DNA from: a virus
Length of the DNA stretch: 39,656 nt
Virus record (IMG/VR): IMGVR_UViG_3300008108_000630
Coordinates: 1 to 39,656 of that record
Reading direction: 5' to 3' (one strand)
A model generated the notes under the pieces. It searched no databases. It was not told the DNA's origin and saw nothing but the letters and a program-made list of their open reading frames with translations. Of this stretch, positions 1 to 39,656 are shown piece by piece. Numbering within the stretch: the first letter of the stretch is position 1; the number at the start of each line of letters is the position of its first letter. A program made the position numbers and the translations under genes.

Positions 1-226
1 AGCCCTCAGCCCGCTATCTCTCAGCCCTTGCCCCGCTCCTAATCTCTTAAACTCTCTACCACCGCTTAATATCTCCCCCCGCTGTCGGGCGTGTTGAGCT
101 TTTGGAAACTGCGACACCTTAAAAAAATAGTTTGGTTTGGTAGTTGACATAGGGTAGACACCGCCATTACTCTCTACCTAGTGAGGCAAACCGCCCCACT
201 TATGAGCCTAAGAGGAGAATAAATAA
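1..226. other. Left-end non-coding control region
   Basis: No convincing gene is seen before the first ATG at 227. The stretch holds a direct repeat CTCAGCCC (5-12 and 20-27), a small CCCG/CGGG hairpin (78-89), a TTGACA promoter candidate and a good Shine-Dalgarno AGAGGAGA just before the first gene. The sequence TTGGTTTGGTAGT at 132-144, ending at the promoter, recurs inside the first gene at 274-286. If the genome is circular, this region joins the signal-rich right end to make one divergent control region. Confidence 0.6.
144..173 (+). promoter_or_regulatory. Candidate sigma70-type promoter for the left-arm operon
   Basis: A perfect -35 hexamer TTGACA lies at 144-149. An acceptable -10 TACTCT is at 168-173, 18 bp downstream. 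A purine-rich ribosome-binding site and the first ATG follow within about 55 bases. It is the only good promoter-like sequence upstream of a long plus-strand chain of overlapping small genes, which suggests one early transcript. The -10 is weak, so the exact start is uncertain. Confidence 0.5.
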
Positions 227-391
227 ATGACCCGTAAAGATTACAAGTTAATCGCTGAGGTGATTAGCACTAGTTGGTTTGGTAGTGCTGATCTTAAACT
301 AAGTTTTGCCTCAAATCTTGCTGATGAGTTGGCGCAAGATAATCCCCGCTTTAATCGCTCTATATTCTTAACCGCTTGCGGGGTGAAATAA
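227..391 (+). CDS. Small conserved phage protein, 54 aa
   Basis: The ORF starts at ATG 227 behind AGGAGA and ends in TAA 389-391, which overlaps the next ATG (TAATG). It begins MTRKDYKLIAEVI and ends with DNPRFNRSIFLTACG. I recognise this pattern (DYxxIA near the start, RFNRxxFLxACG near the end) from very common small proteins of actinobacterial and other tailed phages. Function is unknown. As first gene of the left operon it is probably expressed early. Confidence 0.8.
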   Translation: MTRKDYKLIAEVISTSWFGSADLKLSFASNLADELAQDNPRFNRSIFLTACGVK

Positions 392-714
392 TGATTTCTT
401 ACTACACTAATGAAACCTTAAAATCTACCGCACAAGTCATTAAAAACGATTTTGAAATGGGCGGGGCTAGTTGGGAAGGCGTGGCACTTGAAATCGCCCG
501 CCTTCAATTAAGCCTAAAAGAGTTTAAGAAACTTGGCTTAGATATTGATAAAGGAATTGATTACGGCACTTGGGACGGCTCATATTGTGCTAATGAGAAG
601 GATATTACGCACTATGACCCTAAGTGTTGCACCCACGATTATGAGAGTGCTTGTGCTTGTTGCTTGGCTGAGTGTGATGACTGCCAAGATGAGCAGAATA
701 TCCAAGCGATATAA
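391..714 (+). CDS. Cys-rich hypothetical protein, 107 aa
   Basis: Unknown function. I chose ATG 391, coupled to the previous stop in TAATG, over an in-frame ATG at 376 that lies inside the upstream gene. The N-terminal half is a mixed helical segment. The C-terminal third is full of Cys and His (THYDPKCCTHDYESACACC, then CDDC), so metal (zinc) binding is likely. It is followed by a conserved stem-loop shared with a second place in this operon. Confidence 0.7.
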   Translation: MISYYTNETLKSTAQVIKNDFEMGGASWEGVALEIARLQLSLKEFKKLGLDIDKGIDYGTWDGSYCANEKDITHYDPKCCTHDYESACACCLAECDDCQDEQNIQAI

Positions 715-717
715 GGC

Positions 718-755
718 TTAGTGGCGGGCTATCGCTCACCCTCTACGGGGTGGGC
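718..755 (+). other. Intergenic stem-loop, copy 1 of a repeated element
   Basis: The 15-mer TTAGTGGCGGGCTAT (718-732) is followed by a stem GCTCACCC/GGGTGGGC (734-741 with 748-755, one G-U pair) and loop TCTACG. The same 15-mer followed by another hairpin recurs at 2682-2733. No T-tract follows, so it looks more like an RNA processing, stability or regulatory element than a terminator. Confidence 0.55.
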
Positions 756-801
756 GGTGGCACTCTCCTAAACAATTAAAGAGAGTGGGAAGGATAGGAG
801 T

Positions 802-1059
802 ATGGCTAAGACAATTAAAACTCACACCCTACTTACTGATAATAGCGGGGCGGTATGGGTGGAGGCTGAGTTGAGTGAGGCACAAGTTAAGCGGGTTATA
901 AATAGTTATAAGCGGGCAGGGATTGACTTAACCCCTTATGGCTCACCAAATCAAGTGAGCAAGCAAGTGGAGGAGATTAACGCCTTCTTTACTAATGATG
1001 AAAGATCCCGCCCGTTTGTGGAAGCGGGCAAGTTGCAAGTGATAGGGGTGGGCTTCTAA
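802..1059 (+). CDS. Hypothetical protein, 85 aa
   Basis: The ORF starts at ATG 802 behind GGATAGGAG and ends in TAA overlapping the next ATG (TAATG). The product is a soluble, mixed-charge protein beginning MAKTIKTHTLLTDNSGAVWV. I do not recognise a family. Clean ribosome-binding site and coupled downstream gene support it as real. Confidence 0.7.
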   Translation: MAKTIKTHTLLTDNSGAVWVEAELSEAQVKRVINSYKRAGIDLTPYGSPNQVSKQVEEINAFFTNDERSRPFVEAGKLQVIGVGF

Positions 1060-1232
1060 TGATGAGCGCATTTGAATTGATTGAGAGTGTGGCGGGAGAG
1101 TTAAACACTCTCCCCGAATTATTACTTGAAGCTATATGGGGAGATGAGGGAGCAGGAGAGTTAGTAAGGGAGTATGGCAAGTCTAACGCCTCCTATGATG
1201 ATGTTTTGAATTACTTGCACGGCATAATCTAG
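1059..1232 (+). CDS. Small acidic hypothetical protein, 57 aa
   Basis: Begins at ATG 1059 within TAATG of the previous gene; a second ATG follows directly at 1062. The predicted protein is acidic and mainly helical (ELIESVAGELNTLPELLLEA). Function unknown. After its TAG at 1232 there are 97 bases without a gene before the next ATG; I see no strong promoter or terminator there. Confidence 0.6.
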   Translation: MMSAFELIESVAGELNTLPELLLEAIWGDEGAGELVREYGKSNASYDDVLNYLHGII

Positions 1233-1329
1233 GTTAGTGGTAATCTCCTGTTTATCCTGCTAAAGTGGGGTAGGCAGGGGGATACTCCTAATAGGTAGGC
1301 AGTATCAATAACTAGACGAAGGGCAAGAG

Positions 1330-1692
1330 ATGAACGCAACACTAAGCAAGAAGCAAGAGAGAGAGCAAGAGCAGGAGAGCGCAAAAGATTTTTTGCGTAA
1401 GGTTTTTGCAAGTCAGGAGAGGCCAACGGCTTGGACTATCTTGAAAAATGTATCCGCAAGCGGTATGTCCCGTGATATGAAGGTCTGCACACAATATGAA
1501 GGGCGGGTGGTGGATATAACTTGGTATGTGTCCAAAGCTTCAAGTGTTGGACAGTTAAAAGAGCGCAACGGGCAAAGAGTGGTAAGGGTTGGCGGTTGCG
1601 GTATGGATATGGGCTTCCACTTGATTTACTCTCTATCTATCGCCCTTTATGGGATAGAAAACGCCTACAATTTGAAACAGGAGTGGCTCTAA
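1330..1692 (+). CDS. Conserved phage protein with GGCGMDMGFHLIYSLS motif, 120 aa
   Basis: The C-terminal motif GGCGMDMGFHLIYSLS (about residues 88-103) and the central SASGMSRDMKV are hallmarks of a widespread phage family of unknown function. These proteins occur in many actinophages and some proteobacterial phages. The first 25 residues are a charged Glu/Gln-rich helix (KKQEREQEQESAK). The ribosome-binding site is GAAGGGCAAGAG. The stop TAA overlaps the next ATG (TAATG), so translation is coupled. Confidence 0.8.
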   Translation: MNATLSKKQEREQEQESAKDFLRKVFASQERPTAWTILKNVSASGMSRDMKVCTQYEGRVVDITWYVSKASSVGQLKERNGQRVVRVGGCGMDMGFHLIYSLSIALYGIENAYNLKQEWL

Positions 1693-1841
1693 TGAAATCA
1701 GCTAACTATTACAAGGTGCGGGCAGTAGTGAGGGCGGTATTTTGGCTCGCATTACTGGCAGGGCTTTACCTAATCAGCACCCGTCTTTGGTGGGGAGATG
1801 GCGGGTTATGTATCGGCACGCTAGAGGTGTGCGGGTTATGA
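1692..1841 (+). CDS. Small single-pass membrane protein, 49 aa
   Basis: Starts at ATG 1692 inside TAATG of the preceding gene. A longer in-frame ORF reaching to 1521 overlaps a conserved gene and is not credible. Residues about 10-28 (VVRAVFWLALLAGLYLIS) form one transmembrane helix with Arg before it. The short C-terminal tail holds two Cys. Function unknown; a small early membrane protein could act on the host envelope, but nothing here proves that. Confidence 0.6.
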   Translation: MKSANYYKVRAVVRAVFWLALLAGLYLISTRLWWGDGGLCIGTLEVCGL

Positions 1842-2059
1842 GTATCACCTGTTCAAGTTGCATAATTAGAGGGCAACGCATATGCCTACACCTTACGGCT
1901 GGTGAGAAGTGGTTAATTGATAACCAAATAAACGGAGATGATGGCACGGGCTTTAATGATTACTGGGAGAGAGAGGATACGGGCAAACTATACTCAACCG
2001 CTTACGGCTTGGTATCTGCTGAGGAGTTAAACAAGATAGAGAGAGAGGTCAATTACTGA
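1838..2059 (+). CDS. Hypothetical protein with N-terminal Cys cluster, 73 aa
   Basis: ATG 1838 overlaps the previous TGA (ATGA). A longer in-frame start at 1742 would lie wholly inside the membrane-protein gene, so it is rejected. The first 16 residues contain three Cys (MSITCSSCIIRGQRIC). The remainder is acidic and soluble. No family recognised. Confidence 0.6.
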   Translation: MSITCSSCIIRGQRICLHLTAGEKWLIDNQINGDDGTGFNDYWEREDTGKLYSTAYGLVSAEELNKIEREVNY

Positions 2060-2085
2060 TGAATATCACCTGCGTGAGCAAGTGA
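2059..2085 (+). other. Possible 8-codon coupling mini-ORF
   Basis: ATG 2059 overlaps the previous stop TGA, reads MNITCVSK and stops at 2083-2085. That stop overlaps the GTG start (2082-2084) of the zinc-ribbon gene. The GTG has no obvious ribosome-binding site of its own, so ribosomes re-initiating from this mini-ORF would explain its translation. It may equally be chance. Confidence 0.3.
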
Positions 2086-2213
2086 ATAAGCAAGAATTAT
2101 TAAACCTTCCAATGGTAATCTGTAAGGGTTGCGGTTGGGAGATAGGCAGAGGGCTAATAGAGCCTATCTGTAATGATTGCGAGCAACTAATAGAGAGAGA
2201 GGGCGCAAGATGA
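2082..2213 (+). CDS. Small zinc-ribbon protein, 43 aa
   Basis: GTG start at 2082 with an alternative ATG at residue 11. The core has two CxxC knuckles, CKGCGWEI and ICNDC, about 14 residues apart, typical of a minimal zinc ribbon. The same spacing and the CGWEI/IC-DxC signature recur in the 44 aa protein at 3813-3947, so the two are likely paralogues. Its stop overlaps the next ATG. Nucleic-acid or protein binding is possible but unproven. Confidence 0.55.
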   Translation: MNKQELLNLPMVICKGCGWEIGRGLIEPICNDCEQLIEREGAR

Positions 2214-2443
2214 TAACTAAAGCTACACAAGAAAACCTAATAAAGTTAAGCGATAGTTATGCTTACTATTACGAATACATAGAGGGGGAGGATACCGTCA
2301 ACGGTCAAACTCTAGGCATAATCAGGGATCTTTGGGACTTAGAGCCATCAGAGTTTGCTGATGTGGATATCTTAAACCTAATTGAGCAAGTGTTAGAAAA
2401 CTATCACCAATATAACAAACAAGAGAGAGAGGGAGAGAGATGA
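2210..2443 (+). CDS. Acidic hypothetical protein, 77 aa
   Basis: ATG 2210 follows GAGAGAGAGGGCGCAAG and overlaps the previous stop (ATGA); the in-frame ATG at 2177 lies inside the zinc-ribbon gene. The product is acidic and Tyr-rich near residues 12-20 (YAYYYEYIEGED). No recognised domain. Its stop overlaps the next ATG. Confidence 0.65.
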   Translation: MITKATQENLIKLSDSYAYYYEYIEGEDTVNGQTLGIIRDLWDLEPSEFADVDILNLIEQVLENYHQYNKQEREGER

Positions 2444-2685
2444 TAGAGCACCACTTTATTATCAAATACAGCAAGGAGGGGGGCTGGGAGTGGGATACAG
2501 ATAGCGAGGAGCTACGCTACTCAGACGGCACAGTTTGGAACGAGCAAGCGCAAGAGTGGAGTAATGGTTATATCGGCTGGAATAAGGAGAAGGACGAAGG
2601 CGAATACTTAGATGATGATGATCTAGTAGGTGAGCAGTTAGGCGCAATACTAGAGATAGCTAACTCAGCAAGTAAAGTTATTTAG
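2440..2685 (+). CDS. Trp-rich acidic hypothetical protein, 81 aa
   Basis: ATG 2440 overlaps the preceding TGA. The protein is rich in Trp, Asp and Glu (GGWEWDTDSEELRY; EYLDDDDLVGEQL). Its TAG stop (2683-2685) lies inside the second copy of the 15-mer stem-loop element, so the element is in the 3' end of this gene. Function unknown. Confidence 0.65.
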   Translation: MIEHHFIIKYSKEGGWEWDTDSEELRYSDGTVWNEQAQEWSNGYIGWNKEKDEGEYLDDDDLVGEQLGAILEIANSASKVI

Positions 2686-2733
2686 TGGCGGGCTATGCTA
2701 CACTCCTTAGTCTAGGGGAGTGTGGCGTAGCAT
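2682..2733 (+). other. Stem-loop, copy 2 of the repeated element
   Basis: TTAGTGGCGGGCTAT (2682-2696) is identical to 718-732 and is again followed by a hairpin. ATGCTACACTCC (2695-2706) pairs with GGAGTGT...GTAGCAT (2717-2733), with a short bulge. It occupies the gap before the gene at 2771 and includes the stop codon of the gene at 2440. There is no T-run, so a processing or regulatory role is more likely than termination. Confidence 0.55.
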
Positions 2734-2770
2734 ACTACTAAGATATAGTGGTATGAGAGAGAGGGAGAAA

Positions 2771-2944
2771 ATGCTCGGATATAAGTATGAGGATATACAA
2801 GAGTTCGGTGCTACCTTAAAGTGGGCTGAGCTTTATGTTCCATTAAGTAATACAGAAGCAAGAGAAGGACTTGTTAAAATATGGGACTTCTTTGAAGGAC
2901 TACTAGCGGAGGGTTATGTAGAGGGAGAGGAGATAGAGGTATGA
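2771..2944 (+). CDS. Hypothetical protein, 57 aa
   Basis: ATG 2771 follows GAGAGAGAGGGAGAAA. An in-frame ATG at 2720 falls in the stem of the upstream hairpin and is unlikely. The product is acidic, mostly helical (IWDFFEGLLAEGYVEGEEIE). The stop overlaps the next ATG (ATGA). No family recognised. Confidence 0.6.
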   Translation: MLGYKYEDIQEFGATLKWAELYVPLSNTEAREGLVKIWDFFEGLLAEGYVEGEEIEV

Positions 2945-3387
2945 AGGTATCAACAGTTATTGGTGAGTTAAAAAAATTAGACCCTAATGAGGAGATTGTA
3001 GTTAGCTGGTTTGATAAACAAACTTATCAAGATTATTACAATGATGAGATAGAGATAACTCCTGCTCAATGGGAGTATGTAGTCAAGTTCATATCTGAAA
3101 ATGACTACTACTGGCAGCAACACTTAGAGAGGCAAGTAGTAATTACTTACTCTAGCGAGGAGAGCACGGGTTGGAGGCGGTTTATTTCATTTGATTATGA
3201 GGGAAATAAATACGATATAACCTTATATTGGAGCGAGTTTGACGGCTACGATATTACTTGGCGTTATTGTAATGACGAAAAATATTACAAAACCCCTGAG
3301 TGGGCTGTTAATTGGGACGAGAGTGCTCATAATGATATGAGCTTTGAACATTACCTAGATGAACTAACTTGGGAGATGAAGAAATGA
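2941..3387 (+). CDS. Trp/Tyr-rich acidic hypothetical protein, 148 aa
   Basis: One of the longest genes of the left arm. It is strongly acidic and aromatic (NDYYWQQHLERQ; YDITLYWSEFDGYDITW), which suggests a compact beta-rich fold. The N-terminal MKVSTVIGELKKLDPNEEIV resembles the start of small phage proteins of unknown function. An inhibitor or DNA-mimic role would fit the acidity but is speculation. Both ends are coupled by ATGA overlaps. Confidence 0.65.
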   Translation: MKVSTVIGELKKLDPNEEIVVSWFDKQTYQDYYNDEIEITPAQWEYVVKFISENDYYWQQHLERQVVITYSSEESTGWRRFISFDYEGNKYDITLYWSEFDGYDITWRYCNDEKYYKTPEWAVNWDESAHNDMSFEHYLDELTWEMKK

Positions 3388-3518
3388 GCAACTGGACAGT
3401 ATGGGTGGGTGGTAGTGAGATGGATACACACTTGGTTAGTTTAGATCAAGCCCAACTCATAGCAGATGAGTGGAGAAGGCGTGGATATGATGATGTAGTA
3501 ATAGAGGAGGTTGAGTAA
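3384..3518 (+). CDS. Small conserved phage protein, 44 aa
   Basis: Coupled by ATGA to the gene before and by TAATG to the gene after. The pattern WTVWVGGSEMDTHLVSLDQA followed by a helix and GYDDVVIE resembles a recurring small actinophage protein of unknown function. Predicted fold is two strands, one helix and one strand. Confidence 0.65.
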   Translation: MSNWTVWVGGSEMDTHLVSLDQAQLIADEWRRRGYDDVVIEEVE

Positions 3519-3652
3519 TGGAACTTAAATCTAAACCTATATGTGGCGATCACTTAACAGATGATTGTGTCTGTTTTGATTACCTAAGAGAGATAACAAA
3601 CTCAGCCGAACGGCTGATACAACTAGCGAAAGAGAGAGAGGAAATGAAATGA
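3518..3652 (+). CDS. Small hypothetical protein, 44 aa
   Basis: ATG 3518 lies in TAATG of the previous gene, and the TGA overlaps the following ATG. Three Cys occur in the first 19 residues (PICGDHLTDDCVCFDYL), followed by a charged helix. A small metal-binding site is possible. No family recognised. Confidence 0.55.
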   Translation: MELKSKPICGDHLTDDCVCFDYLREITNSAERLIQLAKEREEMK

Positions 3653-3816
3653 AAACCTACGAGGTAAATATAACTATCACCTCCAATGGACAAGCAAGGG
3701 TGAAAGCCACCTCACTAGAGGAGGCGTGGAAGCAAGCAAATAACCTGACTATCGCTGACTATCAAATGTTAGATGGTAATGAGGACAAGGTAGAGATAGT
3801 GGAAGTGAGTATATGA
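3649..3816 (+). CDS. Small hypothetical protein, 55 aa
   Basis: Starts in an ATGA overlap and ends in another. The N-terminus MKTYEVNITITSNGQARVKA and the following SLEEAWKQANNL predict a beta-beta-alpha fold common among small phage proteins. Function unknown. Confidence 0.6.
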   Translation: MKTYEVNITITSNGQARVKATSLEEAWKQANNLTIADYQMLDGNEDKVEIVEVSI

Positions 3817-3947
3817 AAGAGCTATGCCAATTCTGCGGGTGGGAAATAGCAAGAGTGGACTGGTATCACCGATACAATGGCAAACTAATCTGCGATAACT
3901 GCGTAATGGATACAATGAGCGAGAGGGAGAGAGAGGAAGTGAGATAA
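3813..3947 (+). CDS. Small zinc-ribbon protein, 44 aa, paralogue of 2082-2213
   Basis: Two knuckles, LCQFCGWEIAR and LICDNC, predict a zinc ribbon. The CGWEI-R and IC-(D/N)xC pattern matches the 43 aa protein at 2082-2213, pointing to duplication within this operon. The charged tail SEREREEV is encoded by the GAGAGAGG-rich DNA that also supplies the ribosome-binding site of the next gene. Starts in ATGA and ends in TAATG overlaps. Confidence 0.6.
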   Translation: MKELCQFCGWEIARVDWYHRYNGKLICDNCVMDTMSEREREEVR

Positions 3948-4069
3948 TGGAAGAATTATCAGAACAAATCCAATCAGATTTGATTACTTATCTTGATGGA
4001 TTTAGTAATGAAATAATAGATGGCGTGTGCAAGATAATTGCCGATAGATTTAAGGGTACTTATGAGTGA
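3947..4069 (+). CDS. Small hypothetical protein, 40 aa
   Basis: ATG 3947 sits in TAATG of the previous gene. The protein is acidic and helical (SEQIQSDLITYLDGFSNEII). The next gene's ATG 4062 overlaps its 3' end by 8 bases. No recognised family. Confidence 0.5.
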   Translation: MEELSEQIQSDLITYLDGFSNEIIDGVCKIIADRFKGTYE

Positions 4070-4232
4070 GCCACGCTATCTAATGGGTGATGAGTATGCC
4101 CACACCGGAGGATATGAGGATCTAGTTAATTGCAAGGAGTGTGCGGTTGAGTATGACCGCACAGAATACCGGTCAGACACCTGTTCTGATTGTGAAGATG
4201 AGATGATTAAGAGAGAGAGGGCGAGTAAGTGA
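4062..4232 (+). CDS. Zinc-binding hypothetical protein, 56 aa
   Basis: I prefer ATG 4062 (MSEPRYLMG) to the in-frame ATG 4038 inside the previous gene. Two CxxC pairs (NCKEC and TCSDC) lie about 16 residues apart around EYDRTEYRSD, a typical zinc-knuckle layout. A C-terminal charged tail follows. Its stop overlaps a GTG start. Confidence 0.6.
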   Translation: MSEPRYLMGDEYAHTGGYEDLVNCKECAVEYDRTEYRSDTCSDCEDEMIKRERASK

Positions 4233-4318
4233 GTAAAGTATGTAATGAGTGTGGCTATCCTACTTGGTGGGTAGATAACGGCTGTAATAAATGTGGATAT
4301 GAGGTAGCAAGTGAGTAA
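4229..4318 (+). CDS. Minimal zinc-ribbon protein, 29 aa
   Basis: GTG start 4229 overlaps the previous TGA, and GAGAGAGAGG just upstream is a good ribosome-binding site. The whole protein is essentially one zinc ribbon: VCNECGYPTWW then NGCNKCGYE. Its end overlaps the next GTG start by 8 bases. Despite its length, the perfect Cys spacing makes it likely real. Confidence 0.5.
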   Translation: MSKVCNECGYPTWWVDNGCNKCGYEVASE

Positions 4319-4577
4319 TGTGATAGAGCTACCCAACAGGGGCAAGATTACAATAGTGTTTTATGAGGTATCAGACTCTCAGAACATAGCTATATGGGGC
4401 GGTGAGAACCCCGTAGAAGCCCTTAAATGGTATCGGAATAGCCCTGCTGGAAGTAAAATATGGGTGTCCCAGTATGAGGTAGATGAGGAAGATGCCGAAC
4501 TAATGTTAGACTCGGTAGAGATAACCCCGATAGTGCTTGCCACTATCACCGACAGTATAGATAGATGGAGTAGATGA
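4311..4577 (+). CDS. Hypothetical protein, 88 aa
   Basis: GTG start 4311 overlaps the end of the zinc-ribbon gene; the TGA overlaps the ATG of the transglycosylase-like gene. A globular protein beginning MSNVIELPNRGKITIVFYEV. It has a strand-rich first half and a helix around ENPVEALKWYRNS. Function unknown. Confidence 0.6.
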   Translation: MSNVIELPNRGKITIVFYEVSDSQNIAIWGGENPVEALKWYRNSPAGSKIWVSQYEVDEEDAELMLDSVEITPIVLATITDSIDRWSR

Positions 4578-5086
4578 AGAGAGAAGTAGAACAGAGGATA
4601 GAAACTGCGAAGGCTCAAGCCGTTCGTCAGAGAAACTACCGAAGAGCAAGGGACAGGGCGTTAGCTCGTTTGAGTAATGATTACCCAAATGTATATCGCA
4701 CCTATCTTGAAGAGGAGATGGAAGCTGATGAAAGTATGGGTAAGAAATGGCTTGATATTATATCTGATGGTGTAATAGAGAATAGGAAGGCAACACAAGA
4801 TGAGAAGAACCACAATAGAAAGATCGCAAAGGCCTACGCTCAGGCTGGTTTCGGGTGGAGTGGGAGAGAGAGCGAGTGCTTACTCGCCCTTTGGACCAGT
4901 GAGAGCAGGTTTGATAACTACGCAAAGAACCAGCGAGGATCAAGTGCTTACGGAATTGCTCAACTCCTTGGAGAGAAAGATAGTAGAGCTGAGTATCAAA
5001 TCTTGCGAGGTCTTAAATATATTTCTAAGCGATACGGAACACCTTGCAAGGCGTACAGGTTCTTCCTCACGCACAGATATTACTGA
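4574..5086 (+). CDS. Lytic-transglycosylase-like protein (SLT domain), 170 aa
   Basis: Residues 1-90 are a charged helical region. Residues about 100-165 resemble the soluble-lytic-transglycosylase (lysozyme-like) fold. There is a candidate catalytic Glu110 in LWTSESRFD, then SSAYGIAQLLG (123-133) and GLKYISKRYGTP (146-157). Such enzymes cleave the MurNAc-GlcNAc bond of peptidoglycan. It has no signal peptide. It closes the early-type left operon, away from the late lysis cassette, so it could be a packaged virion enzyme or a second endolysin. It is followed directly by a terminator region. Confidence 0.7.
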   Translation: MKREVEQRIETAKAQAVRQRNYRRARDRALARLSNDYPNVYRTYLEEEMEADESMGKKWLDIISDGVIENRKATQDEKNHNRKIAKAYAQAGFGWSGRESECLLALWTSESRFDNYAKNQRGSSAYGIAQLLGEKDSRAEYQILRGLKYISKRYGTPCKAYRFFLTHRYY

Positions 5087-5100
5087 TAGTATATAACTCT

Positions 5101-5171
5101 TAGGTCGGCTCTCTCCGATCTATCTAAAGATGGCCCTACCAACCCTTCCTGGTGGGGCTATCTACTTTTTT
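5101..5171 (+). terminator. Tandem hairpins, terminator between convergent operons
   Basis: The first hairpin pairs TAGGTCGG (5101-5108) with CCGATCTA (5115-5122). The second, longer stem pairs AGATGGCCCTACCA (5128-5141) with TGGTGGGGCTATCT (5150-5163), with a few G-U pairs, loop ACCCTTCC. A T-run follows at 5166-5171, as expected for plus-strand termination. The minus-strand methyltransferase gene ends within the stem, and the stem may also slow minus-strand transcripts. Confidence 0.75.
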
Positions 5172-5734
5172 CTAATCCAATACTGATCGTTGATAACTAA
5201 TGTTTCTATCTCAGCCTTGTGTCGCTCAGTAAATAAGAGTATGCCAGGGCGAGGTGTCTTAGATGGTGGCAGATGGCGACCCCAAGTGTAATCATCAAAG
5301 GCCATAACACCACCGGACTTTAGTAAAGGCCAACTAAGTTCAGCATCCATTAGTACACTAACTGCGGTGTGGTCTGCATCAACATAAATAAAATCATATG
5401 CACCTATAAAGTTATCTCGTTGTCTGATTAGATATTCAACAGTATCACTGACCACAGATACAACAGATAGCTTCTCAATCTTCTTCTTGTACTCTATCTC
5501 AACTGCGCTGAAGTCCATCTCGGCGTGGTCTATCTCATCACTTCCCCGCCAAGTATCAACATCAATTAGTATTGAACTCTTATCAGTTAGTATGTTGTTG
5601 CATAACCATACGCTGGCATCTCCTGTGTACACACCAAGTTGTAAGAACTTTAGGTTAGGTTTACCTGCATACTCTGATAGGTATGTAGTAAAATTATTCT
5701 GTGCGGTTTGTGCAAACCAATTTGGATAGCTCAT
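5162..5734 (-). CDS. Class I SAM-dependent methyltransferase, 190 aa
   Basis: Rossmann-fold methyltransferase of the Methyltransf_24 type. The SAM-binding glycine loop is FLQLGVYTGDASVW (30-43). The acidic end of strand beta2 is ILIDVDTW (55-62). A catalytic-region motif YDFIYVDADHTAV (113-125) is followed by LLKSGGVMAFDDY (137-149). The substrate cannot be read from sequence; small molecules, sugars or proteins are possible, and no DNA-methylase (N/D)PPY motif is seen. The ATG overlaps the stop of the FmdB-like gene (ATGA). It is the last gene of the minus-strand replication operon. Confidence 0.75.
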   Translation of the reverse strand: MSYPNWFAQTAQNNFTTYLSEYAGKPNLKFLQLGVYTGDASVWLCNNILTDKSSILIDVDTWRGSDEIDHAEMDFSAVEIEYKKKIEKLSVVSVVSDTVEYLIRQRDNFIGAYDFIYVDADHTAVSVLMDAELSWPLLKSGGVMAFDDYTWGRHLPPSKTPRPGILLFTERHKAEIETLVINDQYWIRKK

Positions 5735-5898
5735 TTGTCTGTAGTATAAAAGCCACTACCCTTAAAAGCAATAGAGGGTGCTGACCACAAGCGAGAGGTT
5801 ATTTGCTGGCAACAGATAGGTGTTTCCTCAATACCAAAGATAGGTCTTTCAATAGAGATCACACCACCACACACACTGCATTTGTATTCGTAGATCAA
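5731..5898 (-). CDS. FmdB-like zinc-ribbon protein, 55 aa
   Basis: TTG start at 5898 overlapping the upstream TGA (TTGA). The N-terminus IYEYKCSVCGGVISIERP matches the FmdB/CxxC-CxxC zinc-ribbon family, and the second knuckle is ICC. The C-terminal WSAPSIAFKGSGFYTTD is also family-typical. These short ribbons are annotated as putative regulators and are frequent in phages; the exact function is unknown. The gene fills the otherwise empty gap between its two coupled neighbours. Confidence 0.7.
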   Translation of the reverse strand: MIYEYKCSVCGGVISIERPIFGIEETPICCQQITSRLWSAPSIAFKGSGFYTTDK

Positions 5899-6287
5899 AA
5901 CAGTATCCCATCTTCTAACTTTAAGAACCCCACTAGTTTAGTACGACTAGTCTTGTTAGCAAACTCAGTAGTAATAGGTAGCCACTTATCAGCCCACTTA
6001 GGTTGAGGTATTGTGGATAAGTTAAAGCCCCATATACCAGCAGGTGTAGAGTTAATATACCAAGGTGTGAGTGATCTAATACCTGCTGCCATAATTAAAC
6101 CCTGATACTTACTCTCTTCAATAAGTAGATCAGGGTAGTGGGTCTTGCGGGATTTTAATTCTATAAACATCTTATGTTCTAGTGATATGCAATCCCAGTT
6201 GTCAAACTCTTCCGACTTCTCTAAGTCTGAGTAGTAAAACTCCTTGAGATAGTCTAAAAGTTCCGGTTCTTTTAACTCTATGCCCAA
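5895..6287 (-). CDS. Putative PD-(D/E)XK-type endonuclease, 130 aa
   Basis: Recognisable phage family. The segment DNWDCISLEHKMFIELKSRK carries an E-x-K motif in a strand, preceded by acidic residues, as in restriction-like nucleases. Then come HYPDLLIEESKY and the conserved INSTPAGIWGFNL and PITTEFANKTSRTKLVGFL. DNA substrate unknown. TTG start at 6287 overlaps the end of the sigma-like gene. A role in DNA processing or host DNA breakdown is inferred. Confidence 0.55.
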   Translation of the reverse strand: MGIELKEPELLDYLKEFYYSDLEKSEEFDNWDCISLEHKMFIELKSRKTHYPDLLIEESKYQGLIMAAGIRSLTPWYINSTPAGIWGFNLSTIPQPKWADKWLPITTEFANKTSRTKLVGFLKLEDGILF

Positions 6288-6913
6288 GGAGTTTCACCAC
6301 CAAGTTTGTTCTGCAACTTACGCAAAGCTGCGGTAGACCTGCGATCAGCAGTGGATGTAGCACACTCTAAGTACTGGCCTATCTGTTGTAATGTAAAGTT
6401 ATCGTGGTATCTCATCTGCAATATAGTCTTATCCTCTTGCCCTAACTTTAGATAACACTTCTTAATATCTATTAGGATAGCCAGTAGGTTGCCACCCTCA
6501 GCAGGGGTTGACTGCTTACGAGGTGTGCCATCGTTGATCATCTCTTGTGCTTGCTCAAGGACAGTGCCATTAACAATGGATGCAATAACAAATGGAATTA
6601 GTTGGGCAATAATTGTTGTATCGTAGAAGGCTTCATCACTTGTCTTATATCCAGCCTTACGAGCCTTCTCTTTACGAGCATATCTTTCTGCAACTCTACG
6701 CATCTGATAGGCAATACGTCTTTCATTCTGCTCACGCTTATCAGGGTTAGGTTCATTAAGTAGATCAGTAAACTGTTGACCACGACCAATAGCCCACAGA
6801 TAACACTCTTGTCTTACATCTTCAGTGTCAACCCATCCTTTAAACTTACGAACGATAACGTAAGTTACTGAAGGTACTAACTCATAAAGAGTTGGGTGTA
6901 GCTCTGGTGTCAT
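6278..6913 (-). CDS. Sigma-factor-like HTH protein, 211 aa
   Basis: The C-terminal region (about 150-205) is a sigma70 region-4-like helix-turn-helix: LGQEDKTILQMRYHDNFTLQ then QIGQYLECATSTADRRSTAA. The N-terminal part (VRKFKGWVDTEDVRQECYLW) resembles region 2, and a basic central helix (RVAERYARKEKARKAGYK) follows. I recognise similar proteins in many actinophages. It could direct host polymerase to phage promoters, perhaps via the 39 nt element found twice in this genome; this link is inference. ATGA overlap with the upstream gene. Confidence 0.7.
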   Translation of the reverse strand: MTPELHPTLYELVPSVTYVIVRKFKGWVDTEDVRQECYLWAIGRGQQFTDLLNEPNPDKREQNERRIAYQMRRVAERYARKEKARKAGYKTSDEAFYDTTIIAQLIPFVIASIVNGTVLEQAQEMINDGTPRKQSTPAEGGNLLAILIDIKKCYLKLGQEDKTILQMRYHDNFTLQQIGQYLECATSTADRRSTAALRKLQNKLGGETPWA

Positions 6914-7332
6914 TCACAGTCCAGAGCCTGAACTTCGGGCCAGTTGCCATCTAATACCATCATTGCAATAGCTGAATAGTTAAGTAAATCCATAAAAGAA
7001 TCTCGTAATGATTCATTACTTGGCTTAACATTAGAGTCTACTAAATTATTTATACGAGCAATCTTGTCCCACATACGCACTCTTAGCCCATTGATAGGAC
7101 CGCCAGGTGATCTTGCTATATTTAAAGGACCGTAATCGTGGTGCTTACTAATAAGTAGATTACCTGCTGCATCCATAACAGCCCACATATTGGCGATGAA
7201 CTCATCATCTATTCTCTTACCTTCGGTGGTGCTATCTCTATCGTTCCTTTGACGTAATCTATCTTGATTATAGAGATCCCTGAGGTCGCCAACCATTCTG
7301 CTAGTACCATCAGATCTGAGTTCTTCATACAT
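6910..7332 (-). CDS. DUF1599/Nmad1-like protein, 140 aa
   Basis: The region SKHHDYGPLNIARSPGG, RVRMWDKIARINNLV and ESLRDSFMDLLNYSAIAMM is characteristic of the DUF1599 (nucleotide-modification-associated domain 1) helical family. This family is common in phages and related to all-alpha NTP pyrophosphohydrolases. The acidic and Asp residues would bind metal and a nucleotide. I chose ATG 7332, 7 nt after GGAG, over TTG 7344. A role in nucleotide pools or base modification is suggested, not shown. Confidence 0.65.
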   Translation of the reverse strand: MYEELRSDGTSRMVGDLRDLYNQDRLRQRNDRDSTTEGKRIDDEFIANMWAVMDAAGNLLISKHHDYGPLNIARSPGGPINGLRVRMWDKIARINNLVDSNVKPSNESLRDSFMDLLNYSAIAMMVLDGNWPEVQALDCE

Positions 7333-7972
7333 TAGGTACTCCAATTGTCCGTTTTGTCTCTTCTATACCCTTTGCTAAGTATAAGTCATTGAGGTCTAGT
7401 CCAGCAGGTAGCGACACGATTGAAGAGTTCATCACTTCCTGAGCTACTCTCCTTGAGAACTCAGCCCCAGGATTAGTGCCATCATCTTTAATATCATTAT
7501 CACCAATAATATAAATCTTGCCATAGCCAGTAAACATCTTAGTAAAGTGTGGCTTCCAAGCAGCAACACCAGGAACTCCAACTGCTGGTATACCTAGTAC
7601 CGCAGAACAAATGATCGTATCTAACTCACCCTCACATACTGCTATGTACTCACTAGATACAATGATGTCGCTAACATTATAGAGATGACCCTTCTGACCA
7701 AGTGGTGCTCCATACTTAGGCTTGCCATCATCTAATCTTCTAAACTTAAATCCAACACAGTGTCCAAGCACAGTTATATAAGGTATGGATAGCCAGCCCT
7801 GATAGTTCTCGTGGGTTGCAAAAGGTTGCTTTATATAACCTAGTTGGTACTGGTCAGCTACCTCTTTAGAGATCCCACGACCTGCGAGAAACGCTACCGC
7901 CTCTTCGTTTAGATCCTTGTTGTACTGAACCGCCGCTTCCAGTGACGATTTCAATTGCACGGGCGAGAGCAT
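7325..7972 (-). CDS. DNA primase, Toprim part, 215 aa
   Basis: The catalytic Toprim domain of a DnaG-type primase: VCEGELDTII (112-121, catalytic Glu114), AVGVPGVAAW (130-139) and YIIGDNDIKDDG (154-165, metal-binding Asp158/Asp160). The N-terminal part (EEAVAFLAGRGISKEVADQY) is the usual linker before Toprim. It overlaps the CHC2 gene by 107 bases in another frame (+1 relative to it). Together the two would make one primase that synthesises RNA primers. The split may be natural, produced by frameshifting, or an indel. Confidence 0.75.
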   Translation of the reverse strand: MLSPVQLKSSLEAAVQYNKDLNEEAVAFLAGRGISKEVADQYQLGYIKQPFATHENYQGWLSIPYITVLGHCVGFKFRRLDDGKPKYGAPLGQKGHLYNVSDIIVSSEYIAVCEGELDTIICSAVLGIPAVGVPGVAAWKPHFTKMFTGYGKIYIIGDNDIKDDGTNPGAEFSRRVAQEVMNSSIVSLPAGLDLNDLYLAKGIEETKRTIGVPNV

Positions 7973-8249
7973 CTTTAAACTCCATATTCTCTTTGATACT
8001 AATAATGTTTACTGCATTGCCACCCTTACCGCAGGTATGACAAAAGTATAAATTCTCCTGCGTATTTATTACTGCACTTCTTCTACTGTCGCTATGCAAT
8101 ACACACCTTACAGAGCAAGCCCTACCTTCTCTTACCTCACCGCCATAGTGGGCAACTATTATTCCAATGGGTATTGTGTTCGCATCGGTTCTGCCATTGC
8201 GAAGGCTAGGCTTCCTACTCCTGGACCAGTCTGATGCTGACATCCACAA
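7866..8249 (-). CDS. DNA primase, CHC2 zinc-finger part, 127 aa
   Basis: Residues 28-95 form a CHC2 zinc-binding domain: VRCVLHSDSRRSA (Cys49, His52) and LYFCHTCGKGGNAV (Cys70, Cys73). The helix MEFKDALARAIEIV follows. The last 30 residues (SKRRGGSVSRRSW) look like out-of-frame translation of the Toprim gene. This suggests either that the ORF runs on naturally into the overlap or that a +1 shift near GGTTCAG joins the two. The start overlaps the small Cys-rich gene upstream. Confidence 0.7.
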   Translation of the reverse strand: MWMSASDWSRSRKPSLRNGRTDANTIPIGIIVAHYGGEVREGRACSVRCVLHSDSRRSAVINTQENLYFCHTCGKGGNAVNIISIKENMEFKDALARAIEIVTGSGGSVQQGSKRRGGSVSRRSWDL

Positions 8250-8341
8250 TCCTCCTTACATTTCTTGTGCATAGTAACAGCACGCTTGAACTGACCATTC
8301 TTATTCAGCTCACCGCCTAACCTACATAGATCGCAGATCAT
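8159..8341 (-). CDS. Small Cys-rich protein, 60 aa
   Basis: Starts at ATG 8341 in an ATGA overlap. The first half, MICDLCRLGGELNKNG, then MHKKCKEDCGCQHQTGPG, resembles a recurrent small actinophage zinc-binding protein located beside primase genes. The last 25 residues overlap the primase CHC2 ORF in another frame and look less conserved. Function unknown. Confidence 0.6.
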   Translation of the reverse strand: MICDLCRLGGELNKNGQFKRAVTMHKKCKEDCGCQHQTGPGVGSLAFAMAEPMRTQYPLE

Positions 8342-8433
8342 TCTTCCTCCTTTACCTCTTCCTCTACTACCACCTCTGGTACTGGTTGTAGTATTTCTGT
8401 TGTAGTTATTACGCCTTCTGGTGTTGGTGTCAT
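8338..8433 (-). CDS. Acidic mini-protein, 31 aa
   Basis: A short ORF behind a good ribosome-binding site (AGGAGAAGAA), coupled by ATGA to both the upstream nuclease gene and the downstream Cys-rich gene. The product is Pro/Val rich at first and then very acidic (PVPEVVVEEEVKEEE). Too short for family assignment, but it exactly fills the gap between neighbours. Confidence 0.45.
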   Translation of the reverse strand: MTPTPEGVITTTEILQPVPEVVVEEEVKEEE

Positions 8434-8780
8434 TTCTTCTCCTCTAGCCATTGTGTTAAGTCTTGGATTACCCAAGTCTTTTCTATTCCTGCGTTTCTTC
8501 TTTTGAAAAGAACATAAGATAAAGGCCTAGCAACGCCACGATGCTTAGCATAATTATCAGCTTCCTTTTGCGCTTCATCCCAGAACTCCTTTAGGTTCAA
8601 CTTCTTAGTATTCTTTAATTCAAAGATGTAGGTTTGACCGGCAACTATAACTACTAGATCTCCCTCATCCTCTGCTCCTGATAAGCGCAAGCGTTCAGCT
8701 ACTGCGCCCATCTTCCTAAACCATTTCATTACATCAACTTCAAACTGAGAACCCTTTTGTTTATTGTACTTGGCTGTCAC
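8430..8780 (-). CDS. Holliday-junction-resolvase-like PD-(D/E)XK nuclease, 116 aa
   Basis: Shows the resolvase/VRR-NUC layout: KGSQFEVDVMKW (Glu14), then GAEDEGDLVVI (Asp41), then the E-x-K strand YIFELKN (Glu54, Lys56). Such enzymes cut branched DNA, which phages need before packaging and during recombination. GTG start at 8780, overlapping the helicase end by 20 bases. The family (Hjc-like versus VRR-NUC) cannot be settled by eye. Confidence 0.7.
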   Translation of the reverse strand: MTAKYNKQKGSQFEVDVMKWFRKMGAVAERLRLSGAEDEGDLVVIVAGQTYIFELKNTKKLNLKEFWDEAQKEADNYAKHRGVARPLSYVLFKRRNAGIEKTWVIQDLTQWLEEKK

Positions 8781-9603
8781 TTAGTAGGGCATCCCTTCTA
8801 TACATACGACCATACTCATCTGCATCACTGATCTGACACACAGAGTAGTTTACAAATAAAGTAGCAAAGTCTGAGCCATCTGCTGTATGTGGTCCAAACC
8901 TATTCTTAACTGGTGCAACCTTTAAAGTTTTATCTAAAGGATCAAAGCCAAGGGTAAGTATTAATGCTGGTAGTTGTGAGACCTTACCGTGAATAGCCCT
9001 TCGGTGAGGTGGGAAGTTAGTCTTGCCATACTCAGTTTGTTCGCTGACGTGGTGCAAAACCATCACACAGGCTTCAGTCTTACGAGCCATATCGTGGAAC
9101 TCCACCATAATAGCTCGCAGTCCTGCCCACTCATTATCAGTTTCAGCAGCCACATTCATCAGGTTATCAATCACAATCAACTCTGGTGGAATACCAAAGA
9201 GTTCAACATAAGCCTTGATCTCTAACTCAATATCATCTAGTGATGGTGATGAGTCAAAGACAAATTGTATGTTGGACATATTATCTAGGTGCTTATCGTA
9301 GTAATGACGGTTACTATTTAAGTTTGATTCCACCAGTAGTTGACTGTGTCCTGATAGGTGAGAGGCTGCTCTCATCATCACTGTTGCTATGTCGGTATCA
9401 GCCGAGAAAAATAAAGTTGGAACCTTTGCTTTAACTGCATAGATAAGAGCAAACATACTCTTGCCAGCATTAGGCGCAGCAGCAACCATACATACCTGAC
9501 CTCTACGAAACTTGATCTGCTTTACAGCAAGATCTTTCCATACATCAGGTAGTGGTGTTGCATTGGTAGTGCTACCACGCCACGCTCTATCTATGTTTAG
9601 CAA
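8761..9603 (-). CDS. RecA/DnaB-fold replicative helicase-type ATPase, 280 aa
   Basis: Walker A is AAAPNAGKSM (41-50), followed by the strand TLFFSADTD. Walker B is LIVIDN (142-147), with CVMVLHH later as sensor region. This is the short DnaB/RepA-like ATPase typical of actinophages and likely the fork helicase working with the primase parts downstream. TTG start 9603, preceded by GAGAGGA and overlapping the end of whiB by 17 bases. A recombinase role is the main alternative. Confidence 0.75.
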   Translation of the reverse strand: MLNIDRAWRGSTTNATPLPDVWKDLAVKQIKFRRGQVCMVAAAPNAGKSMFALIYAVKAKVPTLFFSADTDIATVMMRAASHLSGHSQLLVESNLNSNRHYYDKHLDNMSNIQFVFDSSPSLDDIELEIKAYVELFGIPPELIVIDNLMNVAAETDNEWAGLRAIMVEFHDMARKTEACVMVLHHVSEQTEYGKTNFPPHRRAIHGKVSQLPALILTLGFDPLDKTLKVAPVKNRFGPHTADGSDFATLFVNYSVCQISDADEYGRMYRRDALLSDSQVQ

Positions 9604-9859
9604 CGTAATCCTCTCTAGGAAGAGTTATCCCTCTTAGCTGTCTAATTCTTTTTCTTTTTGCCGCAGTTATGCCGCCCCAAGTACCGAAGCGTTCCTTGTT
9701 GATTCCCCATTCTGCACACTCTGCAAGGTGGGGACATATCTTGCAGACGTTTATAGCCTGTTGAGTGTGGACTCTATCTCCATCCTCTACTTCAGGAAAG
9801 AAAAATTCCACACCCACTTCGGCGCAAGCTGGGTTCTCATAGTTCCAGGGAACCCGCAT
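9587..9859 (-). CDS. whiB-like: WhiB-family Fe-S transcription regulator, 90 aa
   Basis: Has the four Cys that bind the 4Fe-4S cluster (Cys12, Cys39, Cys42, Cys48; the last three in CKICPHLAEC). The turn FGTWGG (58-63) follows, with a basic tail AAKRKRIRQLR that contacts DNA. WhiB proteins are confined to actinobacteria and their phages and act on region 4 of the primary sigma factor, so this is the best host marker in the window. Phage copies can alter host gene expression or superinfection. It lies inside the replication operon with 3-base spacing from the upstream gene. Confidence 0.93.
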   Translation of the reverse strand: MRVPWNYENPACAEVGVEFFFPEVEDGDRVHTQQAINVCKICPHLAECAEWGINKERFGTWGGITAAKRKRIRQLRGITLPREDYVAKHR

Positions 9860-9862
9860 TGC

Positions 9863-10234
9863 CTATCTAATCCAGACGGTTTCGCATTTGTCTACAGCAC
9901 CTTTAGGTGCAGCACACATCCAACCTTTCCAAGGACCTTTCTGTCCTACGCCTGAGCGAAATGCCATTGAGCCGTGCTTACAATCAGGTGCAGTTGCATC
10001 TGTTGCAGATACAGCAGTAGCGCCTAGTGCTTTCTTAGCATAGGCAATTGCTCCACCACTTGGTTGTGCGGTTACACCAAGTGCGGTGCCAGTTGATGTT
10101 ACTAATGTTGCTACATCAGCAATTGAAGTTAGAGATGCCTCTAATTCAGCCTGACTAGTTGCATAAATATTTACTAGAGTTCCATCACCTAGCTTGTAGT
10201 TGATCTGGAACTTCGTGCTTTCCGGTGCAGCCAT
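9863..10234 (-). CDS. Conserved actinophage protein with Cys/His motif, 123 aa
   Basis: Starts directly after the previous stop behind GGAGG. The N-terminal 50 residues are strand/helix, and the middle is low-complexity Ala/Thr. The C-terminal block DCKHGSMAFR, KGPWKGWMCAAPKG and DKCETVW matches a motif common beside helicase and Cas4-like genes in actinophages and is probably zinc-binding. A DNA-binding accessory role in replication is inferred only from position. Confidence 0.6.
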   Translation of the reverse strand: MAAPESTKFQINYKLGDGTLVNIYATSQAELEASLTSIADVATLVTSTGTALGVTAQPSGGAIAYAKKALGATAVSATDATAPDCKHGSMAFRSGVGQKGPWKGWMCAAPKGAVDKCETVWIR

Positions 10235-10948
10235 TTACTTACCTCCAGTATGTTTGACAGATAACCTTGTTGATTCCTGTCCTTGTTTCTTTGGTACGAA
10301 ACCGAGAAGTTTCTCAACCTCTTCGGTATCTACTGATTCTCTACCACTAACAGTGCTCCAAGTAATGGATACACCGCTATTAGTAGAACCAGTAAATCCT
10401 TCTAACGCAGCTTTTAATGACTCGCGTTCAGTAGTCAGTTCTTTAATCTTTGCATCTAATTGTAAGTACTTCAAGGCAGATGTGTCCACTTCAGGATTAT
10501 CTATAAAGACTTCATCTTCCTTGATACGTTCTTTTTTTAGACCAGTACATCCCATCTCGCCCGACTCATCAAAGTACTTGCAATAGAACTTGCAGTAACT
10601 TTGATCGCGCTCTGGCCCTGGTGCATCTGCGCTCTCTTTAATAGCAGATAACCAATTCAAAGCATCTTCTGCTAACTTCGGATCATAAGGTTCTGAATGA
10701 ACCTTGACATCTCTTTCATCACCATCTCTTGCTATGGCTACTAGATTAACAGTTCTGGGTGACCCCTTTCCAGACTTGTCAAGCAAGTAGCCATATACCT
10801 GAACTTGCCAACGCTGTTGTAGCGATGGGAAGTAAGATAGATTCTTAACCTTAACGGTTTTCCAATCTATCACATCTCCTGTTTCTGGTATATATAAAAG
10901 TTTCAGGTTGATCGTTAAGACGATACCAAACCTTACGGCGACAACCAC
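10235..10948 (-). CDS. Cas4/RecB-type nuclease, C-terminal part (gene appears broken)
   Basis: From about residue 18 the reading frame matches the second half of a RecB/Cas4-like PD-(D/E)XK exonuclease. It has YIPETGDVIDWKTVKVKN (metal-binding Asp and catalytic Lys), QRWQVQVYGYLL (QxxxY) and the Cys cluster SYCKFYCKYFDESGEMGC for an Fe-S cluster. A Gln/Glu-rich helix and tail follow. The first 17 residues are junk read-through. The domain that normally carries the His and first Asp of the active site is absent here and in the upstream piece. See the entry at 10851-11045. Confidence 0.7.
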   Translation of the reverse strand: MVVAVRFGIVLTINLKLLYIPETGDVIDWKTVKVKNLSYFPSLQQRWQVQVYGYLLDKSGKGSPRTVNLVAIARDGDERDVKVHSEPYDPKLAEDALNWLSAIKESADAPGPERDQSYCKFYCKYFDESGEMGCTGLKKERIKEDEVFIDNPEVDTSALKYLQLDAKIKELTTERESLKAALEGFTGSTNSGVSITWSTVSGRESVDTEEVEKLLGFVPKKQGQESTRLSVKHTGGK

Positions 10949-11045
10949 CCAACTCTGATGGACCTACCTGTGTCTGTTTAGATCTAGCCCTACCAGCATC
11001 CTTATCTCGTAAGACTTGTAGTAGTAATTCTTTTGGATCGGTCAT
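10851..11045 (-). CDS. Cas4/RecB-type nuclease, N-terminal fragment, 64 aa
   Basis: Starts at ATG 11045 in an ATGA overlap (an in-frame ATG 11057 also exists). VGPSELGGCRRKVWYRLNDQ is the classic start of a Cas4-like nuclease with the first Fe-S Cys. After QPET the frame runs into meaningless sequence and stops at 10851. The conserved family continues in another frame from LYIPETG. The intervening conserved segment, by family comparison roughly 60-70 residues, is missing, so this is a pseudogene or an assembly gap. Confidence 0.65.
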   Translation of the reverse strand: MTDPKELLLQVLRDKDAGRARSKQTQVGPSELGGCRRKVWYRLNDQPETFIYTRNRRCDRLENR

Positions 11046-11215
11046 ATTGACATCCATCCTATATATCCTGCATCGGGATTATCCCGTAGCCACTGCTCTC
11101 TCATCTTGTTCTGTTCCTCCCAGTTAGTATTGGTATCTCTGCAAGCCTTGACGCCATCTTCATAACCCTTTTCATAGGCTTCTTGGATAGCAAACTTTCT
11201 AGTCTTTATGATCAT
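11042..11215 (-). CDS. Small hypothetical protein, 57 aa
   Basis: An ORF coupled by ATGA on both sides: to the proteasome-like gene before it and to the Cas4-like gene after it. The product is a charged helical protein (FAIQEAYEKGYEDGVKACRD) with WLRDNPDAGYIGW near the end. The helix-then-NPD pattern is seen in small phage proteins of unknown role. It fills an otherwise empty interval. Confidence 0.6.
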   Translation of the reverse strand: MIIKTRKFAIQEAYEKGYEDGVKACRDTNTNWEEQNKMREQWLRDNPDAGYIGWMSI

Positions 11216-11778
11216 TTACTTTTTCTTTTCTGCACCGCAATCTGAATAGGTGGACAGGTATTGATATCTAATATGCTGGCTATCTCTACTGCCTTCTGTG
11301 CTATCTCAACTGCTTTATCTTGAGTCATAACCTGATAGTCAAGTGAGAATAGATATCCAGTAGCAAATTGACCACCTGATCCAATACCATAAACCTTTAG
11401 TTCATTTTGTATAAATGACATATCACAGGCAATATGAAACAGATTAGAATCAAAGGCTATTAGATAATCAAAGCCACCATCTTTCTTATCAACATTAGCC
11501 CAGTCATAAGTGTTCTTATTGAAGGCATTGATAATAGATGGAATCATTTTCTTACCCATAAACTGGACAGGATCTTCACCTCTATACGTTGGTGGCTTCC
11601 AGTTATAAGTTAAGATATCACCAGCTCTAGTATCACCGGTAATTCCAATGGCAACATAACCAACTTGAACTATCTTGGGTGTGCCTAAACTAATTGTTCT
11701 TAGATTATCTTCAGTAATCTGTGAGTCAGCAGCAAGAACTACATAACCATTTCCTTGAATACCAACAACCGTAGTCAA
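11212..11778 (-). CDS. Proteasome beta / HslV-like Ntn-hydrolase, 188 aa
   Basis: After removal of the initiator the chain begins TTVVGIQGNGYVVLAADSQI, which aligns with the mature N-terminus of HslV and 20S beta subunits. The features are Thr1, Asp17 and Lys34 (in TPKIVQV), then GITGDTRAGD, the GIGSGGQFATG loop and ILDINT for the downstream Asp/Ser network. It has no propeptide. The TTG start would be read as Met and could be trimmed to expose Thr1. The ribosome-binding site AAGGAGGGG is excellent. First gene of the replication operon, behind an extended -10. No partner ATPase is visible, so host ARC/Mpa or autonomous action is possible. Confidence 0.8.
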   Translation of the reverse strand: MTTVVGIQGNGYVVLAADSQITEDNLRTISLGTPKIVQVGYVAIGITGDTRAGDILTYNWKPPTYRGEDPVQFMGKKMIPSIINAFNKNTYDWANVDKKDGGFDYLIAFDSNLFHIACDMSFIQNELKVYGIGSGGQFATGYLFSLDYQVMTQDKAVEIAQKAVEIASILDINTCPPIQIAVQKRKSK

Positions 11779-11805
11779 TATAGCCCCTCCTTTTGTCTTA
11801 AATTA

Positions 11806-11814
11806 ATTGTAGCA
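11806..11814 (-). promoter_or_regulatory. Extended -10 promoter candidate for the replication operon
   Basis: Read on the minus strand, TGCTACAAT is an extended -10 (TGn plus TACAAT). It lies about 30 bases upstream of the TTG start of the proteasome-like gene and before its AAGGAGGGG site. There is no good -35 at the usual distance, which extended -10 promoters tolerate. The composite 39 nt element lies further upstream. Confidence 0.45.
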
Positions 11815-11850
11815 CTAGGCACAGACAATGGTGGGATGTGATAAGGACAC

Positions 11851-11889
11851 GCCGTGAATACGATCTTTATCGGTTACTAGTCCCAGAAT
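11851..11889 (-). promoter_or_regulatory. Composite regulatory element, copy A
   Basis: On the plus strand this is GCCG (11851-11854), 19 unconserved bases, then TTACTAGTCCCAGAAT (11874-11889). The same layout, with 15 of 16 bases identical in the second box and exactly 19 bases between boxes, is found at 39298-39336 upstream of the terminase operon. A DnaA-box-like TGTGATAA (11837-11844) lies on the same side as in copy B. It is a candidate phage promoter or operator. Confidence 0.55.
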
Positions 11890-11926
11890 GTGTACCATAT
11901 GAGCCGTGAGGCGAATTACGGTACGG

Positions 11927-11945
11927 GCGGCGCATTAAGCGCCGC
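11927..11945 (+). other. GC-rich hairpin in front of the plus-strand zinc-ribbon gene
   Basis: A perfect 7 bp stem GCGGCGC/GCGCCGC with loop ATTAA ends 15 bases before ATG 11961. The surroundings (TACGGTACGG and TAGTACGGTC) form short repeats around it. No T-run follows. It could be a leader structure masking translation, or an operator. The GC-rich patch stands out from the AT-rich neighbourhood. Confidence 0.45.
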
Positions 11946-11960
11946 GATAGTACGGTCAGT

Positions 11961-12197
11961 ATGTTCCGTCTACCAACCCTGCGAAAAAATAAAGATAAGA
12001 TACCTGATAAATTTGGTACAGATCTTAGATCTCTAGGACCATTACACGCTTGTCCTTGTGGCTCTAAAGTCTTCTCTATCCTAGCTACCTTTGATAACTT
12101 TGAGATCTCTTGGTATATGTTAGATGCAACCTGCGCTAACTGTGGCAACCTAGTAGTGGTTCCCTGTCCAATAGATGATCCAGCCAGGGAAATTTAA
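11961..12197 (+). CDS. Conserved phage zinc-ribbon protein, 78 aa
   Basis: Plus-strand gene placed alone between two minus-strand operons. The core HACPCGSKVFSILATF, NFEISWYMLDATCANCG, then PCPIDDP matches a recurrent actinophage zinc-ribbon protein. No clear Shine-Dalgarno precedes ATG 11961, but a GC-rich hairpin does. Its stop lies just before the late-operon terminator, which would face its transcript. Function unknown; a regulator is plausible from the location. Confidence 0.65.
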   Translation: MFRLPTLRKNKDKIPDKFGTDLRSLGPLHACPCGSKVFSILATFDNFEISWYMLDATCANCGNLVVVPCPIDDPAREI

Positions 12198-12202
12198 GGC
12201 AT

Positions 12203-12237
12203 AAAAAAAGAAGGCCACCCCGTTTAAAAGGGTGGCC
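12203..12237 (-). terminator. Intrinsic terminator of the late operon
   Basis: On the minus strand a perfect 8 bp stem GGCCACCC/GGGTGGCC (12230-12237 with 12213-12220) with a 9 base loop is followed by TTCTTTTTTT. It lies 26 bases past the end of the last late gene at 12263 and separates the late operon from the plus-strand zinc-ribbon gene. Confidence 0.92.
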
Positions 12238-12262
12238 CTGTATAGCCTCGCAGTAAACTAGA

Positions 12263-12451
12263 TTACTCTGAGCCTCTACCAAATTCTGTAGCTGATGGAT
12301 CTAGCCACTTCAATAATGGTCCTGCTAGACCTGCTAATGCTGCTGCGCCTAATTGCTTAGGATCGGTGATTCCACTTACATACAGTGCAACTGCTGCTGC
12401 GGCTGCTGCTCGGAACCAACTTAGTGCTGCTTGCTTGAACGTTGGGTTCAT
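12263..12451 (-). CDS. Small membrane protein, holin-like, 62 aa
   Basis: Last gene of the late operon. Two hydrophobic Ala-rich stretches, FRAAAAAAVALYVSGI (about 13-28) and LGAAALAGLAGPLLKWL (about 34-50), are followed by DPSATEFGRG. The tail and layout recall r1t-type small phage holins. It follows the endolysin gene after 11 bases. A holin or accessory lysis role is likely; a second holin candidate lies at 12963-13235. Confidence 0.6.
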   Translation of the reverse strand: MNPTFKQAALSWFRAAAAAAVALYVSGITDPKQLGAAALAGLAGPLLKWLDPSATEFGRGSE

Positions 12452-12462
12452 TTTCTCTCCTT

Positions 12463-12966
12463 CTATTTTGTCTTGCTATGCACCTTGCAACAGGTACACA
12501 CTGGGACTTTATATGCTTTCTTTGCTGGTGTAGTCATAACCGAAGCAATCAAAGTATTGATCGCTTTAGGTTGATTCATCCACCAGAACCAAGGTGATGT
12601 GTCATTTGCTGACTCATCGTTTATAGAAATATGTAAATGTTTATTGTGTTGGTTACTGCCGGTATAGGTGCGGTTACCCTCTTTGGCTTTTTCTTTAGAC
12701 CAGATCTTCCCCTGAAATATCAAATACTTAACTCTTGCATCCTCTTTTAACTTCTCAAAGATTTCTATGCAATCCACACCATTCTTAGGATCGTGGGTTA
12801 GATCAACTGCTAATCCAGTATTGTGATCTGAGTTAGGGCTTTGTTTAATGTGTGCCGATGAAGGCAACAACCCGTCTGATAGCCTGTTGCGCTTCGGATA
12901 CAACGCTGTCGCTTGGCGTAGCACAGCTATTGCAGCAGGTGTTGCTCTCTTTGCAAGTAGTTTCAT
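12463..12966 (-). CDS. Endolysin, M15-type D-Ala-D-Ala/L-Ala-D-Glu peptidase, 167 aa
   Basis: A zinc peptidase of the M15/VanY class that cuts peptide stems of peptidoglycan. Zinc ligands are visible: His48 and Asp55 in SDHNTGLAVDLT and His112 in HNKHLHISI. The first part RNRLSDGLLPSSAHIKQSPN is typical of actinophage lysins. After about residue 140 comes a tail with VPVCTCCKVH, perhaps a small metal-binding or wall-binding piece. No signal peptide, so it needs a holin. ATGA overlap with the holin gene upstream. Confidence 0.85.
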   Translation of the reverse strand: MKLLAKRATPAAIAVLRQATALYPKRNRLSDGLLPSSAHIKQSPNSDHNTGLAVDLTHDPKNGVDCIEIFEKLKEDARVKYLIFQGKIWSKEKAKEGNRTYTGSNQHNKHLHISINDESANDTSPWFWWMNQPKAINTLIASVMTTPAKKAYKVPVCTCCKVHSKTK

Positions 12967-13235
12967 TTGGCATCCTCATCCTTTCTCTTACTCTTTAGTC
13001 CGTTGGCAGATACGATCCCCGCAAGGGTTCCTGTAAGGAACACACACAGGGTTGATACTAGATCAATAGCAGCTTTATCATTTGGTGCTTGTTCACCTAA
13101 AGGTTGAGTAATAAATAAGAACGCATAGAGCAAAGAGAAGACTGATCCAGCAAATACAATAGCCAGAATGATTCCAATGGCTACTATTAATCTAGCGTGT
13201 AGTTCTTCAGCGCTTAGTCGTTGACGTTTTTCCAT
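12963..13235 (-). CDS. Holin-like protein with two membrane helices, 90 aa
   Basis: Residues about 15-43 (LIVAIGIILAIVFAGSVFSL onward) and 60-80 (LVSTLCVFLTGTLAGIVSAN) are transmembrane. The N-terminus (MEKRQRLSAEELHAR) and C-terminus (LKSKRKDEDAK) are charged, as in class II holins. It lies directly upstream of the endolysin with an ATGA overlap. The best holin candidate in the window. Confidence 0.7.
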   Translation of the reverse strand: MEKRQRLSAEELHARLIVAIGIILAIVFAGSVFSLLYAFLFITQPLGEQAPNDKAAIDLVSTLCVFLTGTLAGIVSANGLKSKRKDEDAK

Positions 13236-13428
13236 CAGTATCTCCTACAGAATCTGGTATTAGGTCTTTAGTACACTGTCCTACTGCTAAACACTGAGGC
13301 GGATTACACTCAGGTTTTTCCCAATTCTCAAACTCTTGGCAGGGATAACGCATCCAGCCTTGGTAGCCACAACCAGTTAATAAGCTAAGGTTTGCTACGA
13401 TTAATAAGGATGCTATAAATTTCCTCAA
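13207..13428 (-). CDS. Small lipoprotein overlapping its neighbours, 73 aa
   Basis: Reading from TTG 13428 gives MRKFIASLLIVANLSLLTGC, a textbook lipoprotein signal peptide with lipobox LLTGC and Cys at position 20. An in-frame ATG at 13476 would add 16 residues before it. The mature part (GYQGWMRYPCQEF, then six Cys in all with PECNPPQCLAVGQC) is compact. It overlaps the membrane/coiled-coil gene at its 5' end by 44 bases and the holin at its 3' end by 29. The arrangement recalls nested Rz/Rz1 spanins, surprising for a monoderm host. Superinfection exclusion is an alternative. Confidence 0.65.
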   Translation of the reverse strand: MRKFIASLLIVANLSLLTGCGYQGWMRYPCQEFENWEKPECNPPQCLAVGQCTKDLIPDSVGDTDGKTSTTKR

Positions 13429-13588
13429 CCTGTCGTTCCAATCTATCAACGGAGTCTCGGAGGCTTGAGCCTCCATTCGGGCGAAGTTCAGATAGGTAAT
13501 ATTTAACTAGGTGTCTTACTGTCATTGCTAACGCTCCAACAAGAGTCGTTGCTGCTACTGCCAGTCCTACCCATTCATTCGGTGTCAT
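13385..13588 (-). CDS. Membrane protein with C-terminal coiled coil, 67 aa
   Basis: One N-terminal helix (GLAVAATTLVGALAMTVRHL, about 8-27) is followed by LRPNGGSSLRDSVDRLERQV, a short amphipathic coiled coil. The segment RPNGGSSLRD is frequent in actinophage proteins annotated as holin-like or minor membrane proteins. Position and shape also match an inner-membrane spanin, with the overlapping lipoprotein as its partner. Confidence 0.6.
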   Translation of the reverse strand: MTPNEWVGLAVAATTLVGALAMTVRHLVKYYLSELRPNGGSSLRDSVDRLERQVEEIYSILINRSKP

Positions 13589-13592
13589 ATTA

Positions 13593-15503
13593 TCATATCA
13601 ATCTAATAGTAGCGATTAACAATCCACCGTATCCGGAGAATCGTCTATCACTTGGGGTTCTGTTTATAAAGTCAAGCTCTTCAATTAATCCAATGTATGA
13701 CTCACCAGTTCTAAAGTCTTCTACTCTGATGGTGTCTCCTACATTCTCTATCGCTTCTAGTTGACTCAACCGATCATAGGCTGAACCTTCATAGCCCACC
13801 TCAACGCCTAAGTTATCGCTCTCGTGGTCATAGCAGAATAAAGGGTATTGGATTATTCTTTGGCGAGGTACAGCAGGTAAAGACTTTAGTTGGTATCCAG
13901 TAAATAATGGACCCTTAGTTGCATCAGTAGATGATCTAGACATAGTAAATTTAAATGCAAGATACTCTTGCGCTGAGTTAGGATAAGGTACACCTAGTTC
14001 ACTAGTTGCTGCACCTTGAGCAAAACCACCTATATTATATTCAGTATCTGCATAATCAATAGACTTAATAGTTATAGCACCATTTGTGGTATCTATTCTA
14101 GGATTAAGTAGTTTAAATAATTTATTCTCTAATGTGTTATATCGTATAAAACCTGTTTGTAAGTAACCACTTGTTACCTTATTACTTGTTGACTCAGCGT
14201 AGATAACATTGCCAGAAGTAAAGGCTGCTCTATCTGTATTACCAAAGAAGGCTACCTGATTAGATGCAGCAGCAACACCACTTGCTACTAGATCCCAAGC
14301 CCAAGGAAATACTAGGCTATTAGCTATTACAGTTGTAGATAGATCTACCTTTACTAGTCCTGCCTCACCATCAATAGTGGTTGCAATATAAGCAAAGCGA
14401 TCTCTAAATGCTATTGAGTTACAGGCAGCTTGATCAAATAATAAAGGACCATACTGGATGTTACCATTTGTATCTGATACGCCTACTCTAAATCCTTTAT
14501 TAGTTGCAAGGACTGCATAGGTACCAAGGTATACATCAAAGTCATTGATGCGCTCACCCTCTGGTAGATCAATAATAACTGTAGGTGTTTCAAGAGTTGG
14601 AAAACCTAATGAGTTAGAACTTGTTACATCTAAGACAATTTTAAAAACAGATGAGGATGTTCCATTAGGATCATATCCTGATATGTAGATAGCACCAGGT
14701 CCCTCTGATATAGAAGACCATACCCAAGATGAGTTGGGATGGGTAAAAAATGCAGTAGGTAATCCTGTAGAAGAAGTCCTTGTAGCATCTAGTTCATAGA
14801 TAGTAGGGCCGATAGCAGCGATAAGGCGCTGCTTTACATAACGGATTGTGGCACGAGTAACGGTAGCATTATAGATTTCAGTATCGGCAGGTGTAGCACC
14901 GACTGAACCTTTGTGAATGTGGGTACCATTAATAAAGTAATAACTAGAACCATTAGTAGTAAGGCTATATATAGTAGATGATGTACCAGCTTGAGAAATA
15001 GTAGTAGGTGAACCAGCAGATGATGCTTGTTTCTTTAAAGCTGTACCATCTGTAAAGAAGATACAGTCATCAGTACCATCATTAACACCTATTAGTTGAG
15101 CAGGTGCTGCGCCTGAATAAAAACTAGCAGTGCTATTTAGTAGAGTAACTTGTCCTTTAGTAAAGACATCTACACCTTTAGACTCTGTATACTGGAAACG
15201 AAGTGACTCATCCTGTGCTGGTTCAAAGTATTTAATACCTGCGCCAAGATGGAATGTTGATTGAGATCTGAACCACCAACCAGTAAGTGATTGCTCACCA
15301 GCTTCTCTGGTCTGGTCATACTGTTCTTTACGATACTTTGCAGTTACTCTACGATAAGGTGAATCATCGGATGCTGCAATAAAGAATGGTTGACCGGCAA
15401 TAGCCATATCATAATTAACACCAGTAGCTGAATAGTTTGTAGCACCAGCAGGGTTGGATAAGACATACGGGATGCCTTCGGTGATATCATCACTATAAGC
15501 CAC
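13593..15503 (-). CDS. Large beta-rich tail protein, 636 aa
   Basis: GTG start at 15503 behind GGAGG; TAGTG couples it to the HNH gene. The product has long runs of beta-strand repeats, for example DGTDDCIFFTDGTALKKQ, SSYYFINGTHIHKG and FRDRFAYIATTIDGEAGLVK, which resemble propeller blades. I recognise this family as a tail/nozzle-type structural protein in short-tailed actinophages. A tail hub or nozzle role with the 300 aa adaptor is inferred. Confidence 0.55.
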   Translation of the reverse strand: MAYSDDITEGIPYVLSNPAGATNYSATGVNYDMAIAGQPFFIAASDDSPYRRVTAKYRKEQYDQTREAGEQSLTGWWFRSQSTFHLGAGIKYFEPAQDESLRFQYTESKGVDVFTKGQVTLLNSTASFYSGAAPAQLIGVNDGTDDCIFFTDGTALKKQASSAGSPTTISQAGTSSTIYSLTTNGSSYYFINGTHIHKGSVGATPADTEIYNATVTRATIRYVKQRLIAAIGPTIYELDATRTSSTGLPTAFFTHPNSSWVWSSISEGPGAIYISGYDPNGTSSSVFKIVLDVTSSNSLGFPTLETPTVIIDLPEGERINDFDVYLGTYAVLATNKGFRVGVSDTNGNIQYGPLLFDQAACNSIAFRDRFAYIATTIDGEAGLVKVDLSTTVIANSLVFPWAWDLVASGVAAASNQVAFFGNTDRAAFTSGNVIYAESTSNKVTSGYLQTGFIRYNTLENKLFKLLNPRIDTTNGAITIKSIDYADTEYNIGGFAQGAATSELGVPYPNSAQEYLAFKFTMSRSSTDATKGPLFTGYQLKSLPAVPRQRIIQYPLFCYDHESDNLGVEVGYEGSAYDRLSQLEAIENVGDTIRVEDFRTGESYIGLIEELDFINRTPSDRRFSGYGGLLIATIRLI

Positions 15504-15949
15504 TATTCAACCTCCGAATATTTATTGAGATACTCAATTGCTTTCTGTAGCAATTCTGGATTATCTTTAAAATTACCAAGTGCTACATTGCAGTTGTGGC
15601 AAAGCACACCTCTTGGTTCATTAGTACTGTGGTTATGATCAGCGTGGAATTGTCCACGCCCACCAGGATTATCTGTGCCACATATTGCACAGACTCCGCC
15701 TTGATCGTTTAATCTTTCGTCATACAACTCTTGAGGAAAATTATATTTAGTTTTCCTTACCCAACTTCTACGAGTTTTAGTAGCTCGTACTTTATTTTCT
15801 GGTTTACTTTTATAAATTTCTCGCATAGGTTTTTCGCAATCTTTACAGGAGTATCTATAACCACGAGTAAATTTTGATTCTTTGAAGAAGTCAGACTTTG
15901 GCTTAGTTGCTTTGCATTTATTGCATTGCATATCATCGCCATACGCCAT
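15503..15949 (-). CDS. HNH endonuclease of the recombination endonuclease VII family, 148 aa
   Basis: An N-terminal zinc ribbon (CNKC, Cys9/Cys12, and CKDC, Cys35/Cys38) precedes a core YDERLNDQGGVCAICG (76-91), GQFHADHNHST and RGVLCHNCNVALGNFKDNP. The Cys pairs bind structural zinc and HADHNH is the catalytic beta-beta-alpha-metal site. Endo VII resolves branched DNA, but free-standing HNH genes in structural operons are often homing endonucleases. Its 5' end closely resembles the 5' end of the adjacent tail gene (MAYGDD versus MAYSDD), suggesting insertion there. Confidence 0.85.
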   Translation of the reverse strand: MAYGDDMQCNKCKATKPKSDFFKESKFTRGYRYSCKDCEKPMREIYKSKPENKVRATKTRRSWVRKTKYNFPQELYDERLNDQGGVCAICGTDNPGGRGQFHADHNHSTNEPRGVLCHNCNVALGNFKDNPELLQKAIEYLNKYSEVE

Positions 15950-16023
15950 TACTTAGACCTCCCATAGATGTATCCAATTATTAGACCACAAAAGAATCCT
16001 AGATAGGCTAGGAAATAAATCAT
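15949..16023 (-). CDS. Single-pass membrane mini-protein, 24 aa
   Basis: ATG 16023 behind a strong AAGGAGAAG site. The protein is one transmembrane helix (YFLAYLGFFCGLIIGYIYG) with a short basic tail GRSK. The TAA overlaps the HNH start (TAATG). Real translation is supported by the ribosome-binding site and coupling; the role is unknown. Confidence 0.5.
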   Translation of the reverse strand: MIYFLAYLGFFCGLIIGYIYGRSK

Positions 16024-16073
16024 TCTTCTCCTTGCAATAAATTACTTACTAGGCACAATTCCTCGAGATTATG

Positions 16074-16292
16074 CTAAAGACCTAGAGCCTGTAAATCCTC
16101 AACAGTTAAACCGAGTGTTGCAAGTTTTGCCTGTGCTGCAGCCTTAGCCTGAGCCTTTGCTTCGGCTTCGGTTTTGCGATTTAACTCTGCTTCCAAATCT
16201 GCTTTTCTAATTGCAAATTCAGCATCAGTCATTTCTCTTTCAATAACTTCATTTGTTTTGACATTGTGTATTGTTATCATTGGATTAGCCAT
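16074..16292 (-). CDS. Small fibre-associated protein C, 72 aa (third copy)
   Basis: Starts in TAATG at the end of the fibre gene 16292-16942. It begins MANPMITIHNVKTNEVIERE, and a long Ala/Lys/Glu coiled coil then ends at LGLTVEDLQALGL. It is clearly paralogous to the proteins at 16942-17157 and 18061-18276. The constant position behind a fibre gene suggests a fibre-assembly chaperone or a fibre-bound subunit. Confidence 0.65.
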   Translation of the reverse strand: MANPMITIHNVKTNEVIEREMTDAEFAIRKADLEAELNRKTEAEAKAQAKAAAQAKLATLGLTVEDLQALGL

Positions 16293-16942
16293 TATTTCAC
16301 CCCATATAGTTTCACTGTTCCACCATTAAAATCTCCACCATTACTGAAAATGTCAACGCTAGTTATTGCATCATCTGTTTTGATAATACCGCTTAAAAAT
16401 GCTCCTGTATACGCACTATTTGTATCAACACCACCACCAACATAAGTTATATTTTTATGTTTTCCAGTTTCAGCATAATTGTAAATAGTTATAATTGCAG
16501 CATTATCTGCATTAGTTCTTAATGTATTCCATCCAGGAGATATTGCAGTATCAGTTTGAATTGCTACTGCTGCGCTGTTGCTGTTATTTCTACCGCCATT
16601 TGCTTGAACATTATTATTACCATTAGGTTTGACAATTAAAGCACCATTGCTTGATAAGTTTGTATATTTAAAAATGTACAATTCCAAATGAGTATAAGTT
16701 TGATCTATACTAGATAAAGTGACAGTAGCACCCGATAAAGAAGTTGTTGATAATAAAGTCATTCCACCACCAGTAGCGGGAGCCGCCCATTTTAAACCTG
16801 TGGCGGTTGTGGAATCTGCTGTGAGTACTGTGTTGTTTGCACCCACCGCTAAGACTGAGGAATCATTGGTAGCGCTACCTACAACAAGGTCACCCTTTGC
16901 TGCTGCGGTTACCGCATTACCCGATGCTTTAGTTATTGGCAT
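16292..16942 (-). CDS. Tail-fibre-like protein 3, 216 aa
   Basis: N-terminal KASGNAVTAAAKGDLVVGSA leads into [20 protein letters not shown] and LKWAAP, a segment common in phage fibres. A beta-sandwich receptor-type domain follows (about 85-216), ending FNGGTVKLYGVK. It lacks the long anchoring domain of fibre 2. It shares the central segment with fibres 1 and 2, while the C-terminal domain is diverged. Starts in TAATG at the end of small protein B. Confidence 0.7.
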   Translation of the reverse strand: MPITKASGNAVTAAAKGDLVVGSATNDSSVLAVGANNTVLTADSTTATGLKWAAPATGGGMTLLSTTSLSGATVTLSSIDQTYTHLELYIFKYTNLSSNGALIVKPNGNNNVQANGGRNNSNSAAVAIQTDTAISPGWNTLRTNADNAAIITIYNYAETGKHKNITYVGGGVDTNSAYTGAFLSGIIKTDDAITSVDIFSNGGDFNGGTVKLYGVK

Positions 16943-17157
16943 TAGTTACCTCCTAGTAGGATTGTTGCTTCTTCTTCTGTTAAACCCAGACGGGTTAGTA
17001 GAGCTTGGCGTTGTGCCGCCTTTGCTTGGGCTTCGGTTTGGCGTTGCGCTTCTAATTCTTGCTCCGCCTGATATTTAGTAAATTCAGCATCGTTCATTTC
17101 TCGGTCAACGATTTCATCTGTTTCTACATTATGGATTCTTATTAAAGGTTTACTCAT
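16942..17157 (-). CDS. Small fibre-associated protein B, 71 aa (second copy)
   Basis: Begins MSKPLIRIHNVETDEIVDRE, followed by a Gln/Ala-rich coiled coil and LGLTEEEATILLGGN. Same length and layout as copy A, but many substitutions in the helix. ATG 17157 follows the fibre 2 stop by a single base. Probably co-translated with its own fibre. Confidence 0.65.
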   Translation of the reverse strand: MSKPLIRIHNVETDEIVDREMNDAEFTKYQAEQELEAQRQTEAQAKAAQRQALLTRLGLTEEEATILLGGN

Positions 17158-17158
17158 T

Positions 17159-18058
17159 TTATTTTACTCCGTAAATTAGAACTGTGCCGCTTGAAAAAGT
17201 GCCTGTATTTGGCGAAAATGTTAAACTTGAAATTGCTGCTGTATCCCAAAATGTTGCACCCGACAAATTGTTCACATAACTAGGGCTATCATAACTCACA
17301 AAACTTCCTATAAATGTTTTTTTGTAAGTAGTTGAAGCGTATTGCGTAATGTATAAACTACCCACAAAAACATCATTAGCAGCCGCTGAACCAGTTAATT
17401 TTAATTGTTCCGTTCCGCCCATATTAGTACCACCAGAACTACCTGAACTTAAAGTGCTTATTGTTCCATATATTTTATTGGTTGCAGAATTAATTTTTAC
17501 TCTAAATTCAAAACCTCCACTACATACTACATCATTTACAACTATAAACAAATCTGTATAACTTCCACTAATACTAGAAATAGTGGTGGTTGCACCCGAT
17601 AAAGTTGTAGTTGATAATAAAGTCATACCACCAGCAGCAGGGGTAGCCCACTTCAATCCAGTACTAGTGCTACTGTCAGCAGTAAGAACTGTATCGTTTG
17701 CACCAACAGCTAATACTCCTGGTGTTGATGCAGCACTTGCTGAGAGTAATGCACCCTTAGCATTGAACTGACCTTTACTGATTGCATCAGTTAGTGGTAC
17801 TAGTTCATTAGCAAATACCTCAATAATGTCTCCAGTAATAGTGGCATCTATTAAAGTAATAGTAGTTCCATTAGTTGCTGTGTAATCATTACCACGAGAT
17901 AGAAGAGTACCGTTACGGTATACCTGCTCGTACCCTACTGAATATACTAGGGATACGGAGTTGTCATCTAGCCCACTCAACGAGGTGGTACCACCTGTTG
18001 GAGCTTTAGACCAGCGAACTCCTAGGGTTGGTGTAACCCCTATTCTGCCAGTTGCCAT
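17159..18058 (-). CDS. Tail-fibre-like protein 2 with anchoring domain, 299 aa
   Basis: The longest of the three fibre paralogues. Residues about 20-90 (TTSLSGLDDNSVSLVYSVGY, QVYRNGTLLSRGNDYTATNG, TGDIIEVFA) form a known fibre N-terminal beta domain used for attachment to the virion. Then comes the shared [19 protein letters not shown] linker. Residues about 165-299 are a Ser/Thr-rich beta domain ending [11 protein letters not shown]. As the only copy with the anchoring domain it may carry the other two. Confidence 0.7.
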   Translation of the reverse strand: MATGRIGVTPTLGVRWSKAPTGGTTSLSGLDDNSVSLVYSVGYEQVYRNGTLLSRGNDYTATNGTTITLIDATITGDIIEVFANELVPLTDAISKGQFNAKGALLSASAASTPGVLAVGANDTVLTADSSTSTGLKWATPAAGGMTLLSTTTLSGATTTISSISGSYTDLFIVVNDVVCSGGFEFRVKINSATNKIYGTISTLSSGSSGGTNMGGTEQLKLTGSAAANDVFVGSLYITQYASTTYKKTFIGSFVSYDSPSYVNNLSGATFWDTAAISSLTFSPNTGTFSSGTVLIYGVK

Positions 18059-18060
18059 AT

Positions 18061-18276
18061 TTAGTTACCTTCCAGTAGTAGTTTTGCTTCGTCAGCGGTT
18101 ATGCCTAAACGCTGAAGTAATGCAGCCTTAGCCTGAGCCTTTGCTTGGGCTTCAGCTATTCGCTTTTGACTTTGTATTTGATCTAATTCAAATTGAGCAA
18201 ATTCATCATCAGTCGCTTCTCTATCAATAACTTCATTTGTTTCTGTATTGTGTATTCTGATCATTGGTTTTGTCAT
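18061..18276 (-). CDS. Small fibre-associated protein A, 71 aa (first copy)
   Basis: Begins [20 protein letters not shown] and ends LGITADEAKLLLEGN, with a central Ala/Gln/Lys coiled coil. Overlaps the fibre 1 stop as TAATG. Paralogous to copies B and C. Fibre-chaperone genes in other phages (Tfa type) have the same position, but sequence homology to them is not evident. Confidence 0.65.
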   Translation of the reverse strand: MTKPMIRIHNTETNEVIDREATDDEFAQFELDQIQSQKRIAEAQAKAQAKAALLQRLGITADEAKLLLEGN

Positions 18277-18959
18277 TATTTTACTCCGTAAATTAGAACA
18301 GTTCCACCATTAAATGAAGAACCAGAACTGCCTGAATAAACTCTAAATTCAGTTATTTGTGTGTTGCTTCTATAAGAACCAGAACTGTTTATTGATTGAA
18401 TTGCATTGGTGCTATTGACAACAAAAGCACCAGCCAAATTGAAAGGCTTGTGACTGCTTGTTGAAGCATAATTGTAGATTTCTAAAGCCCAAGCATTATT
18501 TGTATTAGAGGCAGCATATTCATCTTTATTTAATGGTATTCCAGGAAAACCGCCATCGCCTTGTGTGGAGATAGTGCCACCTGTGGCAATTTGATTTGAA
18601 TATGCAACTGCATTAGTAGTGCTGTTTGGCTCTATTCTTACATAAGCATTAGTTCCTGAACTAACATCTATGTTTTTAATTATTATAAAAAGATTGTTAT
18701 AGGTTTGATTTACCGAACTGATAAGTGTGCTTGTTCCTGATAAAGTGGTTGTTGATAACAAAGTCATACCACCACCAGCAGGTGCAGCCCACTTTAATCC
18801 TGTTGCTGTTGTTGAATCTGCTGTAAGTACTGTATCATTAGCACCTACTGCAAGTCTTGCGGGAGTATCAGCAGCAGTTGCTGTAATGATATCTCCCTTA
18901 GCATCTACAATTGTAGGTTGTATACCACCTTCTACCGAAGGTAATCTTCCTGTTGTCAT
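18276..18959 (-). CDS. Tail-fibre-like protein 1, 227 aa
   Basis: I chose ATG 18959 ([15 protein letters not shown]) over ATG 19004, because the first 15 residues of the longer form lie inside the preceding gene and the shorter start matches fibre 2 (MATGR). Shares [20 protein letters not shown] and [20 protein letters not shown] with its paralogues. The C-terminal beta domain ends [12 protein letters not shown]. Probable receptor-binding or decoration protein. Confidence 0.65.
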
Positions 18960-18960
18960 A

Positions 18961-19290
18961 TTAAGAAATCTCGCTTCCGAAAGCTGAGAAGGACATTGTG
19001 GCACTTGATGAGTAAACTGTGATTACATCTGTAGCACCTACTGTGATACCAAGTGTTAGCGTATCTGAAGCGTTAGCAGGTAGTGATACATCATATGCAA
19101 TGTACTGACTTGTTGCTAATGCTGCTCCTGCAACTCGTATCGCAATGCGATAGGTAGCAGCAGTTGCTGCTTGATTACAGACTGTAATAGTTGATACTAC
19201 AGACTGTGTAGCTGCTGGTACTGTGTATAGAGTTGTTGCTGTTGCTGCGCTTGGTATGCTCTGACCAAGCACCTTGTAGTTTGTTGCCAT
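18961..19290 (-). CDS. Small beta-rich structural protein, 109 aa
   Basis: Strong ribosome-binding site AAGGAG. The sequence [40 protein letters not shown] and [20 protein letters not shown] resembles a small beta-sandwich protein found in the fibre region of many tailed phages. Likely a virion decoration or fibre-adaptor component; function not proven. Confidence 0.55.
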
Positions 19291-19313
19291 TTGTTTTTCT
19301 CCTTAGTGTTTGG

Positions 19314-19691
19314 TTAGCCACCCATTAAAAGTAAGCTACTGATAGTTCCGCCGGTACTGCTTTCTACTCCTGCTTCAAATGCGTTTAGATCATCTGAAGT
19401 AAGAACGTGTTTAACGCTGGCACCAGCAGAATGAGCAATAGCACTAGAACCTGCTTGACCTCTAGTTATTACAAAGGTGCTTCCTGATGGACCTGATGTG
19501 ATAAAGACAATCTCTTCATTAATAGTATCTGGATCTATTGCTACAGTAAACTGACTATTTGCTACTAGAGTTACTCCACCAAGTAAGGAGTTTGCAGTTC
19601 CTGCTGCTACCGTCATAGATGTAACAGAGCTATTAATGCTAGATGCTAGTGTTGTCTCAACACTTATTGAGCTAAATAAACGAAGTGCCAT
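19314..19691 (-). CDS. Minor tail/fibre-type protein, 125 aa
   Basis: Recognisable phage structural motif: FTVAIDPDTINEEIVFITSG, then FVITRGQAGSSAIAHSAGAS and VKHVLTSDDL. It is seen near fibre and adaptor genes in many phages. Behind GTAAGGAAGG. Beta-rich with a short C-terminal tail. Precise place in the virion unknown. Confidence 0.55.
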   Translation of the reverse strand: MALRLFSSISVETTLASSINSSVTSMTVAAGTANSLLGGVTLVANSQFTVAIDPDTINEEIVFITSGPSGSTFVITRGQAGSSAIAHSAGASVKHVLTSDDLNAFEAGVESSTGGTISSLLLMGG

Positions 19692-19700
19692 TAACCTTCC

Positions 19701-20603
19701 TTACTTTGTGTAGTGTATGCGTATTGGGTACTTGTCTTTCAACTTCAACGCCTCTTCGTTTAATCTCTGTTGGTACAGAGCGAAGATATAACGAGAAGCT
19801 GAAACACCAGCAGTGGATGGAGTCTTGCTATCAGCATTATCAGCCTCAGCAGATGTAAGGTTAATACGACCTGCATCTAAGAATGATAGTAATTTATAGG
19901 AAGCACCAAGAGTTACTACATCCTGAGCTGATTGTGGTAAGCCAGTAACATCAGCAAAGTCATCAGTATTAGCATCTAATGTGTTAGCTGTGGTTGTGTA
20001 GTAAACTTGAACTGTTCTACCAGGTTGTACATTGTCATAAATATTTAAAGTAGCATTAGTATTAAATGTTGCACTGTTAGCAAAGTTATCTAAACGCCAT
20101 CTTCTTAGTGGTAGCCACTCTTGACTTGATCCAGTAGTCTGCCAAGATATGTACAAGACATCCTCAACATCATCTGGTAGAGCATAGGTTGTTACGGATG
20201 CGTTAAAGGTAAAAGTATATGAAGAGATAGCCCAAAGACTAGGATACAAAGAGTTGATAGTATCGTTGATAGCCTTCTTGATTGAAGTTCTTGGAAATGT
20301 AGGAGCTAAAGTAACTTGAGCATACTGCGAGTGAGGTGCGGGGGATGTTCCCTGATAGCCTCTACCAAATCCTGGTATTACGTTAAGTATGTTATTTGCT
20401 TTATCAAAAGAATCAATGAAGATAAGTTCATCATCAATTTCAATAATACCTTTAGCAAGGTTTGAAGCAGAGCCAATAGTAATGGATGTACTGGTGGTAC
20501 TTAATCCAGCAGCATTAGCTACATAACTAATACGATCTTGTCGCAAGGTATAACCTTGCAGGTTAGACTTGATCTCATCTACCATATCGTTAAGAGTGCT
20601 CAT
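19701..20603 (-). CDS. Putative head-tail adaptor / tail assembly protein, 300 aa
   Basis: Contains a repeat of the EIDDELIFIDSFDKANNILN type, followed by a helical/strand region FPRTSIKKAINDTINSLYPS and LPDDVEDVLYISWQTTG, PLRRWRLDNF. A C-terminal helix ends LKDKYPIRIHYTK. The alpha-helix-plus-beta layout and position resemble adaptor (gp4- or gp11-like) proteins of short-tailed phages. The 5' region overlaps the glycosyltransferase end by 14 bases. Assigned by pattern only. Confidence 0.5.
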   Translation of the reverse strand: MSTLNDMVDEIKSNLQGYTLRQDRISYVANAAGLSTTSTSITIGSASNLAKGIIEIDDELIFIDSFDKANNILNVIPGFGRGYQGTSPAPHSQYAQVTLAPTFPRTSIKKAINDTINSLYPSLWAISSYTFTFNASVTTYALPDDVEDVLYISWQTTGSSQEWLPLRRWRLDNFANSATFNTNATLNIYDNVQPGRTVQVYYTTTANTLDANTDDFADVTGLPQSAQDVVTLGASYKLLSFLDAGRINLTSAEADNADSKTPSTAGVSASRYIFALYQQRLNEEALKLKDKYPIRIHYTK

Positions 20604-21645
20604 TTATCTTCTCTCTGTAGTGTTTCAAATTGTTCTGTAATCTCTCATCCTCTGGGCTAAAGGCCAACGCCTTCTCACCGTGTTCTATTGCAGTTTTATA
20701 CTCACCTAATTGCCAGGCTGCTATTGCTACTAGATCATCAGCCATATGTCCCCAAGCCCAACCTTCAGCCATAAAATCTGTTTGCTTTTCAGTTATACCT
20801 AACGCTCTTGTTGCAACTCTAAAACATTCAGGCCACTGCATCTGTTGATAATAATGATTAGCTAGTGCTAGGACTGACTCTCTACTAGTACACTCTGTTA
20901 TTGATTGCTCTAAATGTTTCTCAGCATTATCAGGATCACACTTAGCCATCATTCGCAGAGCGTATGATCTCTCTGCTTTGAATGTGGATTCCTCTAAGTA
21001 TCTTTTAAAAGTCTGTAATGAATCATAATATCTTTGTTTGTAGTAATACTCTCTACCTAAGTAGTAAAGACTACGAGAACATTTTGGATCTTCATCTACT
21101 GCCATCTCAAGCATATCTAGGTATTGTTCTCTAGACTTCTCTTTATCTTGGAAATGATGTATTGTTAAATCTATTCTTGCTCTAACTTCAGGAATTTTAT
21201 AAGGAGATACCGCCTCGTGGATTGGAAACTTCCATCTATATCCTCTACGGGCGTGGATCTTAATACCATCAAAGTTTAAATCTGGTTTACCGTTTTCATC
21301 CCAACCATATACATAATTATATATTGGTCTAGTAACACCAGCCTCTAGAGCTTTAGGTAAATCCTTCTTCCAACCTTTTACTAAAACCTCATCCATATCT
21401 AGTGCTATGCAGTAATCAATATACATTGGTATTGCAGCAAGTGATGCGTTACGAGCATCATCAAAGCGCCAAGGATCTACTTTAATCTTTATAACATTAA
21501 TACCTAAAGACTCAGCAATTTCTACTGTCTTATCTGTTGAACCAGTATCTGCTATTAGTAAGTAGTCTGCATCTTTAGCTGACTCATACCATCTCTTAAC
21601 GTGCTTCTCTTCATTGAGAGCAATTGTATATACAGCAATTCTCAT
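20590..21645 (-). CDS. GT2-like glycosyltransferase with C-terminal TPR-type repeats, 351 aa
   Basis: The N-terminal GT-A domain is clear: MRIAVYTIALNEEKHVKRWY, DTGSTDKT (33-40), FDDARNASL and the metal-binding ALDMDEVL (81-88). After about residue 190 there are helical TPR-like repeats (SLYYLGREYYYKQRYYDSLQ; EYKTAIEHGEKALAFSPED). Such enzymes add a sugar from a nucleotide-sugar donor. In the middle of fibre genes the likely acceptors are virion proteins or the host wall; both are inference. Confidence 0.75.
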   Translation of the reverse strand: MRIAVYTIALNEEKHVKRWYESAKDADYLLIADTGSTDKTVEIAESLGINVIKIKVDPWRFDDARNASLAAIPMYIDYCIALDMDEVLVKGWKKDLPKALEAGVTRPIYNYVYGWDENGKPDLNFDGIKIHARRGYRWKFPIHEAVSPYKIPEVRARIDLTIHHFQDKEKSREQYLDMLEMAVDEDPKCSRSLYYLGREYYYKQRYYDSLQTFKRYLEESTFKAERSYALRMMAKCDPDNAEKHLEQSITECTSRESVLALANHYYQQMQWPECFRVATRALGITEKQTDFMAEGWAWGHMADDLVAIAAWQLGEYKTAIEHGEKALAFSPEDERLQNNLKHYREKINEHS

Positions 21646-21659
21646 ATTGTGAGATTCTA

Positions 21660-23355
<1,696 letters not shown>

Positions 23356-23359
<4 letters not shown>

Positions 23360-23643
23360 CTTGAGATCGCTCTCAGAGCTTGTGCTGCTGGTAATCCAGT
23401 AGTAGATGCTAAAGCATTACATACACCATTGTAGTCAAGGAATTTTGAAGGATCTGTACGGCTACTAATAGCGTTTAATACACCTACAGTATCTGTAAGG
23501 TTAGTAGTTACTGATCTTTGTACAGCCCACTGGCGAGCAGCAAGTGCTTCCCCAACCATTTCTGAAGATGCTCGGTAAGTGCCACCATTTGCTAGGCGAT
23601 TTAGTTCATCTAATAATGTTGTGCCTGATACTCCTAGTGCCAC
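23356..23643 (-). CDS. Hypothetical structural-operon protein, 95 aa
   Basis: A soluble helical protein beginning MALGVSGTTLLDELNRLANG, with LAARQWAVQRS and FLDYNGVCNALASTTGLPAA. Coupled to the following gene by ATGA. Resembles small proteins near capsid genes of actinophages, with no known role. Confidence 0.55.
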
Positions 23644-23651
23644 TTTCTACC

Positions 23652-23819
23652 TCACTTCTTTTTAGATTTTTTAGCTACTGCTGCGTTATCTACTAGATTT
23701 GGATAAGGTCTACCAGCAGCCTTAGCCTTTGCTTTAGCAGCACTCTTTTGTGCTGGCGTTAATTTCTTAGAAGTTTTCTTAGGGTTCTTCTTATCCCAAA
23801 ATGCTACTTTCTTTTTCAT
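23652..23819 (-). CDS. Lys-rich small phage protein, 55 aa
   Basis: ATG 23819 overlaps the preceding TGA (ATGA). Conserved pattern: MKKKVAFWDKKNPKK, then LTPAQKSAAKAKAKAAGRPY and PNLVDNAA. I recognise this from many phages of actinobacteria and marine bacteria. Very basic; could bind DNA or line the virion, but function is unknown. Confidence 0.7.
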   Translation of the reverse strand: MKKKVAFWDKKNPKKTSKKLTPAQKSAAKAKAKAAGRPYPNLVDNAAVAKKSKKK

Positions 23820-24103
23820 TTGCAACTACAATCCCAAGCCCGTAAGGACTTGTTTATTCTAGAGTTTGGATCTCTTGCTGTCTTAGCAGAGGTCAATTTA
23901 GATTTCATTCCACACATACGACCACAGAAAGACTTACGTCTAGCAGCAGACTTAGGTGACTTCTTAGCCTCAGCCTTTTTTACTGGAGGTTTAAGGTTCA
24001 TACCTTGCGCTTTAGCAGATGCTCTGCCAGCAGCGTTTAATCCACCTTTAGGATTCTTACCTGCTTTTCTTTGCCACGCTGGACTCTTTGCCATACTCTC
24101 CAT
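23816..24103 (-). CDS. DUF6321-like basic protein, 95 aa
   Basis: Conserved signature SPAWQRKAGKNPKGGLNAAG, RRKSFCGRMCGMKSKLTSAK and ARDPNSRINKSLRAWDC. Known as a phage-wide basic family (DUF6321-like) of unknown function, often near structural genes. Two starts are possible (24103 and 24094). The 5' end overlaps the upstream gene in another frame by about 47 bases. Confidence 0.7.
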   Translation of the reverse strand: MESMAKSPAWQRKAGKNPKGGLNAAGRASAKAQGMNLKPPVKKAEAKKSPKSAARRKSFCGRMCGMKSKLTSAKTARDPNSRINKSLRAWDCSCK

Positions 24104-24218
24104 ACTTTCCTAAGATTGATCGGACAGTGCCATTCTTATTAAGACGGACAATACATCCGTCTTTAATTTGAACTGGATTAAATCCATCGTGGCGCTTATA
24201 GGTACCAGTAGATGCCAT
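24057..24218 (-). CDS. Small hypothetical protein, 53 aa
   Basis: ATG 24218 lies in TAATG of the gene before. Reads MASTGTYKRHDGFNPVQIKD then GCIVRLNKNGTVRSILGKYG. The 3' end overlaps the DUF6321-like gene. Basic and beta-rich at the start. Supported by coupling; otherwise unrecognised. Confidence 0.5.
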   Translation of the reverse strand: MASTGTYKRHDGFNPVQIKDGCIVRLNKNGTVRSILGKYGEYGKESSVAKKSR

Positions 24219-24379
24219 TACTTCTTTTTCTTCTTAGACATCCCTGCTTCTGATAAAGCAATAGCAATTGCTTGCTTCTTGGACTTAACCTTCTTGGCAG
24301 ACTTGCCAATATTTAGTTCGCCCTTTTTAAACTCTTTCATTACTTTGGCAACCTTCTTAGCGCCTTTTGCTTTCTTCAT
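24218..24379 (-). CDS. DUF6496-like Lys-rich protein, 53 aa
   Basis: Short basic protein with KKVAKVMKEFKKGELNIGKS and the distinctive VKSKKQAIAIALSEAGMSKK. The (K/R)-KQAIAIALSEA box is typical of a phage family (DUF6496-like) whose role is unknown. TAATG at both ends. Confidence 0.65.
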   Translation of the reverse strand: MKKAKGAKKVAKVMKEFKKGELNIGKSAKKVKSKKQAIAIALSEAGMSKKKKK

Positions 24380-24531
24380 TAGCTAGGCATCTTTCCCATT
24401 GCGCCAGTTTGAACTGACTCATAAGATGAGTACTTTGCTGCATTTGGATATTGCTTGTCTGGTGCTGGATAAGGCATTAGATCCTCTTCCATACCCATAT
24501 CATCCATCATTGAATTTTCTGAATTGTTCAT
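24379..24531 (-). CDS. Met-rich acidic mini-protein, 50 aa
   Basis: Starts at ATG 24531 in TGATG and ends in TAATG. The first 20 residues are Met/Asp/Glu rich (MMDDMGMEEDLMPYP), followed by a neutral tail. The opposite charge to its basic neighbours is notable. No family recognised. Confidence 0.5.
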   Translation of the reverse strand: MNNSENSMMDDMGMEEDLMPYPAPDKQYPNAAKYSSYESVQTGAMGKMPS

Positions 24532-24653
24532 CATTTCTTCTTACCCATTTTCTTCATAGCCATTTTCTTACCAGCTTTTTTAGCCATTGCTTTCTTAGCC
24601 ATAGCCTTGCCCTTCATTGTGTAAGGGAATTTCTTTCCATCTACATTTGGCAT
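24531..24653 (-). CDS. Lys/Ala/Met mini-protein, 40 aa
   Basis: Reads MPNVDGKKFPYTMKGKAMAK then repeats of AMAKKA and KKMGKKK. The start GKKFPYT-KG with a poly-basic tail is a recurring phage mini-protein. It could be a DNA-binding or internal virion peptide; unproven. Confidence 0.6.
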   Translation of the reverse strand: MPNVDGKKFPYTMKGKAMAKKAMAKKAGKKMAMKKMGKKK

Positions 24654-24655
24654 AG

Positions 24656-24937
24656 TTACTCCTTGTAAGTTAGTGAGATACCGTCAAACGCTTTGCCGGC
24701 ATCGTTAGATAGTTTTACTGCTGCATCTATATCTTTCTTTCTTGTTGAGCGCGGCTCTATACCTTGACGAGTCGCATCCCAATAAGACTGTATTTCCTTC
24801 TCATCTTTTTTAACTTTGTCTTGATCCCAACCAGTCTTGGTTGGATTGACTCCAACAAACATTGGTGTATTAGATCGTAAACATTCGCCATAATTATCGT
24901 GGTCTTTGGTCTTACAAGATGAAGTGCAGTTACTCAT
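24656..24937 (-). CDS. Conserved actinophage protein, 93 aa
   Basis: Begins MSNCTSSCKTKDHDNYGECL, a start shared by many actinophage proteins near the capsid gene (Cys-rich, CKTKDH-YGECLR). Then WDQDKVKKDEKEIQSYWDAT and RQGIEP, with a helical tail. Possibly a head-associated or metal-binding protein. ATGA overlap with the gene upstream. Confidence 0.65.
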   Translation of the reverse strand: MSNCTSSCKTKDHDNYGECLRSNTPMFVGVNPTKTGWDQDKVKKDEKEIQSYWDATRQGIEPRSTRKKDIDAAVKLSNDAGKAFDGISLTYKE

Positions 24938-25260
24938 ACTGGAGTCACATAACTGCCATAGCCAGCATTGATTAAAACGTTAGCTTCATAGTCACTAATG
25001 GTGTACTCGTGTCCACCTAGATAATAATAACTTGCTGCTGCCAAATCATCTTGGCTTGGTGTCTGTGTTGCAGTAACAGTAGTTCCATTTACTAATAGAG
25101 ATACACCTCTTGGAATATCTGTAAGGCTTACTGGAATATTGCCATTAACAGTTCCACCATTAAATTCTTTTCCTGCTAAACGAGCATACGGAGAAAACGG
25201 ATTGGATGAATCAATACCATAGGTTTGATTAAGCCAAGGTGTAATCAGTGTGTATGCCAT
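24934..25260 (-). CDS. Hypothetical protein downstream of capsid, 108 aa
   Basis: Begins MAYTLITPWLNQTYGIDSSN. Contains IPRGVSLLVNGTTVTATQTP, a strand-rich segment, and ends AGYGSYVTPV. The position right after the capsid pieces suggests a head decoration or completion protein, which I cannot confirm. Confidence 0.55.
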   Translation of the reverse strand: MAYTLITPWLNQTYGIDSSNPFSPYARLAGKEFNGGTVNGNIPVSLTDIPRGVSLLVNGTTVTATQTPSQDDLAAASYYYLGGHEYTISDYEANVLINAGYGSYVTPV

Positions 25261-25317
25261 AATCTTCTTTCTCTAGTGATAAGAGGCGGTTTGACCCGCC
25301 CCTTACCTAACGAACAA

Positions 25318-25776
25318 TTAACCGTTTGTTGCTGAAGACTCAATACGGACAAGTGCTGCCTCGCGTAGGCGATTAAAGCCTCCGAAGTAGTACCAACCGA
25401 TTGTGCGGAAACGGCGTAGAGCATCAATCTCTGGACCAATGATGGTTGAGATGTCTGCGGCTTGCGCCTCAGCTAATGCTTCACGACCTGCAATAATTGC
25501 ACGGTAGTTGTTTGTAAATGTAACAGTACCTGTGTCAGCAACTGATGTAATGTTAGATGCTGTAAGTGCATAGGTAAATGTTGTTGATGTTGTACCTGTG
25601 ATGGTATATGTGCCGTTAACACCTGTGTTAGTTGTAGCAGCAACTGTTACAACCTGACCTGTTCCGAGGCCGTGAGCAACTGCTGTAGTAATTGTTACTA
25701 CGTTAGATGTCAAAGCAACGTTGGTGATAAAGGTCAGCAGATTGACGTGGGTGTAGATATGCAGCATATAGCTCAC
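25318..25776 (-). CDS. Major capsid protein, C-terminal part (frame-shifted)
   Basis: The C-terminal stretch NNYRAIIAGREALAEAQ, IIGPEIDALRRFRTIGWYYF and GGFNRLREAALVRIESS is the HK97-fold capsid end known from actinophages. Before it lies an Ig-like insertion (NVVTITTAVAHGLGTGQVV; NGTYTITGTTSTTFTYAL) also seen in such capsids. The annotated first ~14 residues are spurious, since they are read out of frame from the N-terminal ORF. The ORF lies in the +1 frame relative to the N-terminal part. Confidence 0.75.
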   Translation of the reverse strand: MSYMLHIYTHVNLLTFITNVALTSNVVTITTAVAHGLGTGQVVTVAATTNTGVNGTYTITGTTSTTFTYALTASNITSVADTGTVTFTNNYRAIIAGREALAEAQAADISTIIGPEIDALRRFRTIGWYYFGGFNRLREAALVRIESSATNG

Positions 25777-26332
25777 CGATACGAGGCAAAGCCTTGTTGG
25801 TGCGTAGAGTTACTACAGCGTTGCGGATATCCGCAGTTGTAATTGTATCTACTGGAAGCACTGCACTAGATGCTGTTGGAACTGTTCCTGATGGACCGTT
25901 TGCATAAATTACTTGGGTTCCAGCACAAAGAACTTGACCAACAACATTGTCAATGCTGTCTGCTGCGTTGTAAGCGATGATGTCAGCAAGAGCTGAATCT
26001 ACATCGTTAAATGAAGTTAGGTTTAACTTCTTGGTTGTTGAAACGGCTGAGCCGTATTCAGCAAGGGTTACAGTAACCTGTGATGGGTTACCTAAAGCGA
26101 TTGAGGAAACATCGGTTGATTCTGTCAACGTAGATGTAGCTTGTGCTAAATCTGAATAGATTGAGAATACAACTGATGATCCTGGCATCGCCTGTTGAAC
26201 TGGTTTAACATCGGCAAGTGAGCGCATAACAGGAATGGAACGAAGTGCCATTCTTACATACTGATCGTATGCTGCTGTGACTAAATTGCTAATGCTGGAT
26301 GTAGTGGTTAAACTACCGCCTGGAATTGCCAT
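25703..26332 (-). CDS. Major capsid protein, N-terminal part (gene broken)
   Basis: MAIPGGSLTTTSSISNLVTA, then PVQQAMPGSSVVFSIYSDLA, TLTESTDVSSIALGNPSQVT and ELYAAYLHPRQSADL are typical of the HK97-fold major capsid protein of actinophages. After SADL the frame runs YHQRCFDI and stops. The family normally continues with about 50-60 residues including a GEIG-x-yEG-x-RF-x-E-x-PR block, which I find in no frame. The gene resumes at the Ig-like insertion in the +1 frame. Either an out-of-frame loss or an assembly error. Confidence 0.8.
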   Translation of the reverse strand: MAIPGGSLTTTSSISNLVTAAYDQYVRMALRSIPVMRSLADVKPVQQAMPGSSVVFSIYSDLAQATSTLTESTDVSSIALGNPSQVTVTLAEYGSAVSTTKKLNLTSFNDVDSALADIIAYNAADSIDNVVGQVLCAGTQVIYANGPSGTVPTASSAVLPVDTITTADIRNAVVTLRTNKALPRIGELYAAYLHPRQSADLYHQRCFDI

Positions 26333-26359
26333 TGGGCATTACCTTTCATTAGGATTGGA

Positions 26360-26836
26360 TTAGAGTCCAGATCCCTTAATGATTGCATCTAACTCTTCGC
26401 GAGTATTAGCGTTCATAAGTTTTTTCATAATATCGTCATTGTGCTCAGGTGTAATCCCTTGCTCAACAGTATTAGTCATCCTCTTGTACGCTGCCGCTTG
26501 AGCAGGATCAACATTAGGTTTCTGGGGTACTTCTTCGGTTTGAAGACCAAACACATCTGCGTTTGCTTCTAACCATTTTGATACAGACTCCTCAGTTGGG
26601 TCTATATCCTGCGGAATAAAAGAAGAAATCTTCTGATTTACCCCGCGACTTGCGAGGGCTTCTTTGATTGCTCGTTCTCTTTGCGCTTTATTTAAAGATT
26701 CAAAGTTAGCTTTAAGATCTGCCAACTCTTTATCTTTTGCTTTATTAGCCTTGCGTAGTTGTTTAACGAGATCATTGCTTAATGACTCAACACTTGTGTC
26801 GGTCTCGTCATCATCCTCGTAGTCATAGTTGGACAT
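26360..26836 (-). CDS. Scaffold protein, 158 aa
   Basis: Sits directly upstream of the capsid gene, as scaffolds do. Acidic start MSNYDYEDDDETDTSVESLS, a long coiled coil (QLRKANKAKDKELADLKANF and on), then a flexible Pro/Gln region and a helical C-terminus (MKKLMNANTREELDAIIKGS). I chose ATG 26836 behind GGGAG; an in-frame ATG at 26923 adds a poorly conserved Thr-rich start. Expected to guide procapsid assembly and then leave. Confidence 0.75.
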   Translation of the reverse strand: MSNYDYEDDDETDTSVESLSNDLVKQLRKANKAKDKELADLKANFESLNKAQRERAIKEALASRGVNQKISSFIPQDIDPTEESVSKWLEANADVFGLQTEEVPQKPNVDPAQAAAYKRMTNTVEQGITPEHNDDIMKKLMNANTREELDAIIKGSGL

Positions 26837-26924
26837 AGTCCATCTCCCATTCGTTGTAGTTGTCGTAGACCTCATACAGTTTGGGGATTCCTGTATGGCT
26901 TCTACTACCGGTTTTGTTATCACT

Positions 26925-26948
26925 CCATCAGACCGGTGGTCCTGATGG
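26925..26948 (-). other. Hairpin upstream of the scaffold gene
   Basis: CCATCAGACC and GGTCCTGATGG form a stem with one bulged base and loop GGT between the 368 aa gene and the scaffold gene. No T-tract follows on the minus strand, so an RNA-stability or processing site for the highly expressed scaffold/capsid transcript is likelier than a terminator. Confidence 0.5.
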
Positions 26949-26957
26949 CAGGCTTAG

Positions 26958-28064
26958 TTAGTAAGAGCCAGCTCTATTTTGGCTCAGTGCTCCGCTTGAA
27001 ACTCCAGTTTGTCCACCGAAGGTGGCCTTCTCTAGTCCGATAATCTTCTTACGCTTTTCTCCTGCTTGGGTTTGTCCTGGTAAATTAAATACTTCTTCTT
27101 CAGCTACTGCCTGATTATAGTCTGGTTGTTGATAGATAGATGATAATTGTCTACCTCGCTCAAGACCGCCACCAATAGCACCATAACCTGCTCTAGCAGA
27201 TTCAGCAGTTACGCCATAACTGGCAAGTTGTTCTGCTCTAGCAGCAGATGTATCTAATTTAGAACCAATTGCAGCGCCACCTATTTCAGCAGCTAATACT
27301 TTCTTTTGAATGTTTGCTAATCCTTGTGCTGGATCTAGAGTATAGGCAAGAATATCGCCATCCTTAATATCAGGATAGAATTGCTTTAACGCTTCTTTAA
27401 CCTGTGGTGCTGCATCAATAACTCTCTTTTGTGCAATAGATATACGATCCTCTAACTCAGAGGCAGATACATCTCCTGCAATAAACTTCTCAAATCCTGC
27501 TTGTTTACCAGTAGCATCTTTAGTGTAATAGGTTGCAGGTAATCCATAATTACGCATTACATTCTGGTATTGATCTTCTAGAGTTACATACTCAGCCTCT
27601 GACAAGGCTCTCAACCCATTATTAATACGATCTTTATTAGCAGCAAAGCGAGCTTGATATGCTTTAGTTTGACGTAAGGCTAAGGTCAACGATGCTTCAT
27701 CAGCACCAGTTACTATAAGATCCTTTACATCATCTAGTAAAGTGCCTAGACCATATCTGTTAAACTCTGCAAGTAATAGGTCATAAGCAGATTGTCCTGC
27801 ACGGCGCTTCTTTTCTGCTTCAATGGCAGCATCTTGTTGTCTTTGATAAGCTCGTTCATTCTCTCTTATTTGCTCATCAGTTAAAGTAGTTGTAGTAGAT
27901 CCACTACTACCTGCTGTAGTGGTGGTTACGGGACCACCAGTCTTAGGATCAATACCATATTTTTCTGCTTTAGTTTCAGTAGGTTTTTTAGTTTCTTTTT
28001 TAGTTTCTTTTTTGGGTGCTTGAAATAAAGGATTGCCTGAACCGTATACAAAGTTAGTAGACAT
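26958..28064 (-). CDS. Conserved actinophage virion protein, 368 aa
   Basis: Low-complexity Lys/Thr start (ETKKETKKPTETK), then a helical protein. It includes DLLLAEFNRYGLGTLLDDVK, KFIAGDVSASELEDRISIAQ and VAEEEVFNLPG, and closes with GGQTGVSSGALSQNRAGSY. I recognise this layout from many actinophages, where it lies upstream of the capsid and is taken as a structural or internal protein. Function not established. Confidence 0.6.
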   Translation of the reverse strand: MSTNFVYGSGNPLFQAPKKETKKETKKPTETKAEKYGIDPKTGGPVTTTTAGSSGSTTTTLTDEQIRENERAYQRQQDAAIEAEKKRRAGQSAYDLLLAEFNRYGLGTLLDDVKDLIVTGADEASLTLALRQTKAYQARFAANKDRINNGLRALSEAEYVTLEDQYQNVMRNYGLPATYYTKDATGKQAGFEKFIAGDVSASELEDRISIAQKRVIDAAPQVKEALKQFYPDIKDGDILAYTLDPAQGLANIQKKVLAAEIGGAAIGSKLDTSAARAEQLASYGVTAESARAGYGAIGGGLERGRQLSSIYQQPDYNQAVAEEEVFNLPGQTQAGEKRKKIIGLEKATFGGQTGVSSGALSQNRAGSY

Positions 28065-28066
28065 AG

Positions 28067-29482
28067 TTAGGCCTGAAATCCAAAGTCCCTAAGGACTTTA
28101 AGTGCGACATTAGAAACATCCCTCTTTGCGTTGTCTGTATATTGCCAGCGATAATCTTTGCGTAGATTTTTTTCAAAGTCATAGATAGGCATTTCCTTAT
28201 CGGGTCCAATAGCAGATCTTAGAGTTGGATCCTTTAGATCTATTGATTCAGGGTTTAGTTCTAGTATAGATGCCATAAGGTTTTTATAAGGTGAGTAAAC
28301 AGTATCAAGATCTATGCCTTGTGCTAGTAACTTCTGTACCTTCTCAGGCATACCGAGTCCTGCAATACCGCGAATCTCATTATCAATAATCTTTATATCT
28401 GTACCATCTTGGACTCTTTTAGCAAAGGAATCAATTTGAGTTTGATTTAAAGATATACCATTAGCCTTAGCGGTACCTAATATAGATTGAGTAGTAAGAG
28501 ATAACTTATCTGTTTTTTTCTTAGCAAACTCTGGAAGTTTTTGAATTTCAACAGTTAAAAATTCTAAAGGATTTCCAAGTCCACCAGTAGTAACACCATT
28601 GACAGTTTTTTTAGGACTCTTTTTTTCTGCTGTTTGAAGTGCTTTACTATATTTTGATATTTCAGCAGCAGTTGGATCTCTCTGGAGAACAGATTTAAAC
28701 ACACTTCTTACATAACCGGCAGCTTCAGTAGGATCTGAAACATTCACAGTTGGCACTGTTGCGCCACCTGATCTGTATGTACCCTCATTACCAGCAGTTA
28801 TTAAAAATTCTGCAAATGGTATATCTTTGTTATAGTCTAAAGAACGTACATAGTTATCTGAAAGAGCTGTAACATAAGCAGATTTTAATTCTTTAGAGTA
28901 TTTACCATCTATTGGTAGGTTTAAATTATAGGCTTTATTTAAATCTTTTGCTAAAACTATTCTTTGAGTACCATCCATTGCTGCAATTCTTTGACCAGCA
29001 ACAGCTACCTGCTCACTATATTGAGTTTGTATTTTATTTGTAAGATCTGTTTGTTCTTTAGATTGATTAGGGGTTGATTCTTTTGTTTTATCTTTAGGTT
29101 TTTTTGTTTCAACTACAGGTTCTACATATGGCTTAGGATTCTTTAAATTTTCTTTAAGTGCATTAATAGATGTTTGAATAGAATCTAGAGCATCTTGATT
29201 AGGGGCAGATTTTTTTGATTCTTCTAACCTAGCAATAGAATCTGTAATTCCAGAGGTAGATATACCAATATAATTTTTCTTAAAATATGCTGTAGCGTTT
29301 GCGACAAGTTTATTATAAGTATTTTGTGCTGTAGTTTGGATTCTTTGAAGTTCTGCTAAAACATCTGGCGTAACATTACGAGCACCGGTAAGTGATTTAG
29401 TAGCTTCACTAAGGATCTTCTTAGCCTCTTTAACACTAGGATCATTATTTAAATAATCCTGTAATGTTATATCTGTTGCCAT
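28067..29482 (-). CDS. Helical putative internal virion protein, 471 aa
   Basis: Predominantly helical and Lys/Glu rich, beginning MATDITLQDYLNNDPSVKEA. A Lys/Pro segment (PVVETKKPKDKTKESTPNQS) lies around residues 120-145. The order between the 1624 aa protein and the conserved 368 aa protein suggests a set of internal or ejection proteins. No enzyme motif recognised. Spacing to both neighbours is 2-4 bases. Confidence 0.5.
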   Translation of the reverse strand: MATDITLQDYLNNDPSVKEAKKILSEATKSLTGARNVTPDVLAELQRIQTTAQNTYNKLVANATAYFKKNYIGISTSGITDSIARLEESKKSAPNQDALDSIQTSINALKENLKNPKPYVEPVVETKKPKDKTKESTPNQSKEQTDLTNKIQTQYSEQVAVAGQRIAAMDGTQRIVLAKDLNKAYNLNLPIDGKYSKELKSAYVTALSDNYVRSLDYNKDIPFAEFLITAGNEGTYRSGGATVPTVNVSDPTEAAGYVRSVFKSVLQRDPTAAEISKYSKALQTAEKKSPKKTVNGVTTGGLGNPLEFLTVEIQKLPEFAKKKTDKLSLTTQSILGTAKANGISLNQTQIDSFAKRVQDGTDIKIIDNEIRGIAGLGMPEKVQKLLAQGIDLDTVYSPYKNLMASILELNPESIDLKDPTLRSAIGPDKEMPIYDFEKNLRKDYRWQYTDNAKRDVSNVALKVLRDFGFQA

Positions 29483-29486
29483 CTAT

Positions 29487-32400
29487 TTACTCTCCTAGTA
29501 ATCTACTAAATATGGACATATATGCTGTCAATGTATTTTCATTAAAGGTAGATAGATTTTTTATTTTACTTAGAGTTCCACTTTTTACCAAGTCTATAAC
29601 TTCTCTATCGCCACCAGTTAATTCAAATATTTCTTTTTGTTTTACATAACCATCATAAGCCTTAACCATTTGCCTTAAAACATCTTGGGTTTCAGGCCTA
29701 ATGTTTGAGAACTTAGGATCATCTAACATTTTAGATAGATCATCTAACGCTCTAACTCTTTCTACTGCTCTTTCTCTGCCCTTGCCTAGATATTCTTCTA
29801 GCATCGGGCGACCTGCCATATAAGTATCTTTCCAAGTGTTATATTGTTGGCGGAATATTTTTCTTATTTGAGGATCAGCAATATTAGACAGTGTTGCATC
29901 AAGTTTGTTTTTTCTTTCATAATATATCTCAGCATCTGCTGCCGCTTGTACTTGCACTAAATGATCTTCTACTCTTTTGTTCTCTCTAAGGCCCATAGTC
30001 TTCATAGTTCTATAAGCATCGTAGGAGAAAGCACCCTCATTAGGTATTAAGAAAGCAGCGCCCTCTTTATAGGTATTAAATAACTCTTGGTTATCTTCTA
30101 CGAATTTACCAGAATCTTCTGCTGACTGAAAGATAGCTACAGTTTTACGATCTGATTCAGACACTGTATATGGAACTTGGTTAGGATATAGTTCTACCCA
30201 TTTTGCCATTGCAATATCTTTATCAAAGTTATTCTTTTCGTATAACTTATACCATACTTCTTTCCAATTTGATTTACCAGAATCTTTAATCCATTCAGCC
30301 ATCTCTGATTTAAGTTCAGTTTGGACTGAAGCTGGCGCAAAGAAACCAAATGTAAATCTAAGAGCAAGGACAGATAAGGTAGCGTTCTTTAATCTCTCCC
30401 TATATGCTTCTCTTTCGGCAATAGAAGGTGCTATTAAGTTACCGCTTGCATCTAACTTTTTTGGTAAACCATTGCCAGATGCCTCTAAGTATGTAACTGC
30501 TTTACGATAAGCAGAGGCGTATTGGGAATCTCTGTCATCTTGACTCATTAGAGCAAGCCCTCTATTAACGTGTGCTGGCATTAACCTAGATAGGAATGGT
30601 TGATTTACTGCATACTTACCTAACACCATACCTGTTATGGTATCTACGTTTTGCTGTGAACCTTGGAAAGGTAATGAAATAAGATTACCTAATGTTGTTA
30701 CAGAAAGAGCCGCTAATGGTCCAGAGAATGTTGGAAGAATTGAATCTGGATTTAAAGATGGTGTTAACATCTTTACAGATCCACCAAATTGTACTGGAAA
30801 TGGAACCTTAAAGTCTTGTGGTATTCCCATTCCTGCTAATGCAGTCTGCATTATTCTGTATCCAGGAGCCATCATAGGATAAACAAAATAAGCATCACCG
30901 TTTTCATCTTTTTGAATAAATCCATTATGATCTATTCCATCAAATGTGGCTGCTGCTCTAGCAAATGCTTCTGGGTTGTACTTAGCAAGACGACCTAAAC
31001 GTCTGTAGAAATCTTCTTGAGCGCGATAGAATCTAGCCCAGTTTCGTACTGCGAATGAACCTTGAGATCTAATTAAAGGATTATCTACATAAGATAGAAC
31101 CTGCATAATAGCTCTTTCTTCTGCCGCTTTAGCTAACTCTGTCTTGGCTGCTTTTACACCAGCCTGATAATTAAGAGTTCCTTTTTGAGTACCTTTAGTC
31201 CACTCATCAATAAACTTTTGTTCAAATCCAGTACTTCGCATTTCTTTACGAATACGGATTGATTCATATAATGCCATAGGTTGACGAGAGATACGAGCAT
31301 TGGCAAGACCAAGCCATACCCAACCATTCTTCATTAGGTTGTAAGTACGTTGTGATTCTTCAACAACTGGTACAAGTTCTGGTCCAACATATTCTGCTGG
31401 TAGATCCTGAAGATCTATGCCTCTAACATCATCTAAGCTTAATTTACCAGAGATAGTGTAAGTATTTACACCTTTGCCTAAAGGAGCAGATGGATCATAC
31501 TCGCGAATCTTATCTAAAAGATTTTTGTTTATATCGCCATCGCCTCTTTTGGTAACTAATTCCTTGGCTCTAGTAAGAACTTCCCTAGCATATCTAATAT
31601 CATCTATATCAAGTTCACTTACAGCAGTTGCTTCGGACTTTAATTGCTTACCCCTTGAACTTTGTAACCAATTACGAAGAATCGTCATTACCTGATCATC
31701 AGGTAAATCTGCATTTGCTAAAGCAAGAGAACCTAATTCATCGTTACCGTAAAATCTAAGACGTAATAGATATCCAATTAATGATGCTTCGCTCTTATCG
31801 CTAGTAATTGCTCTAGTGCCAAAACCTGCTACATTTGCAGATGCTCTATACTGTTTAGTAGCAGTAGTTAAATCCAGTCTAAGTGGTCTAACGTCAACAC
31901 CTAAATCTTTAACTAACTGCAATACTGATTCATTATAAGTAGCACCGGTAGCAAAGTTCATACCACCTTCAGATACCTCTGCTAATAGGTTATCTATATT
32001 ACCGTAAATTATCTGTTCAGTTAGTATCTCTATAGATTCATCATCTATTACTTTAATACCAAACTGGCGTAGGAAAGTATCTATCTTACCCTTAGATAAA
32101 GATTCGGCTAGTATTTTTCTGGTTTGACCAGCAACTCCACCCTGGATCTTATCTTCTAGTTTTGCTATTTTAGATGTGATTTCCTCTGACTTCTTAGTAT
32201 CAAAGGTTAGAACATTCATACTGCCAAGTTCTTTTTTAAGTTGGAATAGTTCTTCTCTATTATTAATTATATCTAAGTCAATTGCTTTTATTCTAGCAGC
32301 GTTTACTTCTGCTTCTTTTTTATTAATAAATCGCATCATTACGCCAAGTGGATTAGCAGCAAAGGCTTCTAATTTGTCTAATCCTTTAACTGATTGCAAG

Positions 32401-34361
32401 GCTGTGTTTAATCTAGTAGCAGTATATCTTTGCTTTGCAAGTCCCCAAGGGCTTGTACCCATAGCCAGAGATACCATTAAATCTTCTCCAGCATTACGGA
32501 TTGCATAACGAGGACCAGCTAGAGTTAAGAATGACCAACCATTGGTCATAGTTTCTACCCATTTACTATTAGCTGTGCCTAGTACAAATTTAGCAATAGT
32601 GCTTTTGCCTGCTAAGATATCTAAATCTACAAGGCTTGGTGCAGAAACAGTGGTATTCATTTCGCTAGGTAATAACGCTTTTTTAGATAATTCACCATCA
32701 CCTAAACCGTGCCGAACATTACCTTTGTTAGCGTACATTCTAGATACAGTATTTCCAGTATCTGTTAAATCTAAACCTCTTGCATTATTAGTTTGTTTTA
32801 ACAAGCCTTGATAAATACTCATTTTCTTAGCCACAGAATCTGTGCCAGCATACAATTCTTTCATTAATGTTGCAAAATTTGTGGGTGCAAATATTGCTGC
32901 GAGTCGGTATATTTGATCAGGAGCATCTTTTGCAAGAAGATCAAATTCCTCATTTTTAAACATTGGTACTGGAGTTAATGATCTTTTAATCTTATCTAAG
33001 CCAGTTGCTATTTGAAGAGAACTAAATCTAGCAGAGCCTTTTACCCGAACACCGTCTAGTGCTTCTTTTAATTTACCTGGTTCTAATTTAACAAGGTCGT
33101 CAAGTATACCGTCTGCGTTATCAGGAGAACCAAATACTGCATTTACCAAACTAGGTGATACTTTACTAATGTCAAATACTTTATTTGTTTCGGTAAGAAC
33201 TTTTCTTCTTAACTTACGAGCAGGGGTTAGACGAGGTAGAATAACTCTTTGACGAGCTATTGACCCTTCTGCTACAACTTTCATAACATCTCTGGTATTT
33301 TCAAACCAAGCCTTAGCAGTACTGGCGCTTGTAATTGGAGTTGGTCCTTTAATAAATTCATCTATTACAGAACGACCAAACTCTGGCAAAAGGACAGAAA
33401 GTTCTTTTCTTGCCTCTGCTGCTGCTTGAGGATTTACACCTTTAGACTCTATTAATTTTTTAAGAGGTACACCAGCTTGATCCCATAAAGCAATTGTTGA
33501 TGGTTGATCAAAGTATTTATCAAACTTTACACCCTTGCCACCAGCTTGTGCGGCAACTACTTGCACTGAATAATTATTTAAATCGTAAAGTTTTTTCGCT
33601 TTACTTAATACAATAAATGGATCAGTACGTAGACGAAATATTGCATCGCCAACTCCTGATACCATTTTATAAAAGAAGCCTTGTTCATACAAATCACCAG
33701 GAGTTACTACATCAATAATATTTGCTAGTTGACGACCAGGTGAGAATTTGGCAGCATTGACAGCATTTAACGCTTCATCAAATTCTTCTCTTGCTTCTCT
33801 GTCATTCTTTCCTGCATCATTTGTAGGATCTGCTATACGAAGATAATATTTTTCTTCTTCAGTAGCATTGTTTATTAGATCCGCTATATCAGCACCTTCA
33901 CTGATTTTTTGTGCAATCTTGACTTGAGCATCGCCATATTTTTTAGTGGCTGCTTCAATACGGCCTGTGTTATATACTTTCTCGCCATCTTTGCCTGCTT
34001 CATCCCAAGCAAAGCCAATTTGACCACGTTCTACTAATGGGATAGCAACAGCACGATAGGTTTGACTAACCCTATCTGCTAAAAAATTTAAACCTTTATA
34101 TGCTTGATAAAAAGTATAGTGATTAGCAGTACCAAGCCAGCCTTGTTTTGGCTTCTCTTCTTCAGTTTCATTGCCAAAATTTTGCACAAGGTTTTCTTGT
34201 TGTGCTTGTGGCAAAGATTTATATACTGCGTTAGCCGCTTCTGCTGGCATAGCAAGTAAGTTTTTATGTACAGTTAATGCTTTACTTAGGTTATCTATTC
34301 TTCTTTTATCTTGCTCTGATAACCCTGCCGCATATGCTGCTGCTTTTAAGCTCTCAGACAT
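29487..34361 (-). CDS. Very large putative internal/ejection protein, 1624 aa
   Basis: The longest gene. Mostly helical with several hydrophobic stretches (for example SLAMGTSPWGLAKQR and LSVLALRFTFGFFAPASVQ) and many charged helices. No catalytic motif is obvious. It lies between portal-linked genes and the scaffold/capsid, where a tape measure would not normally be. A giant internal protein ejected into the cell, like the cores of short-tailed phages, fits best. A tape-measure role is the alternative. TAATG at the start links it to the upstream gene. Confidence 0.5.
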   Translation of the reverse strand: MSESLKAAAYAAGLSEQDKRRIDNLSKALTVHKNLLAMPAEAANAVYKSLPQAQQENLVQNFGNETEEEKPKQGWLGTANHYTFYQAYKGLNFLADRVSQTYRAVAIPLVERGQIGFAWDEAGKDGEKVYNTGRIEAATKKYGDAQVKIAQKISEGADIADLINNATEEEKYYLRIADPTNDAGKNDREAREEFDEALNAVNAAKFSPGRQLANIIDVVTPGDLYEQGFFYKMVSGVGDAIFRLRTDPFIVLSKAKKLYDLNNYSVQVVAAQAGGKGVKFDKYFDQPSTIALWDQAGVPLKKLIESKGVNPQAAAEARKELSVLLPEFGRSVIDEFIKGPTPITSASTAKAWFENTRDVMKVVAEGSIARQRVILPRLTPARKLRRKVLTETNKVFDISKVSPSLVNAVFGSPDNADGILDDLVKLEPGKLKEALDGVRVKGSARFSSLQIATGLDKIKRSLTPVPMFKNEEFDLLAKDAPDQIYRLAAIFAPTNFATLMKELYAGTDSVAKKMSIYQGLLKQTNNARGLDLTDTGNTVSRMYANKGNVRHGLGDGELSKKALLPSEMNTTVSAPSLVDLDILAGKSTIAKFVLGTANSKWVETMTNGWSFLTLAGPRYAIRNAGEDLMVSLAMGTSPWGLAKQRYTATRLNTALQSVKGLDKLEAFAANPLGVMMRFINKKEAEVNAARIKAIDLDIINNREELFQLKKELGSMNVLTFDTKKSEEITSKIAKLEDKIQGGVAGQTRKILAESLSKGKIDTFLRQFGIKVIDDESIEILTEQIIYGNIDNLLAEVSEGGMNFATGATYNESVLQLVKDLGVDVRPLRLDLTTATKQYRASANVAGFGTRAITSDKSEASLIGYLLRLRFYGNDELGSLALANADLPDDQVMTILRNWLQSSRGKQLKSEATAVSELDIDDIRYAREVLTRAKELVTKRGDGDINKNLLDKIREYDPSAPLGKGVNTYTISGKLSLDDVRGIDLQDLPAEYVGPELVPVVEESQRTYNLMKNGWVWLGLANARISRQPMALYESIRIRKEMRSTGFEQKFIDEWTKGTQKGTLNYQAGVKAAKTELAKAAEERAIMQVLSYVDNPLIRSQGSFAVRNWARFYRAQEDFYRRLGRLAKYNPEAFARAAATFDGIDHNGFIQKDENGDAYFVYPMMAPGYRIMQTALAGMGIPQDFKVPFPVQFGGSVKMLTPSLNPDSILPTFSGPLAALSVTTLGNLISLPFQGSQQNVDTITGMVLGKYAVNQPFLSRLMPAHVNRGLALMSQDDRDSQYASAYRKAVTYLEASGNGLPKKLDASGNLIAPSIAEREAYRERLKNATLSVLALRFTFGFFAPASVQTELKSEMAEWIKDSGKSNWKEVWYKLYEKNNFDKDIAMAKWVELYPNQVPYTVSESDRKTVAIFQSAEDSGKFVEDNQELFNTYKEGAAFLIPNEGAFSYDAYRTMKTMGLRENKRVEDHLVQVQAAADAEIYYERKNKLDATLSNIADPQIRKIFRQQYNTWKDTYMAGRPMLEEYLGKGRERAVERVRALDDLSKMLDDPKFSNIRPETQDVLRQMVKAYDGYVKQKEIFELTGGDREVIDLVKSGTLSKIKNLSTFNENTLTAYMSIFSRLLGE

Positions 34362-34759
34362 TAATTACCTCTAGATAAAGCGTTCTGATAAAGATATTGG
34401 ATCTCACCGGTAGTGTCGTAAGGAATCATCTCTGCTAAAACATCTGATAATTTACGATTAGCAAACTGTGATTGCATCATAAGTGATGATGCGCCAGCGC
34501 CTTCTCCTATATCAACACCAGTAGTAATGGGTTCTTCTGGTCTTTGCGATGGTGCATATAGTGGTGTTACTGGAGTTAATGGATTAGATGGTCTTCCACC
34601 TACATCATCTGCTACACCACGAGTCTTTGACTTTGGCGCTGCTGTATTGAGTGCGGCAGTCTCGCCGCCTTCTCCGTATGATGTTGAACCTAAACTCATA
34701 TCTGTTCTTTTGGAGAATTTACCTGGGCCTGATGCGCCAGCTAATGGACCTCTTGCCAT
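34361..34759 (-). CDS. Hypothetical head-region protein, 132 aa
   Basis: Gly/Ala/Pro-rich, low-complexity first two thirds (GPLAGASGPGKFSKRTDMSL; NPLTPVTPLYAPSQRPEEP), then a helical end LMMQSQFANRKLSDVLAEMI. Overlaps its neighbours by one base at each end. Possibly a flexible virion linker or internal peptide. Confidence 0.5.
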   Translation of the reverse strand: MARGPLAGASGPGKFSKRTDMSLGSTSYGEGGETAALNTAAPKSKTRGVADDVGGRPSNPLTPVTPLYAPSQRPEEPITTGVDIGEGAGASSLMMQSQFANRKLSDVLAEMIPYDTTGEIQYLYQNALSRGN

Positions 34760-34968
34760 TATTCCTCCTTTAAAGTTTCTAAATCTTGCGAAAATTGTTG
34801 CCAGATTTTTTCTTCTTGGCTTTTCTGAGTTGAATTATAGATAGCTAATTGGTGCAGATCATCTGCAAGTGCTTCTATTACTGATGTTAAATTTAAAAAG
34901 AATCCCGATACTATTACTAGATAGTCAGACAGTCGTACTGGGCGATTAAGATTGTTATCGTTATTCAC
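34759..34968 (-). CDS. Small helical protein, 69 aa
   Basis: GTG start behind GGGAG. The N-terminal half has a hydrophobic helix (YLVIVSGFFLNLTSVIEAL), then a polar helix. Could be a small membrane-associated or coiled-coil virion component. No family recognised. Confidence 0.5.
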   Translation of the reverse strand: MNNDNNLNRPVRLSDYLVIVSGFFLNLTSVIEALADDLHQLAIYNSTQKSQEEKIWQQFSQDLETLKEE

Positions 34969-34992
34969 CCAGTACTCCCGTCTTTAAAATAA

Positions 34993-35124
34993 TTACGCTT
35001 TTGTTCCTTTGCGGCCTGCTGGTGTGTAGCCGAACTTAACTTCTCCACCTGCTGGCTTGGCTGTATCCATCTTACCTTGTACAGGCTTGACCTCTACAGA
35101 CTTTTGAAATGTTCCCTTTTTCAT
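34993..35124 (-). CDS. Basic mini-protein, 43 aa
   Basis: Strong ribosome-binding site AGGAGG eight bases before ATG 35124. Reads MKKGTFQKSVEVKPVQGKMD then GEVKFGYTPAGRKGTKA. It fills the gap between the portal and the 69 aa gene. Such basic mini-proteins are common beside portals; function unknown. Confidence 0.55.
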   Translation of the reverse strand: MKKGTFQKSVEVKPVQGKMDTAKPAGGEVKFGYTPAGRKGTKA

Positions 35125-35139
35125 TTTCACCTCCTTATT

Positions 35140-36894
35140 TTATGCTGCTCCGCCAATGGAGGCGAGTAGTTGTGCGATGTCAGGTCTAGGTCCAGCAGCA
35201 GGGGCCTCTCCGCTTTGTTGTTGTTCAGTTGGCTGCGAGGCAGGAACGGGGGCCGTTCCTACTGCTGGAATACTAGACTGTTCTGGAAGTGCCGGTGCTG
35301 TTGGTGCTACTGGCTGTGGTTCTGGTGCAAATGCTTTTTCTATAATAGTTTCTAATTGGAAACCTTTTTGTCTGCCTTGGATTACTTCGGCAATTCTCGT
35401 AATGATTTGAGATGGGTCTTGACCTTGGGCAGCAAGTGCGGGAATAGCTTGTGCATACTGAGCAACAGCAACCCTAAGAGAATCACGCATTTCTTCAATG
35501 TCAACTCTTTGTTCTTCTTGCGTAACATTTAACTCCATTGGTATTTCTCGGCGAACATAATCACGGGACACTAACTTATCGCTACGCATTTGTAGTAATG
35601 CAATGATGGCACGGTTAGGATCCATACCAGACATAATGCCGTAACGTACATCTACGCCATACTCGCCTTTAATATCACGAGATGGTGTGTACTTCATTGT
35701 ATAAGGTGTACCGTCATCGGTTCCCTTAATAGTCTTGGTCATATTACCAAAGACAATCTCATCTACTTCAAAGCAAAGTGAGGTTAACTCTTGGAATAAT
35801 CTAGCGAACTGTGCTTGTGCTGCTTTAACTTGTGTATCAAAGCCAGCTTGTAATGCTTGTACTCCACGACCTGTAACAACAGAGGCATCAATATTACCTG
35901 AACGAGATTCAGGGTAGCGAGAACCCAATCTTAACTCACGCTCTAGTACACCTGACTCTGTAAAGACTCCTGCTGGTAGTTCTAGTGGAACTCTACGAAT
36001 ACCTTGTGGATTAGCAGAACGCATAATCGCATCAGGTCCTAGTGCTAACTCTTGAACATCTTGTGGAATAGCGATAGGTGCTTGAATAGATTTTTCTGCT
36101 GCTTGGATCTGTAATACTGCAAAACGAGCACGGGCTAACTGAACAGATAGAACATCATCAAATTGTCCACGAGCTTCACCATCTAAGGATGAACGAAGTG
36201 CAACCCTTGCTAAACACTTACCGACTGGGTTAGGTGTATTAGATAGAACTAAGTTATTACGCTCTGGTATAAAAATTAAGTCTTGATCTTTATCGTGGTA
36301 TCTAACGATAGATAGGTAAGGGGAAGCGTAAGAATAAACTGTCTTGCCAACTATCTGATCGTAGAACTCAGGATATTGGGAAGCGATACTCTCAGCATCG
36401 GATGCAATAATCTGTGATATAGATAAGCAACGACCAAAGCGGTCTACCTCAGGGTATACACCAAAAGGATTTAATAAACGGATACGAGGATTGTTTGTCT
36501 CATAATCCATTTCAATCATTGCTGGCAATAGACCGTAGGTATTAAAGTAATCAGCACCGGTATACATTTGAATCTGTAGATCAGATGATGAAACATAATA
36601 GTTTGCAATACGAGTTCTAGTATCAGCAGCACGGCGTTGGGTATCAGATACCATATTGGTTGCTGCACAGTTAAAGGATGGCAGTGGTGCCATTACCTCT
36701 GCTAGATCACGGGCTGCTACATCTACAAAGTTTGCAACTAAAGGCTTTGGGTAATCCTCTGAGAACATAGCTGGATATACTTTTGATATATCACCTTGGC
36801 GCACAGAAAGAACATCGCGCATACGCTGGTCTCTAGCTGCATAGCGGTTCTTCAACCGATCTATCTTTGAGACTACCTCTTTAGTTGATAACAA
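35140..36894 (-). CDS. Portal protein, 584 aa
   Basis: Second recognised packaging gene after the terminase. N-terminal VYPAMFSEDYPKPLVANFVD, then DLAEVMAPLPSF and RIRLLNPFGVYPEVDRFGRC, are shared with actinophage portals. Long helices in the middle (VLSVQLARARFAVLQIQAAE) match the portal stem and clip. The last 80 residues are Pro/Gln/Ala rich (QPVAPTAPALPEQSSIPAVG) and probably disordered. It would form the dodecameric ring for DNA passage and tail attachment. Confidence 0.75.
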   Translation of the reverse strand: MLSTKEVVSKIDRLKNRYAARDQRMRDVLSVRQGDISKVYPAMFSEDYPKPLVANFVDVAARDLAEVMAPLPSFNCAATNMVSDTQRRAADTRTRIANYYVSSSDLQIQMYTGADYFNTYGLLPAMIEMDYETNNPRIRLLNPFGVYPEVDRFGRCLSISQIIASDAESIASQYPEFYDQIVGKTVYSYASPYLSIVRYHDKDQDLIFIPERNNLVLSNTPNPVGKCLARVALRSSLDGEARGQFDDVLSVQLARARFAVLQIQAAEKSIQAPIAIPQDVQELALGPDAIMRSANPQGIRRVPLELPAGVFTESGVLERELRLGSRYPESRSGNIDASVVTGRGVQALQAGFDTQVKAAQAQFARLFQELTSLCFEVDEIVFGNMTKTIKGTDDGTPYTMKYTPSRDIKGEYGVDVRYGIMSGMDPNRAIIALLQMRSDKLVSRDYVRREIPMELNVTQEEQRVDIEEMRDSLRVAVAQYAQAIPALAAQGQDPSQIITRIAEVIQGRQKGFQLETIIEKAFAPEPQPVAPTAPALPEQSSIPAVGTAPVPASQPTEQQQSGEAPAAGPRPDIAQLLASIGGAA

Positions 36895-37392
36895 TTATTT
36901 ACCTTTATTCTTAGATTTTTCTTGTTCTTTGCGAACTTGATATCCAGTAACAGCAGCAGCAGGAACTGCTAAAGATTGTTTTCTTTTCTTTTCTGCTCTT
37001 AATTTTGCCGCAGAAACCTGACCTGATTCTCCACGTCTAGGGTTTACGACCTTTTGAACTCTTGCTTTTGTTCCCGTTTTTGGTGAGCCAGATTTTTTAG
37101 CACCTGGTGTTTTTAAATTAATATTCATATTTTTACCTTGCGTACCTGTTGTAACCTTTACGTAAGGAGTTTTCTTAGCAATTGCCGTTCTTGCTGCTTT
37201 AGCAACAGAAGCACCTTTTGCTGCTGCGCCAATTCCTGGTGCTAATATAGATCCTACAGTTACACCTAAGTCAATTAAATTTTTTTGATTTTTTTTACTA
37301 GGAAAACTTACTTTTTTTCCAGCTCTATCTGCTAATTGTTTTTTTAATAAAGCAGATCCAGCTCTATAATCTACCGTTTTCTTTTGTGCCAT
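36895..37392 (-). CDS. Basic Lys/Ala-rich protein, 165 aa
   Basis: Between terminase and portal. Strongly basic with Lys-rich segments at both ends (KKVSFPSKKNQKNLIDLGV; EKKRKQSLAVPAAAVTGYQV) and one Gly/Ala hydrophobic region (VTVGSILAPGIGAAAKGASV). No domain recognised. A DNA-binding or internal virion peptide would fit, unproven. Confidence 0.6.
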   Translation of the reverse strand: MAQKKTVDYRAGSALLKKQLADRAGKKVSFPSKKNQKNLIDLGVTVGSILAPGIGAAAKGASVAKAARTAIAKKTPYVKVTTGTQGKNMNINLKTPGAKKSGSPKTGTKARVQKVVNPRRGESGQVSAAKLRAEKKRKQSLAVPAAAVTGYQVRKEQEKSKNKGK

Positions 37393-37401
37393 TTTAACTC
37401 C

Positions 37402-39264
37402 TTAGATGAATGTACGTTCCTTCTCAGCAAAGAGTTCGTCTAGGTTGACGACTGTTCTCTTGCTTTGTTCATACTTTGATAGGAATGGATTTTTAAGATG
37501 GTGTGTCTGGTACTTACCATAGTTGAGCATCTCTCTTGCTCTGATCTCACAGAACCAAAGAGCCATTACCATATCTGTCTTACCCTTAGTCGTAGGAGAC
37601 CAAGTAATTAACTGCTCTATTAGAGCCTTAATGTTTTCAGTTTGATCTGAAGGTAAATGTATTAGGTTATCCCTATGGTGCTTACCATCAAATTGCTTAG
37701 TACCAAATAAGGTAGCCATAGATGCAACACCGAAACCTGCATCCCATTTATTACTACCAGTATGGTGTTCTTTAAACTGTACACCTTTAGATGCTAAGTG
37801 CATCTTAATACCTTCATCTTGTGTTAAGAAAGATTGAAATGCGTTCTTCTCTACTATCCACTCACTAGGACCATACAAGGATGTCCAGTCAAATATTAAA
37901 TTTCTAATAGCAGCAGGGCTAGGCCTAGTAATCTTAATAGCATCTACGATATAGCGTTTGTTACTAGCTCTATCAATTGCATAACAGATAGCTGCTGTAT
38001 CTCCTACCATCGCAGGATCTAGTCCGCAGATAAAGGTAAAGCCATTTAAATCTCTTGGGTGTCCAGGATGACCTGCGGTTAATCTACCTGCCTTACGCAT
38101 ACCATCAATAGATCCACGAACACAGACTGGGTCAAAGGCCGCATCATCTGATATGTCTTGTTGCTGGTAAATCAAAGCCCAGGTGGAAGCATCCATAGAT
38201 TGGCGTTCGTTATATAGGTTACGCCCATTCCATCTTGGGTAAAGATTAGTTACTGGATCCTTCTCTTCTTCCTTCTGACCATCAAAGGGTTGATCTGATG
38301 CGGGCCATAAGGTTTCCCACTTATCGGGATCATCATCTACTGTAAGTAGAGCTGGCATTGCTAGGTAGGACCAAGGTACTAGGCCACCAGGATATCTATC
38401 GTTGTTGCGTAGTTCTTTATATAAATCAACTGAGGCAACACGGGTACCTATGATAATAAGTTTACCTGTGGGGTTAAGACGAGATCTAACATCTTGGGTT
38501 AACCACTTGATCTGTCGTTCAAAGTCATTAGCATTGGATAGAGTTACAGCATCATCTACTATAATCATATCTGCTCTTTTACCGTAGATCTGACCGCCAA
38601 TACCAACTGCTTCTATATTGGGATCCTTCTCACCAGATTCACGCAATTCATCACCGAAGGTAACGCGAGTTGCTTGCCAGGAGGCGCTCTTAGATTTAAA
38701 GCCAATACCGGCAGCGTAAGCTGACTGGAGGGCCTCATACTGTGGGTGGGTAAGTCTTTGCTTTATAGCGTATAAAAAGTCTGCGGCTAATCTTTGAGTC
38801 TGGGAAACTATTAAGACTCTAAAGTTTGGGTTCTTACAAACCTGCCAGGTGACGTAGTCAATTGTAATAGTCATTGACTTGGCGTGGTTGGGTGGAATGT
38901 TTAGAAGTATGCGGTTATTAGCTAATCCTTTTTCATACTTCATAGAGGGGTGCAACCAAGAGGGTTGCCCAACCTCAATCATATCTACTAAATTTTGTTG
39001 ATGGGGGAAGGTCTTATTATGTAAGAAGCGATCCCTGAACTGGGCGAAGGTAATCTCATTTACATCACCTAATGCGAAGTTCTTATCCCTTAGACCTAGG
39101 CGGGTTCTATCTACCTTGTCTGAGAATATCTTGTCTGTCCTGCGGTAGTACTCATAAGTCTTAATGGATTTACCGGCGGAGGCACAGGCTTGCTCTATTG
39201 TCATACCTTCTGCTACGGATGTAAGAATAATCCGCTTGCCGATATCTGCTGAGTTCTCAGCCAT
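37402..39264 (-). CDS. terL: Terminase large subunit, 620 aa
   Basis: The ATPase-nuclease motor that packages DNA into proheads. An N-terminal HTH-like segment GMTIEQACASAGKSIKTYEY (20-39) precedes the ATPase domain. Walker A-like NIPPNHAKSMT (122-132), Walker B ADMIIVDDAV (231-240) and motif III LIIIGTR (269-275) are visible. The nuclease half begins around FICGLDPAMVGDTAAICYA and contains further Asp/Glu residues. First gene of the late operon, with GGGGAG five bases before the ATG. No separate small subunit is seen; the HTH-containing N-terminus may replace it. Confidence 0.93.
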   Translation of the reverse strand: MAENSADIGKRIILTSVAEGMTIEQACASAGKSIKTYEYYRRTDKIFSDKVDRTRLGLRDKNFALGDVNEITFAQFRDRFLHNKTFPHQQNLVDMIEVGQPSWLHPSMKYEKGLANNRILLNIPPNHAKSMTITIDYVTWQVCKNPNFRVLIVSQTQRLAADFLYAIKQRLTHPQYEALQSAYAAGIGFKSKSASWQATRVTFGDELRESGEKDPNIEAVGIGGQIYGKRADMIIVDDAVTLSNANDFERQIKWLTQDVRSRLNPTGKLIIIGTRVASVDLYKELRNNDRYPGGLVPWSYLAMPALLTVDDDPDKWETLWPASDQPFDGQKEEEKDPVTNLYPRWNGRNLYNERQSMDASTWALIYQQQDISDDAAFDPVCVRGSIDGMRKAGRLTAGHPGHPRDLNGFTFICGLDPAMVGDTAAICYAIDRASNKRYIVDAIKITRPSPAAIRNLIFDWTSLYGPSEWIVEKNAFQSFLTQDEGIKMHLASKGVQFKEHHTGSNKWDAGFGVASMATLFGTKQFDGKHHRDNLIHLPSDQTENIKALIEQLITWSPTTKGKTDMVMALWFCEIRAREMLNYGKYQTHHLKNPFLSKYEQSKRTVVNLDELFAEKERTFI

Positions 39265-39274
39265 TTAACTCCCC

Positions 39275-39325
39275 TGTGGATAAACCTGTGGATAAGCGCC
39301 GAGAGTAAATTTTTTTAATTTTACT
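39275..39325 (-). other. Candidate replication origin: two DnaA boxes beside an AT-rich tract
   Basis: On the minus strand TTATCCACA occurs twice perfectly (plus-strand TGTGGATAA at 39275-39283 and 39287-39295), in the same orientation, 12 bases apart. Right next to them is an AT tract (39306-39323) with the inverted repeat AGTAAA/TTTACT. Perfect DnaA boxes plus an AT-rich unwinding tract are the standard ingredients of a bacterial origin. The phage has primase and helicase but no polymerase, so host DnaA initiation is plausible. The terminase ribosome-binding site begins beside the boxes. Confidence 0.55.
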
Positions 39326-39336
39326 AGGCCCAGAAT
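39298..39336 (-). promoter_or_regulatory. Composite regulatory element, copy B
   Basis: GCCG (39298-39301), 19 bases, then TTACTAGGCCCAGAAT (39321-39336). This matches copy A (11851-11889) in spacing and in 15 of 16 positions of the second box. Both copies lie upstream of the first gene of a minus-strand operon. A TATAAT (minus strand, 39337-39342) abuts this copy and could be the -10 of the late promoter, though no good -35 is seen. Confidence 0.55.
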
Positions 39337-39356
39337 ATTATACTGGAGATAATATT
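39334..39356. promoter_or_regulatory. Perfect 8+8 palindrome, possible operator
   Basis: AATATTAT, seven bases, ATAATATT. It sits between the composite element and the structured RNA region and contains a TATAAT on the minus strand and TATACT (39339-39344) on the plus strand. Symmetric AT-rich arms are typical of repressor operators; here it could control the two divergent transcripts. Confidence 0.45.
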
Positions 39357-39550
39357 ACACTACACCTGCCGCTTGCGTATGTTGTCTGGTAACTCCCGAA
39401 GGAGCTACAGCGACTGAGGGGTAAAACCTTCACTCGCCCTTAGGGGGCATCGCGAAGGTTTACCGAAGCGATGTGGTCGTAAAACTTAAAGCGGTTCGTT
39501 TTACTCCCCTACTATATATAAGGCGGGAAATTAACTCCATTTCCCGTTTT
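39345..39550 (+). ncRNA. Putative structured non-coding RNA ending in an intrinsic terminator
   Basis: No gene is seen, but the strand folds well. CTCC-CGAA-GGAG forms a hairpin around 39393-39404. GGTAAAACCTTC (39420-39431) pairs with GAAGGTTTACC (39454-39464), enclosing a GCCC/GGGC hairpin. GTAAAAC (39479-39485) pairs with GTTTTAC (39498-39504). The same GTTTTAC...CTCCCC strand could instead pair with GAGGGGTAAAAC (39416-39427), so two alternative folds are possible. The RNA would end at the terminator at 39524-39550. Either strand might be used; the terminator orientation points to plus. Confidence 0.45.
39524..39550 (+). terminator. Intrinsic terminator of the right-end transcript
   Basis: CGGGAAAT (39524-39531) pairs perfectly with ATTTCCCG (39539-39546), loop TAACTCC, followed by TTTT. 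Standard plus-strand rho-independent terminator, although the T-run is short. Its presence with no upstream gene implies a plus-strand non-coding transcript. Confidence 0.65.
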
Positions 39551-39656
39551 CTGGTAAAAAATCTTTATAAATGTGATACACCTCACTTACAAACTAGGGC
39601 AAAACGGACATATCGGGCTATATACAGCCAGCTTCACTTTAGCAAATATTTTTATT
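39551..39656. other. Right-end AT-rich non-coding stretch
   Basis: No gene, tRNA or obvious repeat of the left end is seen here. The sequence is AT-rich near its end. If the genome is circular it precedes the left-end promoter. I see no terminal direct repeat long enough to prove circularity. Confidence 0.5.

Follow-up and report, generated by a model that had tools for sequence, protein, structure and literature searches.

A new structured RNA between tandem DnaA boxes and a CRP/GlxR-type site beside the terminase gene of a freshwater actinophage

What does a phage keep in a stretch of DNA that contains no gene, next to the gene for its terminase? The window studied here, that is, the whole stretch of 39,656 bases that was analysed (virus record IMGVR_UViG_3300008108_000630, positions 1-39,656), ends in such a stretch, with no open reading frame of at least 60 amino acids across positions 39265-39656. 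A previous sequence-only reading had described it as gene-free and proposed that it combines a phage replication origin dependent on host DnaA with an adjacent regulatory RNA. The two perfect DnaA boxes 12 bases apart (start to start), the AT tract and the 8+8 palindrome on which the first half of this proposal was built are all present:

37402..39264, minus strand: terL, terminase large subunit, 620 aa (PHROG 38, E 9e-63)
39275..39283, minus strand: DnaA box 1, TTATCCACA, exact match, immediately before the ribosome-binding site of terL
39287..39295, minus strand: DnaA box 2, TTATCCACA, exact match
39304..39325, no strand: AT tract (91% A+T) with an imperfect inverted repeat (I8), AGTAAATTT...AATTTTACT
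39334..39356, no strand: palindrome AATATTAT-ACTGGAG-ATAATATT, read from the sequence, which contains the second direct repeat, TATACTGG

The window can be assigned to an actinophage, a member of a group very common in freshwater metagenomes, whose hosts are probably the dominant streamlined actinobacteria. Its TerL has more than 590 relatives in IMG/VR; it shares 46% identity with that of the cultivated Planktophila phages E7/F5, a distant relationship, and 42% with that of Streptomyces BI-type phages. Genes were found for homologues of a WhiB-like protein, a sigma-like factor, DnaB helicase, primase, RusA, and endonuclease VII. The supposed absence of a phage DNA polymerase holds in that none was identified in a partial annotation, but for several large genes no function could be assigned; this annotation identified neither a phage RNA polymerase gene nor a Rep/initiator gene, and the window has no tRNA or tmRNA genes. 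The phage also encodes a proteasome/HslV-like protein (11212-11778) and a collagen-repeat protein (21660-23018, E 1e-34). A related contig, L002, joins the right and left ends of the window through 169 extra bases, being 100% identical over the common upstream stretches. The DnaA/RNA region is therefore intergenic, located between leftward late genes and the rightward genes at the opposite end. The part of L002 missing between the window ends (L002:130-298) carries TGTCCG repeats at a spacing of ~10 bases, and the matching stretch is hypervariable in relatives, with DnaA pairs, TTAGACA hairpins, and GCGGTCTAG repeats (L125, L145, L170).

Beyond the palindrome, the region is dominated by folded elements:

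39395..39420, plus strand: RNA hairpin P2, CCC, tandem G.A, AG/CU, tandem G.A, GC-UACA-GC, from covariation
39416..39424, plus strand: near-invariant GAGGGGUAA, which closes P2, from conservation
39424..39461, plus strand: RNA hairpin P3, AAACCUUC/GAAGGUUU around GCCC/GGGC, with compensated stems
39449..39472, plus strand: helix P4, AUCGC (39449-39453) with GCGAU (39468-39472), with compensated variants
39479..39504, plus strand: RNA hairpin P5, GUAAAAC/GUUUUAC, with compensated variants
39506..39523, plus strand: motif B, CCCCTACTATATATAAGG, near-invariant, with pattern matches in at least 120 stretches of IMG/VR
39524..39550, plus strand: hairpin CGGGAAAT/ATTTCCCG followed by TTTT, a possible weak terminator of ambiguous strand, read from the sequence

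Comparative analysis identifies the segment 39395-39504 as a new structured RNA of about 130 to 170 nt, and we hold it as nearly certain that this RNA is real and lies on the plus strand, pointing away from terL. The nested hairpins announced by the sequence-only reading are supported by a folding energy that beats all 200 shuffles (z -3.9 on the plus and -4.0 on the minus strand). TerL relatives yielded 80 loci, and in 78 of these part of the region could be aligned. Covariance analysis of relatives revealed compensatory changes, with seven switches in P2 and variants in P3, P4, and P5. A covariance model, R1, matched 92 of 92 diverse loci (E 1e-16 to 7e-45); these loci had been picked by two of the RNA's own motifs, so that the result demonstrates coherence rather than frequency. 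The combination of GAGGGGTA and motif B occurs in 179 loci, and the ~20 loci without it are mostly truncated or have a diverged motif. Several relatives (L054:477-550, L111:9168-9241, L151:6847-6920, L090, L175) carry a tRNA-Arg gene (anticodon acg) between terL and the RNA.

Of the elements of the RNA, P2 has the strongest proof as judged from the alignments. Among 90 sequences, the pair 39400-39415 is A-U in 60, G.U in 19, and G-C in 10 (one of the three in 89/90), and the pair 39401-39414, always a standard pair of one of four types, is G-C in 61, C-G in 27, U.G in one, and U-A in one. Seven independent switches between G-C and C-G map to the TerL tree, both sides changing together in 7/7 cases (p 0.016). 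Two tandem G.A steps, largely conserved, flank these covarying pairs. P2 also informs about the strand. Since folding is equal on both strands, energy alone cannot tell them apart, and RNAalifold, applied to a plain MAFFT alignment, scored the two almost equally and missed the P2 G.A pairs; the strand was settled instead by the asymmetry of the wobbles. Read on the plus strand, the P2 wobbles comprise 20 G.U/U.G cells and no A.C, which makes the plus strand the RNA.

A rival reading is that the late terL mRNA has its 5' leader here and that the functional RNA is the minus strand. The P2 wobbles and the tandem G.A steps, which would become mismatches on that strand, make it very unlikely. The equal folding energy agrees with it. 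The hairpin at 39524-39546 agrees with it too, as it pairs better on the minus strand: its second stem pair is A.C on the plus strand in 79/108 distinct relatives and becomes G.U on the minus. The same hairpin qualifies the terminator of the sequence-only reading: on the plus strand it is indeed followed by TTTT, but a terminator scan flags the minus strand only. The U-run is present in most relatives, and the A.C pair weakly suggests that the plus-strand terminator would be a poor one in most of them. A scan for sigma-70 promoters found none. TASTATAWAWA, considered as a shared late-promoter motif, was discarded too, since its 16 occurrences in the window amount to no enrichment over the 14.9 expected.

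The remaining helices vary with compensation as well. P3 occurs in relatives as AAGCCUC/GAGGCUU, AAACUCG/CGAGUUU, GAACCUU/AAGGUUC, and GUUGGUAC/GUGCCAAC, and in several other clades its outer stem is weak or missing; P4 takes the forms ACUCGC/GCGAGU and CUACGC/GCGUAG; and P5 is replaced by GCAAAGC/GCUUUGC, GCAAAUC/GAUUUGC, and others, its pair 39480-39503 being U-A in 25 sequences and C-G in 10 through a single event on the tree. Because P4 crosses the outer P3 stem, the two form either a pseudoknot or alternative folds. The minimum-energy fold uses P4 and a G-tract/C-tract pairing in place of P3, so that competing states are physically plausible. The sequence-only reading had derived two exclusive folds from a GTAAAAC segment occurring three times. 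There are in fact only two exact copies (39421-39427 and 39479-39485), with GGTAAAA at 39553 and the complement GTTTTAC at 39498-39504. The local GTAAAAC/GTTTTAC hairpin varies with compensation, but the long-range arm of the proposed switch has no covariation support: its GGGGUAAAAC partner shows invariant G/C pairs only, whereas the crossing P3/P4 helices vary with compensation.

This RNA is previously undescribed and unannotated, and is conserved within this common freshwater group. A known RNA family was ruled out, as Rfam 15 gave no match above the gathering threshold in the window or in nine relatives, and only chance-level ones below it. BLASTN of the region and of the consensus RNA against INPHARED gave no match, motif B was absent from GTDB genomes, and a search of the open-access literature found no description of such a phage RNA. 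Likewise, no member of the RNA-bearing group was present among the named phage records searched, the cultivated relatives being E7/F5 on Planktophila. The second half of the earlier proposal is thus upheld for a covarying plus-strand RNA new to Rfam, but its regulatory nature is a best guess, namely that the RNA would work as a regulatory leader. Another role, as a small antisense regulator of terL translation, was suggested by its ACUCCCC segment, complementary to the terL ribosome-binding site, and by the corresponding window repeat TTTAACTCCCCT/TTTTACTCCCCT (92%). Across 40 loci, however, the RNA pairs with its own terL start no better than with those of others (mean rank 0.50), and we disfavour antisense control as extremely unlikely.

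Between the RNA and the end of the window lie two further conserved elements that, together with the neighbouring genome end, had escaped the sequence-only reading:

39572..39586, no strand: CRP/GlxR-type palindrome TGTGA-N6-TCAC, the sole full match in the window
39636..39653, plus strand: motif D, ACTTTAGCAAATATTTTT, near-invariant, the sole exact match in the window and aligned in relatives

All 136 distinct relatives possess the CRP/GlxR-type site, 91 of them in exact form and 45 with a single mismatch, and it lies either 33/34 or 48/49 bases from motif B, two spacings that differ by ~15 bases. Its N6 varies freely, with 29 different versions among the 91 exact sites; both this and the fixed position fit a putative CRP/GlxR operator. 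Motif D follows the pattern ACTTTAG-N-AAATAT-N-TTT, continued in relatives by GGG(GA)GTATATAC, and may serve the phage sigma factor as a promoter or belong to the edge of a terminal repeat. The window ends three bases past it, as would be expected at the inner edge of a repeat of this kind. In relatives, the ends of contigs are clustered 132-159 bases past motif D, in several cases at a conserved GGGC(T/G)NNC, and the Streptomyces phage Percastrophe has a 264-bp terminal repeat with its edge at the place homologous to the motif D region. We infer that the region is the terL-proximal end of the genome and that a direct terminal repeat lies here.

Does the region also contain an origin? Ten bases separate the first DnaA box from the terL start codon. 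Besides the pair, the window has a single perfect box, at 6012, and boxes with at most one mismatch are at chance level across it (13 seen against 11.5 expected). As single boxes occur at chance frequency, the tandem pair is the special part. It was found in 42 of 129 distinct regions, in one orientation throughout, against 1 in 25,800 mononucleotide-shuffled regions. It occupies one of two places, beside terL (20/129) or beyond the RNA/CRP module, ~200 bases past motif B (22/129), and never both; the p value of this mutual exclusion, 0.024, ignores kinship, so that it is supportive only. The TerL tree places the pair beside terL in the window's own clade, with losses, and requires several changes for the far position. 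Other relatives carry different repeats at the far place, such as TTAGACA...TGTCTA in 17 regions, and the DnaA pair looks like a swappable module. Conservation of the boxes is accordingly partial: they keep a fixed geometry in the regions that have them but lie outside the conserved core, and about two thirds of the relatives lack the pair in this region, so that it cannot be the sole replication start of the group. Nor do RNA and boxes form one unit, since the RNA is present in all relatives and the terL-side boxes mainly in the window's clade.

With a frequency far above chance, fixed positions and a fixed orientation, the DnaA half of the earlier proposal is nevertheless upheld as a functional module, and we consider the pair very probably functional. 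That it is a replication origin is plausible, although we would stop somewhat short of calling it probable. The same 21-bp arrangement exists in many bacterial genomes, where at least 23 of 117 sampled loci bear the DnaA or L34 signatures of oriC, and isolated tandem pairs with identical spacing also occur away from oriC in bacterial chromosomes; the arrangement alone is therefore no proof of an origin. GC skew, which had been proposed as a check, tracks gene direction only, with no extra origin signal, and is confounded by that direction as an origin test. A published DnaA-trio pattern, with three NAN triplets in a stretch of 16 bases, was considered too unspecific to inform. AT-rich DNA adjoins the boxes in the window, and relatives with the pair at the far place have other flanks. 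Alternatively, host DnaA might open no origin and instead, by covering the DNA just ahead of the terL ribosome-binding site, block or time transcription of terL, in the late operon. The position of the pair, ending 10 bases before the terL start codon as a trait of the window's clade, and the isolated chromosomal pairs speak for this rather unlikely role; it accounts poorly for the 22 regions in which hundreds of bases, including the RNA/CRP module, separate the pair from terL, and for the many relatives that have none.

The DNA between the boxes and the RNA is rich in repeats. Of two direct repeats of the TACTRG type (39318-39345, TACTAGG/TACTGG, ~19-22 bases apart), the first is formed by TTTTACTAGG, the 3' part of the AT tract. 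Direct repeats matching in at least 8 of 9 bases precede the RNA in 50 of 92 relatives, against ~11 expected, and 21 of 63 relatives have a palindrome with arms of at least six bases here, against 5.8 expected, the letters of the arms varying with the pairing kept. The direct repeat differs between clades and matches within each genome (TACCGG, ATACC, TTAGCTG, TAGTGG), as if it co-evolved with a DNA-binding protein.

Taken together, the explanation that we prefer, with confidence evenly divided between its being right and wrong, is that of a control region extending from terL to the genome end, with a DnaA platform and an RNA leader. The DnaA pair would be the binding platform of an initiation or control module dependent on host DnaA, with AT-rich DNA alongside in the window's clade, at which DnaA would either open an origin or control terL. 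CRP/GlxR would act on transcription out of the region. Less certainly, the RNA would be the leader of a rightward transcript starting near the TATACT repeats, acting in cis as an attenuator or antiterminator, for which we see a modest chance. If the ends are joined, this transcript would cross the terminal repeat toward the plus-strand genes at the left of the window. On a linear molecule, however, these genes lie beyond the genome end from the RNA, which counts against the leader.

The proximity of the genome end also raises the possibility of a role in packaging. In T7, pausing of the RNA polymerase marks the concatemer junction for the terminase. Here, the folded RNA, or transcription toward the terminal repeat, might similarly mark the junction, and RNA, motif D, and terL are indeed kept together in relatives, ~100 bases from the putative edge of the repeat. 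We regard this as unlikely, though, as the E7/F5 clade has no clear homologue of the RNA, the annotation revealed no phage RNA polymerase gene, and the terminal repeat of this phage is itself inferred. Quite improbable is the idea of a new class of phage RNAs acting in cis at a genome end, with the growth state of the host timing a packaging switch. If true, host DnaA and CRP/GlxR would set the transcription of the RNA toward the terminal repeat, and this transcription would decide between replication or early transcription and recruitment of the terminase. A conserved RNA beside sites for host DnaA and CRP/GlxR suggests a lytic phage that senses the replication and metabolic state of its host, and the movable DnaA pair offers a natural experiment to distinguish origin from switch.

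How does this region compare with known systems? Plasmid and phage origins with DnaA boxes and iterons, such as P1 oriR, resemble it in that a DnaA pair can stand on one or the other side of the core and short repeats lie nearby (TGTCCG in L002); they differ in that no Rep/initiator gene was identified here and that the core is a structured RNA with a CRP-type site. The basal unwinding system of bacterial oriC consists of tandem DnaA boxes, a spacer, and DnaA-trios (PMC8287927). Like it, the phage carries TTATCCACA twice in tandem at a distance of 12 bases, with a GC-rich GCGCC and an AT-rich stretch behind the boxes, but its pair sits between terL and the genome end and is absent in most relatives. 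The Planktophila phages E7/F5 (PMC10202952; OX376640, OX376641) share genome size, WhiB and sigma genes, elements ahead of terL that resemble motif D, GGGTGAGTATATATAC, and TTAAACAACCC, and intergenic CRP-type sites. Their clade has no clear R1 match (best E 0.023) and different hairpins instead; upstream of terL, its members (L217, L229, L224, L252) possess their own conserved hairpins and GGGGGCTAATATATATAA-type motifs without clear similarity to the RNA. Percastrophe (Streptomyces BI-type, MG663583) likewise has a noncoding pre-terL region and a CRP-type site at the edge of its terminal repeat, but neither a P2 nor a motif B signature, and its terminator-like hairpins are of another kind. 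HK022 putRNA (PMC9378689) and other RNA antiterminators are likened to the RNA by proposed role alone, as folded phage RNAs acting in cis on their own transcript. By analogy, putRNA, the DnaA-box origins, and the T7 concatemer junction appear to be the nearest functional counterparts of this region.
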